The notes under the pieces: generated by a model
Seen by the model: the letters and a program-made list of their open reading frames with translations, nothing else
What the model was told of the DNA's origin: nothing
The model's database searches: none
In this document: piece by piece, positions 1 to 64,000 of the stretch
How positions within the stretch are numbered: the first letter of the stretch is position 1
How the letters are laid out: each line of letters opens with the position of its first letter
Program-made: the position numbers and the translations under genes
Source of the DNA: Rhodococcus triatomae
Lineage (GTDB): Bacteria > Actinomycetota > Actinomycetes > Mycobacteriales > Mycobacteriaceae
Direction: 5' to 3'
Assembly (NCBI RefSeq): GCF_014217785.1
Contig: NZ_CP048814.1
Coordinates: 372,001-436,000, forward strand
Length of the DNA: 64,000 nt

Positions 1-401
1 GCGTCGGTCTCCCCGTCCCGATCCGGGTCGGGGTGGTGCTCGCCCAGTCCCTCGATCTCGATGGCCGGGCAGTCCTTCCACAGCCGGTCCAGGGCGTAGA
101 AGTTGCGCTCGTCGCTGTGCTGGACGTGGACGACGATATCCACGTAGTCCAGCAGTGCCCAGCGCCCCTCCCGCGTGCCCTCCCGCCGGACCGGCTTGTG
201 CCCGGCATCACGCAGGCGATCCTCGACGTTCTCGACGACGGCGTTGACCTGTCGCTCGGTCGGCGCGGAGGCGATCACGAAGCAGTCGGTGATCACCAAC
301 TGCTCGGACACGTCGAGAACCACCACCTCGGTAGCCAGCTTCTCGTCGGCCGCCAGTGCGGCGATACGGGCCATCGAGGTGGCCTCGGGCGTTGCACTCA
401 C
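1..401 (-). CDS. rsfS: Ribosomal silencing factor RsfS (3' end cut by the window start)
   Basis: RsfS binds ribosomal protein L14 and blocks subunit joining when nutrients are short. About 133 codons are visible. The family core is recognisable: the [15 protein letters not shown] strand near residues 26-44, [15 protein letters not shown] near 80-94 and FYALDRLW near 100-107. The GTG start at 401 overlaps the nadD stop in a GTGA, so the two are translationally coupled. Family members are about 120-135 residues, so only a few C-terminal residues should lie outside the window. The order nadD-rsfS is the usual actinobacterial one. Confidence 0.93.
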
Positions 402-1138
402 TCGGTTCTCTCCCAGTTCTTCTTCTCCGGCGCGGGCTCGGACATCGTCGCCACGCCATCGGAACGGGCGACATCCTTCGGCCGGTACAGGTTTCGTTTC
501 GAGATGTACTGGACCACTCCGTCCGGTACCAGGTACCAGACCGGCCGGTCCTCGCTCGCCCGGCGACGACACTCGGTGGACGAGATCGCCAGTGCCGGGA
601 TCTCGACGAGAGTCACCGAATTCGGCGGCAGCTGCGCGAGGTGCTCGGTGAGGTGCTCGGTGTCGAGTTCGAATCCCGGACGCGACACACCGACGAACTT
701 GGCGAGGGCGAACAACTCTTCCCAATCCTGCCAGGAAAGGATACTGGCCAGCGCATCCGCACCGGTGATGAAGAACAGTTCGGCATCGGGGTGGGTGGCT
801 CGCAGGTCGCGCAACGTGTCGACGGTGTAGGTGACCTTGGCGCGGTCGACGTCGACACGGCTGACCGAGAACCGCGGATTGGACGCCGTCGCGATCACCG
901 TCATCAGGTACCGGTCCTCCGCCGGGCTGACCGAGCGCCCCTCCTTCTGCCAGGGCCTTCCGGTGGGAACGAACACCACCTCGTCGAGCCGGAACCGGTC
1001 CGCGACCTCGCTCGCCGCCACCAGGTGCCCGTGATGGATCGGGTCGAAGGTGCCGCCCATGACTCCCAGGCGCCTGCGTCGGCTCTCGCCCTCGGGCTCT
1101 CCCCCACGCGGCTCTCCCGCACTCGGCTCACCTGTCAC
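398..1138 (-). CDS. nadD: Nicotinate-nucleotide adenylyltransferase
   Basis: Joins ATP and nicotinate mononucleotide to make deamido-NAD, a late cytosolic step of NAD synthesis. The nucleotidyltransferase motif [11 protein letters not shown] is at residues 28-38 and the C-terminal ISSTECR motif at 185-191. The first 22 residues are Glu/Gly/Arg rich and not part of the family core. A TAAACT box eight bases before the GTG at 1138 suits a near-leaderless transcript and supports this start. A later start just before MGGTFDP is the alternative. It overlaps rsfS by four bases and lies 19 bases downstream of the VWA gene. Confidence 0.95.
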
Positions 1139-1146
1139 GGGGGTCG

Positions 1147-1152
1147 AGTTTA
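1147..1152 (-). promoter_or_regulatory. -10-like box for a near-leaderless nadD transcript
   Basis: TAAACT (TANNNT class) lies eight bases upstream of the nadD GTG. In actinobacteria a TANNNT box at this distance commonly places transcription initiation on the start codon. No clear -35 element was identified. Confidence 0.4.
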
Positions 1153-1157
1153 CGTGT

Positions 1158-2615
1158 TCACACCGGGAGCAACCCGGCGACCACTGCAGCGAGCTGCTGG
1201 GCCGACCGGCACTCGTGCATGCTCACGATCTCGTTGTAGACCTCGGCCGCCGAATCCCCGGTGCCCCATTGGCCGCGGGGCTCCGGATTGAGCCAGTGGG
1301 CGTGCCGCGCCGTCGACACCAGGTGCGCGAGCGCGCCGACGTTCGGGTCGCGGTAGTTGTTGCGGCCGTCGCCCAGGATCAGCACCGAGCTGCGCGGCGT
1401 CACGGCCTGGGAGAACCGCTCCGCGAAGACTCCGAACGAATGGCCGTAGTCGGAATGCCCGTCGTAGGTGACGAGCTCGGCCTCGCGCACCATCCTGCTC
1501 ATCGCCACTCCCAGGTCCGCCCCGGTGTCGAAGAAGCGGGTCACCTCGTCGGTGCTGTCGATGAAGGCGAAGACGCGCACCCGCGAGAACTGCTCACGCA
1601 GCGCGTGGACGAGCAGCAGGGTGAAGTGGCTGAAGCCGGCGACCGAGCCGGACACGTCGCACAGGACGACCAGCTCGGGCCGCGCCCGTTTGGGTTTGCG
1701 CTGGACGAGGTCGATGGGCACGCCCCCGGTGGACATCGATTTGCGCAGGGTGCGCCGCAGGTCGATCGCCCCGGCACGGCTCCGCGAACGACGCACCGCG
1801 AGGCGGCTCGCCAGCAGCCTGGCCAGTGGCGCGACGTTGCGCTGCAGAGTTCTCAGCTCGGCGTCCGAGGCGCGCAGGAAGTCCACTTCCTCGGCGAGCT
1901 TGGGAACGCCGTAGTTCGCGACCCGTTCCTTGCCCAGATTCTCCGCCGAACGGCGCCGGGTCTCGTTCTCGACCATCCTGCGGAAGTCGGCCAGCCGCTG
2001 TGCCGCCGCCCGCTTCGCGACCTCCGACTCGTAGTCACCGGACGGCTTGCCCGGTGCGTCTTCACCACCGCCGAGCAGGCCCTCGAGGATCTTGGTGAGG
2101 ATCTGGTCCGGGGCGATGTCCCGCAGGGCCTGGTAGGCCGAGTACGAGGGGCCGTTGGCGGAGTCGTAGCGGCCGAGTTCCTCGACCAGCAACGCCACGA
2201 GTGACTCCACGGACTCCTGGGCTTCGGCGGACTCGTCGGCGAGCAGCTCCGCGAGGAGCGCGCGCAGCGCCTCGAGGTCGATGTCACCGTTGTCGTCGCG
2301 CGGCAGGGTGACGCCCGGGCCGGCGTCGCCGCCCCGCTCGCCGATCGCGGCGGGAAACCAGAGGTCGAAGAGTGCGTCGAAGGTGGCGCGGTGCGTCGGT
2401 CTGCGCAGCAGTGCGCACGCCAGCCCCTCGCGGAGCGACTCGCGATCGAGCAGGTTCAGTACCGACATCACGTGCCCGGCATCGACGGTCTCCGACGGAC
2501 CGACCGTGATGCCGCGGCGGCGCAGTGCCTCGACGAAGTCGACGAGATGTCCGGGCAGACCGTACGGCGACGGGCGCACCCCCGGCCGGACCGGTTCTCG
2601 TGCGGGAATGGACAC
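1158..2615 (-). CDS. CoxE-like von Willebrand factor A domain protein
   Basis: A 485-residue cytosolic protein. The C-terminal half is a VWA domain whose MIDAS metal site DVSGS is at residues 320-324, followed by a VFAFIDSTD segment and a later ILGDGRNN segment. The N-terminal half resembles CoxE-like proteins and is rich in charged helices. Such proteins work with MoxR AAA+ ATPases in cofactor or metal insertion and protein maturation. The MoxR gene ends seven bases upstream, so the two are surely co-transcribed. The client protein is not evident here. The pair matches the Rv2425c/Rv2426c neighbourhood as recalled. Confidence 0.85.
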
Positions 2616-2622
2616 GGCGGCC

Positions 2623-3504
2623 TCAGTTCAGTCGCAGCTCGGCGACGGCGCGCTCCTGGTCGGAGCGATGCTTGAGGACCACCCCGAGAGTGGCGCGCAC
2701 GGCGTCGTCGTCGATCGTGTCGAGGCCCAGTGCCAGGAGGGTCCGTCCCCAGTCGATGGTCTCGGACACCGACGGAACCTTCTTGAGCTGCATCGACCGC
2801 AGGACCCGGATGGTGCGCACCAACTGCTGGGCGACGATCTCCGGAAGCTCGGGCACCCGGCTGGCGAGGATCCGCCGCTCCAGGTCCGCGTCCGGGAAGT
2901 CCAGGTGCAGGAACAGGCAGCGGCGCTTGAGCGCCTCGGACAGTTCGCGCGTCGCATTGGACGTGAGCACGGTGAACGGACGGCGGGTGGCGGTGATGGT
3001 GCCGAGTTCGGGAACGGTGACGGCGAAGTCGCTGAGCACCTCGAGCAGAAGCCCCTCGATCTCGACGTCGGCCTTGTCCACCTCGTCGATGAGCAGCACC
3101 GTGGGGTCCTCGCGGCGGATGGCCGTGAGCAGGGGCCTCGAGAGCAGGAACTCCTCGGAGAAGACGTCCGCCTTGGTCGCGTCCCACCCGGAGTCCTGCG
3201 CCGACTGGATCCGCAGGATCTGCTTCGCGTGGTTCCACTCGTAGAGAGCACGGGCCTCGTCGACACCCTCGTAGCACTGGAGCCGGACGAGTTCGGCATC
3301 GGCAGTCTGCGCCACGGCCCTGGCGAGCTCGGTCTTGCCAACCCCGGCAGGCCCCTCGATCAGCAGCGGCTTGCCGAGCCGGTCCGCGAGGAAGACGGCG
3401 GTCGCCGTCGCCTTGTCGGCGAGGTATCCGGTCTCGGCGAGTCGACTCTCGACGTCGTCGACGCTCCCGAATACGGGACTGGTGGCGGGAATCGCTCGGT
3501 CCAC
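2623..3504 (-). CDS. MoxR-family AAA+ ATPase
   Basis: A 293-residue AAA+ ATPase. Walker A GPAGVGKT is at residues 51-58, Walker B LLIDEVDK at 137-144 and a sensor-1 TSNATREL segment at 181-188. MoxR ATPases act as chaperones with VWA-domain partners, and the VWA gene follows after seven bases. The GTG start at 3504 has a good AAGGAG ribosome-binding site six bases upstream. The proA stop lies 27 bases upstream, so proA, moxR and the VWA gene may form one operon. The specific substrate is unknown. Confidence 0.9.
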   Translation of the reverse strand: MDRAIPATSPVFGSVDDVESRLAETGYLADKATATAVFLADRLGKPLLIEGPAGVGKTELARAVAQTADAELVRLQCYEGVDEARALYEWNHAKQILRIQSAQDSGWDATKADVFSEEFLLSRPLLTAIRREDPTVLLIDEVDKADVEIEGLLLEVLSDFAVTVPELGTITATRRPFTVLTSNATRELSEALKRRCLFLHLDFPDADLERRILASRVPELPEIVAQQLVRTIRVLRSMQLKKVPSVSETIDWGRTLLALGLDTIDDDAVRATLGVVLKHRSDQERAVAELRLN

Positions 3505-3531
3505 GCGTAACTCCTTCTGAAATGGTCGCCG

Positions 3532-4857
3532 TCAGGCGGGTCGGGTGTGCCCGTCTCCCCAGACGATCCACTTGGTGGACGTCAGTTCGGGCAGCCCCAT
3601 CGGGCCCCGCGCGTGCAGCTTCTGTGTCGAGATCCCGATCTCCGCACCGAACCCGAACTGCTCACCGTCGGTGAACGCGGTGGACGCGTTCACCATGACG
3701 GCGGCTGCGTCCACCCGCGCGGTGAACTCGCGTGCCGCCGCGAGGTCGGTGGTGACGACGGCCTCGGTGTGCCCGGTTCCGTAGCGGTCGATGTGTTCGA
3801 CCGCCGTATCCAGATCGTTCACGATCTTCAGCGCGATGTCGAGGGTGAGGTACTCGCGCGACCAGTCGTCGTCGGTGGCCGGGGCCAGCCCGGGAAGGTC
3901 TCCGTGCACGACCACACCGTGCGCCTGCAGTGCATCGACCAGCCGGGGCACCGCGGTGTCCGCGATCGCCGCGTCCACCAGCACCGTCTCGGCGGTGTTG
4001 CAGACACTGGGCCGTCGGGTCTTGGAGTTGAGCAGGACCTTCTCCGCGACGTCGAGGTCGGCCGCGGAGTGCACGTAGACGTGTACGTTGCCGACGCCGG
4101 TCTCGATCGTCGGGACGGTCGCGTCCCGCACGACGGCGTCGATGAGCCCCGCTCCACCGCGCGGGATCACGACGTCGACGAGTCCGCGGGCCTGGATCAG
4201 GTGGGTGACCGACGACCGGTCGTCGCTGGGTAGCAGCTGGACCGCGTCCGCGGGCAGACCTCGTTCGACCAACGCCGAACGCAACACCTCGACGAGCGCG
4301 GCATTCGACCGGGCCGCCGACGACGATCCCCGCAGGAGGGCGGCGTTGCCGGATTTGAGAGCCAGGCCGAAGGCGTCGACCGTGACGTTGGGACGGGCCT
4401 CGTAGACCATGCCCAGCACCCCGAGCGGCACCCGGACCTGCCGCAGCTCGAGACCGTTCGGAAGGGTGGATCCCCGGACGACCTCCCCGATCGGATCGGG
4501 GAGCCCGGCGACCTGCCGCAGCCCCGCCGCGATCCCGTCGATCCGGTCCGCGGTGAGGCGGAGCCGGTCCACGAGCGATTCCTCCGTGCCGGCGGCGCGC
4601 GCTGCCGCCACGTCCTCGTCGTTGGCCGCGAGCACGGTATCGGTGGCGGCGAGCACGGCGTCGGCGGCGGCATCCAGGGCAGCGTTCTTGTCCACCGTGG
4701 TGAGCAGGGCGAGGGTCTTGGACGCGGTGCGGGCGCGACGCGCGGCGTCGTGCACCACCGTGCGGACGACATCCGACGAGCCGGCCGGGCCCGGTCGCGT
4801 ACCCGCCGATCCGGTGAGGTCCGATCCGGCCGGTGTCGAGGAGGTCGCGGCAGTCAT
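3532..4857 (-). CDS. proA: Gamma-glutamyl phosphate reductase (glutamate-5-semialdehyde dehydrogenase)
   Basis: NADPH-dependent second step of proline synthesis, reducing glutamyl-5-phosphate to glutamate semialdehyde. At 441 residues it is slightly longer than usual because of a Ser/Gly/Pro-rich N-terminal tail of about 25 residues. The catalytic cysteine lies in SVCNTAE, with Cys at residue 286. A TAGTCT box six bases before the ATG supports a leaderless start at 4857. The partner kinase gene proB is 7.5 kb away, after the rbsK-to-sirtuin segment. The gene is divergent from ribokinase with only about 40 bases between start codons. Confidence 0.96.
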
Positions 4858-4863
4858 GTCTAC

Positions 4864-4869
4864 AGACTA
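4864..4869 (-). promoter_or_regulatory. -10 box for leaderless proA
   Basis: TAGTCT on the minus strand, six bases before the proA ATG. It lies back-to-back with the rbsK box at 4885-4890, so both divergent transcripts must start within a gap of about 40 bases. Confidence 0.5.
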
Positions 4870-4884
4870 TCGGCCGACCACGAC

Positions 4885-4890
4885 TAGCCT
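4885..4890 (+). promoter_or_regulatory. -10 box for leaderless rbsK
   Basis: TAGCCT lies seven bases before the GTG at 4898. This spacing supports the GTG over the upstream in-frame ATG at 4856, which would overlap the proA start codon. Confidence 0.45.
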
Positions 4891-4897
4891 CGACGGC

Positions 4898-5758
4898 GTG
4901 CCCGCACCTCGCGTCGTCGTCGTCGGATCGATCAACATGGACCTGATCGTCGGGACTCCCCGGATCCCGGATCCGGGCGAAACCGTCCTCGGTGACCGAT
5001 TCGCCACCGGCCCCGGCGGCAAGGGTGCCAACCAGGCCGTCGCCGCGGCCCGGGCCGGCGCCGAGGTGGCGTTCGTCGGTGCGGTCGGGACCGACACCTT
5101 CGCCCTCGAGCTGCGACAGTCACTGGTCGATGCCGAGGTGGACGTGACGCAACTACGCGAGATCGACGGCCCCAGCGGCGTCGCGATGATCACCGTCGAC
5201 GATGCGGGCCGAAACAGCATCGTCGTCGCGCCCGGCGCGAACGGCAGCCTCGCCGGGCTGACCGCGGCGGATCTCGACGCGATCGCGAGCGCGGACGTGT
5301 TGTTGTGTCAGCTCGAGATCCCCCTCGACACCGCGGTGTCGGCGACTGCCCACGCCCGGGCGCACGGCACCGTCGTCCTGCTGAACCCCTCCCCCGTGCG
5401 CCCCCTGCCGCCGGACCTCACCGATTCCGTCGACGTCCTCGTGGCGAACGAGGCCGAGGCGGCGCAGCTCGCCGACGACATCGCCGCCGTCCCGCACCGG
5501 ATCACCACCCTCGGCGGCCGGGGCGCGAGACATCTCGGCCCCGACGGCGGCCGCACCGCCGTGGCCCCGCCGCAGGTGGACGTCGTCGACACCACGGGTG
5601 CGGGAGACGCCTTCGCCGGGGCACTGGCCGCGGTGTGGGGGCGCCGAGACGACGCGCTCGCGTTCGCCGTCGCGGCCGGTGCACTCGCCACCACCCGGCG
5701 CGGGGCAGCGGCCTCGGCCCCACAGCTGCAGGAGATCGAGTCGATTCTGCCCGACTGA
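4898..5758 (+). CDS. rbsK: Ribokinase (PfkB family)
   Basis: Phosphorylates ribose to ribose-5-phosphate, feeding the pentose phosphate pathway and PRPP synthesis. The 286-residue protein carries both PfkB signatures: GGKGANQ at residues 40-46 and the anion-hole/catalytic motif GAGD at 234-237 (Asp237 the general base). The reading frame stays open far upstream across proA, but that part is antisense shadow. No ribose transporter genes are nearby, so the source of ribose is unclear. A hairpin follows at 5788-5805. The helicase gene downstream carries a phosphoribosyltransferase-like domain, which hints at a shared ribose-phosphate theme (inference). Confidence 0.9.
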   Translation: MPAPRVVVVGSINMDLIVGTPRIPDPGETVLGDRFATGPGGKGANQAVAAARAGAEVAFVGAVGTDTFALELRQSLVDAEVDVTQLREIDGPSGVAMITVDDAGRNSIVVAPGANGSLAGLTAADLDAIASADVLLCQLEIPLDTAVSATAHARAHGTVVLLNPSPVRPLPPDLTDSVDVLVANEAEAAQLADDIAAVPHRITTLGGRGARHLGPDGGRTAVAPPQVDVVDTTGAGDAFAGALAAVWGRRDDALAFAVAAGALATTRRGAAASAPQLQEIESILPD

Positions 5759-5787
5759 GACCCTCCTGTTACTCTTCTGCCGTCGGA

Positions 5788-5805
5788 AAACCGGGTGGCC
5801 GGTTT
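5788..5805 (+). terminator. Hairpin after rbsK
   Basis: Perfect seven-base arms AAACCGG / CCGGTTT around a GTGG loop, 30 bases after the rbsK stop. There is no U-tract, so it is a weak or factor-dependent terminator at best. A second dyad, TTCGCGA / TCGCGAA, lies at 5858-5879. Confidence 0.4.
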
Positions 5806-5920
5806 GCTCTGGTCCCGGGCTTCGAGGGGTGGCCCGCGGCCGAGCACCCTCGGCGACTTCGCGAAGGTGGCCTCGCGAACGACCCCGGCACCTGTCGCCG
5901 GCCTCGTGCACCATGGGGGC

Positions 5921-8101
5921 ATGACGAGCGCAGCAAGCGATTTCCGCGACACCGAGTCGACCGACGTTCGCGACACCGGGCTGCGCACCGAGGCGCAGGC
6001 TCTCCTCCAGGATCTGGCAGGCCCCGACGCCGTTCTCCGCGACGATCAGTGGACGGCGATCGAGGCGCTCGTCGTACACCGGCGGCGCGCCCTGGTCGTC
6101 CAGCGCACCGGCTGGGGCAAGTCGGCCGTCTACTTCATCGCTGCCCGCCTCCTGCGTACCCAGGGATACGGTCCGACGGTCATCGTCTCCCCGCTGCTGG
6201 CGCTCATGCGGAACCAGGTGGCCGCCGCCGAGCGGGCCGGAGTACGGGCCGCGACGATCAATTCGGGCAACGTCACCGAGTGGGACGACATCCACGCGCG
6301 CGTCGCCGCGAGTGAGGTGGACGTCCTGCTGGTGAGCCCCGAACGACTCAACAACCCGGACTTCCGCGACCAGGTCCTGCCCGCGCTCGCTGCCGACGCG
6401 GGCCTGGTGGTGGTCGACGAGGCCCACTGCGTCTCCGACTGGGGACACGACTTCCGCCCCGACTACCGGCGCATCCGGACGCTTCTCGCCTCGCTCGGCA
6501 CCGACGTCCCGGTCCTCGCCACCACGGCCACGGCCAACGATCGGGTGGTCACCGACGTCTCCGCCCAACTGGGCGTGGGCGCCGGGCCGGGCGAGGGCGA
6601 ACCGGGCGAGGAGGACGGACGCCGAGACACCCTGGTGCTGCGTGGCGGACTCGAACGCGAATCACTGCACCTGTCCGTCGTCCACATCCCCGAGCCTGCC
6701 GCCCGTGCGGCCTGGCTGGCCGACCGGCTCGCGGCGCTCCCGGGATCGGGCATCGTCTACACCCTGACGGTGTCCGCGGCGGCAGATCTCGCCGCGCTCC
6801 TCACCGAGGCGGGTCACACCGTGGCTGCCTACACCGGGCAGACCGACCCGACCGAGCGGGAGCACCTCGAACAGGCGCTCCTGCGCAACGAGGTCAAGGC
6901 GCTCGTCGCGACGTCGGCGCTGGGTATGGGATTCGACAAGCCGGATCTCGGCTTCGTCGTGCACGTCGGCGCTCCGTCGTCGCCGATTTCCTACTATCAG
7001 CAGGTCGGACGCGCCGGGCGCGCCACGGATCGCGCCGAGGTCATCCTGCTGCCCGGCGCCGAGGACCGGCAGATCTGGAGCTACTTCGCCTCGGTCGCGT
7101 TCCCGGGGGAACCCACCGTGCGTTCCGTCATCGCCGCGCTCGACACCGACCGGGCCACCTCCACCCCCGCGCTGGAGCCTCTCGTAGATCTCGGCCGTGC
7201 CCGGCTCGAGATGGTGCTCAAGGTGCTCGACGTCGACGGTGCCGTCCGCCGGGTCCGCGGCGGCTGGATCGCCACCGGTGAGCCGTGGGCCTACGACGCC
7301 GAGCGGTATCGACGTCTCGAGGCCGCCCGCCGTACCGAAGAGGAGGCGATGCTCGAGTATCAGCGCATCGGCACCTGCCGGATGGCGTTTCTGCGCCGCC
7401 AGCTCGACGACCCGTCGCTCCCGGAACTCGGCGGCGCTGCGGACTGCGGGCGGTGCGACAACTGCACCGGCACACACCGCTCCACCCTGGTCGACGACGC
7501 CGCCGTCGCCGGCACCCGAGCGCGGCTCGAACGGCCCGGCGTGGACCTGGCGCCCCGCAAGCAGTGGCCCACGGGCCTGGCGAAACTCGGCGTCTCGTTG
7601 TCCGGCCGGATCTCGGACGGGCCGCAGCCCGGACGGGCACTGGGGCGGCTGGCCGACCTCGGCTGGGGCCCCCGGCTCCGGGAGTTGCTGGGCAGCCCGG
7701 ACGGCGACGTGCCGGAAGCCGTGGTCTCGGCCGCCGTCCAGGTTCTCGCCGCGTGGGACTGGACGGAACGGCCCACGTCCGTGATGGCCGTGGAATCGCC
7801 CTCACATCCCCGGCTCGCGGCCACCCTGGCCGCCCGCCTGGCCACCCTCGGCCGCCTGCGCGACCTCGGCGTCCTGCACCGCGTCCCCGACCATCCGGCG
7901 GTGACCGCGGTCAACTCGGCGCACCGGGTGGCGGGTCTCGTCGATGCCTGGGCTGCACCCGACCTCACGGGGGTGGCCGGGCCGATCCTGCTGGTGGACG
8001 CACTGAGCGACAGCGGCTGGAGCATCACGATGGCCGCCCGGACGCTCATCGGTGCGGGAGCCGAGAGCGTACTTCCCTTCGTCCTCGCCACGCCGAAGTA
8101 G
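5921..8101 (+). CDS. RecQ-family DNA helicase with C-terminal phosphoribosyltransferase-like domain
   Basis: ATP-dependent 3'-5' DNA helicase of the RecQ type, 726 residues from the ATG at 5921. Motif I TGWGKS is at residues 63-68, the DEAH box at 166-169 and motif [10 protein letters not shown] at 360-367. A zinc-binding cysteine set follows (Cys486, then Cys509, Cys512, Cys515). No classical HRDC domain is seen. Instead the last ~200 residues end in [12 protein letters not shown] at 689-700, which looks like the PRPP-binding loop of type I phosphoribosyltransferases. The frame is open upstream to 5795, but that leader is poor coding sequence. The gene has no equivalent in the syntenic mycobacterial segment as I recall it. 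Confidence 0.85.
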
Positions 8102-8112
8102 ATCCCGGGAGT

Positions 8113-8128
8113 GTCGCCTCTCGGCGAC
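8113..8128 (+). terminator. Small hairpin after the helicase gene
   Basis: Six-base arms GTCGCC / GGCGAC around TCTC, 12 bases past the helicase stop. It is weak and has no U-tract. It separates the helicase from the ectoine operon control region. Confidence 0.3.
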
Positions 8129-8142
8129 CTGAAGTTACAAAC

Positions 8143-8160
8143 TTGTGACCAGGCTCACAA
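8143..8160. promoter_or_regulatory. Crp/GlxR-type binding site upstream of ectA
   Basis: A perfect dyad TTGTGA-N6-TCACAA that contains the Crp-family consensus TGTGA-N6-TCACA. It lies 95 bases upstream of the ectA start and is the only such site noticed in the window. Actinobacterial cAMP-responsive regulators (GlxR, mycobacterial Crp) use this consensus, so carbon or cAMP control of ectoine synthesis is a reasonable inference. Confidence 0.6.
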
Positions 8161-8255
8161 ACAATGCCTCACCTGCAAGGGCCCCGGGTGTTCGATGTCC
8201 GATTTCGGGTACACCGGTGAAATCGCGGCGGATGCTTGTTACGTTCGAGTTTCCA

Positions 8256-8768
8256 ATGACGCCTGACAAAACGAGTGCCATCCCGACCACCGCGCCGGAC
8301 GCGGTGTTGTTTCGCTGTCCAGAGATCTCAGACGGAGTCCGGCTCTGGGAGATCGCCAGGAATTCCGAAGTGCTCGATCTCAATTCGAGCTACGCCTACC
8401 TGCTGTGGTGCCGCGACTTCGCCCGCAGCTCCGTCGTCGCCGACGTCGACGGACGCGCGGTGGGTTTCGTCACCGGGTTCGTCCGGGCAGAATCTCCTGA
8501 CACACTGTTCGTCTGGCAGGTAGCTGTCGACTCCTCCCAGCGCGGCAAGGGAATTGCCGGCCGGATGCTCGACGACCTCCTCGACCGCCTGGCCCCGGAA
8601 GGGGTCACGCAGCTCGAAACGACGATCAGCCCCGACAACGAGGCATCGATCGCACTGTTCACCGCATTGGCCCGCCGTCGCGGAGTCTCCATTTCGAAGC
8701 AGGGGCTGTTCTCCCCCAACGATTTTCCCGACGGACACGAAGCCGAAGATCTCTACACGATCGGCTGA
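8256..8768 (+). CDS. ectA: L-2,4-diaminobutyrate acetyltransferase
   Basis: Acetylates 2,4-diaminobutyrate at the gamma-amino group, the second step of ectoine synthesis. The 170-residue GNAT-fold protein has the acetyl-CoA loop QRGKGIA at residues 96-102 and the EctA substrate region DLNSSYAYLLWCRDF at 41-55. The chosen ATG gives MTPDKTSA; an in-frame ATG at 8232 is the alternative and neither has a strong ribosome-binding site. It is first in ectABC, with 28 bases before ectB. The upstream 150 bases hold the Crp-like dyad. Confidence 0.94.
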   Translation: MTPDKTSAIPTTAPDAVLFRCPEISDGVRLWEIARNSEVLDLNSSYAYLLWCRDFARSSVVADVDGRAVGFVTGFVRAESPDTLFVWQVAVDSSQRGKGIAGRMLDDLLDRLAPEGVTQLETTISPDNEASIALFTALARRRGVSISKQGLFSPNDFPDGHEAEDLYTIG

Positions 8769-8796
8769 TTTCACACACACCGGAGGAATGCACGTC

Positions 8797-10059
8797 ATGA
8801 CCACCGCGGAAACCGATATCTTCCAAACGCTCGAGTCCGAAGTCCGCAGCTACAGCCGCGGATGGCCCACGGTCTTCGAGTCGGCATCCGGTTCCTGGCT
8901 GCGCAGCGAGGACGGCCGGGACTACCTGGACTTCTTCGCCGGCGCCGGAGCCCTCAACTACGGGCACAACAACCCGGTCCTCAAGGCCGCGCTCATCGAC
9001 TACATCGCCGGCGACGGCATCACCCACGGCCTCGACATGCACACCGTCGCGAAGCGCGAACTGCTCGAGAGCTTCGACAGCCACATCCTGAAGCCGCGCG
9101 GCCTCGACTACAAGGTCCAGTTCCCCGGCCCGACCGGCGCCAACGCCGTGGAGTCGGCATTGAAACTGGCCCGCAAGGTCACCGGCCGTTCGTCGATCAT
9201 CAACTTCACCAACGCGTTCCACGGCATGACTCTCGGAGCCCTGTCGGTCACCGGAAACTCGATGAAACGTGCGGGCGCCGGAATCCCGCTGGTGCACGCG
9301 ACTCCCATGCCGTTCGACAACTACTTCGACGGTGTCACCGAGGACTTCCACTGGTTCTCCCGCGTCCTCGACGATTCCGGCAGCGGCCTGAACCGCCCCG
9401 CCGCGGTCATCGTGGAGACCGTCCAGGGCGAGGGCGGCGTCAATGTCGCACGCCCGGAATGGCTTCGGGCCCTTGCGAAGTTGTGCTCCGACCGCGACAT
9501 CCTCCTCATCGTCGACGACGTCCAGATGGGTTGTGGCCGCACCGGCCCCTTCTTCTCGTTCGAGATCGCGGGCATCACGCCGGATATCGTCACCCTGTCG
9601 AAATCCATTGGCGGATATGGCCTTCCGATGGCTCTCACGCTGTTCAAACGGGATCTCGACGTCTGGTCGCCCGGCGAGCACAACGGCACGTTCCGCGGCA
9701 ACAACCCCGCGTTCGTCACGTCCAAGGTGGCACTCGACCACTACTGGTCCGACGACTCGCTGCACCAGGCGACGCTCGCGAAGGGTGCCCGCATCGCGGA
9801 GGCCTTCACCGAGCTGAGTACCCGCTACGAGGGCCAGGTCAGCACCCGCGGCCGCGGGCTCGTCCAGGGCCTCGTCTTCGAGGAGCCCGATCACGCCGCG
9901 AAGGTCTGCAACATCGCCTTCGACCAGGGCCTGCTCGCCGAGACCTCGGGCCCGTCGGACGAGGTCGTCAAGCTGCTCCCGCCGCTGACGATCACCGAGG
10001 ACGAACTCGACCACGGTCTGCGGATCCTCACCGAGGCGACCGACACGGTGTGCAGCTGA
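8797..10059 (+). CDS. ectB: Diaminobutyrate--2-oxoglutarate aminotransferase
   Basis: PLP-dependent class III aminotransferase that converts aspartate semialdehyde to 2,4-diaminobutyrate with glutamate as donor, the first committed step of ectoine synthesis. The 420-residue length is typical. The PLP lysine is Lys269 in TLSKSIGGYG, with the IVDDVQMGCGRTG segment upstream. An in-frame ATG at 8788 abuts the GGAGGA ribosome-binding site directly, whereas the ATG at 8797 has correct spacing, so 8797 is preferred. Confidence 0.96.
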   Translation: MTTAETDIFQTLESEVRSYSRGWPTVFESASGSWLRSEDGRDYLDFFAGAGALNYGHNNPVLKAALIDYIAGDGITHGLDMHTVAKRELLESFDSHILKPRGLDYKVQFPGPTGANAVESALKLARKVTGRSSIINFTNAFHGMTLGALSVTGNSMKRAGAGIPLVHATPMPFDNYFDGVTEDFHWFSRVLDDSGSGLNRPAAVIVETVQGEGGVNVARPEWLRALAKLCSDRDILLIVDDVQMGCGRTGPFFSFEIAGITPDIVTLSKSIGGYGLPMALTLFKRDLDVWSPGEHNGTFRGNNPAFVTSKVALDHYWSDDSLHQATLAKGARIAEAFTELSTRYEGQVSTRGRGLVQGLVFEEPDHAAKVCNIAFDQGLLAETSGPSDEVVKLLPPLTITEDELDHGLRILTEATDTVCS

Positions 10060-10104
10060 CCCACCGAATCGGGTCGAACAAGTAAGAAAGAGAAGGCTGA
10101 ATTC

Positions 10105-10503
10105 ATGATCGTTCGTACCACCGCCGAGATCACCGACACCGATCGCGACGTCACCGCCGAGAACGGGAACTGGCGGAGCAAGCGCATCATCCTCGGTGGG
10201 GACAAGGTCGGATTCTCGTTCCACGAGACCACGATCAAGGCCGGCACGGTCAACGAGTTCCACTACGCCAACCACGTCGAAGCCGTGTGGCTGGTCGAGG
10301 GCACAGGCACCCTCACCGATCTCGACAACGGCACGGTCTACGACCTCGCGCCCGGGTCGATGTATCTGCTCGACGGCCACGAGCGGCACCGCGTCGAGCC
10401 CGTGACGCAGATGCGGATGCTGTGCGTGTTCAATCCGCCGGTCACCGGGCGTGAGGTGCACGACGAGAACGGTGTCTACCCCTTGATCGACGTGCCGGCG
10501 TAG
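10105..10503 (+). CDS. ectC: L-ectoine synthase
   Basis: Cupin-fold dehydratase that cyclises N-gamma-acetyl-diaminobutyrate to ectoine. The 132-residue protein has the EctC signature: WRSKRIIL near residues 23-30, the cupin segment HYANHVEAVWLVEG, and GSMYLLDGHERHRV further on. An AGAAAGAGAAGG stretch upstream serves as ribosome-binding site. No ectoine hydroxylase (ectD) or dedicated aspartokinase follows, so the product should be ectoine rather than hydroxyectoine unless ectD lies elsewhere. Confidence 0.96.
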   Translation: MIVRTTAEITDTDRDVTAENGNWRSKRIILGGDKVGFSFHETTIKAGTVNEFHYANHVEAVWLVEGTGTLTDLDNGTVYDLAPGSMYLLDGHERHRVEPVTQMRMLCVFNPPVTGREVHDENGVYPLIDVPA

Positions 10504-10513
10504 CCTCTCGGAC

Positions 10514-11467
10514 ATGCCCGCAAGTCACGGTGCCCCCACCCGACGCCACGTGGCAGTCGCCATCGGTCCCGATGCGGACCCGGATCTCGGTGACGCCGTC
10601 CGTCGGGGCGGGGGCACTGTCGTGCCGCTGGCTCAGGCCCAGGCCCTGATCTGGGCGAGTGGGCCGGGCGATTTCCCCACCTCTCTCCCGGACTCCGTGG
10701 AGTGGGTGCAACTGCCGTCGGCCGGCGTGGAGGCGTGGTTCGCGGCCGGGCTCGTTCCGCGCGAATCCGCGGTCGTATGGACCTCGGCGGCCGGCGTGTA
10801 CTCGGCCTCGGTAGCCGAACACGCGCTGACCTTGCTCCTCGCCGGAATCCGAGCACTCCCGACCCACCTGGGCGCGACCTCGTGGGCACGCGCCGAGGCG
10901 GCGTCCGCCCGGGTGGACACCTTGCGGTCACGGACCGTCGCGGTCATCGGTGCGGGCGGCATCGGGCGGGCACTGATTCCGATGCTGGGCGCCCTGGGCG
11001 CCGACGTCCTCGCCGTCAACCGGTCGGGACGGCCGGTACCCGGCGCAGTGAGCACCTTCCCCACGGCTCAGATCGGCGCCGTGTGGGCCCACGCGGACCA
11101 CGTCGTACTGTCCGCGCCGGCGACAGCGGCCACCTATCATCTCGTCGGCCCACGCGAGCTGGCCCAACTGGGCCAGTCGTCCTGGGTCGTCAACGTCGCC
11201 CGCGGGTCCCTCGTCGACACGCAGGCACTCGTCACCGCGCTGCGGGAGAATCGGATCGGCGGCGCGGCGCTCGACGTGACCGACCCGGAGCCGCTCCCCG
11301 ACGATCATCCGCTGTGGACGCTCCCCAACGTCATCATCACCCCGCACGAGGCGAACCCTCCCGGCCTCATGCGTCGCGCCTACGCCGCGCACGTGAGCGC
11401 CAACGTCGCCCGATTCGCCGAGGGTGCCGCGCTCGATTCCGTGATCGACACCGTGGCCGGATACTGA
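10514..11467 (+). CDS. D-isomer-specific 2-hydroxyacid dehydrogenase family protein
   Basis: NAD(P)-dependent oxidoreductase of 317 residues. The Rossmann motif GAGGIG is at residues 146-151 and the substrate arginine Arg230 lies in VARGSLVD. The catalytic His278 sits in ITPHEANPP, after a DPEPLPDDHPLW segment that carries the helper Glu. The N-terminal substrate domain is divergent, so the hydroxyacid cannot be named; glyoxylate, hydroxypyruvate and phosphoglycerate dehydrogenases are related. It starts 10 bases after the ectC stop, so it is probably co-transcribed with ectABC. A metabolic link to ectoine is not obvious. Confidence 0.82.
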   Translation: MPASHGAPTRRHVAVAIGPDADPDLGDAVRRGGGTVVPLAQAQALIWASGPGDFPTSLPDSVEWVQLPSAGVEAWFAAGLVPRESAVVWTSAAGVYSASVAEHALTLLLAGIRALPTHLGATSWARAEAASARVDTLRSRTVAVIGAGGIGRALIPMLGALGADVLAVNRSGRPVPGAVSTFPTAQIGAVWAHADHVVLSAPATAATYHLVGPRELAQLGQSSWVVNVARGSLVDTQALVTALRENRIGGAALDVTDPEPLPDDHPLWTLPNVIITPHEANPPGLMRRAYAAHVSANVARFAEGAALDSVIDTVAGY

Positions 11468-11474
11468 CCGACGG

Positions 11475-11480
11475 TATCGT
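11475..11480 (+). promoter_or_regulatory. -10 box for a leaderless sirtuin transcript
   Basis: TATCGT lies seven bases before the GTG at 11488. It favours this GTG among three clustered in-frame GTG codons and suggests the sirtuin has its own promoter at the end of the ect operon. Confidence 0.4.
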
Positions 11481-11487
11481 GGTGGTC

Positions 11488-12324
11488 GTGTCCCACCAGC
11501 TACGGAGCCTGTTGTCCGGCCGACGGTGGTGTGTACTCACCGGAGCCGGGATCTCCACGGATTCCGGAATCCCCGACTATCGCGGCCCGGACTCCCCGCC
11601 CCGCACCCCGATGACGTACCAGCAGTTCGTCGGTGACGACGCATTCCGCAGACGCTACTGGGCGCGCAACCATCTGGGCTGGCGGCACATGGATGCGGCC
11701 GTGCCCAACGACGGTCATCGCGCACTCGCCCGGCTCGAGCGCTCCGACACGGTCACCGCGGTGATCACGCAGAACGTCGATCTGTTGCACACGAAGGCCG
11801 GGAGCAGGCGGGTCATCGATCTGCACGGCACCTACGCGCAGGTGCGCTGCCTGTCGTGTGATCACCTCATCTCCCGGGCCACGCTCGCCGAGTATCTCGA
11901 GGAGGCCAACCCCGGATTCGCCGAGAGCGTCTACCGCGCGAGCGGCCTCGAGGTGGCGCCGGACGCGGACGCCGTCGTGGAGGACACCGCGCGGTTCGAG
12001 GTGGTGGACTGCCGCCGGTGCGGCGGCATGCTCAAACCCGACATCGTCTACTTCGGTGAGTCGGTTCCGAAGCCTCGCGTCGCCCACGCATTCGACGTCG
12101 TCGACACCGCGGAGGCCCTGCTGGTACTCGGATCCTCACTGACCGTGATGTCGGGACTCCGGTTCGTGCGCCGTGCGGCCGCCCGCGGAATACCGGTCGC
12201 GATCGTCAACCGCGGGGTCACCCGCGGCGACGAGTACGCGACGGTGAAGGTGGACGCAGGCTGCGCCGACGTCCTCGCGACGCTGGCACCGGTGCCGGCC
12301 CCTGCCCTGATCGCCCCTGCCTGA
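11488..12324 (+). CDS. NAD-dependent protein deacylase (sirtuin)
   Basis: Sir2-family enzyme that removes acyl groups from lysines using NAD. The 278-residue protein shows GAGIS at residues 19-23, TQNVD at 94-98, the catalytic His113 in HGTY, and a zinc site Cys121/Cys124 and Cys175/Cys178. The sequence between is closer to SIRT4-like (class II) sirtuins than to CobB, whose desuccinylase Tyr/Arg pair I do not see. The gene ends 16 bases from the convergent proB stop, with no obvious terminator between. Confidence 0.9.
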   Translation: MSHQLRSLLSGRRWCVLTGAGISTDSGIPDYRGPDSPPRTPMTYQQFVGDDAFRRRYWARNHLGWRHMDAAVPNDGHRALARLERSDTVTAVITQNVDLLHTKAGSRRVIDLHGTYAQVRCLSCDHLISRATLAEYLEEANPGFAESVYRASGLEVAPDADAVVEDTARFEVVDCRRCGGMLKPDIVYFGESVPKPRVAHAFDVVDTAEALLVLGSSLTVMSGLRFVRRAAARGIPVAIVNRGVTRGDEYATVKVDAGCADVLATLAPVPAPALIAPA

Positions 12325-12340
12325 TCGCCGCTGCCCGGTC

Positions 12341-13441
12341 TCAGAGGGGGACGAGGTCGTCCGCGTGGACGATCGGGCGCCGCATGTCCGGCGGCAACTC
12401 GAGCGTCGAACGCCCGGTCATCACCGAGATCTCCGCGGAGTCGTAGCCGACCACCCCGCGCGCCACCGGCTGACCGTGCGGGTCGAGCAGGGCCACGACG
12501 TCGCCTCCGTGGAAGCGCCCGTGCACGGTGGTGACCCCGGCCGCCAGCAGAGAACGGCGATCCGCGACCACCGCACGCACCGCCCCGTCGTCCAGTTGCA
12601 GGGAGCCCTGTTCGTCGGCCGCATGGCGCACCCAGAACCGACGGGCGGACAGCCGCGTCGGACGGGCCGCGAACGCGGTACCCACCGACGCTCCCGCCAG
12701 TGCCGCCGACGCCTCGGACGCCGCCGCCAGCAGCACCGGCACCCCGGCATCGGCGGCCAGCCTGGCGGCGGAGAGTTTGGAGGCCATTCCGCCGGTACCC
12801 AGGGCGCCACCGGCCCCGGCCACCACACCGTCGAGGTCCTCGGGGCTGCGTACCTCGGGAATCAACGTCGCGTGCCCCTTACGAGGATCCCCGTCGTAGA
12901 GCCCGTCGACATCCGAGAGCAGGATCAGGGCCTCGGCCCCGACCAGATGCGCCACCAACGCGGCGAGCCGGTCGTTGTCGCCGAAACGCAGCTCGGCCGT
13001 CGCGACCGTGTCGTTCTCGTTCACGACCGCGACGGCGTGCAGGGCACGGAGTCGGTCCAGCGTGCGCTGCGCGTTCCTGTGCTGGGTGCGGCGCGCGATG
13101 TCGTCGGCGGTGAGGAGCACCTGCCCGACGGTCCGTCCGTACCGCGCGAAGGACGTGCCCCACGCATGCGCCAGCGCGAGCTGGCCGACGCTCGCGGCGG
13201 CCTGCTTCGTCGCCAGATCCCGAGGGCGCCTGCCCAGCCCGAGCGGCGCCAGCCCCGCCCCCACGGCACCGGACGACACCACCACCACGTCGGACCCCGC
13301 GCACATCCGAGATTCGATGGCATCGGCGAGCGCATCCAGCCGATCCATGTCCAGCCCGCCGACCAGGCTCGTCAACGCCGAGGAACCGATCTTCACGACG
13401 ATGCTGTGCGCGCCGGCGATCGCCTCCCGCGTCGCGCTCAC
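12341..13441 (-). CDS. proB: Glutamate 5-kinase with PUA domain
   Basis: Phosphorylates glutamate, the first and feedback-regulated step of proline synthesis. The 366-residue protein has an amino-acid-kinase domain ([10 protein letters not shown] near the N-terminus, [29 protein letters not shown]) and a C-terminal PUA domain from about residue 270. The frame is open to 13522, but a start there would overlap obgE by 56 bases; the GTG at 13441 gives the conserved N-terminus and a 25-base gap. proB directly after obgE is the usual actinobacterial order. Confidence 0.94.
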
Positions 13442-13466
13442 CGCGCGACCCCGTCCACCGACGCAC

Positions 13467-14930
13467 TCACCGCGCGTCCGTCCCCGGGTCGTCCTCCAGA
13501 CCGCGTCGCACGCGCCGGGCATGCTTGCGCTCGGCAGCGCCGATGCGGTCCACCTGGTCGAGACGTGCGTCGGTGCCGCGTCCCGTACGGGTCAGATCGA
13601 CACCCGCCGGAGTCTGTGGCTCCCACTCGAAGCTCACGTCACCGATGGTGACCGAGCAGCCGGGCTCGGCACCCTGCTTGACCAGTTCGTCCTCGACGCC
13701 CAGCCGCGCGAGCCGGTCCGCCAGGTAGCCGACGGCCTCGTCGTTGTCGAACTGGGTCTGTGCCACCCACCTCTCCGGACGCGGGCCGCGGACGATGAAT
13801 CCCCCGGGCTCGCCCGGATCGGCGATGACACTGAAACTGGACTGGTCCACCGGAACCGGCCGGATGACCTGCCGCTTCGGTGCTGCAGGCGGGTGCGCCT
13901 CACGGTAGTCCAGAACGAGCCCCGCCAGGGCGAACGTCAACGGCCGCAGTCCTTCTCGGCTCGCCGTCGAAATCGAGTACACGGGCCAGCCGCGCGCCTC
14001 GAAGTCCGGGGTCACCATCTCGGCGAGTTCCGCCGCCTCCGGGACGTCGATCTTGTTGAGGATCACGATGCGCGGACGGTCGGCGAGGTCACCGAGTCCG
14101 GCGTCGCCCTTCAATGCCGGTGTGTAGGCGGCAAGTTCCGCCTCGAGGGCGTCGACGTCGGAGATCGGGTCACGTCCCGGCTCGAGCGTCGCACAGTCCA
14201 CCACGTGGGCGAGCACCGCGCAGCGCTCGAGATGCCGCAGGAAGTCCAAGCCCAGTCCGCGGCCCTCGCTCGCGCCGGGGATGAGCCCGGGGACGTCGGC
14301 GACGGTGAAGGTCGTGTCCCCCGCCGACACCACACCCAGGTTCGGGACGAGCGTCGTGAACGGGTAGTCCGCGATCTTGGGCTTCGCGGCCGACAGCACG
14401 GACACCAGTGACGACTTGCCTGCGGACGGGAAGCCCACGAGACCCACGTCGGCAACCGACTTCAGCTCGAGGACCAGGTCGCGCTCCTCACCCGCCTCCC
14501 CGAGCAGGGCGAAGCCGGGAGCCTTGCGCGCCTTGGACGCGAGCGAGGCGTTGCCGAGGCCGCCGCGGCCGCCACTGGCCGCGTCGAACCGGCTCCCGAC
14601 GCCGATGAGATCCGCGAGGATCGTGCCGTCGCGATCGAGGACCACGGTGCCGTCCGGGACCTTGAGGACCAGGTCGTCACCGTTGGCGCCGTCGCGGTTG
14701 CCGCCCATCCCCTGCTTGCCGTTGGTGGCTTTCGCGTGCTGCTGGAAGTGGAAGTCGAGCAGTGTGTGGACGTTGGGGTCGACTTCGAGGATCACCGCGC
14801 CGCCCCGGCCGCCGTTTCCACCGTCCGGGCCGCCCAGCGGCTTGAACTTCTCCCGGTGCACCGAGGCACATCCGTTTCCGCCCTTGCCGGCGCTGACGTG
14901 CAGAGTCACGCGGTCGATGAATCGGGACAT
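13467..14930 (-). CDS. obgE: GTPase Obg/CgtA
   Basis: Essential ribosome-associated GTPase in 50S assembly and stress signalling. The 487-residue protein has the Gly-rich Obg fold at 1-160, G1 GFPSAGKS at 166-173, G3 DVPG at 212-215 and G4 NKID at 292-295. A C-terminal OCT domain ends in [12 protein letters not shown], followed by a charged tail of about 60 residues. The start MSRFIDRV was chosen because it is the conserved Obg N-terminus; the ATG at 15032 adds 34 unrelated residues. It lies downstream of rplU-rpmA with a strong hairpin between. Confidence 0.96.
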
Positions 14931-15034
14931 GGCGGGAGGTTCCTTCCTCGGTCGGCCCCGCAGGGTCGACTCACAAGATATCGGGCTCGGCGAGGCCGCA
15001 ACGGCGGACCGGCCGGGTCGATACCGAAACAAGC

Positions 15035-15077
15035 GAACAGGGGCGGATCGGGTATGGCACCCGGTCCGCCCCTGTTC
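15035..15077 (-). terminator. Strong hairpin between rpmA and obgE
   Basis: Thirteen-base arms GAACAGGGGCGGA / TCCGCCCCTGTTC plus an inner CGGGT / ACCCG pair. It lies 54 bases past the rpmA stop. The U-tract is poor, so it may be a partial terminator that reduces obgE expression relative to the ribosomal protein genes. Confidence 0.7.
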
Positions 15078-15130
15078 GGGAAAACTCTATGACGCCCGAC
15101 TGGCGGGCGGTGAACTCCGTCGGTGGCAGA

Positions 15131-15391
15131 TCAGGCTTCCACTGCCGGGACGATGTTCACGGTCTTGCGGCCACGCTTGCTGCCGAACTCGACCGCACCG
15201 GCGGCGAGCGCGAACAGCGTGTCGTCGCCACCGCGGCCGACGTTGACGCCGGGGTGGAAGTGGGTTCCACGCTGACGAACCAGGATCTCGCCCGCGCTGA
15301 CGGCCTGGCCGCCGAAACGCTTGACGCCGAGACGCTGGGAGTTGGAATCGCGACCGTTGCGTGAGCTGGACGCACCCTTCTTATGTGCCAT
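15131..15391 (-). CDS. rpmA: 50S ribosomal protein L27
   Basis: Large-subunit protein near the peptidyl transferase centre. The 86-residue protein begins [16 protein letters not shown] and continues with the conserved [20 protein letters not shown] core. There is no N-terminal extension needing cleavage as in Firmicutes. A GAGGAGG ribosome-binding site precedes the ATG. It follows rplU by 31 bases. Confidence 0.98.
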
Positions 15392-15422
15392 GACTAGACC
15401 CTCCTCGGGTGAAAGTAGCGAC

Positions 15423-15734
15423 TTACTTGATGCCGGTGACCTTGAGGACGGTCAGCTTCTGCCGGTGGCCCTGACGCTTGTGGTAGCCGGTCTTGTTCTT
15501 GAACTTGTGGATGCGGATCTTCGGGCCCTTGGTGTGCTCGACGACCTCGCCGGTGACCGTGACCTTGGCCAGCTTGTCGGCGTCGGTGGTGAGCTCGGAT
15601 CCGTCGACGACGAGAACCGGAGCAAGCGAGACAGCCGTTCCGGGCTCACCCTCGATCTTCTCGACCTTGACGAGGTCACCAACAGCGACCTTGTACTGCT
15701 TTCCGCCGGTCTTGACGATCGCGTACGTTGCCAT
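15423..15734 (-). CDS. rplU: 50S ribosomal protein L21
   Basis: Binds 23S rRNA in the large subunit. The 103-residue protein starts [20 protein letters not shown] and ends with the typical [13 protein letters not shown]-like basic region (here [16 protein letters not shown]). It is the first gene of rplU-rpmA. The 221 bases upstream to rne contain the likely promoter and a hairpin after rne. Confidence 0.98.
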
Positions 15735-15887
15735 CGGAGGGCTTCCCCTTGCTTCTTCGAACTTGCTCGCGACCCACTAGGACATGGGACGCGACTGGTC
15801 TGGTGTGGAGGCTGCAACGAGCAGGAATCGGGCCACGGTCTCGCGGCGCGCGCATTCCTGTCACCGTGCAGCGACTGGTCAAGGTTA

Positions 15888-15923
15888 CAGGAAGGCGGCC
15901 GCGTGGACCAAACCGCCTCCCTG
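15888..15923 (-). terminator. Candidate terminator after rne
   Basis: Eleven-base arms with one mismatch, CAGGAAGGCGG / CCGCCTCCCTG, in the 221-base gap between rne and rplU, 33 bases past the rne stop. No U-tract is present. Confidence 0.4.
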
Positions 15924-15955
15924 TGGCCCTCGTGACCCGTCAGGTGGTTCGACTC

Positions 15956-18900
15956 TCAGTCGTCCGACTCGACCGGCGGCCCCGCCGGCCGGCCCGCCGC
16001 ACGACGGCGACGTGGCCTGCTGACGACGACCGGTTCCGGTGCGGGCTCGGGTGCAGCGCCGTCGCGTTCGTCGGCATCTCCCTGCGCCGAGGCCCCTTGC
16101 GCTGAGGCTCCCTGCGCAGTGGCCACCGGCACCACGATCACCGTGCCCGTGGCATCCTGCGTGCTCGGAGCGGCCGCTGCACGGGAGACGCGACGGCTGC
16201 GGCGGCGCGGCGGGCGTCCCGCGGGCCCGGTTTCCGCCGCGGCGTCGGTGTCCGCGACAGGCTCGGCCTTCGGCTCGGAGGCAGCCTCGGAAACCGCCAC
16301 CGGTCGGGAGGCCGCGGGCTCGGCAGAGACGATCACTCGATCGGCAGGGACACTCTCGCCGGGAGCGGACGACGCGACCACGACGGCAGGCGTGGCCTCG
16401 GCCGCCGCGACCTCGCCGGCAGACTCCGCAGCGGTCGCGGCCTCCGTTTCCCCGGAACCGGGTGCCGGGCTGTCCGGTGCCCGGCCGTCGGAAGGCTGGG
16501 CGGCGTCATCGTCCTGGTGGTGACCCGCCATCGCGAGTGCCACCGGGTGAGCGGCCCGCTTCACCGCGGAGTCAGCGGTGTCCCCGTCCGTTGCCGCCTC
16601 GCGCGGGTCGCCACCCTTGTCCCGGGTGTCCTTGCCGCGCTTGCCTCGACGAGATTCCTGCCGCGAGCCCGAGCGGGCGTCGCCCCGGGACTCCTGCTTC
16701 GGCTCGATCGGGTCGGCGTGCACGATGATTCCGCGACCGTGGCAGTGCTCACAGGTGGTGGAGAACGCCTCGACGAGACCGGTTCCCAGCTTCTTGCGGG
16801 TCATCTGCACGAGACCGAGCGAGGTCACCTCCGACACCTGGTGCCGGGTACGGTCCCGTCCGAGCGCCTCCGTGAGCCGCCGCAGGACCAGATCGCGGTT
16901 GGATTCGAGCACCATGTCGATGAAGTCGACGACGATCATCCCACCGATGTCCCGCAGGCGCATCTGCCGCACGATCTCCTCGGCGGCCTCGAGATTGTTC
17001 CGGGTGACGGTCTCCTCGAGGTTGCCGCCCGCACCGGTGAACTTTCCGGTGTTGACGTCCACCACGGTCATCGCCTCGGTGCGATCGATGACCAGGGTGC
17101 CGCCCGAGGGCAACCACACCTTGCGGTCGAGGGCCTTCGCGAGCTGCTCGTCGATGCGGTGCGCACCGAACACGTCCAGCTGACCGGACGCGTCGTACTT
17201 CTCGAGGCGAGGCCGCAGGTCCGGCGCAACAGCCCCGATGTAAGACTCGATGGTCTCCCACGCCTTGTCGCCTTCGACGACGAGCTTGGAGAAATCCTCG
17301 TTGAAGAGATCACGAACAACCTTGACCAGAAGGTCCGGCTCCTCGTACAGGGTCTTCGGGTTGCCCGACTTCCCGGATTCAGCCTTCGCGGACTGCTCGC
17401 GGATCGTCTCCCACTGTGCCTGCAGACGCTGGACGTCGCGGGCCAGCTCGTCCTCGCTCACGCCCTCGGCTGCGGTCCGGATGATCACACCGGCGTCCGA
17501 GGGGACGACCTCGCGCAGGATGTCCTTGAGCCGCTTCCGCTCGGTGTCGGGCAGCTTGCGGCTGATGCCGGTGGAGTTGCCGTCCGGGACGTAGACGAGG
17601 AACCGGCCGGCCAGGCTGATCTGGGTCGTCAGGCGCGCTCCCTTGTGGCCCACCGGATCCTTGCTGACCTGCACCAGCACCTGATCGCCCGGCTTGAGCG
17701 CCTGCTCGATCTTGCGGGAGTTCCCGCCGAGCCCGGCAGCCTCCCAGTTGACCTCGCCTGCGTAGAGCACGCCGTTGCGGCCCCTGCCGATGTCGATGAA
17801 CGCGGCCTCCATGCTGGGCAGCACGTTCTGGACGCGGCCGAGGTACACGTTGCCCACCATCGACGCCGACGACGACGAGGTCACGAAGTGCTCGACAACG
17901 ATTCCGTCCTCGAGCACCGCCACCTGGGTGGACGCATGCGGGTGGCCCGAGGCCAACCGGTCCCGGACGACCATGACACGATCGACCGCCTCACGGCGGG
18001 CCAGGAACTCGGATTCGGTGAGGATCGGCGGCCTGCGTCGCCCGGCGTCGCGACCGTCGCGACGACGTTGACGCTTCGCCTCGAGTCGCGTCGACCCGCT
18101 GATGCCCTGGACCTCGTCCTTGCCCCGGTTCTTGTTGCGCGGTTCGCGCTCGTGGACGACGGTGTTCGGCGGATCGTCCTCGGAGGACGCCTCCGTCCCG
18201 TCCCCTCCGGAACGACGGCGACGGCGGCGACGGCGACGGCGGCTCGAGCCGTCGCCGGATTCGTCGCCGGAATCGGCGCTCTCGGTGCCGCTCGTGGAGT
18301 CGTCGTCGGCCTTCTCGGCTTCGTCCTTCTGGTCGGAGTCCTTCTTGCCGACGCCCTTCTTGTCCCCGGGCTCGGCGTCCGCCGACGTGTCGGTACCGGA
18401 CGTGTCGGTGCCCGACTTCTTGTCGTCGGCCGTACGCTTCCTCCGGCCGCCCCGCTCGCGACCCTTCCCCCGTCCGGAGCCGGCGTCGGAGGACTGGTCC
18501 CCGTCCGTCTCGGACGACTGCGCGCCGCGCTCGCCCGCGCGGTCCTCGTCGTCGTGGGAGTCCTCGGCCGATGCACCGTCATCATGCTCGCCGTCGTCAT
18601 GCGCACTGTCGTCGCGGTCGGACTGCTCGCCCCGGCCACGTCCGCGGCCACGCCGTCCCCGGCGCCGCCTGCGCGGCTGATCGCCGTCGTCCGGGCCGCC
18701 GTCCTCGCCACGGCTGTCGGGCGCGGTGTCCTGCTCTGCCGCAGTGTCGGGCGCGCTGCCCGCGTCCGCCGCCTCGACGGTCCCGGGCGTGGTCTCGCTG
18801 TCGGTGTCCGATCCGGATGCGGCGGGTGCCCCGCTCGCTCGGCGCGCGCGTGTGCGGCGCGGCGGAGCGGCGTCGAGATCCGGCTGGAGGAACAGGGGAA

Positions 18901-19291
18901 CCTCGACCGGTGCCGCCGCCGACGATTCGGTCGGCGCGAACGGCGCCTCCACGGCCGAGAAGTCCAGTTGTGGGGCGCTGCTCTCCGCCGCGGCAGCCGA
19001 CTCCCCGGAAGTGTCCGGTTCGGCGGCCGGTGCGGGTGCCTCCGTGGGCGCGGCGTCGGTGGTGGTGGTGGTGAGCGCGTCACGCACGCGCTCGGCAACC
19101 TCCCGGGACACGCTCGAGTGAGCGCTCCTCAGTTCGACGCCCTGCGTCCCGGCCTCGGCGATGACCTGCTTGCTCGTGATCCCCAGCAGTTTCGCGAGGG
19201 CGTGCACACGCATCTTCTCGGGTAGTGCCCCCGCCTCGTTCGATCCTGCGGCGTTCGACTCTGAACTTGTGGGCGGCGCTTGATCGGCCAC
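15956..19291 (-). CDS. rne: Ribonuclease E/G family endoribonuclease with IF-2-like N-terminal domain
   Basis: Main endoribonuclease for mRNA decay and rRNA/tRNA processing. The protein has 1111 residues from the GTG at 19291 (GAGGAG five bases upstream). Residues about 23-70 (MRVHALAKLLGITSKQVI) match the small IF-2 N-terminal domain. A long acidic/basic low-complexity region follows to about residue 420. Then come an S1 domain (VYLGRVQNVLPSMEAAFID) and the RNase E core with catalytic Asp745 (DVNTGK) and Asp789 (VVDFIDM). The zinc-link is Cys847/Cys850 (CEHCHGRG). The C-terminus is an Ala/Glu/Pro-rich tail ending in an Arg-rich segment. The frame is open further upstream but without family match. 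Confidence 0.95.
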   Translation of the reverse strand: MADQAPPTSSESNAAGSNEAGALPEKMRVHALAKLLGITSKQVIAEAGTQGVELRSAHSSVSREVAERVRDALTTTTTDAAPTEAPAPAAEPDTSGESAAAAESSAPQLDFSAVEAPFAPTESSAAAPVEVPLFLQPDLDAAPPRRTRARRASGAPAASGSDTDSETTPGTVEAADAGSAPDTAAEQDTAPDSRGEDGGPDDGDQPRRRRRGRRGRGRGRGEQSDRDDSAHDDGEHDDGASAEDSHDDEDRAGERGAQSSETDGDQSSDAGSGRGKGRERGGRRKRTADDKKSGTDTSGTDTSADAEPGDKKGVGKKDSDQKDEAEKADDDSTSGTESADSGDESGDGSSRRRRRRRRRRSGGDGTEASSEDDPPNTVVHEREPRNKNRGKDEVQGISGSTRLEAKRQRRRDGRDAGRRRPPILTESEFLARREAVDRVMVVRDRLASGHPHASTQVAVLEDGIVVEHFVTSSSSASMVGNVYLGRVQNVLPSMEAAFIDIGRGRNGVLYAGEVNWEAAGLGGNSRKIEQALKPGDQVLVQVSKDPVGHKGARLTTQISLAGRFLVYVPDGNSTGISRKLPDTERKRLKDILREVVPSDAGVIIRTAAEGVSEDELARDVQRLQAQWETIREQSAKAESGKSGNPKTLYEEPDLLVKVVRDLFNEDFSKLVVEGDKAWETIESYIGAVAPDLRPRLEKYDASGQLDVFGAHRIDEQLAKALDRKVWLPSGGTLVIDRTEAMTVVDVNTGKFTGAGGNLEETVTRNNLEAAEEIVRQMRLRDIGGMIVVDFIDMVLESNRDLVLRRLTEALGRDRTRHQVSEVTSLGLVQMTRKKLGTGLVEAFSTTCEHCHGRGIIVHADPIEPKQESRGDARSGSRQESRRGKRGKDTRDKGGDPREAATDGDTADSAVKRAAHPVALAMAGHHQDDDAAQPSDGRAPDSPAPGSGETEAATAAESAGEVAAAEATPAVVVASSAPGESVPADRVIVSAEPAASRPVAVSEAASEPKAEPVADTDAAAETGPAGRPPRRRSRRVSRAAAAPSTQDATGTVIVVPVATAQGASAQGASAQGDADERDGAAPEPAPEPVVVSRPRRRRAAGRPAGPPVESDD

Positions 19292-19726
19292 GTAATCTCC
19301 TCGGGCCCCCGGGCGCGTCCACCCCCTCCTCGAGGTGATGTGACGCGGCCACGCGAGGGCCGGTTTCGTATGTTCCGCGCCCGGGTCGGGCCACGGCACT
19401 TCTGGGTCTCGCTCCGCACCACAGTGATGTCCGTTTTCACCACTGACATGCAGTGCCTGTCCGGATGGCACAGGCTGCGACCGGGGTCGAGACTGCGACT
19501 CGAGCGCCTGTTCGACGAGCCTCCCGCCACGTCCGGGTGTTTCCCGCCGACGTGGGGGCCGCGACGAATGGGCCATCGAGCCGGATAGCCATCCGGCCGG
19601 TTCCGCACTGCTACGCGATGCGGTCCGGCCACTTGCCAGTATCCCACACGTTCCGACCGGCACACGCCATCGGCGCACCGAACGGGAATCTCCGGTGGTG
19701 GAACGGGGAGGTCTTCTGCCGCGCGG
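19292..19726. other. 435-base intergenic region between ndk and rne
   Basis: I see no gene here; ORFs crossing it are shadows. On the minus strand it should hold the rne promoter and leader. A GATACT hexamer on the minus strand (19638-19643) is a possible -10 box, giving a leader of over 300 bases. Long leaders that mediate RNase E autoregulation are known in E. coli; here that is only an analogy. Confidence 0.4.
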
Positions 19727-20146
19727 CTACCGGCCGGCGAGTGCGGGGAACCAGAGAGCGATCTCCCGTTCGGCGGATTCCACCGAGTCGGAGCCGTGCA
19801 CCAGGTTCGCCTGCGTTTCGAGCCCGAAGTCGCCGCGGATGGTGCCGGGGACTGCCTTCTCCACCGGGTCGGTGCCGCCGGCGAGCTGCCGGAAGGCGGC
19901 GATCGCGCGGGGGCCCTCGATCACCGCGGCCACCAGCGGGCCGGAGGTGATGAACTCGAGCAGGCTCGGGTAGAACGGGCGGCCCTCGTGCTCGGCGTAG
20001 TGGCTCGCCGCCACGGCCTCGGGTGCGGTGCGGAGGTCCAGTGCCGCGATCGACAAGCCCTTCCGCTCGATTCGGCTCAGGATCTCTCCCACGTATCCGC
20101 GGGAGACTGCGTCGGGCTTGATGAGTACCAGGGTGCGCTCAGTCAC
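19727..20146 (-). CDS. ndk: Nucleoside diphosphate kinase
   Basis: Transfers the terminal phosphate from ATP to other (d)NDPs through a phosphohistidine. The 139-residue length is typical. The active-site His117 is in NLVHGSDS, with the N-terminal [13 protein letters not shown] strand intact. It lies six bases after the DUF4233 gene, at the end of the valS-folC-DUF4233-ndk run, the same order as recalled in mycobacteria. Confidence 0.98.
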
Positions 20147-20152
20147 GAGGCG

Positions 20153-20599
20153 TCAGCCTAACGTGCGTGGCTGCTGGCTCGGCAACAGCCCCTTCTCCAT
20201 CCGGATGCGCAGGTCTCTGCGCAGGTAGAGCAGATATGCCCAGACCACTCCGAAGATGACGCCGACGGCACCGATGGAGAGGTCGACGAACGCTCCGAAC
20301 AGGAGGATCACCTGGATGGTGATGTTGAACTTCATCGCCCAGGAGCGTCCCTGCACTCCCGCGCCGAGCACCATCGCGATCGCCGAACCGATGATCAGAC
20401 CGCCGGAGAGCCAGGTGACGCCGCCGCCGAGGTTCGCGACGATCGGCAACGCCAGCAGGATGACGATGGCCTCGAGGACCAGGGTGCCCGCACAGACGCC
20501 GCGGAACCCCTTCCAGGGATCCGGCGCCGCGGGAATCTCGCTGTTCTCGGGCCCGGCGTCCTGGGGCCCGCTGCCTTCGCCGTTCCGACTGTCGCTCAC
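20153..20599 (-). CDS. DUF4233 membrane protein
   Basis: A 148-residue protein with a hydrophilic N-terminus of about 30 residues and then four predicted membrane segments (VCAGTLVLEAIVILLALPIV; LSGGLIIGSAIAMVLGAGV; ITIQVILLFGAFVDLSIGAV; VIFGVVWAYLLYLR), ending in a basic tail. It matches the actinobacterial DUF4233 family always found between folC and ndk. The ATG overlaps the folC stop in an ATGA, implying translational coupling. The function is unknown. Confidence 0.85.
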   Translation of the reverse strand: MSDSRNGEGSGPQDAGPENSEIPAAPDPWKGFRGVCAGTLVLEAIVILLALPIVANLGGGVTWLSGGLIIGSAIAMVLGAGVQGRSWAMKFNITIQVILLFGAFVDLSIGAVGVIFGVVWAYLLYLRRDLRIRMEKGLLPSQQPRTLG

Positions 20600-22029
20600 G
20601 ACGGGTCCTTTCCGAATAGTGTCCGGGCGGCCCCGGCGGTGACCACCGACCCGGTGATCACCACGCCTGCGCCCGATACCGCCTCGCCCGGCTCGGCCAC
20701 CTCCTCCGCCAGACCGATCGCGGTTTCCACCGCATCCGCCAGGGTCGGGGCGACGACGACACGCTCGTCACCGAATCGCGCCACCGCCCGGTTCGCGAGG
20801 TCCTCGACGTCCATCGACCGGGGCGACCCGTTGTGGGTGACGACGAGTTCGTCGATCACCGGCTCGAGCGCCTCGAGGATGCCGTCGACGTCCTTGTCCC
20901 CCATCACCGCGACGACGCCGACCAGTTTGCGGAAGTCGAATTCCTCGGCGAGCGCGGCGGCGAGCGCGCGGGCGCCGTCCGGATTGTGTGCCGCATCGAG
21001 GAAGACCGTGGGTGCCGACCGGACCCGCTCGAGCCGGCCCGGGCTGTCCACCGTGGCGAAGCCTTCCCGGATCGCGTCCTGATCGAGTTGCCGCTCGGGG
21101 CCGGCGCCGAAGAACGCCTCGACCGCCGCGAGCGCGAGCACTGCGTTGTGCGCCTGATGCTCGCCGTGCAGCGGGAGGAACACGTCCGTGTAGACGCCGC
21201 CGAGCCCCTGCAACTCGAGCTGCTGGCCGCCGACCGCGATCTGCCGGGCCAGTATCCGGAACTCGGACCCCTCGCGGGCCACTGCCGAATCGGTCTCGAC
21301 GGCCCGGCGCAGGAGGACCTCCATCACCTCGGGAGTCTGCTCGGCCAGGACCGCCACGGTGTCCCGCGGAACGAGGTCGTCCTCCGGCCCCTTCTTGATG
21401 ATTCCAGCCTTCTCGGCGGCGATCTCGGCGATGTCGTCGCCCAGGTAGTCGGCGTGGTCGAGCCCGATCCGGGTGATCACCGCGACCTGGCCGTCGATGA
21501 CGTTGGTCGCGTCCCATCGGCCGCCCAGCCCCACTTCGACGACCGCGACGTCGACGGGCGCCTCGGCGAACGCCGCGTACGCCATGGCGGTGAGGACTTC
21601 GAACTTGCTCATCCGGGGGCCGCCCGCGGCCTCGGACTGCTGGTCCACCATCAGGACGTAGGGTTCGATCTCGCGATAGGTGTCGACGTAGGTACGCGGC
21701 GAGAGCGGCGCCCCGTCGACACCGATGCGTTCGGTGGCCAGTTGCAGGTGCGGGCTCGTCGTACGCCCGGTCCGACGGTGCAGCGCACGCAGGAGCGAAT
21801 CGATCATCCGCACCACGGACGTCTTGCCGTTGGTTCCGGTGACATGGATCGCCGGGTAAGCCCGCTGCGGCGAACCGAGGAGGTCCATCAGCGCCGCGAT
21901 CCGGGTGAGCGACGGCTCGATCTTGGTCTCCGGCCACCGGCGGTCGAGTTCCGCCTCGACCAGGGTCAGTTCGGCGAGGTCGACGGGGTCGATCTCGGCA
22001 CCGCGGTCGTCGCCGGTCACCCCGGTCAC
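20596..22029 (-). CDS. folC: Bifunctional dihydrofolate synthase / folylpolyglutamate synthase
   Basis: Adds glutamate to dihydropteroate and to folates. The 477-residue Mur-ligase-type enzyme has the P-loop [10 protein letters not shown] at residues 63-72 and a [12 protein letters not shown] segment in the C-terminal domain. The GTG at 22029 overlaps the valS stop in a GTGA; a second in-frame GTG lies at 22020. The frame runs open to 22758 but that part is valS in another frame. Translational coupling to valS is likely. Confidence 0.94.
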
Positions 22030-24719
22030 CGCGCCTTCGTCTCGGCGAGTTCCCCGAGCCGTGCCCCGATGCGTTCGATCTCCTCGCGGGCCACCTGCTG
22101 CCGGGTGCGGATCTTGTCGACGACGGCGTCCGGAGCCTTCGCGAGGAACGCCTCGTTGCCCAGCTTGCCCGAGGTGGTCGCCAGTTCCTTCTCCGCGACC
22201 GCGAGATCCTTCTTCAGCCGCGCGATCTCGGCTCCGACGTCCACCGTCCCGGAGGTGTCGAGTTCGACGGTGACGGTGGCGCCGCCGACCCGCACCTCGA
22301 CGGCCGCGGACGGGGTGAAGCCCTCTCCCGGCTCGGTCAGGCGCACGAGCGAGGCGATCACGGGCAACTGAGCGGACAGGTCGGCGTCGTCGACCCCGAC
22401 GAGCCGCGCCGGCACCTTCTGCGACGGCTTGAGGCCTTGGTCGCTGCGGAACCTGCGCACCTCGGTGACCAGCCGCTGGACATCCTGGATACGTTGCGCG
22501 GCAACCGGATCCGCCTCGACGCCGGACGGCTGCGGCCAGGACGCGATCACCACCGACTCGCCGCCGGTCAGCACCTTCCACAGGGTCTCGGTGACGAAGG
22601 GGATCACCGGATGCAGCAGTCGCAGCAACGCATCGAGGACGTTGCCGAGTACCACCCGGGTCGTCTCGGCCCGGGCCTCGCCGGAGAACTGCACCTTGGC
22701 GATCTCCAGGTACCAGTCGCACACCTCGTCCCAGGCGAAGTGGTAGAGCGCCTCGCACGCCTTGCTGAACTCGTAGCGATCGAAGGCGCCGTCGACCTCA
22801 CCCCGGACCTGTTCGAGCCGGTCGAGGATCCAGCGGTCCGCGTCGGTGAGCGACTCGCGCGGCGCGAGGTCACCGGGGGCCGCGCCGTTCATCAGCGCGA
22901 ACTTGGTGGCGTTGAACAGCTTGTTCGCGAAGTTGCGCGAGCTCTGTGCGTGGTCCTCCCCCACCGACAGGTCCGCACCCGGATTGGCGCCACGGGCGAG
23001 GGTGAAGCGCAGGGCGTCGGCACCGAAGCGGTCCACCCAGTCGAGCGGGTCGATCCCGTTGCCCCGCGACTTCGACATCTTCTTGCCGTACTGGTCGCGC
23101 ACCAGGCCGTGCAGGAACACGTCCCGGAACGGCACCGTGGCGCCCTCGTCGGGCGCCCCCTCGGGCCGGGCGGTGACCGCCTCGTCCTGTCCGACGTAGG
23201 TGCCGAACATCATCATCCGGGCCACCCAGAAGAACAGGATGTCGTAGCCGGTGACCAGCACGCTGGTGGGGTAGAACTTCTCCAGCTCGGCAGTGGCGTC
23301 CGGCCATCCCATCGTGGAGAACGGCCACAGGCCGGAGGAGAACCAGGTGTCGAGCACGTCCGGATCCTGCTCCCAGCCCGCGGGCGGGGTCTCGTCCGGA
23401 CCGAAGCACTCGACCTCGCCGGCCGGCCCGTACCAGATCGGGATGCGGTGGCCCCACCACAGCTGCCGGGAGATGGTCCAGTCGTGCATGTTGTCCACCC
23501 AGGCGAACCAGCGCGGTTCCTGGCTCGCCGGGTGGATGACGGTGTCACCGGTGCGCACGGCGTCACCTGCGGCCTTCGCCAGTTCGTCGACCTTGACCCA
23601 CCACTGCATCGACAGCCGGGGTTCGATCGTCTCACCGCTGCGCTCGGAATGGCCGACGCTGTGCAGATAGGGGCGCTTCTCGGCGACGACCCGCCCCTGC
23701 TCGGCGAGCGCCTCGCGCACCTTGACGCGGGCCTCGAAGCGGTCCAGGCCGTCGAATTCCGTACCGGTGTCGGCGATCTTGCCGGACTTGTCCATGATCG
23801 TCGGCATGGGCAGCTCGTGTCGCACGCCCATCTCGAAGTCGTTGGGATCGTGGGCGGGGGTGATCTTCACCGCGCCCGTACCGAACTCGGGGTCGACGTA
23901 CTCGTCGGCGATGATCGGGATCCGGCGGCCGGTGAGCGGGTGTTCGAGCGTGGTGCCGACGAGATTCCGGTACCGCTCGTCCTCCGGATGGACCGCGACG
24001 GCGGTGTCACCGAGCATCGTCTCGACACGGGTCGTCGCGACGATCACGTGCGGCTCGTCGTCGCTGAGCGAGCCGTAGCGCAGCGACACCAGCTCGCCCT
24101 CGACCTCCTCGAACTTGACCTCGATGTCGGAGATGGCCGTCTGCAGCACCGGAGACCAGTTGACCAGGCGTTCGGCTCGGTAGATGAGGCCGTCGTCGTA
24201 GAGGCGTTTGAAGATCGTCTGCACCGCGCGGGACAGTCCGTCGTCCATCGTGAATCGGTCACGGCTCCAGTCGACGCCGTCACCGATCCGGCGCATCTGC
24301 CCCTGGATCTGGCCGCCGGATTCGCGCTTCCACTCCCAGACCTTCTCGACGAACGCCTCGCGCCCCAGGTCTTCCTTGCTCTTTCCGGCCGCGGCGAGTT
24401 GCTTCTCGACGATCGTCTGGGTGGCGATCCCCGCGTGATCCATGCCGGGAAGCCACAGGACCTCGAAGCCCTGCATCCGCTTGCGCCGGCAGAGGGCATC
24501 CATGAGCGTGTGGTCGAGCGCGTGCCCCATGTGCAGGCTGCCCGTCACGTTCGGTGGCGGCAGCACGATGGAATAGCCGGGCTTGTCGCTGCTCGCGTCC
24601 GCGGTGAAGTAACCGGCGTCGACCCACCCCTGATAGAGATCGGCCTCCACCGCGCTGGGGTCCCAGCTCTTGGGCAGGTCGACGGCGTCGTTCGGGGTAT
24701 GGGGAGCTGCACTGGTCAC
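22026..24719 (-). CDS. valS: Valyl-tRNA synthetase
   Basis: Class I aminoacyl-tRNA synthetase charging tRNA-Val, with an editing domain. The 897-residue protein has the HIGH-type motif HMGH at residues 63-66 and KMSKS at 547-551. A C-terminal coiled coil ([17 protein letters not shown] region) binds tRNA. The GTG at 24719 is preceded by TAGGAT with six bases between, so the mRNA is probably leaderless. No T-box leader is present. It heads the valS-folC-DUF4233-ndk operon. Confidence 0.98.
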
Positions 24720-24725
24720 CCGACA

Positions 24726-24731
24726 ATCCTA
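24726..24731 (-). promoter_or_regulatory. -10 box for leaderless valS
   Basis: TAGGAT lies six bases before the valS GTG, just downstream of the long palindrome that ends the preceding gene. No canonical -35 is seen. Confidence 0.5.
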
Positions 24732-24757
24732 ATGGCCCGAGCCCCGGGCACCTCCCC

Positions 24758-24810
24758 TGGGTGAAGGTGGCCTTCGACCGGTCTGACCGGTCGAAGGCCA
24801 CCTTCACCCA
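24758..24810 (-). terminator. Perfect 53-base palindrome between the S9 peptidase gene and valS
   Basis: Two 26-base arms, starting TGGGTGAAGGTGGCC on the left, are separated by a single T. It lies 14 bases past the S9 peptidase stop and 27 bases before the valS -10 box, so terminator is the simplest role. It lacks a U-tract. The inner GAAGGTGGCCT motif recurs in a smaller dyad at 5858-5879, suggesting a dispersed palindromic element. Confidence 0.65.
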
Positions 24811-24824
24811 CGGGGGGCGGGGGA

Positions 24825-26889
24825 TCAGCCGAGGATCTCGGGCATCTCGGCGGCTTCCCCGAGAACGTGCTCGGAGAGGAAGGCGCGTACCACCTCGTAC
24901 CAGAGCTTCGTGTGCTGCGGCGCGAGCACCCAGTGGTTCTCGTCCGGGAAGTACAGGAACCGGTGCGCCGTGGCCCCCTCCTCGTCGGCAGGCAGGCCGG
25001 ACTCGGACAGCAGCTCGAACCACAGCCGCAGCCCCTCCCCGATCGGCACCCGGTAGTCCCGGTCGCCGTGGATGACGAGCATCGGAGTGACGATGTCGGC
25101 GACGTAGAGATGCGGCGAGTTCTCCACGGCCATCTCCGGAGTCATCTCGCGCTGCCAGTACCAGGCCGAATCGGTGGTGGGCCCGAACTGGTCCAGCGCC
25201 CAGAGGCTCGCGTGGCTCACGATCGCCTTGAACCGGCCCGTGTGCCCGGCGATCCAGTTCGCCATGTAGCCGCCGAAGGAGCCGCCCATCGCGCCCGTCC
25301 GCTCGGCATCGATCTCGGGGCGTGCCACGGCGGTGTCGGTGATCGCCATGAGATCGGTGTACGGCTCCGCGCCCCACCGTCCCCAGCCACGCTGGACGAA
25401 GCTCTGCCCGTACCCGGTGGACAGCGCCGGATCCGGAAGCAGCACGGCGTAGCCCTGCGCGACCAGGAGCCAGGGATTCCACCGCCACGACCACGTGTTC
25501 CAGGACGACAGCGGACCGCCGTGCACCCAGAGCAGCAACGGCACCGGCGCGTGCGCCTCGGCACCGGTCGGGAGCGCGAGCCAGCCACGCACGGCGGTAC
25601 CGTCCGCAGCCTTCGTCTGCACCTCCGTCAGTGTGCCGGGCAGCTCCGGCAACGCCTCGGGAGCGGGAAGCATCGAGACGGCCCCGGTCACCAGGTCCAC
25701 TCGCACCGGGTGCGGGGGCGCCTCGTACGACGCCCGCAGCGCGTAGGCGCACTGCCCGTCCGGCGCGACGCACACGTCGCTGTACGCCGCGTCGTCCGTG
25801 GTGATCCGTGAGACCGGGGACTCCGCAGAACTCGGGGACCCCGCGGATCCCACGCGCACGCGGAAGATCGGAGCGCGGCCCCGGTGGTCGGCGGTGAACA
25901 GCAGTTCGGTCCCGTCCGCCGACCACACCGGCGACGTCGGCCACAGATCACCGACGTCGACGAGTTCGGAGGTTCCGCGGCGCAGGTCGAACAGGTGCAG
26001 CGTGGTGCGGGGTGCGAGCAGATCGGTCGAATGTGCCTCGCGCAGATACGCCACGGACGCACCGTCCGGCGAGATCGCCGGAGCGGACACGTCGACGCCC
26101 AGGTCGTCGACCAGGAGGGACTGCTCGCCGGTGCCGGTGTCCACCTTCACCAGAACGGTGCGCATCGCCGCTCCCGCAGCGGGCACCGCCCACGTCGTGA
26201 CGGCGAACTCGCCGTCCCAGGACAGGTCCACGTCGGCGTCGCGCAGTGCGGCCCCTGCCAGTGGCGTGAGATCCACCGGGGCGTCGCCGCTCCCCCCCGC
26301 CGGTGTCGAGCGAGCCCGAGAACAGGTGCGGCGCACCCGGGCCCAGGTCGTCGTCCCAGTGCCGCACCGGATAGCCGCTGTGCAGGATCGCCGAGACCTT
26401 CTTGTCCTTGCGCTCCTTGCGGATCCGCCGATCCTCGGCCACCGAGTCGGCGGCGTCCAGCAGCGGTGTGGTCAGCAGGAACCGCGGAGCGGCGCGAGCG
26501 GCGAGCACGCTGTCGACGTCATCCGCGAAGTCGGTGACACGACACGCCTCGCCGCCACCGGCCGGCAAGCGCCACAGCGCTTTCGGGCAGTCCTCGCCGC
26601 CACGGAGCGGCCGGGAGGCGAGGAAGAGCACGTCCCCGTCCGAGGTGAACACCGGCGCCGTCTCGCTCTCCGCGCCCCAGGTGAGTCTGCGGGCGGCGGT
26701 GTTCCCGGTGGGATCGACCTCCCACAGCGATGTCACGTACTTCACGGCATCGTCGTCGAGTTCCGCGTGGGCGAGGACCAGCCTGCGGCCATCCGTGGAC
26801 ATCGACAGGTGCGAGAGCCTGCCGAGGGCGAGGTAGTCGTCGAGTTCGTCGAAGGCGGTGCCGGCATGCATCCCTGGAATCGCTGTCAC
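24825..26889 (-). pseudogene. S9-family prolyl oligopeptidase-like peptidase, split by a one-base frameshift
   Basis: Two overlapping frames together encode one S9 peptidase: an N-terminal beta-propeller (WD/TolB-like repeats) and a C-terminal alpha/beta hydrolase. The nucleophile motif GGSFGGY has its Ser codon at 25278-25280, followed by the acid loop HGDRDYRVP and the His in PDENHWV. The frames meet at a seven-C run, 26292-26298. The span is 2065 bases, i.e. 688 codons plus one, so removing a single base restores a full-length 687-residue protein. It could be a sequencing error or a true frameshift. The start may be the GTG at 26889 or the ATG at 26871. Confidence 0.85.
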
Positions 26890-26929
26890 GAGTCGTTGGT
26901 ATCACGGCCGCGCACCGGCCCGCGTCAGG

Positions 26930-27538
26930 TCAGCGCGGGTTTCGCCACATCGGGTAGAACGACGGCCCGCCCCCGGGGATCGCGACCTCCCGCACCAGCT
27001 CGAAACCGAACCGCTCGTAGTACGGCAGGTTCGCCACATTGCTGGATTCGAGGTACGCGGGCACCCCTTCCCGGTCGCACCGATCAAGCCGCGAGGTGAG
27101 CAACGCCTTGCCGAACCCTCCGCCGCGAGCGGCGGCCCCGGTGCCGATCGCCGACAGATACCAGTGCGGCTCCTCCGGGTGCACGGCCTCGAGGGCACGC
27201 TCGGCCTCGCTCCCCGCCTTCATCCGAGAACCCAGAGCACGCCACATCGCCGGCCCCATCCGCAGCATCGACCAGGTGGACTGCTTCCAGCGCCCCGGCG
27301 GATCCCACAGCGTGACTCCGCCGACCCGACCGTCGCCGTCGACCGCGACCTCCACACCGCCGCCGCCCAGGTGGTGGTATCGGGTCACCGCCGAGAACAA
27401 CCCGGCCAGCCGGCGCGGGCGATCGTCGGCGTCGGGCACGATCCACACCATCATCGGATCGTCGTGGAAGGCCTCGGCGAGGATCCTGGAGAGCTCCGGC
27501 ACGTCGGATCGCGTCCCTGGACGCACGTCAACCGTCAT
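26930..27538 (-). CDS. GNAT-family N-acetyltransferase
   Basis: A 202-residue acetyltransferase-fold protein. The acetyl-CoA-binding region reads [10 protein letters not shown] (residues about 139-148), followed by the C-terminal [10 protein letters not shown] strand typical of GNATs that act on small molecules or peptides. The substrate is not predictable. The ATG has a TACCCT box six bases upstream, so the mRNA is probably leaderless. It is divergent from fdhD with 114 bases between start codons. Confidence 0.8.
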
Positions 27539-27544
27539 GCCACG

Positions 27545-27550
27545 AGGGTA
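27545..27550 (-). promoter_or_regulatory. -10 box for the leaderless acetyltransferase transcript
   Basis: TACCCT lies six bases before the ATG at 27538, in the divergent gap shared with fdhD. Confidence 0.4.
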
Positions 27551-27652
27551 CGCACCGACCTCACCGCGGCACCCGTTTCCCCGACCCTGGTCGCCGCGGT
27601 GGAACGCGGGCTACTGTCGAATCGGCACGCCCCGCGAGAGAGTGGAGAACAG

Positions 27653-28474
27653 ATGGGCCGCATCACGGTTCGTCGTCCGGTCGTGCGGGTCTCCGAGCAC
27701 GGCACGACACGCCGGCCCGATTCGCTCGCGGTCGAGGAGCCACTGGAGATCCGGATCGGCGGGACCTCGCTGTCGGTCACCATGCGGACGCCGGGCCACG
27801 ACTTCGACCTCGTCCACGGGTTCCTCCTCACCGAATCCCTCGTCGACTCGCGGGAGGACGTGGCCGAGCTGCAGTACTGCGGCGGCGACGCGGGCGACGG
27901 CAACACGTACAACGTCCTCGACGTCGTGTTCGCAGCGGGTGTTCGGCCGGTGATCGACCGCCACCGCAATTTCCTCACCACCTCGGCGTGCGGGGTCTGC
28001 GGCAAGGCCGCCCTCGACGACGTGTTCACCCGTACCCGGCACTCCCCCGCCGACGACCCGGTCGAGGTCACCACCGAGGCTCTCGCCGCGATGCCGACGA
28101 CGCTGCGCGCAGCACAGCGCGCCTTCGACGCGACCGGAGGGCTCCACGCTGCCGGCCTGTTCCGCCCCGACGGAACGATGCTGGCGGTACGGGAGGACGT
28201 CGGCCGGCACAACGCCGTCGACAAGGTCCTCGGCTGGGCGGTCCGGGAGGGGCGGACGCCCCTGCGGGAGACGGTGTTGATCGTGAGTGGGCGGGCGTCC
28301 TTCGAACTGGTGCAGAAGTCGGTCATGGCGGGTGTACCGGTCCTCGGGGCGGTGTCGGCGCCCTCGTCCCTGGCCGTGGATCTCGCCGAACGCTCGGGGA
28401 CGACGCTCGTCGGGTTCCTCAGGGGCCATTCGATGAACATCTACGCCGGTGAGAAACGAGTGACGGCACCCTGA
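27653..28474 (+). CDS. fdhD: Formate dehydrogenase accessory sulfurtransferase FdhD
   Basis: Delivers sulfur from cysteine desulfurase to the molybdenum cofactor of formate dehydrogenases. The 273-residue protein contains the sulfur-carrying CXXC loop [11 protein letters not shown] near residues 109-119 and the conserved [14 protein letters not shown] and [11 protein letters not shown] segments. The start [13 protein letters not shown] has a GGAG ribosome-binding site; the long upstream open frame is antisense to the acetyltransferase. No formate dehydrogenase or molybdopterin genes lie in this window. Confidence 0.95.
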
Positions 28475-28487
28475 GGAGGGTGCCGTC
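28462..28487. terminator. Terminator overlapping the fdhD stop
   Basis: Eleven-base arms GACGGCACCCT / AGGGTGCCGTC around GAGG. The fdhD TGA lies at the end of the left arm. It may act in both directions because the small ORF at 28533-28610 points towards it. Confidence 0.7.
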
Positions 28488-28532
28488 GATCGCCGGGCAG
28501 CCCGACACGGACGGTCCGAGATTCCGGCTGCC

Positions 28533-28610
28533 TCACCACATTCCGTACGTGCCCTGCATCACCGCCACCGCGATGTAGGCCACGACGACCACGGCAAACA
28601 AGGGATTCAT
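28533..28610 (-). CDS. Possible 25-residue single-pass membrane protein
   Basis: This ORF begins MNPLFAVVVVAYIAVAVMQ and ends GTYGMW, giving one hydrophobic helix of about 16 residues with a short aromatic C-terminus. A GGAGG ribosome-binding site lies seven bases before the ATG, inside a purine-rich GGAGGTGGAG stretch, far better than random. It sits alone between fdhD and a two-helix membrane protein. The length is like tiny respiratory or transporter subunits (KdpF/CydX scale), but I recognise no family. Conservation is untested. Confidence 0.5.
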   Translation of the reverse strand: MNPLFAVVVVAYIAVAVMQGTYGMW

Positions 28611-28737
28611 CACTCCACCTCCGCCTCGAGACCCGACCTCACTTCGTGGGTACCCTCTCGGACGAGAACCCACACCGTCGTCTCCGTCACCCGGGCGCTG
28701 TCGCGGCCGGCGAGACGGTGCCCGTGATCGGGCCGGC

Positions 28738-28968
28738 TCAGATCAGCACCGAAGCGAGGATCACGCCGCCGAGAACCGACAGTGCCGCCGCGACACCGAC
28801 GAGCATCGAACTCCCGGCGACCAGCGCGAGACCGGCGGCGAGAAGTGCGGCTCCGACCGCGATCGCCGCGGTCGGGGACATTGCCACGTGACGCAACCGA
28901 AGCCAGTCCCGGCCGGACGCCGGGGCTGCCGTTCGGGTGGACAGAACGTCCAGTTGGTGGCTGTGCAT
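28738..28968 (-). CDS. Small two-helix membrane protein, unknown function
   Basis: 76 residues from the ATG at 28968, which has AGAGAG nearby. The N-terminal third is polar (MHSHQLDVLSTRT...). The rest forms two Ala/Gly/Val-rich membrane helices separated by GSS, ending LGGVILASVLI. The frame is also open upstream to 29031, but that stretch is AT-rich and looks like control DNA. I recognise no family. An opposite-strand ORF at 28646-28891 is considered a shadow. Confidence 0.5.
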   Translation of the reverse strand: MHSHQLDVLSTRTAAPASGRDWLRLRHVAMSPTAAIAVGAALLAAGLALVAGSSMLVGVAAALSVLGGVILASVLI

Positions 28969-28995
28969 CGTCCGCTCTCTGTCAAGTGTGAGTTG

Positions 28996-29013
28996 CATCA
29001 CTTCAAAGGTGAT
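28996..29013. promoter_or_regulatory. Dyad operator-like site upstream of the two-helix protein gene
   Basis: CATCAC and GTGAT form a symmetrical ATCAC-N7-GTGAT element in an AT-rich patch about 30-45 bases upstream of the ATG at 28968. The AT-rich context in a GC-rich genome suggests a regulated promoter. The regulator is unknown. Confidence 0.4.
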
Positions 29014-29110
29014 ACACACGTTGTACCTCACATCGCGACAGCGCGCCAGTCGTTACTTCACCGGGCCACGCACCGGCCTCACGACAGCCCGTCGAACCGG
29101 CGAAACCCGG

Positions 29111-29545
29111 TCATCCTCGGGAACAGAGAAATTGCACCGCGGCCCGATAGCCGTCGATGCCGAGCCCCGCGATCACGCCGGTCGCCACCCCGGAGACATA
29201 CGAGTGCCGACGGAACTCCTCGCGCCGGTGGACATTGCTGATATGCACCTCGACGACGGGGACCTCGAGCGTCGCCAGGGCGTCGCGGAGCGCCACAGAG
29301 GTGTGAGTGAACCCGGCGGGGTTGATCACCAGCCCGGACGCATGCCCCCGGGCCTGCTGGACCCAGTCGATGAGCTCGCCCTCGTGGTTGGACTGACGCG
29401 CCTCGATCTCCCGCCCGGCCTCCGCGGCGGTGCGCCGACACAACTCGACCACGTCGTCGAGAGTCGCCGAACCGTAGATCTCGGGTTCACGCAGGCCGAG
29501 CAGGTTCAGGTTGGGTCCGTTGAGGACGTAGATCGGTCCGGTCAC
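29111..29545 (-). CDS. aroQ: 3-dehydroquinate dehydratase, type II
   Basis: Third step of the shikimate pathway, dehydrating 3-dehydroquinate. The 144-residue length and motifs are typical of type [20 protein letters not shown] at the N-terminus with the catalytic Tyr, [27 protein letters not shown], and [17 protein letters not shown] with the catalytic His. It starts with GTG 11 bases after the clpX stop, an unusual place for an aro gene, which in mycobacteria clusters with other shikimate genes. It is probably co-transcribed with clpX. Confidence 0.95.
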
Positions 29546-29556
29546 AGAGCGGAAGT

Positions 29557-30837
29557 CTACGCGGACTTGTCCCGGCGCTCGCCGCGCTCGCGCTTGCGCG
29601 GTACGACGGTGGGCAGCACGTTGTCGTTGACCGTCTCGGCGCTGACCACGACCCGCTCCACGTCGTCGCGGCTGGGGATGTCGTACATCACCGGGAGAAG
29701 AACTTCCTCCATGATGGCGCGCAGGCCGCGCGCCCCGGTGCCCCGGAGGATGGCCTGGTCCGCGATGGCCTCGAGCGCATCCTGGGTGAACTCGAGCTCC
29801 ACGTTGTCCATCTCGAACAACTTGGTGTACTGCTTCACCAGGGCGTTCTTCGGTTCGGACAGAATCTGGACCAGCGACTCCTTGTCCAGGTTCGTCACCG
29901 ATGCGACGATCGGCAACCGACCGATGAACTCGGGAATGAGCCCGAACTTGATGAGGTCCTCGGGCAGCACCTCGGCGAAGTGATCGCGCGTGTCGATCTC
30001 GGCCTTGGACCGCACCTCGGCACCGAAACCGATGCCGCGCTTGCCCACCCGGTCGGACACGATGCGCTCGAGCCCTGCGAAGGCGCCGGCGACGATGAAC
30101 AACACGTTGGTGGTGTCGATCTGGATGAACTCCTGGTGCGGATGCTTGCGGCCGCCCTGCGGCGGCACGCTCGCCTGCGTGCCCTCGAGAATCTTGAGCA
30201 GCGCCTGCTGCACGCCCTCGCCGGAGACGTCGCGGGTGATCGACGGGTTCTCGCTCTTGCGGGCGATCTTGTCGACCTCGTCGATGTAGATGATGCCGGT
30301 CTCGGCTCGCTTGACGTCGTAGTCCGCGGCCTGGATCAGTTTGAGGAGGATGTTCTCGACGTCCTCGCCGACATACCCGGCCTCGGTCAACGCGGTCGCG
30401 TCCGCGATGGCGAACGGCACGTTGAGCATCTTGGCGAGTGTCTGGGCGAGGTAGGTCTTTCCGCAGCCGGTCGGGCCCAGCATGAGAATGTTCGACTTGG
30501 CGATCTCGACGCTCTCACCACGCGGATCACGGGACTTGTCGCCCGCCTGGATCCGCTTGTAGTGGTTGTAGACGGCCACCGCGAGGGTCCGCTTCGCGGA
30601 ATCCTGCCCGATCACGTAGTTCTCCAGGAACTCACGGATCTCGGTCGGCTTGGGCAGCTCGTCCAGCTTGACGTCGCTGGACTCGGCGAGCTCTTCCTCG
30701 ATGATCTCGTTGCAGAGGTCGATGCACTCGTCGCAGATGTACACCCCTGGACCCGCTATGAGCTTCTTGACCTGCTTCTGGCTCTTGCCACAGAAAGAGC
30801 ACTTGAGCAGATCTCCGCCGTCACCGATGCGTGCCAT
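29557..30837 (-). CDS. clpX: ATP-dependent Clp protease ATP-binding subunit ClpX
   Basis: AAA+ unfoldase that feeds ClpP. The 426-residue protein has the N-terminal zinc-binding domain (Cys13, Cys16, Cys35, Cys38), Walker A GPTGCGKT at 121-128 and Walker B IYIDEVDK at 183-190. A ribosome-binding site (GGAAG) precedes the ATG. The 265-base gap to clpP2 holds a strong hairpin, so clpX may have its own promoter while aroQ follows it. Confidence 0.98.
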
Positions 30838-31047
30838 CTCGTCAGGTCCCTACTTCCTTCGTGAACGTGCAACCGCCCGTCATGTGACCGTACCCGGATT
30901 TTCGGAACCAGGTCGACTGCTTACCGGCGATTCGCGCCGCGTACGGGGCGTATCGCCGTCCACCGGCCATCCGCCACGGTACGGGTCGCCGGGGCGAGGT
31001 CCCACCCGAATCGCCGAGTGGACTGTCCGGACGATACCGCTACCCGA

Positions 31048-31082
31048 GGTTCCGGGCCGGGCGTGTCGCACGGCCCGGAACC
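31048..31082 (-). terminator. Hairpin between clpP2 and clpX
   Basis: Eleven-base perfect arms GGTTCCGGGCC / GGCCCGGAACC around a 13-base loop, 20 bases past the clpP2 stop. There is no U-tract; it may attenuate or separate clpP and clpX expression. Confidence 0.6.
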
Positions 31083-31102
31083 GAATACGGGTCCGGTGGC
31101 GT

Positions 31103-31765
31103 CTACTTCTGGGCGCTGAGCTTCCGGTATTCGAGCACGTCGTCGATGATGCCGTACTCGACGGCCTCGGCCGCGGTGAGGATCTTGTCGCGATCGGTGT
31201 CCTTGCGGATCACGTCGGGGTCCTTACCCGTGTGCCTGGCCAGCGTGGTCTCCATCAGGCGACGCATCCGCTCGATCTCCGCGGCCTGGATCTCGAGGTC
31301 GGAGACCTGACCCTGGATACCACCCGTGGCCGGCTGGTGGATCAGTATGCGAGCGTTCGGGAGCGCGAGCCGCTTACCGGGGGTTCCGCCGGCCAGCAAC
31401 ACCGCCGCCGCCGAGGCGGCCTGGCCCAGGCAGACAGTGGTGATGTCGGCGCGGACGTACTGCATGGTGTCGTAGATCGCCATCAGCGACGTGAACGAAC
31501 CACCGGGCGAGTTGATGTACATCGTGATGTCGCGGTCCGGGTCCTGCGATTCGAGGACCAGCAACTGGGCCATCAGGTCGTTCGCGGAGACGTCGTCGAC
31601 CTGTGAGCCGAGGAAGATGATGCGTTCCTCGAACAGCTTGTTGTAGGGGTCGGACGTCTTGACGCCGTAGCTGGTCTGCTCGGTGAACTGCGGCAGGATG
31701 TACCGGCTCTGCGCCGGTGCACCCGCGCTGCCGCCGGGCTGGCGTGGATCGAACAGGTTGGTCAT
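31103..31765 (-). CDS. clpP2: ATP-dependent Clp protease proteolytic subunit 2
   Basis: Serine peptidase subunit; actinobacterial ClpP1 and ClpP2 form a mixed tetradecamer. From the ATG at 31765 (GGGAGA upstream) it has 220 residues. The catalytic Ser118 is in GQAASAA, His143 in LIHQP, and the Asp lies in the KDTDRDK region. The order tig-clpP1-clpP2-clpX matches mycobacteria and identifies this as ClpP2. A TTG at 31777 is an in-frame alternative start. Confidence 0.97.
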
Positions 31766-31786
31766 CGGTTCTCCCAATAAGTCGAG

Positions 31787-31859
31787 GAGCTCGAGTCGAA
31801 GAGCTCGAGTCGAGGCTTTCGAGGGTCGAGGCGTTCGAGGGTCGAGGCGTTCGCAGGCG
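31787..31859. repeat. Short tandem repeats in the clpP1-clpP2 gap
   Basis: Two 14-base units, GAGCTCGAGTCGA plus A or G (31787-31814), are followed by three 16-base units of the form GAGGCKTTCGAGGGTC (31812-31859), the last degenerate. They fill most of the 124 bases between clpP1 and clpP2. The copy number could vary between strains and change the spacing of the two cistrons. Confidence 0.75.
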
Positions 31860-31889
31860 TGAGAACTGCGGAGGCGCGGGAACTGCGGA

Positions 31890-32531
31890 TCAGTTACCCG
31901 TGCCGCCGGCCTGATTCGCCCGGCTCACGACGTGGTCCACGAAGCCGTACTCGAGTGCCTGCTGCGCGGTGAACCAACGGTCGCGGTCGGAGTCCGCGGT
32001 GATCTGTTCGACCGTCTGTCCGGTGTGTGCCGCGATGAGCTCGGCCATTTCCCGCTTGGTGTGCGCGAACTGCTCGGCCATGATCGCGATGTCGCTCGCG
32101 GTACCGCCGATACCGGCCGACGGCTGGTGCATCATGATCCGCGCGTGCGGGAGGGCGTACCGCTTGCCCTTCGTTCCCGCCGAGAGCAGGAACTGGCCCA
32201 TCGATGCGGCCAGCCCCATTCCGAAGGTGGCGACGTCGCACTCCGCGAACTGCATGGTGTCGTAGATCGCCATTCCGGCGCTGACCGAACCGCCCGGCGA
32301 GTTGATGTACAGCGAGATGTCGCGGGTCGGATCCTCCGCGGCGAGCAGCAGGATCTGTGCGCAGAGCTTGTTCGCGATGTCGTCGTCGACCTGGGTACCG
32401 AGGAAGATGATGCGCTCACGCAGCAGGCGCTCGAAGACCGAATCACTGAGATTCAGGCCGGAAGTGGCCGAGGTCATGGCGGGACTCTGCAGGGTAGCCA
32501 GATGTGGGGTCTCCAGGTGATGGGAAGTCAC
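31890..32531 (-). CDS. clpP1: ATP-dependent Clp protease proteolytic subunit 1
   Basis: Partner subunit of ClpP2. From the GTG at 32531 (AGAAGG with good spacing) it has 213 residues, with Ser110 in GLAASMG and His135 in MMHQP. An in-frame ATG at 32477 would give a 195-residue protein nearer the mature mycobacterial N-terminus; ClpP precursors are processed anyway. The tig terminator upstream implies a separate clpP1 promoter. Confidence 0.96.
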
Positions 32532-32567
32532 GGTACCTGCCTTCTGAAGTGAAATCTTCGTGGTGGA

Positions 32568-32583
32568 GCTTCTCGCGAGAAGC
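32568..32583. promoter_or_regulatory. 16-base palindrome upstream of clpP1
   Basis: GCTTCTCGCGAGAAGC is a perfect palindrome 37 bases before the clpP1 GTG. It is a candidate operator or leader hairpin. It does not clearly match the ClgR consensus as I recall it. Confidence 0.45.
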
Positions 32584-32622
32584 CTCATGGTGAAGCAACT
32601 GTCTTGCCTACACAGACACTAA

Positions 32623-32664
32623 CGAAGTAGGGCGGCACCGGAGTCCCGGTGCCGCCCTACTTCG
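32623..32664 (-). terminator. Strong terminator after tig
   Basis: Nineteen-base perfect arms (core GTAGGGCGGCACCGG / CCGGTGCCGCCCTAC) with the loop AGTC, 57 bases past the tig stop. This separates tig from clpP1P2. Confidence 0.85.
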
Positions 32665-32720
32665 CTCAAAGCGGAAATCGCATCCCTCGATCGAGAGGAC
32701 GAATCGCCCTGTGACCAGCC

Positions 32721-34079
32721 TTATTCAGCGGATTCGCTGTCGGCGGAATCGTCGGACTCACCCGAGCCGAAAAGCTCGGCCGTGTCGATGGACTCGCCGG
32801 CGGTGTCCGTGACGACGGCCTTCTCGACGACCTCGGCGAGAGCCTTGCCGCGACGGACGTCGGCGAACACGGCACCGAGCTGACCGGCCTGCTGGATCTG
32901 CTGGATGAACTGCTCGGGCGCCATGCCGTAGCGCTGCGCCTGGAACAGGATGCGCTCGGTGAGCTCGTCCTGCCCGACGGTGACGTCCTCGGCATCGGCG
33001 ATCGAGTCCAGCAGCAGCTGGGTCTTCACCGAACGCTCGGCGCTCTCCTTGGCGTCCTTGTCGAACTCCTCGCGGCTCGACCCCTGCTCCTCGAGCAGCT
33101 TGTCCAGTGCCGCCTCGTCGTGATCGAGACCGTGGATCGCGTCGTGCAGCGCCGAATCGACCTCGGCCTTGACCACGGCCTCGGGCAGCGGGACGTCGAC
33201 GGTCTCGAGCAGCTGCTCGAGAACCTTGTCGCGGATCTGACCGGCCTGCTCGACCTTGCGGACGCGGCCCACCCGCTCACGCAGGTCGGCCACCAGCTCG
33301 TCGAGCGTGTCGAACTCGCTCGCGAGCTGGGCGAACTCGTCGTCAGCCTCGGGGAGCTCGCGCTCCTTGACGGTGTCCACCGTGACGGTGACCACCGCTT
33401 CCTTGCCCGCGTGGTCCCCGGCGACGAGATTCGAGGAGAACTCCTTCGACTCGCCGGCCTTCAGGCCGATGATCGCCTCGTCGAGCCCCTCGATCAGCTG
33501 GCCGGAGCCGACCTCGTGGGAGAGCCCGGTGGTGGCGGCCTCGGGGACGTCCTCACCGTCGACGGTCGCCGACAGGTCGATCGACACGAAGTCGCCGTCC
33601 TGGACCGCGCGATCCACTCCGGTGAGGGTGCCGAACCGCTGACGCAGGGACAGCAACTGCTCGTCGACCGCTTCCTCGGTGATCTCGACCGGGTCGACCG
33701 TCACCGCGATGGTCGAGTAGTCCGGAAGGGTGATCTCGGGGCGGACGTCCACCTCGGCGGTGAACTCCAGGGTCTCCCCGTCCTCGAGCTTGGTGATCTC
33801 GATCTCCGGCTGGCCGATGGCCTTGACCTCGGCGGTGGTCACGGCCTCGGAGTACTTGCCCGGCAGGGTGTCGTTGACGACCTGCTCGAGCACGGCGCCG
33901 CGGCCGACGCGCGCCTCGAGCAACTTGGCGGGAGCCTTGCCCGGACGGAATCCGGGGAGACGAATCTGCTGCGCGAGCGCCTTGTAGGCCTTGTCGAAAT
34001 CAGGCTTGAGCTCCTCGAAGGGCACCTCAACGTTGATACGGACTCGCGTCGGGCTGAGCTGCTCGACGGTGCTCTTCAC
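32721..34079 (-). CDS. tig: Trigger factor
   Basis: Ribosome-bound peptidyl-prolyl isomerase and chaperone for nascent chains. The 452-residue protein shows the ribosome-binding signature GFRPGKAP in the N-terminal domain, an FKBP-type domain near residues 155-245, a helical C-terminal domain, and an acidic Ser/Asp/Glu tail. The GTG at 34079 has AAGGAG eight bases upstream; the longer frame to 34247 crosses the tRNA-Pro gene and is rejected. Confidence 0.97.
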
Positions 34080-34176
34080 GGACTTGCTCCTTCGTGTGCT
34101 CGTGTACATCTGTCCGGCGAACCGGGCCGATTTCGGTCGGCCGGTCCTCCGGGTCGGCTCGGTGCCGGTGTTCTTC

Positions 34177-34253
34177 TGGTCGGGATGACAGGATTCGAAC
34201 CTGCGACCCTCCGCTCCCAAAGCGGATGCGCTACCAAGCTGCGCCACATCCCG
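34177..34253 (-). tRNA. tRNA-Pro (anticodon TGG)
   Basis: A seven-base acceptor stem CGGGATG / CATCCCG, the anticodon loop TTTGGGA inside a TCCGC/GCGGA stem, and the T-loop GGTTCGAATCC. The discriminator A is followed by an encoded CCA, so the 3' end is genomically templated. It lies just upstream of tig on the same strand. Confidence 0.96.
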
Positions 34254-34296
34254 GTTCGAGAAGGAACCCCACCGACCTGTGAGGACCCGAGGGAGA

Positions 34297-34326
34297 ATCC
34301 TACGGCCCCCCGATTAGGAATTCCAA
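34297..34326 (-). promoter_or_regulatory. Promoter of tRNA-Pro
   Basis: TTGGAA (34321-34326) and TAGGAT (34297-34302) on the minus strand are separated by 18 bases, a good housekeeping-sigma promoter about 43 bases before the mature tRNA 5' end. Confidence 0.55.
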
Positions 34327-34375
34327 AGCCGGGTTCGGTACAGTCGGTGATCGCAGCCGACAGCGCCGGATGTTG

Positions 34376-34381
34376 TATCCT
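34376..34381 (+). promoter_or_regulatory. -10 box of tRNA-Gly
   Basis: TATCCT lies 16 bases before the mature 5' end of tRNA-Gly. No convincing -35 was found. Confidence 0.45.
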
Positions 34382-34397
34382 CGCTGCCGAAAGCACC

Positions 34398-34468
34398 GGG
34401 GATGTAGCTCAATGGTAGAGCCTCAGTCTTCCAAACTGATTACGCGGGTTCGATTCCCGTCATCCCCT
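34398..34468 (+). tRNA. tRNA-Gly (anticodon TCC)
   Basis: The acceptor stem is GGGGATG / CATCCCC with discriminator T. The anticodon loop CTTCCAA lies in a TCAGT/ACTGA stem, and the T-loop is GGTTCGATTCC. CCA is not encoded, unlike the neighbouring tRNA-Pro. A strong terminator follows within five bases. Confidence 0.96.
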
Positions 34469-34472
34469 CTCG

Positions 34473-34507
34473 AAGAAGCGTCTCCCCACCCGGGAGGCGC
34501 TTCTTTT
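34473..34507 (+). terminator. Intrinsic terminator of tRNA-Gly
   Basis: Fourteen-base arms AAGAAGCGTCTCCC / GGGAGGCGCTTCTT with one G-U pair and a TTCTTTT run, the most classical intrinsic terminator in the window. Confidence 0.85.
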
Positions 34508-34630
34508 CGATCGGCGCCCGCCCACCCCCGTGGCGCTGCGCCGAACCCCTGTTCACCGCACGTTCACTCCGCCGGCTCCGGCGGTTCGTTCGCTCTCCGC
34601 GTAACACTCCCGGCCGTCGGTAGGGTGGAC

Positions 34631-34675
34631 AGTGTCCGAATTGCCGACCTCGCCGCACTGCCGACCTCGGACACT
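34631..34675 (+). repeat. Inverted and direct repeats in the leader of the Gly/Asp-rich protein gene
   Basis: AGTGTCCG (34631-34638) and CGGACACT (34668-34675) bracket two copies of TGCCGACCTCG. The right arm abuts the GGAGG ribosome-binding site of the next gene, so folding could affect translation (inference). Confidence 0.4.
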
Positions 34676-34687
34676 GGAGGCCCCACC

Positions 34688-35506
34688 ATGGAATTGATCC
34701 TCATCCTCGCTGTTCTCGCAGCCGTCGTCTTCCTCGTGATGCGCACGCAGAACAATTCGGGAAGCTCGACACGCCAGCTCGAGGACGCCAAGGCGGATGC
34801 CCGCCAGGCGATCGAACGGCTCGGTGGACAGGTCTACGCACTGGTGGGCTCCGACACCGCATCCAAGCAGGCACTCGCGGACGCCTCCGAGCGGTACACG
34901 GCAGCGGGGTCCCAGATCGAGCAGGCCAACTCCCCGGTCCAGGCCCGGCTCGCGAAGCAGACCGCTCTCGAAGGGCTCTACTACATCCGCGCGGCCCGCA
35001 CCGCGATGGGCATGGATCCCGGACCGGAGGTCCCCACCCTCGACGGGCAGAAGTCGGCAGGCACCGTCACCGAGGAGCGCGAGATCGAGTTCGAGGGCCG
35101 GCAGGTCGCCGCTTCCCCGACCCCCTCGGGACGTACGCCGAACTACTACCCCGGCGGCCGGGTCGCCGGGCGGCCCGTCCCGGCCGGCTGGTACTCCGAA
35201 CCGTGGTGGAAGCCGGCCCTCGTCGCGGGCGCATGGGGCATCGGGTCGATGTTCCTCTTCTCGGCTCTGTTCTCCGGAATGGCCGGAGTCGGCTACAGCG
35301 CACAGGATTTCGAGAGTGGAGCCGGTGACGGCTCGGACGCGGGTGCCGGCGACGGCGGGTACGGAGACGGCGACGGCGGCTACGGCGACGGCGGAGATGC
35401 GGGCGGCGACACCGACTTCGGCGCTGCCGGTGGGGACGACTTCGGCGGAGGAGACTTCGGGGGCGGAGACTTCGGGGGCGGGGACTTCGGGGGCTTCGAC
35501 TTCTGA
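34688..35506 (+). CDS. Membrane-anchored protein with Gly/Asp-rich repeat tail, unknown function
   Basis: A 272-residue protein starting with one hydrophobic helix (MELILILAVLAAVVFLVM), then a helical cytoplasmic or wall region of about 100 residues rich in Ala/Gln/Glu. A Pro-rich linker with WYSEPWWKPAL, a second hydrophobic segment (GAWGIGSMFLFSALFSGMAGV) and a low-complexity acidic tail follow. The tail has GDGGYGDG units and then three GGGDFG units ending in GGFDF. It has a good ribosome-binding site GGAGG seven bases before the ATG. Similar proteins occur in Actinobacteria, but I know of no function. Confidence 0.75.
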   Translation: MELILILAVLAAVVFLVMRTQNNSGSSTRQLEDAKADARQAIERLGGQVYALVGSDTASKQALADASERYTAAGSQIEQANSPVQARLAKQTALEGLYYIRAARTAMGMDPGPEVPTLDGQKSAGTVTEEREIEFEGRQVAASPTPSGRTPNYYPGGRVAGRPVPAGWYSEPWWKPALVAGAWGIGSMFLFSALFSGMAGVGYSAQDFESGAGDGSDAGAGDGGYGDGDGGYGDGGDAGGDTDFGAAGGDDFGGGDFGGGDFGGGDFGGFDF

Positions 35507-35528
35507 CGCCCGCCCACTCGCACCGCCA

Positions 35529-35563
35529 CTGACGCGCCGCCCGCACCGCGGGCGGCGCGTCAG
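35529..35563. terminator. Bidirectional terminator between the Gly/Asp-rich gene and tetR
   Basis: Sixteen-base perfect arms CTGACGCGCCGCCCGC / GCGGGCGGCGCGTCAG around ACC. It lies between convergent genes and includes the tetR stop codon. Confidence 0.8.
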
Positions 35564-36102
35564 TTCTCGCTGCGGGTGATGCGGCGCACCATGTCGAGTA
35601 GGTCGTTCATCTCCTGCTGCGAAGCCACGACGGTGTTCCCGGACAGCGCCGCGTTGTAGTAGAGACCGTCCCCCATGAGCGCGACCATCCGCGCGGCGGT
35701 GCGGTCGCCCATCTCGTCCGCGAGCGCGTCCATCCAACCGTGGTGGATCCTGAGCAACGCCTCCTGCGCCCGCGCGTTCGCACCTTGACTCAGTCGCATC
35801 GTGGAGACGATCGCGCGGTCGAGTGGGCTGTCGGCGTAGTTCGACGTCGTGAGGTAGTAGGCGGCGGGCCCCTCCGGCGCGGTCCGCATCGTGTCGATGT
35901 CGGCGGCGGCGAGTTCCTCCAGGTACGCGACGAGCCCCTCCACGAGCGCATCCTTCGAGCCGAAGTGGTAGAGCAGCCCACCCTTCGACACTCCCGCCTC
36001 GGTCGCGACGGCTTCCAGCGTGGCGGCGCGTTCGCCGTTCTCGATGAGGATCTCGATGAACGCATCCAGTAGTCGGGCACGCGCGGCGGGAGGAGGAGGC
36101 AC
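35560..36102 (-). CDS. TetR-family repressor of the adjacent MFS pump
   Basis: A 180-residue regulator with an N-terminal TetR helix-turn-helix (ATLEAVATEAGVSKGGLLYHFGSKDALV, about residues 27-54) and a ligand-binding C-terminal domain. It is divergent from the drug efflux gene, and a perfect 11-base-arm operator lies between them, so it most likely represses both. A TATCAT box six bases before the GTG start implies a leaderless mRNA. The pairing resembles LfrR/LfrA of M. smegmatis, but orthology is not established here. Confidence 0.88.
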   Translation of the reverse strand: MPPPPAARARLLDAFIEILIENGERAATLEAVATEAGVSKGGLLYHFGSKDALVEGLVAYLEELAAADIDTMRTAPEGPAAYYLTTSNYADSPLDRAIVSTMRLSQGANARAQEALLRIHHGWMDALADEMGDRTAARMVALMGDGLYYNAALSGNTVVASQQEMNDLLDMVRRITRSEN

Positions 36103-36108
36103 GTGCCG

Positions 36109-36114
36109 ATGATA
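36109..36114 (-). promoter_or_regulatory. -10 box of leaderless tetR
   Basis: TATCAT lies six bases before the tetR GTG. The operator at 36123-36152 covers the expected spacer and -35 region, fitting autorepression. Confidence 0.5.
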
Positions 36115-36122
36115 AGGGGCTC

Positions 36123-36152
36123 GTTACTGTACCGTCCAGCTGGTACAGTAAC
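36123..36152. promoter_or_regulatory. TetR operator between tetR and the MFS pump gene
   Basis: Perfect dyad with arms GTTACTGTACC and GGTACAGTAAC and an eight-base spacer. The right arm includes TACAGT (36144-36149), a plausible -10 box for the MFS gene. Binding would block both promoters. Confidence 0.8.
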
Positions 36153-36191
36153 GTCTCGTCCCTCATCCATCCCTTTCGACCGGAGAGAAGC

Positions 36192-37733
36192 ATGTCCACC
36201 TTCGCCCCCACCGCCCCCTCACGTGCCCCCGGTACGGCGACGGCCGGGCCCCGGGAATGGTTCGCGCTCGCGGTCCTGATGCTTCCGGTCCTGCTGGTCT
36301 CGGTGGACAACACGGTGCTCGCGTTCGCGCTGCCGTCGATCTCGGCCGCTCTGGGGCCGTCGGGCAGCCAGCAGCTGTGGATCATCGACATCTACCCGCT
36401 CGTGTTGGCGGGGCTCCTGGTGTCGATGGGCAGCATGGGAGATCGATTCGGGCGGCGGCGCCTGCTACTCCTCGGCGCCACCGGGTTCGCGGCGGTATCG
36501 GTGTTCGCGGCCTACGCCCCGTCCGCCGAGATGCTGATCGCCTCCCGCGCAGCGCTCGGCTTCTTCGGCGCGATGCTCATGCCCTCCACCCTGTCGCTGC
36601 TCCGCAACATCTTCGTCGACGCGACGCAACGACGGCTCGCGATCGCGGTGTGGGCCGCCTGTTTCGCCGCGGGCGCGGCGCTCGGGCCGATCGTCGGCGG
36701 GTTCCTGCTCGAGCACTACTGGTGGGGCTCGGTGTTCCTGCTCGCCGTCCCGGTGCTGATCCCGTTGCTGATCCTGGCCCCGATCTTCGTGCCCGAGTCG
36801 AGGGACCCGAATCCCGGCCGGATCGACCCGGTGAGCATCGCGCTGTCCCTGACAGCCCTCGCACCGCTCGTGTTCGCGATCAAGAACGTCGCCAAGGACG
36901 GCTCGGCGGCCTCGATCGTCGTCCCCGCGGTGGTCGGCCTCGTGGCGACCGCGCTGTTCGTCCGGCGCCAGTTGCGGCGGCCGGACCCGATGCTGGATGT
37001 CCGTCTGTTCACGGTGCCGACGTTCTCGGGCGCCGTCGTGGTGAACCTGTTGAGCGTGTTCTCGCTCGTCGGCTTCCTGTTCTTCGTGTCGCAGCATCTG
37101 CAACTGGTGATCGGGCAACGCCCGATGCAGGCAGGCCTGAGCCTCGTCCCCGGCCTGCTGGTCATGGTCGTCGCCGGGCTCTCCGTGGTGCCTCTGGTGC
37201 GCCGGATCGCACCGGTCACCATCGTGGTGACGGCCCTGCTGCTGTCCGCGCTCGGCTACGTCGCCGTACTCGTGTTCGCCACGCCGGACGCGGTGGCGCC
37301 GATCCTCGTCGCCTTCGCCGTCCTCGGGGCCGGTATCGGTGCGGCCGAGACGATCTCCAACGACCTCATCGTCTCGAGTGTCCCTCCACAGAAGGCGGGT
37401 GCCGCCTCGGCGGTGTCCGAGACCGCCTACGAACTGGGTGCGGTTCTGGGTACCGCGGTGCTGGGAACCATCCTCACCGCGTCGTACCGGTCGCACCTGG
37501 TGGTGCCCGACGGAATCGGCACCGAGGCCGCAGAGGCCGCCGGCGAAACGCTCGGCGGGGCACATCATGTCGCCGAGACGCTCCCGCCCGAGCTGGGCGC
37601 CGCACTACTCGAATCGGCAGGCAGCGCCTTCGACACCGGCGTCGGCGTCACCTCCGGCATCGGGGCCGCCCTGATGGTGGTGGCCGCCGGGCTCGCGTTC
37701 GTCACGCTGCGGACGCGTCGCACCATGCCCTGA
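36192..37733 (+). CDS. MFS multidrug efflux transporter, 14-helix DHA2 type
   Basis: Proton-driven drug exporter of 513 residues with about 14 predicted membrane helices. The loop motif GDRFGRRRLLLLG after helix 2 and the antiporter motif C-like ELGAVLGTAVLGTI support the SmvA/QacA/LfrA group. An extracytoplasmic Glu/His/Ala-rich loop (about residues 435-475) precedes the last helix. GGAGAG precedes the ATG. It is probably induced by cationic dyes or antiseptics through the TetR repressor; the actual substrates are unknown. Confidence 0.9.
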   Translation: MSTFAPTAPSRAPGTATAGPREWFALAVLMLPVLLVSVDNTVLAFALPSISAALGPSGSQQLWIIDIYPLVLAGLLVSMGSMGDRFGRRRLLLLGATGFAAVSVFAAYAPSAEMLIASRAALGFFGAMLMPSTLSLLRNIFVDATQRRLAIAVWAACFAAGAALGPIVGGFLLEHYWWGSVFLLAVPVLIPLLILAPIFVPESRDPNPGRIDPVSIALSLTALAPLVFAIKNVAKDGSAASIVVPAVVGLVATALFVRRQLRRPDPMLDVRLFTVPTFSGAVVVNLLSVFSLVGFLFFVSQHLQLVIGQRPMQAGLSLVPGLLVMVVAGLSVVPLVRRIAPVTIVVTALLLSALGYVAVLVFATPDAVAPILVAFAVLGAGIGAAETISNDLIVSSVPPQKAGAASAVSETAYELGAVLGTAVLGTILTASYRSHLVVPDGIGTEAAEAAGETLGGAHHVAETLPPELGAALLESAGSAFDTGVGVTSGIGAALMVVAAGLAFVTLRTRRTMP

Positions 37734-37751
37734 CGGCCCCCTGCGACAGCC

Positions 37752-37794
37752 GTGTGCCGAATCCGGACCACCCCGACATCCGGATTCGGCACAC
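37752..37794 (+). terminator. Terminator after the MFS pump gene
   Basis: Sixteen-base perfect arms GTGTGCCGAATCCGGA / TCCGGATTCGGCACAC with an 11-base loop, 19 bases past the stop and 8 bases before the next gene's ATG. Confidence 0.8.
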
Positions 37795-37801
37795 TCGACA
37801 C

Positions 37802-38242
37802 ATGGAGCACATGTCGGAGCCCGAATGGCACGAATTCGTCCTGGCCGGGACCCGCACCGCGAAGGTCGCCACCGTCCGCGCGGACGGGCGACCGCACGTG
37901 GCCCCGGTGTGGTTCACCCTCGACACGCACGCTCCCGGCGGGACCGAGGTGGTGTTCAGCACCGGCGAGAAGTCGGTCAAGGGACGCAATCTCGCCCGCG
38001 ACCCCCGGGTGTCGATCTGTGTGGACGACCAGGAACCGCCGTTCGGCTTCGTGATCCTCACCGGCGAGGCCGTATTCGACCGGGACCCGGATGCGCTGCT
38101 GACGTGGGCGACACGCCTGGGCAGCCGCTACATGGGCGAGGAAGCGGGCGCCGAGTTCGGGCGACGCAACGCGGTACCCGGCGAACTGCTGGTCCGGGTA
38201 CGGGTCGCCGGTGTCGTCGCCGAACGGGACCTCACCGGCTGA
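37802..38242 (+). CDS. Pyridoxamine 5'-phosphate oxidase-fold protein (PPOX/F420 class)
   Basis: A 146-residue split-barrel flavin- or deazaflavin-binding protein. The strand KVATVRADGRPHVAPVWFTLD at residues 20-40 and KSVKGRNLARDPRVSICVDD further on are typical of the actinobacterial F420-dependent PPOX class. The reaction is unknown. The ATG at 37802 is favoured, with an in-frame ATG at 37811. It lies directly after the MFS terminator and ends three bases from convergent nei1. Confidence 0.82.
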   Translation: MEHMSEPEWHEFVLAGTRTAKVATVRADGRPHVAPVWFTLDTHAPGGTEVVFSTGEKSVKGRNLARDPRVSICVDDQEPPFGFVILTGEAVFDRDPDALLTWATRLGSRYMGEEAGAEFGRRNAVPGELLVRVRVAGVVAERDLTG

Positions 38243-38245
38243 GCG

Positions 38246-39040
38246 TCACTGCTGACAGCGGGGGCACCAGAACAGGTTCCGGCCGCGCATGACCGCGTGC
38301 GCCACGGGTTCGCCGCAGATGCGGCAGGATGCCCCGGCGCGACGGTAGACGTAGGTGCGCGGCCGATCCGCGGCGTAGGCGGGCTCGCCGTGGTCGTGTT
38401 CCGGGTGCACCACGTGCATCCGTCCTCGACGGACACCGACCTGCATCAGCTCGACGAGGTCGGCCCAGATCGCGTCCCATTCCTGCCGGTCCAGCGACCG
38501 ACCCTGGCGTTCGGGGTGGATACCGTGCCGGAACAACACCTCGGCACGGTAGACGTTGCCCACGCCCGCGAGCACGGACTGGTCCATCAGAAGGGCACCG
38601 ATCGGGGTCCGGGACCGCGAGATCTTCGACCACGCTCGTTCCGGATCGGCGTCCGGGCGCAACGGATCGGGGCCGAGTCGCGCCTCGATCGCCTCGACTC
38701 GATCCGGGGTGAGCACCTCGCAGGCCGTCGGTCCCCGTAGATCCGTCCCGTGGGTAGCACCGGTCATCCGCATTCGGATCTGGCCCACCGGGTCGGGTGC
38801 GGGCAGATCCCAGTCGGTGAATGCCCCGTACAGCCCGAGGTGAACGTGCACCACGAGGTCACCCTCGTAGTGATGCCACAGGTGTTTGCCCCAGGCGTCG
38901 GCACGTTCGAGGACTCTGCCGTCCAGCCGCGCGGCCTCGTGGGCGAAGCGACCCTGCGGGCTCCCCACCCGCACCGGCGCCCCGGCGAACCGTCGCTGGT
39001 GCAGACGTGCGAGCCGATGCAGGGTATGGCCCTCAGGCAC
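38246..39040 (-). CDS. nei1: Endonuclease VIII-type DNA glycosylase (Fpg/Nei family)
   Basis: Base-excision glycosylase/AP lyase for oxidised bases. The 264-residue protein begins (M)PEGHTLHR with catalytic Pro2 and Glu3, contains the H2TH region (ALLMDQSVLAGVGNVYRAEVLF) and ends with a zinc finger (Cys239, Cys242, Cys259, Cys262). The PEGHTLHR form and the neighbouring rpiB match the mycobacterial Nei1 gene (Rv2464c) as recalled. The start codon is GTG with an upstream GGGGAGG. Confidence 0.92.
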   Translation of the reverse strand: MPEGHTLHRLARLHQRRFAGAPVRVGSPQGRFAHEAARLDGRVLERADAWGKHLWHHYEGDLVVHVHLGLYGAFTDWDLPAPDPVGQIRMRMTGATHGTDLRGPTACEVLTPDRVEAIEARLGPDPLRPDADPERAWSKISRSRTPIGALLMDQSVLAGVGNVYRAEVLFRHGIHPERQGRSLDRQEWDAIWADLVELMQVGVRRGRMHVVHPEHDHGEPAYAADRPRTYVYRRAGASCRICGEPVAHAVMRGRNLFWCPRCQQ

Positions 39041-39079
39041 TTCCCCGTCGCCTCCCCACCGGGTGACGGGGGTCTGCGG

Positions 39080-39553
39080 TCATGCCCCGGGGACGGCGGG
39101 GGCGACGCCGGTGCGCTCGTACTCCGAGAGGATGTCGATGCGGCGCTGGTGCCGCTCCTCCCCCGACCACGGGGTGGCGAGGAAGGCGTCGACGATGGCG
39201 AGTGCCTCCTCCAGCGTGTGCATGCGGCCGCCGATGCCGATCAACTGAGCCTTGTTGTGCTGGCGCGCGAGCTGCGCGGTCTCGACGCTCCAGGCCAGCG
39301 CGCATCGGGCGCCGGGAACCTTGTTCGCGGCGATCTGCTCACCGTTGCCGCTGCCGCCGAGCACGATGCCGAGGCTGCCCTCGTCCTCCACCACACGGCG
39401 CGCGGCGTCGATGCAGAAGGCGGGGTAGTCGTCGAGCGCGTCGTACTCGTGTGCGCCGCAGTCCACCGCCTCGTGGCCGTTCGCGATCAGGTGGTCCTTG
39501 ATCTGGTTCTTGAGTTCGAAGCCGGCGTGATCGGCACCCAGGTATACGCGCAT
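39080..39553 (-). CDS. rpiB: Ribose-5-phosphate isomerase B
   Basis: Interconverts ribose-5-phosphate and ribulose-5-phosphate. From the ATG at 39553 the protein has 157 residues, starting MRVYLGADHAG. The phosphate/active-site loop GGSGNGEQ has Glu72, the likely catalytic base as in the mycobacterial enzyme, which lacks the Cys used elsewhere. The upstream frame to 39583 adds ten weak residues. It lies 39 bases upstream of nei1. Confidence 0.95.
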   Translation of the reverse strand: MRVYLGADHAGFELKNQIKDHLIANGHEAVDCGAHEYDALDDYPAFCIDAARRVVEDEGSLGIVLGGSGNGEQIAANKVPGARCALAWSVETAQLARQHNKAQLIGIGGRMHTLEEALAIVDAFLATPWSGEERHQRRIDILSEYERTGVAPAVPGA

Positions 39554-39586
39554 GCGGCAATTCTGACAGACCCCCGCGGCCACCGG

Positions 39587-40856
39587 TCAGGGGCCGGGTG
39601 CACCGAGCGCTGCGCGCGTCCGGTAGACCAGCGCACCAGCACCCAGGACCACACAGCCCCCGATCACCGCCGCTGCCGGAAGAAACGCCGCGAGGAGGAG
39701 ACATCCGAGTCCCCCGACCAGGGCGACGGTCCGGGGCCAGGGGCGCGACGACAGCGTCCACGCGGACAGGTTCGCGATCAGGTAGTAGACCAGTACCGCG
39801 AACGACGAGAACCCGATCACCTCGCGGAGGTCCGCGGTGGCGGCCAGCAGCGCAACGACCGTCCCCACCACGATCTCGGCTCGGTACGGCACGCCGAAGC
39901 GAGGGTGGACCGCACCGAGCAGGCTCGGCAGGTGCCGGTCCCGGGCCATGGCGAGCGCCGTACGCGACACCCCGAGGACGAGCGTGAGCAGCGCCCCGGC
40001 CGCCGCGACCACGGCCGCGATCCGAACGACCGGTTCCAGGCCGGGGTACCCGGCGGCCCGCACGGCCTGCGCGAGCGGGTCCGTCGCGGCGGCGAGCCCG
40101 GTGGGACCCAGCACGGACAGAACCGCCACCGCGACGAGGGCATACACCACCAACGTGACGGCCAGCGCGATCGGGACGGCCCGCGCGATGGTGCGGCGGG
40201 GATCGCGGACCTCCTCCCCGAGAGTCGCGATCCGGGCATACCCGGCAAAGGCGAAGAAGAGCAGACCGGCAGCCTGCAGCACCCCCACGACTCCGCGCTC
40301 GGGCGCCGACACCAGCGCACCCACCCCCCTCGTCGGCGCCGACCAGGCAGGCCACGACGACCGTCGCCAGCACCAGCAGCACCGCGACCACGATCCCGCG
40401 TGTCAGCAGGGCGGACTTCTGCACTCCCAGGCAGTTGACCGCCGTGATCACGAGGACGGTGACGACCGCGACGAGTTGTTCGCGTCCCGGCCACGCATAG
40501 GCGCCGACGGTCAGTGCCATCGCGGCACACGACGCCGTCTTACCGACGACGAAAGCCCATCCGGCCAGGTACCCGTAGAAGGGGCCCAGACGCTCACGGC
40601 CGTAGACGTAGGCGCCACCGGACTGCGGGTAGATCGCCGCGAGCCGAGCGGTGGAGGTGGCGTTGCAGTACGCGATCACGGCCGCCACTGCCAGCGCCGC
40701 GAGCAGCGCGCCCCCGGCCGCGGCCGCGGCGGGAGCCAGAGCCGCGAAGATCCCCGCGCCGATCATCGACCCGAGTCCGATCGCCACCGAGTCGACCACG
40801 CCCAGGCGCCGACGTAGCCGAGGCGCCCCTGCGGGCGAGGCGCTGTCCCGAGTCAC
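39587..40856 (-). pseudogene. APC-superfamily amino acid permease, split by a one-base frameshift
   Basis: Two overlapping frames make one 12-helix APC permease. The N-terminal part (from GTG 40856) has the family start LGVVDSVAIGLGSMIGAGIF and YPQSGGAYVYGRERLG. The C-terminal part resumes with GVLQAAGLLFFAFAGYARIATLGEEVRDP. The join is at a six-C run, 40324-40329. The span is 1270 bases, 423 codons plus one, so losing one base gives an intact 422-residue protein. The substrate is unknown. Either a consensus error or a true frameshift. Confidence 0.85.
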
Positions 40857-41167
40857 GTCGCAGGGGTCCTTCCGGCCGTGTCGAGAGTCGCCACCGGACG
40901 CCGATGCTAGTACGCGCGAACGTAGCCCGCAGCGCGACAATGCGACTCGGGCTCCTCAGGCCCCGACGCGCTCGCAGTGTGTGCGCACCGACTCCTCGAG
41001 CCTGCCGATCCCGAGCCAGACGTGATCGCCGTCGAGCCGGCCCCACCCGGAGAGCGCGCACGCCGCCGGGTGTGTCTCCCGAGCCTTCATGGATCGGATG
41101 ATCCGATTCAACCCACATCGGACGCCATCCCCGCCGAAATCGAGGGTGTGACATGCACCGACGGCGC
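40857..41167. other. 311-base gap between the permease and DsbA-like genes
   Basis: It contains the likely permease promoter and the doubtful 44-codon ORF listed separately. A small dyad ATCGGA-TGA-TCCGAT lies near 41090-41110. Nothing else is recognisable. Confidence 0.4.
40956..41090 (-). CDS. Possible 44-residue small protein
   Basis: The ORF from the ATG at 41090 begins MKARETHPAACALSGWGRLD and ends EESVRTHCERVGA. It is hydrophilic with two cysteines. The codon pattern is GC-rich at third positions, but the ribosome-binding site is weak. It lies in the permease-DsbA gap. I recognise no family. Confidence 0.3.
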   Translation of the reverse strand: MKARETHPAACALSGWGRLDGDHVWLGIGRLEESVRTHCERVGA

Positions 41168-41809
41168 TCAGTCGAAGACCGGGTCCTCGTTCCTGGTGCG
41201 CTTGAGCTCGAAGAAGTGCGGGTAGCTCGCGAGCGCGACGGATCCGTCCCACACTCGGCCCGCATCTTCCCCACGCGGAATCCGCGAGAGCACCGGCCCG
41301 AAGAACGCCACCCCGTTGACGTGGATGGTCGGTGTCCCGACGTCGGGACCGACGGCATCCATCCCCGCCGCATGGCTGACGCGCAGTTCCTCGTCGAAGC
41401 TGTCGGTGTCCGCTGCGGCGGCGAGATCGGCCGGAAGTCCGACCTCCTCGAGCGATTGCGCCACGACTCGCCCGAAGTCCTTGTCCCCGCCGTTGTGGAT
41501 GCGCGTGCCCAGGGCGGTGTACAGCGGTGCGAGCACCTCGTCCCCGTGTGCACGGGCCGCGGCGATCAGGACACGGACCGGGCCCCAGGCGGAGGCCATC
41601 AACTCGCGGTACTCCTCGGGCAGATCCCGGCCCTCGTTGAGCACCGCCAGGCTCATGACGTGGAAGTGCACGTCGATGTCGCGCACCTTCTCCGCCTCCA
41701 GGATCCATCTCGAGGTGATCCAGCACCACGGGCACAGCGGGTCGAACCAGAAATCTGCCCGGTCCCGTCCGGTCTCACTGCTCACGCCGGTCTCACTGCT
41801 CACGTGCAT
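41168..41809 (-). CDS. DsbA-family mycothiol-dependent oxidoreductase
   Basis: A 213-residue thioredoxin-fold protein with the active-site CPWC at residues 26-29 ([15 protein letters not shown]), a helical insertion, and the cis-Pro segment [16 protein letters not shown]. It closely matches the M. tuberculosis Rv2466c type as recalled, a mycothiol-dependent reductase that activates nitro prodrugs and protects from oxidative stress. No signal peptide, so cytosolic. An 18-base tandem duplication encodes the repeated SSETGV near the N-terminus. GTG at 41803 is better placed relative to GGGAG than the ATG. Confidence 0.9.
41769..41804. repeat. 18-base tandem duplication in the DsbA-like gene
   Basis: CCGGTCTCACTGCTCACG is present twice in a row without mismatch and encodes the SSETGV repeat near the N-terminus. 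Perfect identity suggests a recent slippage duplication. Confidence 0.8.
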
Positions 41810-41894
41810 TCTCCCTGTCGTCGTCTGTCGCGGTCGCCGTTCGCACGGTGCACCTCGTCCATCCCAACACCACCCCGGCGAGATTGCTTCCGCA

Positions 41895-41925
41895 CGTCTC
41901 CTCGAGCAGTACGCTCGAGGAGACG
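41895..41925. promoter_or_regulatory. Operator-like palindrome in the DsbA/FAD reductase divergent gap
   Basis: Twelve-base arms CGTCTCCTCGAG / CTCGAGGAGACG with a seven-base spacer. TACGCT (41910-41915) overlaps it and could be a -10 box for the FAD reductase gene. It lies between two divergent start codons, so it is more likely an operator than a terminator. Confidence 0.6.
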
Positions 41926-41990
41926 GCAGCGACCGTTCCGAGCTCGGCAGAGCCTGCCCGGCGGAGCGGATCCGAAGGGAGTGCACTGAC

Positions 41991-43230
41991 ATGACCACCG
42001 ATCGCACCTTCGTCGTGGTAGGCGGCGGACTGGCCGGCGCGAAGACCGCGGAGGCGCTGCGCGACAACGACTTCGACGGCCACATCGTACTCTTCGCCGG
42101 CGAGGAACATCTCCCCTACGAGCGTCCACCGCTGTCGAAGGAACACTTCACCGGCCGCAAGCCACTCGACGACTTCACCGTGGCCACCGGCGACTGGTAC
42201 CGCGACCACAATGTGGAACTACGGATCGGGACCACGGTCACGGGTCTCGATCCGCGTGCACACACGATCACCCTTCCGGATGGCAGCACGGTCGGCTACG
42301 ACACACTGGCGCTGGCGACGGGATCTCGCTCCCGGCGCCTTCCGCTGCCGGGAGCCGATGCCTCGGGTGTCCACCATCTCCGGACGATCGACGAGGCGGA
42401 CGTACTGATCGGCGCCGTCGAATCCGGCACCCGTCTCGTCGTGATCGGCGCGGGCTGGATCGGTCTCGAAGTCGCCGCCTCCGCCCGGACCCGCGGCGCG
42501 TCGGTGAGCGTGGTCGAAGCTGCCGAGGTACCCCTGTTCGCGGCGCTGGGCACCGAGATGGGCACGGTGTTCGCGGAACTTCACCGCGCGCACGGCGTCC
42601 AGCTGTTCCTCGGTACCTCTGTCCGGGAGATCGTCACCGAGGGCGGCCGGGCCACCGGGGTCCGACTCGGCGACGGGGGCCACGCTCGCCGCGGACGCGG
42701 TCCTGGTCGCCGTCGGGGCCGTCCCGAACATCGAACTCGCCGAGGGCGCAGGACTGGAACTCGCCGACGGTGGCGTCGCCGTCGACGCCTCCCTGCTCAG
42801 CAGCGACCCCGACATCGTCGCGGTCGGAGACATCGCCGCACAGCAGCACCCCACGCTCGGCGCACGGATCCGAGTCGAACACTGGGCGAACGCGCTGAAC
42901 CAACCGGCCGTTGCCGCCGCGACGATGCTCGGGCGGGCGGCCGAGTACACCAATCTCCCCTACTTCTTCACCGACCAGTACGACCTGGGCATGGAGTACG
43001 TCGGCTACGTTCCTGCCGGCGGCTACGCCCGCGTCGTGACCAGAGGCGACGTGGCCGCGCGCGAGTTCGTCGCCTTCTGGCTCGACGAGAACGACGTGGT
43101 GCTGGCCGGGATGAACGTCAACGTGTGGGACGTGACGGACGACGTGAGATCCCTGATCGGGTCCGCGCGCCCGGTCTCGGTCGACCGGCTCGCCGATCCG
43201 TCGGTGCCGCTGCCAGACCTGGTCTCCTGA
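41991..43230 (+). pseudogene. FAD-dependent NAD(P)H:ferredoxin-type reductase, split by a one-base frameshift
   Basis: Pyridine nucleotide-disulfide type reductase, similar to rhodocoxin/ferredoxin reductases. The FAD motif is at residues 11-16 (GGGLAG), then [15 protein letters not shown], and the NAD motif VIGAGWIGLEVAA near 150-162. The reading frame changes at a five-G run, 42675-42679. The second frame continues with ADAVLVAVGAVPN, the GDIAA FAD site and YTNLPYFFTDQYDLGMEYVG. The span is 1240 bases, 413 codons plus one, so removing one base gives an intact 412-residue enzyme. AAGGGA precedes the ATG. Confidence 0.88.
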
Positions 43231-43339
43231 GTCACGGGCATCCTCGCCGAACCGTGCTGGTCGCGAGTGGCGCCCGGTCGTGATGGGATGGTGGCGACCG
43301 AACTCACCACCGCGTCACGCCCGACCCGAGGAGGCATCC

Positions 43340-45919
<2,580 letters not shown>

Positions 45920-45928
45920 CCGGTACGG

Positions 45929-45960
45929 GCCCGCGACGAGACGAGGCTTTCGTCGCGGGC
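45929..45960. terminator. Bidirectional terminator between pepN and dinB
   Basis: Eleven-base arms GCCCGCGACGA / TCGTCGCGGGC, ten bases past the pepN stop and ten before the convergent dinB stop. Confidence 0.75.
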
Positions 45961-45969
45961 TCGGTTCGG

Positions 45970-47238
45970 TCACGGCGGATCCGGCAGGATCGGCACCTGG
46001 ACGCCCTGCCGTCGGCCCAATTGCGTGGCGCGGGTGACGGCCGAGCTCCCGAACCGGGATCGCAGGTCGTCGAGTGTGCCGTCGAGCACCGTGGTGTCCC
46101 GGATCTCGGCGCCCGTGTCGTCGAAGGGGAGCTCGAGCTGCTCGTCGCCGATGTCGAATCCGGTCACGGACACCCCGATCAGGGTGAGCCCGCGCTGGGC
46201 GACGAGCGGCGCCGCTGCTGCCACCAGGTCGCGAGCGGTCTGCAGGATCACCTCGGTCTCCGTGGTGGCGTGGTGCAGGGTGCGGGAGCGAGTGGCGCGG
46301 GCGTAGTCGGCGAACCGGAACCGGACGATCACGGTGCGGCACAGGCGCCCGCTGCGCCGCAGCCGTCCTGCCACCCGTTCGACCAGTTGCGTCAGCGTGG
46401 CGTCCACCTCGTGTGCGGTGTGAGGCGCGCGCCCCAGCGCGTGCTGCGCGCCGATGGAGCGCCGGCGCCGGCCGGTGTCGATGCGCCGCGGGTCCCGCGC
46501 CCACGACAGGGCATGCAGATGCCGAGCCGCGGCGCCGCCGACGGCGAATGCCAGCCGGTCCTCGGGAAACCGGGCCAGTTCGCCCACCGTGTGGATGCCG
46601 GCGACGTGCAACTTGGCGGCGGTGACGGCGCCGACTCCCCACAGTCGTTCGACGGGAAGCGGGTGCAGGAACTCGAGCTCTGCGGCGGGTGGCACGACGA
46701 GCAGGCCGTCCGGCTTGCCGACCGCACTGGCCACCTTCGCGAGGAACTTCGTGCGGGCCACTCCCACGGTGATCGGCAGGCCGACTTCGGTTCGTATGGC
46801 GTCGCGGAGGCGCCGGGCGATGTCGACGGGTTCGCCCGCCGTCCGGCGCAGACCCGCGACGTCCAGGAACGCCTCGTCGATCGAGATCCCCTCGACGAGC
46901 GGGGTGGTGTCGCGGAAGATCGCGAACACCTCCTTGCTGGCCTCGGCGTACGCGGACATCCGGGGCGGAACGACCACCGCGTGGGGGCAGGCACGCAACG
47001 CCTGCGATCCGCTGGTCGCCGTTCGCACGCCGAACGCCTTCGCCTCGTAGCTCGCCGCCAGGACGACTCCGCCGCCGACGATCACGGGCCGCCCCCGCAG
47101 ACTCGGGTCGTCCCGCTGTTCGACGGAGGCATAGAACGCGTCGAGGTCGGCATGCAGGATGGACGCCTCCGGCCGGGGCGCCACCGAGTCACTTCCCCGC
47201 CCCGTCGCATCCACATCCAACCATTCCGACACGAACAC
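45970..47238 (-). CDS. dinB: DNA polymerase IV (Y family)
   Basis: Translesion polymerase of 422 residues from the GTG at 47238. The palm motif HADLDAFYASVEQ has metal ligands Asp31 and Asp33, and the second catalytic pair is Asp121/Glu122 in ISIDEAFLD. A thumb, a little finger domain and a C-terminal QLELPFDD segment that looks like a beta-clamp-binding motif are present. Another GTG at 47232 is possible. The divergent acetyltransferase starts 50 bases away. No SOS box was found in that gap. Confidence 0.93.
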   Translation of the reverse strand: MFVSEWLDVDATGRGSDSVAPRPEASILHADLDAFYASVEQRDDPSLRGRPVIVGGGVVLAASYEAKAFGVRTATSGSQALRACPHAVVVPPRMSAYAEASKEVFAIFRDTTPLVEGISIDEAFLDVAGLRRTAGEPVDIARRLRDAIRTEVGLPITVGVARTKFLAKVASAVGKPDGLLVVPPAAELEFLHPLPVERLWGVGAVTAAKLHVAGIHTVGELARFPEDRLAFAVGGAAARHLHALSWARDPRRIDTGRRRRSIGAQHALGRAPHTAHEVDATLTQLVERVAGRLRRSGRLCRTVIVRFRFADYARATRSRTLHHATTETEVILQTARDLVAAAAPLVAQRGLTLIGVSVTGFDIGDEQLELPFDDTGAEIRDTTVLDGTLDDLRSRFGSSAVTRATQLGRRQGVQVPILPDPP

Positions 47239-47287
47239 ATGTTCGCATCGACCACCGACAAGGGCCGGCGCCGCTACGCTTCCGACC

Positions 47288-47746
47288 ATGGCGCCGCTGC
47301 ACCGCACCACCCCGAGCGATCCGTGGTTCGTGTCCCTGACCACGGCGCTCGACGCCGACCTGCGCGCGCGGTACGGCGAGGCGCAGGACGCATACGACGC
47401 GCACAACGAGATGGATCCCACCGCACGCGTCGTCGTCGCGGTGGCCGGCGCGGTCCCGGTCGGATGCGGCGCCTTCCGCCACCACGCCGAGGGCCTGGTC
47501 GAGATCAAGCGGATGTTCGTCGTGCCCGGAGCACGCGGGCAGGGCACGGCTCGGGAGATCCTCGCCGAACTGGAGAAGTGGGCAGCCGCCGACGGCTACA
47601 CCGGCGCGGTCCTCGAGACGGGCCGGTTCCAACCCGAGTCACTGACCCTGTACGCGCGAGCGGGGTACACCCGCGTCGAGAACTACGGCCCCTACATAGA
47701 CATGCCGATGAGCGTCTGCCTGTCGAAGTCGTTCGAGCGGGCGTGA
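47288..47746 (+). CDS. GNAT-family N-acetyltransferase
   Basis: A 152-residue acetyltransferase with the acetyl-CoA loop VVPGARGQGTAREIL (about residues 78-92) and VEIKRMFV before it. The C-terminal LYARAGYTRVENYGPY strand is typical. Such proteins acetylate small molecules; the substrate is unknown. It ends 16 bases from convergent arsR. Confidence 0.82.
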   Translation: MAPLHRTTPSDPWFVSLTTALDADLRARYGEAQDAYDAHNEMDPTARVVVAVAGAVPVGCGAFRHHAEGLVEIKRMFVVPGARGQGTAREILAELEKWAAADGYTGAVLETGRFQPESLTLYARAGYTRVENYGPYIDMPMSVCLSKSFERA

Positions 47747-47762
47747 ATTCGCCGCCGGATCG

Positions 47763-48140
47763 CTACTCGTGCGGCGGTTCGCCGGTGACACGATGGTCGG
47801 CGTGATTGATCCCCTCGGTCACGAGCCGCGCGAGGTGGCCGTCACGGATCCGGTAGATCACCCGCCGACCCTCCCTGCGCGTGTCCACCAGTCCCGTGAG
47901 CCGCAGTTTCGCCAGGTGCTGACTGACCGCGGTGCGCGATGCTCCCGAGACCTCGGTCAAGGCCGTGACGTCCGCCTCCCCCCGGGTGAGTTGCCAGAGA
48001 ATGTGCAGGCGCGTCGGGTCCGCCAGCATGCGGAACGTCTCGGTCGCGGCGTCGAGGCGTGCGCGATCCGGCTCGTCCGGATGGACCAGGCTCGCCGCCC
48101 TCGCCACCGGAACAGCTCCCGTCCCCTGCTGCGACACCAT
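47763..48140 (-). CDS. ArsR-family regulator
   Basis: A 125-residue winged-helix repressor. The DNA-binding region reads LTEVSGASRTAVSQHLAKLRLTGL (about 60-83), followed by the wing VDTRREGRRVIYRIRDGHL. No ELCVCDL metal motif or extra Cys pair is seen, so it probably does not sense metal. It is transcribed with the MFS gene upstream and overlaps its open frame by 299 bases. The palindrome at 49407-49422 is its likely operator. Confidence 0.85.
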   Translation of the reverse strand: MVSQQGTGAVPVARAASLVHPDEPDRARLDAATETFRMLADPTRLHILWQLTRGEADVTALTEVSGASRTAVSQHLAKLRLTGLVDTRREGRRVIYRIRDGHLARLVTEGINHADHRVTGEPPHE

Positions 48141-49362
48141 CCCTCTTCTCGTCGCCGGTTTCGCCCCGAGCTCGCGCGGCCGTCACTGCTGCGAGTGTAG
48201 CCAGGACCGCGAGAAGTACCGCGGCAACGGACTGATCGGCCGCACCGACCCACCCCGCCACCGGATAGGTGACGAGGAAGCAGGCGTGCGACAGCGAGAA
48301 CTGCGCGGCGAACACACTCGGCCATTCCGCGGGATCGACCTCCCGCCGGAGAATGCGCGGTGTGGGCGTCACGATCGCCGAGGTGGCCGCACCGAGCGCG
48401 ATCCACACGAGACCCAGCGCCGCGGCAGCGACGGTGGACCCGATCCCGAGGGCGAGCAGCCCGGCGGTCCCGCACAACACGATCGGAACGACCGCTGCCC
48501 CCACCGCCATCACCCCCCGATCCGACCGGACCCGCAGCACGCGGGGAATCGCCAGCGCGACAGCCATCGAACCCCCACCGAAGCAGGCGAGCAGGAGCGC
48601 GACCATCGTCTCCGATCCGCCCATCCGATCCCGGACGTAGACGACCGTGTTGACGAGCACCAGGCTCGATCCGGCGGCGACGACCATGTTCCGGGCGAGG
48701 ACCGCACGCAACGCGGGGCGACGCATCATGGTCGCGGACCCGGACCAGATCCGCCTCCGTCCCCCGGCCCCGGCGGGGCGGTCCCCGGAAGGTGCGGCCG
48801 GGAGACGCGCAGACAGGACCAGCACGGCGGACGCGGCGAATCCGGCAGCGGTGCCGAGGAACAGCGAATCGTAGGAGAGCACCGTGAGCAGCGCCGCCGC
48901 CACCACCGGACTCGCCAGTGCCTCGAGATCGTAGGCGAATCGCGACAGCGACAGCCCCCGGGTGTAGCGCTCCTCGCTGCGGAGCACGGTGGGAATCACC
49001 GCCTGGAATGCGGGCGTGAAGGTGGCCGACCCCGCCTGGAGCACGAAGATGAGGGCGTACACGTGCCACACCTGCCCCACGAACGGCAGCAGGAGAACCG
49101 TGCCGGCACGCAGGACGTCCGATCCCACCATGAGGACCGGGCGGGGCACCCGGCGTGCCCACACCTCGACCACCGGTGCGACGGCGACATACGCCACCAT
49201 CTTGATCGCGAGCGCGGTCCCGAGCACGGCCCCCGCCCGGTCTCCGGCGAGATCGTAGGCGAGCAGCCCGAGCGCGACGGTCGTCAGGCCGGTACCGGCG
49301 AGCGCCACCACCTGCGCGGCGAACAGTCGCCGGAACACGCGGTCGCGGAGTGGTTCGAGCAC
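47842..49362 (-). CDS. MFS transporter, C-terminal end uncertain
   Basis: A 12-helix MFS exporter of the type paired with ArsR regulators. From the GTG at 49362 (GGGAGGA upstream) the first ~390 residues are clearly transporter: LEPLRDRVFRRLFAAQVVAL at the start, and the last helix around AAVLLAVLATLAAVTAARARG. The open frame then runs on for ~115 residues through arsR in another frame, with low-complexity Gly/Arg/His sequence. Either this tail is real, or a frameshift near 48180-48240 removed the stop; a TGA in the next frame lies near 48185. Confidence 0.75.
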   Translation of the reverse strand: MLEPLRDRVFRRLFAAQVVALAGTGLTTVALGLLAYDLAGDRAGAVLGTALAIKMVAYVAVAPVVEVWARRVPRPVLMVGSDVLRAGTVLLLPFVGQVWHVYALIFVLQAGSATFTPAFQAVIPTVLRSEERYTRGLSLSRFAYDLEALASPVVAAALLTVLSYDSLFLGTAAGFAASAVLVLSARLPAAPSGDRPAGAGGRRRIWSGSATMMRRPALRAVLARNMVVAAGSSLVLVNTVVYVRDRMGGSETMVALLLACFGGGSMAVALAIPRVLRVRSDRGVMAVGAAVVPIVLCGTAGLLALGIGSTVAAAALGLVWIALGAATSAIVTPTPRILRREVDPAEWPSVFAAQFSLSHACFLVTYPVAGWVGAADQSVAAVLLAVLATLAAVTAARARGETGDEKRDGVAAGDGSCSGGEGGEPGPSGRAGSRTPRRRDRDVPHAGGPDAPAHSLATHPGGGGRHGLDRGLGSIAHRGQSAPGETAAHGTGGHAQGGSAGDLPDP

Positions 49363-49392
49363 GCTTTCCTCCCGGCAGGTCGACACCCGTCG

Positions 49393-49398
49393 AGAGTA
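49393..49398 (-). promoter_or_regulatory. -10 box for the MFS-arsR operon
   Basis: TACTCT (TANNNT class) on the minus strand lies between the palindrome at 49407-49422 and the MFS start. Confidence 0.4.
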
Positions 49399-49406
49399 CC
49401 TCTCAT

Positions 49407-49422
49407 GTGCGCACGTGCGCAC
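49407..49422. promoter_or_regulatory. Palindromic operator upstream of the MFS-arsR operon
   Basis: GTGCGCACGTGCGCAC is a perfect 16-base palindrome, flanked by CAT and TCAT. It covers the expected -35 region of the MFS promoter. ArsR regulators bind such imperfect or perfect palindromes, so autoregulation is likely. Confidence 0.6.
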
Positions 49423-49436
49423 TCATATAGTGCGTG

Positions 49437-50723
49437 TCATCCCACCGGACGGGACGGTCCCGGCTCCTGCTCCGTGGGTGTCCCGCCGTCACGCAGCGGA
49501 CCGGACTCGGCCGGGCCGGGCCGGACGCGTCCGCCGAGCGTGCGTCCGGTGAGGCTTCCGACCGAGGCACGGGCAGGCAGACGCGACGTCCGCCGGAAGG
49601 AGCCCGCGCGCCACCTCGCGACGGCGATCCAGACCGCGATCACGGCGAACACGAGGAGGTAGATGTTCTGCAGGATCGGAGCCACCGGCCAGTCCGGCGG
49701 GAAGAGGAACAGACCCACCACCACGCTGTCGGCGCTCCATCGATACGGCCACGCCGCGGTGGCGGCGAAGATCGCGACGATCGGCGCCCACCACCGGGGA
49801 TTCCGCAGCGCCCGGTCGACCAGGTGGACGAGCAGGGGAACGAACCACACCCAGTGGTGGCTCCAGGAGAACGGGGAAACCACCGCCGACGTCAATCCCG
49901 CGAAAGCCACCGCGAGGAGCCGATCGCCCGCGCGGTACGAGGCCACGACGATCGCCATGCTCGCCAGGAAGACCGGGAGGGCCACCGCCAGCCACAACCA
50001 GACCGGACCGGGGCCACCCGACAGATGCGCGACCATTCCCCGCATCGACTGGTTCGCCGGGTGGGCGTCCGGTGCGATCCGGGCGGAGTCGAAGAAGGTC
50101 TGCGTCCAGTATCGACGCGAATCGTCAGGAAGGATCGCCCAGGAGATCGCGACCGTCGCCGCGAACGTGAGGACGGCGACGGCAACGGCGCGCCATTGCC
50201 GCAGCGCTCCGAACACCGTCACGAAGTACACGGGCGTGAGCTTGATCCCGGCAGCGACACCCACCGCGATCCCCCGATACCGGCTGCTCTCGGGTCGGGA
50301 GAAGTCCCACAGCACGAGGGCCATGAGCACCAGATTGATCTGTCCGTAGTACAGGGTGGTCCGTACCGGCTCGAGGAACGTCGACCCCAGCGCGATCGCG
50401 GCCGAGACCAGCACCAGGTACGGCGTCGTCCGGTACCCGAGAAGGCGCCAGCACAGGACGACAGCCGCGAGAAGCACCGCCAAGTTGAACACGAGCCACG
50501 ATCCGGCCACCCACGGCCCGGGGATCTTCTCCACCGGGATGAAGACGAGCGTGGAGAAAGGCGTGTAGGTGTAGAGCAGGCCCAGCGTGACCGGACCGGC
50601 GTACAGGGGAAGCCCGTTCTGGATCATCCACGCGCCGTCACGGTAGACGAACAGGTCCAATCCACCGCGGAGGATGCCGATGTCGGGGGTCCACGGTCGG
50701 ACCGTGACCACGAGCAGACCCAC
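49437..50723 (-). CDS. GT87/DUF2029-type mannosyltransferase-like membrane protein
   Basis: A 428-residue protein with about ten membrane helices. The GT-C-type first loop with an acidic pair (GGLDLFVYRDGAWMIQNGLPLY) is followed by TYTPFSTLVF, YYGQINLVLMALVLWD and SPFSWSHHWVW, which are typical of actinobacterial alpha-(1,2)-mannosyltransferases acting on lipomannan or arabinomannan. The GTG at 50723 may truncate the first helix: the frame is open upstream for 33 codons (basic residues and then LPLALWALVGVG) but has no ATG, GTG or TTG. A CTG start or an upstream error is possible. Confidence 0.8.
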   Translation of the reverse strand: MGLLVVTVRPWTPDIGILRGGLDLFVYRDGAWMIQNGLPLYAGPVTLGLLYTYTPFSTLVFIPVEKIPGPWVAGSWLVFNLAVLLAAVVLCWRLLGYRTTPYLVLVSAAIALGSTFLEPVRTTLYYGQINLVLMALVLWDFSRPESSRYRGIAVGVAAGIKLTPVYFVTVFGALRQWRAVAVAVLTFAATVAISWAILPDDSRRYWTQTFFDSARIAPDAHPANQSMRGMVAHLSGGPGPVWLWLAVALPVFLASMAIVVASYRAGDRLLAVAFAGLTSAVVSPFSWSHHWVWFVPLLVHLVDRALRNPRWWAPIVAIFAATAAWPYRWSADSVVVGLFLFPPDWPVAPILQNIYLLVFAVIAVWIAVARWRAGSFRRTSRLPARASVGSLTGRTLGGRVRPGPAESGPLRDGGTPTEQEPGPSRPVG

Positions 50724-50753
50724 CCCGACGAGCGCCCAGAGGGCGAGAGGCAG

Positions 50754-50790
50754 CGCGGAGCGGAGGCTGAACCTCAGCCTCCGCTCCGCG
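50754..50790 (-). terminator. Hairpin between the DUF5130 and mannosyltransferase-like genes
   Basis: Seventeen-base perfect arms CGCGGAGCGGAGGCTGA / TCAGCCTCCGCTCCGCG around ACC, 31 bases past the DUF5130 stop. It also lies in the open 5' extension of the next gene. Confidence 0.7.
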
Positions 50791-50820
50791 GGCAGCGCTC
50801 GATCGGTGCGCAGGGCGCGC

Positions 50821-51294
50821 CTACGGCGCTATCGCTGCACTCATCACGCGCAGGGCGCTGACGAGCCCGTCGATGAGATCTCCCTCTGCGAACGACGAGA
50901 CCGCCGCCGTCACACCGAGTTGCGCGATGCGGTCGGTGACCCGGTCCTGTACGTCCCGTCCACCGCGTACCTCGACGACACGCTGATTCGGCGAGACCGC
51001 GATGAGGACGGAACGCTCGGGCTCCGGGGTGTGCGGGAAGATCGCGTTCGCGCCGGCGCCCGTGTCGGCACCCAGATCGCCGACGTAGACGTTGAAGCGG
51101 ACCTTCGTCGCCCTCGTCGCGGCGGTGAGTGCGTCGTCCAGCTTCACCAGATCGTCGGTGCCGAACGGGAGATCACCCGTGAACGGCTCGCCCGCGCGAT
51201 GCACCGCCGAGATACGACCACTCGACGTGACGACACTGCCCACCGGCAGCGTGTCGGGATCGACCGTGGGGGTCGGGAAGTTACCACTTGCCAT
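50821..51294 (-). CDS. DUF5130 (TPM-like fold) protein
   Basis: A 157-residue protein without a signal peptide. The core resembles TPM-like domains (VRFNVYVGDLGADTGAGANAIFPHTPEPERSVLIAVSPNQRVVEVRGG, in pieces over residues 65-112) and ends in a helical region. It matches the actinobacterial family of Rv2468c as recalled. It overlaps the small membrane protein gene upstream by 14 bases, so they are coupled. In M. smegmatis the equivalent pair has been reported with the cytochrome bcc-aa3 supercomplex; this is from memory and unverified. Confidence 0.78.
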   Translation of the reverse strand: MASGNFPTPTVDPDTLPVGSVVTSSGRISAVHRAGEPFTGDLPFGTDDLVKLDDALTAATRATKVRFNVYVGDLGADTGAGANAIFPHTPEPERSVLIAVSPNQRVVEVRGGRDVQDRVTDRIAQLGVTAAVSSFAEGDLIDGLVSALRVMSAAIAP

Positions 51295-51538
51295 TTGCCG
51301 TGCCTCCGATCAGCTCTGCCGGGTCGTTCACCACATGATGGGTTCCGTGGTGACCATGGGTGGTCACCTCGTCCACGGCGCTCCACACGACGGGCGGGTA
51401 GTCCCACTTCTCGCCCAGGTGGAATGCCGGCGGCACCGGCCCGATGGTCTTCTTGCCGAACACAGATCCCAGCCCGAGAAGAACGACGATCGCCAACGGA
51501 ATTGCCACGAATACCAGCGCAGTCTCGAGAATGCTCAC
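51281..51538 (-). CDS. Small single-pass membrane protein, possible cytochrome oxidase accessory subunit (CtaJ-like)
   Basis: An 85-residue protein with an N-terminal membrane helix (ILETALVFVAIPLAIVVLLGLG) followed by about 55 polar residues. The polar part includes GPVPPAFHLGEKWDYPPVVWSA and a His-rich HGHHGTHH cluster near residues 62-69. Its position between an HNH nuclease gene and DUF5130 fits a small subunit reported in the mycobacterial bcc-aa3 supercomplex, but I recall that from memory. No oxidase structural genes are in the window. Confidence 0.65.
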   Translation of the reverse strand: MSILETALVFVAIPLAIVVLLGLGSVFGKKTIGPVPPAFHLGEKWDYPPVVWSAVDEVTTHGHHGTHHVVNDPAELIGGTANGKW

Positions 51539-51609
51539 AGGGGAAACCGTAGCTCAGAACCCTGCGTCTCCGAGCGACAGGTCCGATTTCTCCGGCCCGT
51601 GTCCCCGAA

Positions 51610-52323
51610 TCAGGCAGCGCCCTCGCCGAGGTACTGCGCCCAGGTGGGGTGGAGTTCCTTCGTGGCGGCCAGCAGACGCCAGTGCGGACCGGACGGGGGG
51701 ACGAGCGCCGAGCGCAGGGTCCAGCCCAGCTCGCTGACCAGTTTGTCCGCCTTGCGATGATTGCACGGGGCGCAGCAGGCGACGCAGTTCTCCCACGAAT
51801 GCTCGCCGCCGCGGCTGCGGGGCACGACGTGGTCGATGGTCTCCGCCTTCGCGCCGCAGTACCCGCACCGGAAGCGATCCCGGTGCATCAGTGCCGCCCG
51901 AGTCATGGGCACCCGGGCCCGGTAGGGCACCCGCACGTAGTTGCGGAGCCGGATGACGGCAGGCACCTGGAGCGACCATTCGGCGGAATGGACGACGGGT
52001 GCCAGCGGATCCTCGTGGACGGTGTCCGCCTTGCCGCAGGCCATGAGCACGATCGCGCGGCGCGCAGGAAGGGCGGTGAGTGGCTCGTATGTCGCGTTCA
52101 GCAGCAGTACCCGACGTTTGATCCAGTCGGGTACCGGCTCGAACACGGAAGGGGGGCGCGCGAGCTGTGTTTCGGCCGAGTGCAGGACACTCGAATCGGA
52201 GCCCGCCGAGGAGGCGGGCTGGGCGGTGATGATCTGAAAAGCGAATGCCCCTGATTCCCGGTCGGCGCGGGCATCAGTGGGCACGAGTTGTCGGTGCGTG
52301 CGGGCGCTGTGACGGTTCTTCAT
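51610..52323 (-). CDS. HNH endonuclease domain protein
   Basis: A 237-residue protein. The C-terminal HNH/zinc domain has CGYCG, then TIDHVVPRSRGGEHSWENCVACCAPCNHRK, with two CxxC pairs and the catalytic His. The N-terminal half (VLLLNATYEPLTALPARRAIVLMACGKAD) is conserved in the actinobacterial family of Rv2469c. The ATG at 52323 has GGAGGTGG just upstream; the longer frame to 52389 has no such support. It may act in DNA repair or processing; no restriction methylase or phage terminase is nearby. Confidence 0.85.
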   Translation of the reverse strand: MKNRHSARTHRQLVPTDARADRESGAFAFQIITAQPASSAGSDSSVLHSAETQLARPPSVFEPVPDWIKRRVLLLNATYEPLTALPARRAIVLMACGKADTVHEDPLAPVVHSAEWSLQVPAVIRLRNYVRVPYRARVPMTRAALMHRDRFRCGYCGAKAETIDHVVPRSRGGEHSWENCVACCAPCNHRKADKLVSELGWTLRSALVPPSGPHWRLLAATKELHPTWAQYLGEGAA

Positions 52324-52384
52324 GCCACCTCCGGAAGATTGCACCCAGTGGACCACGATTTTCGCCGAGACGCACGCCCATTTT

Positions 52385-52403
52385 CCCACGACATCGTCGT
52401 GGG
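52385..52403. promoter_or_regulatory. Small palindrome in the HNH/glbO divergent gap
   Basis: CCCACGAC-ATC-GTCGTGGG, preceded by TTTT, lies 62 bases before the HNH gene and about 136 before glbO. It could be an operator for either gene. The remaining 215-base gap shows no ORF. Confidence 0.35.
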
Positions 52404-52538
52404 GTACGGCGCGGCGACACCCCGGTGAACGGTCGATGTCCCCCGCCTTACCGATGTGCCGGTGAGTGCGACCGCGCCCCCACGCGGGCGGACTCCGACT
52501 CGCGCAGGCACAATTGAGGGCGAGATGTGGGAGACGAG

Positions 52539-52934
52539 ATGACCGACGTGCAGCAGAGCTTCTACGACGCGGTGGGCGGGGCCGAGACGTTCCGCAAGCT
52601 CACCGCCCGCTTCTACGAGGAAGTGGCGAAGGACGAAATCGTCCGGCCCCTGTACCCCGAGGAGGACCTCGGCCCGGCCGAACGCCGGATGCGGATGTTC
52701 CTCGAGCAGTACTGGGGCGGCCCGCACACCTACTCGGACGAACGCGGACACCCGCGATTGCGGATGCGCCACCAGCCGTTCAGGATCGGCCCGCTCGAAC
52801 GCGACGCCTGGCTGCGGTGCATGCACGTCGCCATCGATTCCCTCGACGAGCGGACGCTCGACGCGCCGCATCGCAAGGCCCTGGTCGACTACATGGAGAT
52901 GGCCGCCGCGTCCATGGTCAATTCCCCGTTCTGA
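52539..52934 (+). CDS. glbO: Truncated hemoglobin, group II (trHbO)
   Basis: Heme protein linked in mycobacteria to oxygen handling and respiration. The 131-residue protein starts [14 protein letters not shown] and has Tyr26 (B10), Tyr39 (CD1), Trp91 (G8) and the proximal His78 in RHQPFRI, the group II signature set. The [10 protein letters not shown] segment is diagnostic. GGGAG lies five bases before the ATG; a GTG at 52527 is the in-frame alternative. It is followed by the glucosidase gene after 105 bases. Confidence 0.95.
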
Positions 52935-53039
52935 CCCGGGTCCCGACACCGCTCACACGCCCCGGGGGCAGACCCGCGCCCGGAACCGTTCCCGACCGTG
53001 CGAGCCTTCCGGTCGTGCCTCGGCCCGCGGTTTGGCACG

Positions 53040-54662
53040 ATGCGAGATGTGAGTGACGCCCCCGACACATCCGCGACCCCCGACCGCCCGTCCGAGGTCA
53101 CGGTGGAGCCGTGGTGGCTCGACGCGATCTTCTACCAGGTCTATCCCCGATCGTTCGCCGATTCCGACGGCGACGGCGTCGGCGATCTGACCGGTGTCGA
53201 GAACATGCTCGGCTACCTCGAGCTGCTCGGGGTGAACGCCCTGTGGCTCAGTCCGGTGATGCGCTCGCCGATGGCCGACCACGGATACGACGTCTCCGAT
53301 CCGCGGGACATCGACCCCCTGTTCGGCGATCTCGCGGCGATGGATTCGCTCGTCGCGGCCGCCCACGCACGCGGGATGAAGGTCACCATGGACCTCGTCC
53401 CCAATCACACCAGCATCGAGCATCGCTGGTTCCGGGAGGCCCTCGCGTCGCCGCCCGGCAGCCCCGAACGCGAGCGCTACTTCTTCCGTGACGGCCGGGG
53501 ACCGGACGGCTCCGAACCACCGAACAACTGGCCGAGCATCTTCGGTGGACCCGCGTGGACGCGGGTCACCGAGCCGGACGGTTCCCCCGGCCAGTGGTAC
53601 CTGCACATCTTCGCCCCCGAGCAACCCGACCTCAACTGGGACGATCCCGACGTCGTCGCGGATCTGCACGCGACGCTGCGGTTCTGGCTCGACCGCGGAA
53701 TCGACGGATTCCGGATCGACGTCGCGCACGGGATGGCGAAGCCCGCCGGGCTCCCCGACCACGACTGGAGCGACAACGAACTGCTCCACAACACCGACGA
53801 CGACCCGCGATTCGACAATCCGGAGGTCCACGAGATCCACCGGGGCATCCGGAAGGTTCTCGACGAGTACCCCGAGGCCATGACCGTCGGCGAGATCTGG
53901 GTCCGCGACAACGAGCGCTTCGGCGAGTACATCCGCCCCGACGAGCTGCACCTGGGATTCAACTTCCGTCTCGCGGAGGCACCCTTCGCCGCCGACGACG
54001 TGCGAGCCGCCATCGAGCAGTCGCTGGCCGCGGTCGCGCAGGTGGGCGGCACCCCCACCTGGACACTGTCCAATCACGACGTGGAGCGCGAGGTCACCCG
54101 CTACGGCGGCGGTGCGGTGGGCCGCGACCGCGCTCGGGCGATGCTCCTGGTGGAGCTCGCGTTGCCCGGCGCGGTGTTCCTGTACAACGGGGCCGAACTG
54201 GGGCTCCCCAACGTGGACCTGCCCGACGACGCCTTGCAGGATCCGGTGTGGGAGCGCTCCGGCCGTACCGAACGTGGCCGGGACGGCTGCCGGGTTCCGT
54301 TGCCCTGGAAGGGAACCGAACCACCGTACGGCTTCACCACGGGGCAACCGTGGCTGCCGATGCCCGACGACTGGGCGCCGTTGACGGTCGAGGCGCAGCT
54401 CGAGGACGTCACCTCGACGCTGTCGCTGTACCGCTCGGCGATCGAGTTGCGAGCGAATCGACCGGAGTTCGCCGGCCCGGAAGTGGACTGGTACGGCAGC
54501 CCCGCGGGGTGCTTCGCGTTCCGGCGCCGAGAGGGTGGGCTCACCTGCGTGCTCAATGCCACGAGCGGGCCGATCATGCTGCCTCCGGGGACCCTGTTGC
54601 TCTCCAGCTCCCCGGTGGTGGAGGGGCAGCTGCCTCCGGATTCCGCCGCGTGGCTGATCTGA
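53040..54662 (+). CDS. aglA: GH13 alpha-glucosidase / oligo-1,6-glucosidase
   Basis: Cytosolic glycoside hydrolase family 13 enzyme that hydrolyses alpha-glucosides such as maltose or isomaltose. The 540-residue protein has a (beta/alpha)8 barrel with the nucleophile Asp227 (GFRIDVAHG), acid/base Glu285 (TVGEIW) and Asp347 (LSNHDVER). The short N-terminal QVYPRSFADSDGDGVGDL places it with oligo-1,6-glucosidases. The ATG at 53040 and the GTG at 53049 are both possible starts. It lies in the glbO-aglA order recalled from mycobacteria (Rv2470-Rv2471). Confidence 0.92.
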   Translation: MRDVSDAPDTSATPDRPSEVTVEPWWLDAIFYQVYPRSFADSDGDGVGDLTGVENMLGYLELLGVNALWLSPVMRSPMADHGYDVSDPRDIDPLFGDLAAMDSLVAAAHARGMKVTMDLVPNHTSIEHRWFREALASPPGSPERERYFFRDGRGPDGSEPPNNWPSIFGGPAWTRVTEPDGSPGQWYLHIFAPEQPDLNWDDPDVVADLHATLRFWLDRGIDGFRIDVAHGMAKPAGLPDHDWSDNELLHNTDDDPRFDNPEVHEIHRGIRKVLDEYPEAMTVGEIWVRDNERFGEYIRPDELHLGFNFRLAEAPFAADDVRAAIEQSLAAVAQVGGTPTWTLSNHDVEREVTRYGGGAVGRDRARAMLLVELALPGAVFLYNGAELGLPNVDLPDDALQDPVWERSGRTERGRDGCRVPLPWKGTEPPYGFTTGQPWLPMPDDWAPLTVEAQLEDVTSTLSLYRSAIELRANRPEFAGPEVDWYGSPAGCFAFRRREGGLTCVLNATSGPIMLPPGTLLLSSSPVVEGQLPPDSAAWLI

Positions 54663-54666
54663 GTCG

Positions 54667-55329
54667 TCAGCGCGTCACCGTGAGCGGAATCGAGCCCCGC
54701 CGGTGCCGGTACACCGACCCGAACCGCGCGTCGAGGCGCACCCACGACGCACTCGCCCGCACCCGCACCGGATCCTGCTGCTCCGCCGCCGGTGGATCGG
54801 ACGGAATGAAGCCCATCGCCGTGAGCGCGAACACCAGCCGCATCGGAATGGGCACCCGATCGCCCGCGCCTTCTATCTCGAGGACCTGCTGATCGAGCAG
54901 GGACGCCGGCGGGCCGTGTGCACTCGAGTGCTCCTCGGCCAATTCTGCCCCGCGCCTGGCCAGTTCGACGAAGGCGTGCGCCGGGACGTCGTCGACGTGG
55001 GCGTATCCGTCGGCCGGCGGCAATGCGCCCCGCCAGGACGAGTCCATCGGGAATCCCAGGTCGATCGTCCCGGGAACGTCGAGCGCGGCGAGCAGGTGAT
55101 CGGCCGCGGCCACCGCATCCGGCACGGGCAGCGCACCGGCGAAGGTGCGCATCGCGAGGGCGTCGAACCCGGTCTCGGACCAGACGGTGACCAGCCGCTC
55201 GCTGCGCCGGTGCAGCCGCACGACGGCCGCCTCGTCCAGGCGCAACACGCGCCTCAGGTACGCCCCGAGATCGGCGCGCTCGGAGTCGGCCAGTACCAGT
55301 CCCCGTTCGGACAGGAACCCGTCAGTCAC
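54667..55329 (-). CDS. Conserved hypothetical protein of the Rv2474c type
   Basis: A 220-residue protein with no recognisable catalytic motif. It has an N-terminal LVLADSERADLGAYLRRVLRLDEAAVVRL segment, in pieces, and a central SSWRGALPPADGYAHVDDVPAHAFVEL region. The C-terminus ends GSVYRHRRGSIPLTVTR. The length and position next to a thioesterase match the actinobacterial family of Rv2474c as recalled. It overlaps the thioesterase stop by eight bases and so belongs to the ettA-gdh run. Confidence 0.75.
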   Translation of the reverse strand: MTDGFLSERGLVLADSERADLGAYLRRVLRLDEAAVVRLHRRSERLVTVWSETGFDALAMRTFAGALPVPDAVAAADHLLAALDVPGTIDLGFPMDSSWRGALPPADGYAHVDDVPAHAFVELARRGAELAEEHSSAHGPPASLLDQQVLEIEGAGDRVPIPMRLVFALTAMGFIPSDPPAAEQQDPVRVRASASWVRLDARFGSVYRHRRGSIPLTVTR

Positions 55330-55741
55330 GCAGCCAGCTCTCGAGGTACTCGCGCTCGGTGTCGGTGAGGCGGCGCAGACGCTGGGTGTCGATGTCGAAG
55401 GCGGCGATCTGGGTGGAGGCCACGATCGACGGGGGCACCGCCAGGTCGGCGCCCTTGGGCCGCACCTCGTAGCCGATCGTGAAGTCCACCGCGCGCACCT
55501 TCTCCACCCACATCAGGACGTCCAGCGGGGTGTCCGAGTGGCGGAGCTGGCCGCGGTACCGCACGTGCAGATCCGCGATCACCGCTCCGTCGCGCAACGT
55601 CACCGTCGGGCGATGGTCGTCGAACAGCCAGGGAATCCGGGCCTCTTCGAGGAGAGTGACCATCCGAGCGTGGTTGATGTGCTGGAAGACGTCCATGTCC
55701 GACCAGCGGACCTCGACCTCCGCGTGATACCCCTCGCTCAC
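55322..55741 (-). CDS. Hotdog-fold acyl-CoA thioesterase (4HBT type)
   Basis: A 139-residue single hotdog domain. The motif EVRWSDMDVFQHINHARMVTLLEEAR carries the Asp typical of 4-hydroxybenzoyl-CoA thioesterases. It lies between gdh and the Rv2474c-like gene and matches Rv2475c in context. The natural acyl-CoA is unknown. It starts four bases after the gdh stop, so co-transcription is likely. Confidence 0.85.
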   Translation of the reverse strand: MSEGYHAEVEVRWSDMDVFQHINHARMVTLLEEARIPWLFDDHRPTVTLRDGAVIADLHVRYRGQLRHSDTPLDVLMWVEKVRAVDFTIGYEVRPKGADLAVPPSIVASTQIAAFDIDTQRLRRLTDTEREYLESWLRD

Positions 55742-55744
55742 CTG

Positions 55745-58700
55745 TCATACCTCCGATCGGGTGCCACCCGCGCGCACCATGCTCCGAACCTGCCGCGCCG
55801 CCACGGTCAGCGTCGCGAGGTCCAGGGTCCCAGACTCGCCGATGTCGCGGAGCGCCGACCTGGCCCGGGCGATCCTCGAGGCGTTGATCGACTCCCAGTC
55901 GCCGATCTTCTCCCTCGACGTCTCGCCCGGCTCACCGTCGGCGAGTACCTCGAAGGTCAACTGTCTCAGCGAGGAGTAGAAGTCGTCCCGCAACGCCAGC
56001 CGCGCCAGCGAGTTCCAGCGATCCCCGCGAGGGAGTTCGGACACCGAGGTGAGCAGGGACCCGATGTGCAGGTGCTCGTCGAGCGCGAAGTACAGGTCGG
56101 CGACCTCCGTGGTCTCGCGTTCGGCGATGTCGGCGATGTCACAGATGTCGAGGAACGCGAACCCGTGCAGCCGCCGGAACACGTCGAGGGTGAGATGCCC
56201 GGGAGCACCCGCGTCCACCAGTGGCCGCGCCCGGCGGAGGAGATCGTCCTGCTGCTCGGGCAACATCAGGGTGGGGAGCAGCGGCAGCAGCGCACGGACG
56301 TGGTCCCGGTACCGGGAGATCTCCGCGCCCACCGCGAGCGGCTGCGGCCGGTGCGCGAGGAACCATCGGGACGCCCGGTCGAGGAGGCGGCCGGTCTCGA
56401 GGACGAGCGCGTCCTCGACCGCGGCCGACAGGCCCGCCGAACGCACCAGCTCCCACAGGTCGGGGAGGCCGAAGATCTCGGTGACGATCGCGTACGCCCG
56501 GATGGCGTCGGTGCCCGACGCCCCCGCGTCCTCGCGGAGCCGGTAGACGTAGGTGATGCCGCCACCTTCGACCGCCTGGTTCGCGAGCATCGTCGCGACC
56601 AGTTGCCGCCGCAGGGGATGCGCCTCGATCTGATCGGCGAAGCGCGCGCGTAACCGGGCCGGGAAGTACCGCGGCAGGCGTGGGGCGAACGTGCTGCTGT
56701 CCGGGAGCCCGGTCGCGAGCAACTCGTCCTCGAGCGCCAGCTTCACGTGCGCCATGAGAGTCGCGAGCTCCGGGGACACCAGCCCACCGCCCTCGTCCTT
56801 GCGGCGGACGATCTCCGCGTCCGAGGGCAGGGCCTCGAGTTCGCGGTCGAGGCCCCGGTCCGCGACGAGGTGGTCGATCAACCGCCGGTGCACGTCCGCC
56901 GTCTGCGGTGCACTCGCGCGCGACACACCCATCAGAGCGTTCTGGCCCCGATTGTCGTCCAGGACGAGTTCGGCCACTTCGTCGCTCATGTCGGCGAGCA
57001 GCGGATTGCGTTCGGCGACCGCGAGTTCCCCCCGGCCGACCGCCGAATCGAGGAGCACCTTCAGGTTGACCTCGTGGTCGGAACTGTCCACTCCCGCCGA
57101 ATTGTCCAGCGCGTCCGTGTTGATCCGGCCCCCGGCGAGGCTGTACTCGACCCGCCCCAGCGGAGTGATCCCGAGGTTGCCGCCCTCCCCGACGACCCGC
57201 GCGCGGAGTTCGTCGCCGTTCACCCGCACCGCGTCGTTGCCCTTGTCGCCGACGTCGCCGTCGGTCTCCGACGACGCCTTGACGTAGGTTCCGATACCGC
57301 CGTTCCACAGCAGGTCCACCGGGGCCCGCAGGATCGCCCGAATCAGCTCGGGAGGCGACAACTGCGTGACCGTCTCGTCGAGCCCCAGCGCCTCGCGCAC
57401 CGCGGGGCCGACCGGCACCGACTTCAGGGAACGCTCCCACACTCCCCCGCCTTCGGCGATCAGGCTTCGGTCGTAGTCCGCCCAGGTCGATCTCGGTAGC
57501 TCGAACAGGCGGCGGCGCTCGGCGTACGACGGAGCCGGGTCGGGATCGGGGTCGAGGAAGATGTGCCGGTGGTCGAAGGCGGCAACGAGCCGCAGATGCG
57601 CGCTGAGCAACATGCCGTTGCCGAACACGTCGCCGCTCATGTCACCGACACCGGCAACGGTGATCTCGGCCCGATCGGCGTCGATGCCCAGTTCCCGGAA
57701 GTGCCGTTGGACGCTCACCCAGGCCCCGCGCGCCGTGATCCCGAGTTCCTTGTGGTCGTACCCGGTCGAACCACCCGAGGCGAACGCGTCACCCAGCCAG
57801 TACCCGTACTCGGCGGCAAGGGAATTGGCCAGATCGGAGAACGTCGCGGTTCCCTTGTCGGCCGCCACCACCAGGTAGGTGTCGTCGCCGTCGCGGCGAA
57901 TCACTCGGGGCGGGGGCACGACGTCGCCGGAGACGAGGTCGATGTCGTCGGTGACGTCGAGGAGCCCGGAGACGAACGCGCGGTAGCACCGCGCGCCCTC
58001 CTCGGCGTACGCACGCCGATCGGCCGCGTCGTCGCCGGTGGGTGTCGGCGGGTTCTTCACCACGAAGCCGCCCTTGGCGCCGGCCGGGACGATCACCGCG
58101 TTCTTGACTTCCTGTGCCTTCGCGAGGCCGAGGATCTCGGTACGGTAGTCCTCCCGACGGTCCGACCAGCGGAGCCCGCCTCGCGCGACGGACCCGAAAC
58201 GCAGGTGCACTCCCTCCAGGTCCGGCGCGTACACGAAGATCTCGAACATGGGCGCGGGTCGGGGCAGCTCGTCGATCGCGCGGGGATCGAACTTGAGCGA
58301 GAGCCGATCGAGGGGATTGCCCTGCGTGTCCCGGACGAAGTAGTTGGTGCGCAGGGTCGCCCGGACGAGTCCGGCCAACGCACGCAGGATGCGGTCGGCG
58401 TCGAGGCCGACCACGGCCCCGATCCGCTCCGCGACACCCTCGTGCAGATCCGTCACCCGTTCCGGAGCATCCAGGTCGGGATCGAACGTGGCCTCGAACA
58501 GTTCGACGAGCATCCGGGCGGTCCGCGGATGCTCGATCGCCACACCCTCGATGTGGTACTGGCTGTACGGGAAAGTGACCTGCCGTAGATACTTCGTGTA
58601 CGCCCGCAGGATCACGGCCTGACGCCACGTCATCCCCGCCCGCAGCACCAGTTCGTTGAACCGGTCCACGGCGGCGCGGCCACGCCACATCGCCTCGAAG

Positions 58701-60607
58701 GCGTCGGTGAATCGCCCCACCGCGGTCTCGTCGATCTCCACCGCAGCCAGGTCCGCGGGCACGGACAGCCCGAAGTCGTATATCCAACAGTAGATCTCGC
58801 CGTCCCGCCGCAGCCCGTAGGGCCGCTCGTCGTCGACCTCCACGCCGAGGCTCTGCACCAGCGGAAGTACCCGCCCCAGCGAGACGGACGCGCCGTCGAC
58901 GTACAGGGCGAACCGCCATCGGCCGGCCGGCGTCCGGTACAGCGACACATCGATACCGTCCGGTGCCAGCCGTGCCACCCGCACGGCGTCCCTGGCTGCC
59001 CTGGCGGCGTCGAAATCCTCCTTGTAGGCATCGGGAAGGGCCTCGACGAACTGCCGGACGCCGGCGGTGTCGAAGTCGGGGTGCGCATCGAGGAGTTCGT
59101 CGAGACGATCCTCCCAACTGCGGCTGACAGCGGTGAGTCGTGCCTCGATACGTTCGCGCTCCGCCTCGGACACCTCGAGCGTGTGCGGGGGGCGCGGCGG
59201 ATCGTTCCGGATGGTGACGTGCAGCAGCGCGAGGTCGGAATCCGTGACCCGCGCCGAGTATTCGAGGTCCCCGCCCCCGAACTCGTGCCGGAGGATGTCC
59301 TGCATCGCCCTGCGCACCGCCGTCGTGTAGCGATCACGCGGCAGGTAGACCAGGCACGAGACGAACCTGCCGAAATCGTCCACCCGCACGAACAACCGCA
59401 CTCGGCGGCGCAGCCCCACGCTGTGCACGGCGCTGACCGTGTCGAACAGCAGGTCGGTACTGCTGGAGAACAACTCGGCCCGCGGGAAGGATTCGATCAC
59501 CTCCAGCATCGTCTGCCCGGAGTACGAGTTCAGCTCGTACCCGGAGCGGGCGATCACGTCACGGACCCGGCGCTCGATGAGGGGAATCTCGAGTACGTTC
59601 TGGTGCATCGCGGTGACCGTGAAGACACCGAGGAAGCGGTGCTCGCCGATCACCTCGCCGTCGCGGTCGAGGATCCGCACCCCGACGAAGTACGGGTAGG
59701 TGTCCCGGTGCACGGTCGCCGGGTAGGTGCCCTGAGTGAGGACGAGAAGTCGCCGATCGTCACCGAGCGTGTCGGACATCCCCAGGATCCGGTCGTCCAG
59801 CGCGGTGTCCGTGCGCATCACGCCCAGCCCGCTGCCCGGAACGATCTGCAGTGTCCGCGCACCTGCCTCACCCTGTGGCCGCATCTCCAGCCGGCGATAG
59901 CCCAGGGCGGAGTAGTTGCTCGACGCCATCCACCGCAGCAACCGTGCCACGTCGTCCAGATGCTGCGGAGTCACCGCCGGATGCGGCGCCCCGGCGAGGA
60001 GTTCGTCGGCGACGGCGTTCTCGGTCGCCCGTAGCGCGTCGGTGTCGCGGACGACCACCCCGACGTCGTCGAGCACTCGCGGCACCCGGGATTCGAGTGC
60101 ATCGAGCGTGGCGGCATCGGTGTGCGGATCGAGTTGGACATGGATCCAGGACTCGGCGGCCCCGCCCACGGTGGCGGCGTCGGAGTCGAATCCGACGTCC
60201 ACGAGTGTGCCCGCATCGTCCCGCCGCACCGTGAAGATGGGGTGGATGAGCTCGGACACGCCGATGCCGAGACGGTTGACCAGGGCGACGAGGGACTCGA
60301 TGAGCAGAGGCATGTCGTCGACGACCACCTGGATGCACGCACCCAGCCCGGTTCCCGGGCGATGCACCCGCACCGACACCGCACCGGGTCGGCGGACCCG
60401 GGCGAGCTCGAGATGGGCTGCCAGCACGTCTTCGGGGGCGGCGGTGCGGCTGTCACTGTCGCCCCGGTCCGCGTGCGCGAAGTACTTCGCCCACAACGGT
60501 CGAGCCTTGTCCCGCAACGCATTCGGCAACAGCGATGCCAGTGCATCCGACGACGGTGCGAGATCACCCGCGCCGTGTGGATCCGGTGCGTCGTCGGGCT
60601 CCGCCAT
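55745..60607 (-). CDS. gdh: NAD-dependent glutamate dehydrogenase, 180-kDa class
   Basis: Oxidatively deaminates glutamate to 2-oxoglutarate. At 1620 residues it belongs to the large L_180 class found in actinobacteria and proteobacteria. The N-terminal ACT-like regulatory part covers about 700 residues. The catalytic domain holds KNAVIVPAGAKGGFVVKNP with the substrate lysines, VVAADKGTATFSDLAN, GGSTGYDHKELGIT, and the NAD-binding VAGVGDMSGDVFGNGMLLS. In mycobacteria the homologue is inhibited by unphosphorylated GarA; garA is not in this window. Confidence 0.95.
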   Translation of the reverse strand: MAEPDDAPDPHGAGDLAPSSDALASLLPNALRDKARPLWAKYFAHADRGDSDSRTAAPEDVLAAHLELARVRRPGAVSVRVHRPGTGLGACIQVVVDDMPLLIESLVALVNRLGIGVSELIHPIFTVRRDDAGTLVDVGFDSDAATVGGAAESWIHVQLDPHTDAATLDALESRVPRVLDDVGVVVRDTDALRATENAVADELLAGAPHPAVTPQHLDDVARLLRWMASSNYSALGYRRLEMRPQGEAGARTLQIVPGSGLGVMRTDTALDDRILGMSDTLGDDRRLLVLTQGTYPATVHRDTYPYFVGVRILDRDGEVIGEHRFLGVFTVTAMHQNVLEIPLIERRVRDVIARSGYELNSYSGQTMLEVIESFPRAELFSSSTDLLFDTVSAVHSVGLRRRVRLFVRVDDFGRFVSCLVYLPRDRYTTAVRRAMQDILRHEFGGGDLEYSARVTDSDLALLHVTIRNDPPRPPHTLEVSEAERERIEARLTAVSRSWEDRLDELLDAHPDFDTAGVRQFVEALPDAYKEDFDAARAARDAVRVARLAPDGIDVSLYRTPAGRWRFALYVDGASVSLGRVLPLVQSLGVEVDDERPYGLRRDGEIYCWIYDFGLSVPADLAAVEIDETAVGRFTDAFEAMWRGRAAVDRFNELVLRAGMTWRQAVILRAYTKYLRQVTFPYSQYHIEGVAIEHPRTARMLVELFEATFDPDLDAPERVTDLHEGVAERIGAVVGLDADRILRALAGLVRATLRTNYFVRDTQGNPLDRLSLKFDPRAIDELPRPAPMFEIFVYAPDLEGVHLRFGSVARGGLRWSDRREDYRTEILGLAKAQEVKNAVIVPAGAKGGFVVKNPPTPTGDDAADRRAYAEEGARCYRAFVSGLLDVTDDIDLVSGDVVPPPRVIRRDGDDTYLVVAADKGTATFSDLANSLAAEYGYWLGDAFASGGSTGYDHKELGITARGAWVSVQRHFRELGIDADRAEITVAGVGDMSGDVFGNGMLLSAHLRLVAAFDHRHIFLDPDPDPAPSYAERRRLFELPRSTWADYDRSLIAEGGGVWERSLKSVPVGPAVREALGLDETVTQLSPPELIRAILRAPVDLLWNGGIGTYVKASSETDGDVGDKGNDAVRVNGDELRARVVGEGGNLGITPLGRVEYSLAGGRINTDALDNSAGVDSSDHEVNLKVLLDSAVGRGELAVAERNPLLADMSDEVAELVLDDNRGQNALMGVSRASAPQTADVHRRLIDHLVADRGLDRELEALPSDAEIVRRKDEGGGLVSPELATLMAHVKLALEDELLATGLPDSSTFAPRLPRYFPARLRARFADQIEAHPLRRQLVATMLANQAVEGGGITYVYRLREDAGASGTDAIRAYAIVTEIFGLPDLWELVRSAGLSAAVEDALVLETGRLLDRASRWFLAHRPQPLAVGAEISRYRDHVRALLPLLPTLMLPEQQDDLLRRARPLVDAGAPGHLTLDVFRRLHGFAFLDICDIADIAERETTEVADLYFALDEHLHIGSLLTSVSELPRGDRWNSLARLALRDDFYSSLRQLTFEVLADGEPGETSREKIGDWESINASRIARARSALRDIGESGTLDLATLTVAARQVRSMVRAGGTRSEV

Positions 60608-60699
60608 GGGGCGTCACATCCTCGGGTCGGGTCATCGCTGACTACTGCGAGAGTAGCCGCGGCGACCCGGCCCGAGGCGGAACTCGGGCGGCCGCGCCG

Positions 60700-61116
60700 T
60701 CAGTGCGCGACCGCGGTGTCCAGATGCGATTCGAGGACTGCCCGCTCGTTGGCTCCCAGGGGCCGGGACGTCTCGGTACGGCGATCGAACGCCACCAGCA
60801 CGGCGTCCCCGAAACCGCAGGTCACACCGTCCCGGCTCTTCACCACATGACGCAACGTGTAGGACGAGGTACCGACGTGCAGCACCGAGACCTCCACCGT
60901 GAGCGGCCCCGAGTCGTCCGTGACCGGCACGAGGAACTCGACGTCCATCTTGCGGACGACCGAGGCCCGCGGCCGCTCGTCACCCTCTGCCCCGGAGAAC
61001 GCGTGGGTGAAGAACTGGATCCGGGCCTCCTGCATGTACTCGATGAAGCGAGTGTTGTTGACGTGGCCGAGGCGATCGGAATCGCCCCAGCGCACCTGCA
61101 CCTGTGCCTCGTACAC
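60700..61116 (-). CDS. Hotdog-fold acyl-CoA thioesterase (4HBT type)
   Basis: A 138-residue 4HBT domain protein with VQVRWGDSDRLGHVNNTRFIEYMQEAR containing the catalytic-region Asp. It differs from the one at 55322-55741 and is not in the syntenic mycobacterial segment as I recall it. It starts one base after the ettA stop, so the two are coupled. Ninety-two bases separate it from gdh. Confidence 0.85.
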   Translation of the reverse strand: MYEAQVQVRWGDSDRLGHVNNTRFIEYMQEARIQFFTHAFSGAEGDERPRASVVRKMDVEFLVPVTDDSGPLTVEVSVLHVGTSSYTLRHVVKSRDGVTCGFGDAVLVAFDRRTETSRPLGANERAVLESHLDTAVAH

Positions 61117-61117
61117 G

Positions 61118-62797
<1,680 letters not shown>

Positions 62798-62956
62798 GCT
62801 GTAAATCTCCTAGCTGGGGGTGATGGCTTGCGACCTGGGAATCCTTCGGCGGATCCCCCGGCAGGGCACTCGGGTATCTGATGTCGAATTCTCTCGGCTC
62901 GATGCTATCGGAACCGCACGGGCAGGCCCGACGGTGCACTCGTCCGGGCGGCCGGG

Positions 62957-64000
62957 TCACCGCTCCGGCTCGGTCCCCGCATCGCGTGTCGCCGGCACCT
63001 CGCCGTTGGGGGTCACGGCACCCGTGCCCGAATCGTCCGCGTGCGACTCGGTCGGTTCCTCGCCGTCCAGGTCGTCCAGGTCGTCGTCGAGGTCCTCGTC
63101 GGAGAGCGGCGGCTGCTCCGAGTAGTAGGGCGGTCCGGGTATGCGCTCCTGCCGGATCAGGCTGCGCGGGCCCCGCACCTGTTTCCACTGTTTCGTGACC
63201 GGGACGAGCGGTTCACCCAGGTCGGTGCGCAAGCCGCGGACGAGGCTGTAGATCATCAGGAAGCCGAGCACGAAGAACGGCAGCCCGATGACCGTGATCA
63301 CCTGTTGGAGCGCTTCGAGCCCGCCTGCGCCCGTCGCCGCGAGCATGGTCGCCGCGACCGCACCCATGACGATCGCCCAGAAGACCTTCTGCCGGGTGGG
63401 CGCCGGCTCCTCGTCGCCGTTGCACATCATGTCGACCACCAGCGCGGCCGAGTCGGCCGACGTGGTGAAGAAGATGATGATGATGAGTACCGCGAAGGCC
63501 GACATGAACGTCGTCCACGGGAAGGACTCGAGGAAGCCGAACAGCGCCCCCGGTATGTCTCCCTCGCCCACCACCCGCTCCACCAGTCCGCCCGGACCGT
63601 CCGTCTCGACCCGGAAGGCCGACAGGCCGAACACGCTGAACCACACCAGAGAGAACCCCGCCGGGAGCAGGAGCACTCCGCCCACGAACTGGCGGATGGT
63701 CCGTCCTCGCGAGATCCGGGCGATGAAGATGCCGACGAACGGCGACCAGGTGATGGTCCACGCCCAGTAGAAGACGGTCCACGTGCCCTGCCAGCCGCTG
63801 TCGTTGAACGTGTCGTTCCAGAACGCCAGCTCCGGCAGACGAGTGAGATAGTTGCCCGCCGCCTCGATCGTCCCGCGAACGAGGTACAGGGTGGAACCGG
63901 TGACGATCACGAAGACCAGCAGCGACACCGCCATGACGATGTTGATGTTGGACAGCCGCTTGATCCCTTTGTCGAGCCCCAGCGTCACCGACACGATCGC
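62957..64000 (-). CDS. BCCT-family betaine/choline/ectoine transporter (5' end cut by the window end)
   Basis: Sodium- or proton-coupled uptake of compatible solutes. About 348 C-terminal residues are present; the start lies beyond base 64000. The diagnostic motif ITWSPFVGIFIARISRGRTIRQF and FFTTSADSAALVVDMM are clear. After the last helix comes a hydrophilic C-terminal tail of about 75 residues with an acidic EDLDDDLDDLDGEE patch, the part that senses osmotic stress in BetP-like carriers. Substrate choice cannot be decided from this part; with ectABC in the same window, ectoine or betaine are plausible. Confidence 0.92.
   Translation of the reverse strand, partial: AIVSVTLGLDKGIKRLSNINIVMAVSLLVFVIVTGSTLYLVRGTIEAAGNYLTRLPELAFWNDTFNDSGWQGTWTVFYWAWTITWSPFVGIFIARISRGRTIRQFVGGVLLLPAGFSLVWFSVFGLSAFRVETDGPGGLVERVVGEGDIPGALFGFLESFPWTTFMSAFAVLIIIIFFTTSADSAALVVDMMCNGDEEPAPTRQKVFWAIVMGAVAATMLAATGAGGLEALQQVITVIGLPFFVLGFLMIYSLVRGLRTDLGEPLVPVTKQWKQVRGPRSLIRQERIPGPPYYSEQPPLSDEDLDDDLDDLDGEEPTESHADDSGTGAVTPNGEVPATRDAGTEPER

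Follow-up and report, generated by a model that had tools for sequence, protein, structure and literature searches.

A chromosomal RqlH helicase of Rhodococcus triatomae with an altered phosphoribosyltransferase-like tail

RqlH helicases and the architecture of the Rhodococcus protein

RqlH reportedly received its founding description in 2012 from Ordonez, Unciuleac and Shuman, in Mycobacterium smegmatis. That protein reportedly comprises a RecQ-like ATPase, a linker, a four-cysteine zinc region and a ComF-like phosphoribosyltransferase (PRTase) tail, and the protein described here has the same parts. As set out by Russell and Mulvey (2015; PMC4670107), RqlH is a RecQ-family helicase that carries a PRTase domain; it first became known from M. 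smegmatis (MSMEG_5935), and its ortholog in P. syringae is PsyrT. The tail of the M. smegmatis protein is dispensable for the ATPase and helicase activities, RqlI is missing in that species, and RqlH is genotoxic to E. coli when its partner RqlI is missing (PMC4670107).

The window, the whole stretch of 64,000 nucleotides of R. triatomae DNA that was analysed, carries rqlH (psyrT-like) at 5921..8101 on the forward strand, with an ATG at 5921, a stop codon ending at 8101 and 726 codons before the stop. On the basis of the open reading frame, the PADLOC PsyrT profile and full-length relatives, we annotate the 726-aa product as a RecQ-like helicase with a putative C-terminal ComF-type PRTase. The PsyrT profile extends over residues 23-724 (E 8e-203), an architecture shared in full with E. 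coli RqlH-RqlI and P. syringae PsyrTA, and the window protein is a full-length relative of RqlH, alias PsyrT. The original prediction that a RecQ helicase is fused here to an extra C-terminal domain was thus correct. The fusion as such is nothing unusual, because the RqlH/PsyrT family had already been described; the RecQ-PRTase fusion is real yet not new, and the family is an ordinary one.

The RecQ-like ATPase core spans approximately residues 22-390 (5984..7090), with Pfam DEAD at residues 41-212 and Helicase_C at 274-368. A RecQ of solved structure is alignable to residues 23-379, and RecQ-type helicase matches stop at about residue 390, where a linker begins. The four-cysteine zinc region follows at 7376..7465 (Cys 486, 509, 512 and 515, each at 100% in the four tabulated groups), with a weak RecQ_Zn_bind match on residues 470-516 that falls under the model cut-off (E 0.0029). 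The helicase core and zinc cluster had been predicted to end near residue 520, and this is right because the four cysteines close the zinc region, the last of them being residue 515. The core and zinc region are shared with E. coli-type RecQ. Unlike that enzyme, the window protein has no HRDC domain among Pfam matches to E 10, a search in which HMMER filters may lose weak matches, and it scores 247 bits against the NCBIfam recQ cut-off of 640.2. Apart from rqlH, the R. triatomae genome (one contig, 4.77 Mb) contains only weak helicase matches.

Conservation among relatives extends over the full length of the protein and takes in the tail, so the fusion is no chance product. With a limit of E 0.001, a kin search gave a match of some kind in 61 of 61 genomes and a long RqlH-type match in 54 of the 61, the window's own genome being counted both times; the remaining seven had weak helicase matches alone, one of these genomes being only 74% complete. 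Across a phylum-wide sample, 56 of 296 genomes (own included) matched at E 1e-90 or better. A collection of species genomes returned at least 592 pattern hits, at least 588 of which code for a relative when the threshold is as loose as E 1e-3; the best 80 of these at least 588 relatives all span residue 24 or earlier to residue 722 or later. The nearest titled relatives among the matches listed come from Antrihabitans, Rhodococcus and Nocardia. Eleven of 224 matching plasmid records cover at least 80% of the query at one place, and these include records from a cyanobacterium, a haloarchaeon and proteobacteria.

Several relatives deserve separate mention. A Halanaeroarchaeum plasmid encodes a full-length haloarchaeal RqlH (L147, 3974-6055), and the flanks fetched around it contain no RqlI-like gene. 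Two Rhodococcus plasmids carry RqlH copies, absent from the CDS listed in the plasmid gene tables, that are approximately 60-68% identical to the window protein across the helicase part and end soon after the zinc region, without a PRTase tail (L149, 5001-6473; L150, 4974-6518). Eight relatives additionally encode a second RecQ-like protein (L223-L230; open frames of 564-768 aa), 33-37% identical in the helicase part and with a different tail (WGxGxV...VLFDxxGYRTLS). The idea that these short paralogs are split versions of RqlH gained no support, three PRTase profiles being negative across the 11-12.5 kb around each.

The PRTase-like tail and its pocket

For the tail (residues 520-726; 7478..8098), a PRTase-like fold had been predicted, with a Pfam profile search of these residues proposed as a check. 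Searched alone, the window tail matched no Pfam family, Pribosyltran included; NCBIfam gave a weak ribose-phosphate diphosphokinase hint (E 0.093), and a PDB search with the tail as a single sequence returned no PRTase. The family as a whole gave a clearer signal. With the E limit set permissively at 1, 78 of 98 family tails gave a Pribosyltran match (best 1.6e-7), the window tail not being among them. In the PDB, a family tail profile matched PRPP synthetases (E 2e-4) and, more weakly, HGXPRT, APRT and PurF. When the same profile was compared by hhalign with a profile of the order's ComFC proteins (30 loci, 25 past the length filter, one identical to the query), the match reached 97.3% (E 6e-11) and spanned 186 columns, with most of the confidence in the second half; the controls gave 0.1% for shuffled columns and 4.5% for an HPRT profile. 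Against single sequences, the tail profile reached 60.9% with ComFC, 35.5% with HPRT (over 26 loop columns only) and 0.1% with ribokinase. The predicted fold is therefore backed by family-level sequence profiles and finds no Pfam match in the window's own tail, and these profiles support a PRTase-like domain of ComF type. HPRT-like kinship was rejected on the difference between the two profile scores. The HPRT/XGPRT loop reads Asp-Asp-x-x-Asp-Thr-Gly, and the tail loop resembles it. RqlH carries its PRTase C-terminally of a helicase, whereas ComFC of natural transformation is a small stand-alone protein that has an N-terminal zinc finger of its own (PMC9005727).

The PRPP-loop motif, taken from the alignment columns, comprises 13 residues (689-701; 7985..8023), with Ala at residue 694. 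A 12-residue motif had been said to end the tail. It is present (residues 689-700), but 26 residues more follow, and the tail is therefore not strictly motif-terminated. As a PRPP-binding loop, the motif keeps the first acid and the phosphate loop and lacks the second acid: the window protein has Asp693-Ala694, and thus no two adjacent acidic residues.

We followed these positions through an alignment of 143 full-length rows (query start <40, end >700) from 152 loci, with six loci for other helicases, the DprA locus and two truncated copies from plasmids set aside. Group labels come from titled records for 20 of 51 Nocardiaceae-type and 25 of 27 mycobacterial-type rows, the rest being placed by likeness. 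Position 693 is Asp in 141 of the 143 rows and position 694 in 90, with Asp at both in 89. Of the 51 Nocardiaceae-type rows, 50 have a residue other than Asp at position 694 (Thr in 23, Ala in 22, Leu in four, Ser in one), whereas all 27 mycobacterial-type rows, which do not include MSMEG_5935 itself, have Asp there. Asp also occupies the position in 31/31 outgroup rows (Amycolatopsis, Saccharothrix, Nonomuraea, Actinomadura and others), in 4/4 non-actinobacterial rows and throughout two more actinobacterial clusters (9/9 and 10/10 rows); the 11 ungrouped rows have Asp in eight, Ala in two and Pro in one. The exceptions are L038, a Nocardiaceae-type row that keeps Asp 694, and L036, L065 and L144, which lose it outside the group. 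Two rows near Nocardiaceae depart further, L036 reading VP with both acids gone and Dietzia L084 reading Thr-Asp with the first acid gone. On a FastTree phylogeny of the helicase part alone, a single branch separates each group from the rest (support 91 for the 51 Nocardiaceae-type rows), and the state of residue 694 requires at least six changes.

A second change affects the presumed pyrophosphate-loop region (residues 625-630, ESPSHP; 7793..7810), marked by the group counts at residue 625. This residue is acidic in 48/51 Nocardiaceae-type and 27/27 mycobacterial-type rows, and is Gly or Pro in 27/31 outgroup rows and Pro in 4/4 non-actinobacterial rows. In the hhalign alignment it lies opposite a ComFC region that we take to be the pyrophosphate loop of that protein. 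Other parts of the pocket are retained. The first acid (693) and residue 697 are kept in 51/51 Nocardiaceae-type rows, as is the Ser/Thr-Gly-Trp-Thr/Ser phosphate loop (Ser-Gly-Trp-Ser in the window protein), and Trp 700 is present in 143/143 rows. Residue 697 was rejected as a universal catalytic base, being Asp in 127, Glu in six and other residues in ten of the 143 rows.

These observations bear on whether the tail remains functional in binding PRPP or ribose phosphate and lets the helicase answer to nucleotide pools, the role originally predicted. The retained first acid, residue 697 and phosphate loop would fit such a tail, as would the fact that, among solved structures, loops of PRPP synthetases match the family profile best. 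The uracil PRTase family is enzymatically active. Ten PRTase-family loci were found in the host genome, nine with the acidic pair, and the tenth, uracil PRTase, has a loop (LDPMLATGGS) that also lacks the second acid; the change at residue 694 is therefore no proof that PRPP is lost. ComFC of H. pylori has, moreover, been crystallised with PRPP (PMC9005727). Against this, the second acid is lost throughout nearly the whole group and the presumed pyrophosphate loop is acidic, both of which would make PRPP- or ribose-phosphate-responsiveness less likely here; no Pfam PRTase model matches the window tail, and our search for reports of a ligand found none for any RqlH. The order's ComFC proteins, unlike the window RqlH, keep the acidic pair in 26/26 rows, although few of these belong to the same family. 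Compared with an active type I phosphoribosyltransferase, the window tail has the Ser/Thr-Gly-x-Thr/Ser phosphate loop and lacks both the paired PRPP-loop acids and a Pribosyltran match. We therefore consider a working PRPP domain unlikely. The pocket of Nocardiaceae-type RqlH is altered, from which a loss of PRPP binding would not follow. The group-wide change in a presumed active site is one modest new point, and residue 694 is unmentioned in the RqlH literature we found through a search that was not aimed at that residue.

The altered tail does not appear to be decaying. Tail-to-helicase divergence ratios were 2.06 for the Nocardiaceae type (51 rows, 1166 pairs), 2.46 for the mycobacterial type (27 rows, 348 pairs) and 2.26 for the outgroup (31 rows, 456 pairs), and show no sign of relaxed selection on the whole tail. 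Since the tail is not evolving faster, it is probably retained for a job, perhaps one other than PRPP transfer.

Partner gene and neighbouring genes

Russell and Mulvey found RqlH alone in 99.6% of Gram-positive carriers (PMC4670107), and the actinobacterial loci agree with this figure. Two RqlI queries run over the 152 loci detected RqlI-like genes adjoining rqlH in 3 of 143 full-length loci, none actinobacterial, and no such gene in the flanks of the 139 actinobacterial full-length loci (downstream flanks of 0-6 kb). The three neighbours are in Nostoc (L146), Sinorhizobium (L148, in two reading frames) and Acinetobacter (L152). Behind rqlH on pSymB of Sinorhizobium meliloti, the RqlI-like match carries no gene annotation (L148, 5983-7373). 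The Acinetobacter sp. SH20PTE14 plasmid pYUSHP14-1 carries its rqlH-rqlI (PsyrT-PsyrA) pair within a BREX operon (L152, 438-10079), in the order pglX, rqlH-rqlI pair, DUF262 gene, pglZ. Directly 3' of the window rqlH, no rqlI/psyrA was found and ectA sits there instead, which sets the locus apart from E. coli RqlH-RqlI and PsyrTA. Loss of the partner was rejected as the sole cause of the change at residue 694, because mycobacterial-type and other actinobacterial loci also have no adjacent RqlI and retain Asp 694.

In E. coli K-12, the RqlH tail is required for genotoxicity and is not toxic alone, and helicase mutants show complex behaviour; with either DIVD663EVME or D663A, RqlH no longer inhibits growth, induces SOS or causes filamentation, and viable counts still fall modestly (PMC4670107). 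Judged by motif, with the E. coli sequence unaligned, D663 would correspond to residue 697 here, which the window protein retains; the first Asp of the mutated DIVD would correspond to residue 694, which differs in being Ala. It is conceivable, then, that the window protein is an orphan PsyrT-type defence toxin, in which infection or DNA damage frees a genotoxic PRTase as in RqlHI/PsyrTA. The PsyrT profile match, the retained residue 697, the tail-dependence of E. coli genotoxicity, largely removed by D663A, and the relatives that adjoin DprA-like genes, one of them in a BREX operon, are compatible with this. We nevertheless regard it as improbable, in view of the 0/139 actinobacterial loci with an RqlI-like gene in the flanks, a host genome whose sole PF02481 match is DprA at C1:4027061, far from rqlH, immediate neighbours (the only ones examined for this) that are proA, rbsK and ectA, rqlH groups that follow taxonomy on the tree, and the insufficiency of the E. 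coli tail alone for toxicity.

The upstream neighbour (4856..5758, forward strand), which we do not count as part of the system, lies 162 bases from its stop end to the ATG of rqlH, as originally described. With TIGR02152 it scores 255.9 bits, below the cut-off of 299.65, and is hence called ribokinase-like. A functional link between ribokinase and helicase had been proposed, with conservation of the rbsK-recQ adjacency as its check. The adjacency recurs in part: among the 49 of 51 Nocardiaceae-type loci that were usable (two have too little upstream flank), rbsK ends <400 nt upstream of rqlH on the same strand in 14, lies farther upstream in 19 and was not seen in 16, six of which have only approximately 1.5 kb of flank. 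It was also not seen near rqlH in 27/27 mycobacterial-type and 31/31 outgroup loci, and the closest relative (L008) has proA in its place, with no rbsK in a 1.5 kb flank.

Downstream, ectA lies <700 nt from rqlH in 33/51 Nocardiaceae-type loci and in 0/26 mycobacterial-type and 0/30 outgroup loci (one locus of each was dropped for a short flank). A tie between ectA and the helicase is not known. Ectoine genes occupy 8256-10503 of the window, downstream of rqlH and on its strand, namely ectA by TIGR02406 and presumably ectB and ectC, named by likeness; this gene order recurs in many Rhodococcus-like relatives. Because rbsK lies so close upstream on the same strand in those 14 loci, rbsK and rqlH are possibly co-transcribed in some Rhodococcus-like species, and this proximity is what would favour a module leading from ribose phosphate to the helicase. 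We give such a module very little credence: adjacency occurs in only part of one group, is missing from the fetched flank of the closest relative and from the mycobacterial-type and outgroup loci, and is rarer than that of the unrelated ectA. The ribokinase adjacency looks incidental, a matter of local gene order.

A proposed role for the tail

Taken together, we consider it somewhat more probable than its alternatives combined (roughly 0.55) that the window encodes, on the chromosome of a Nocardiaceae-type actinobacterium, an RqlH that has no antitoxin gene beside it and whose motor is joined to a ComF-type tail that has shifted from, or lost, Mg-PRPP chemistry. By analogy with the M. smegmatis enzyme, the front 515 residues would most likely act as a 3'-5' DNA translocase and helicase in DNA repair or recombination. 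Across the Nocardiaceae-type group, the tail may bind something else, or bind PRPP differently; it is most likely a nucleotide-, single-stranded-DNA- or partner-binding module and would steer the ATP-driven motor or its partners. A parallel for such a tail is H. pylori ComFC, whose ligands include PRPP and AMP and whose binding of single-stranded DNA survives a change to its nucleotide site (PMC9005727).

A possible though rather doubtful history for this shift is that the tail turned into a pseudo-PRTase in the Nocardiaceae: a common ancestor with mycobacteria would have gained the pyrophosphate-loop acid, and the second PRPP-loop acid would have been lost later in the Nocardiaceae, under normal constraint. 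If this is true, it would represent a natural, clade-wide split of helicase control from the genotoxicity of bacteria with RqlH-RqlI. The role of the RqlH PRTase tail is left open in PMC4670107, and a group of bacteria in which a presumed active-site residue has been replaced while the domain stays constrained provides a natural comparison for separating binding, catalysis and helicase control.
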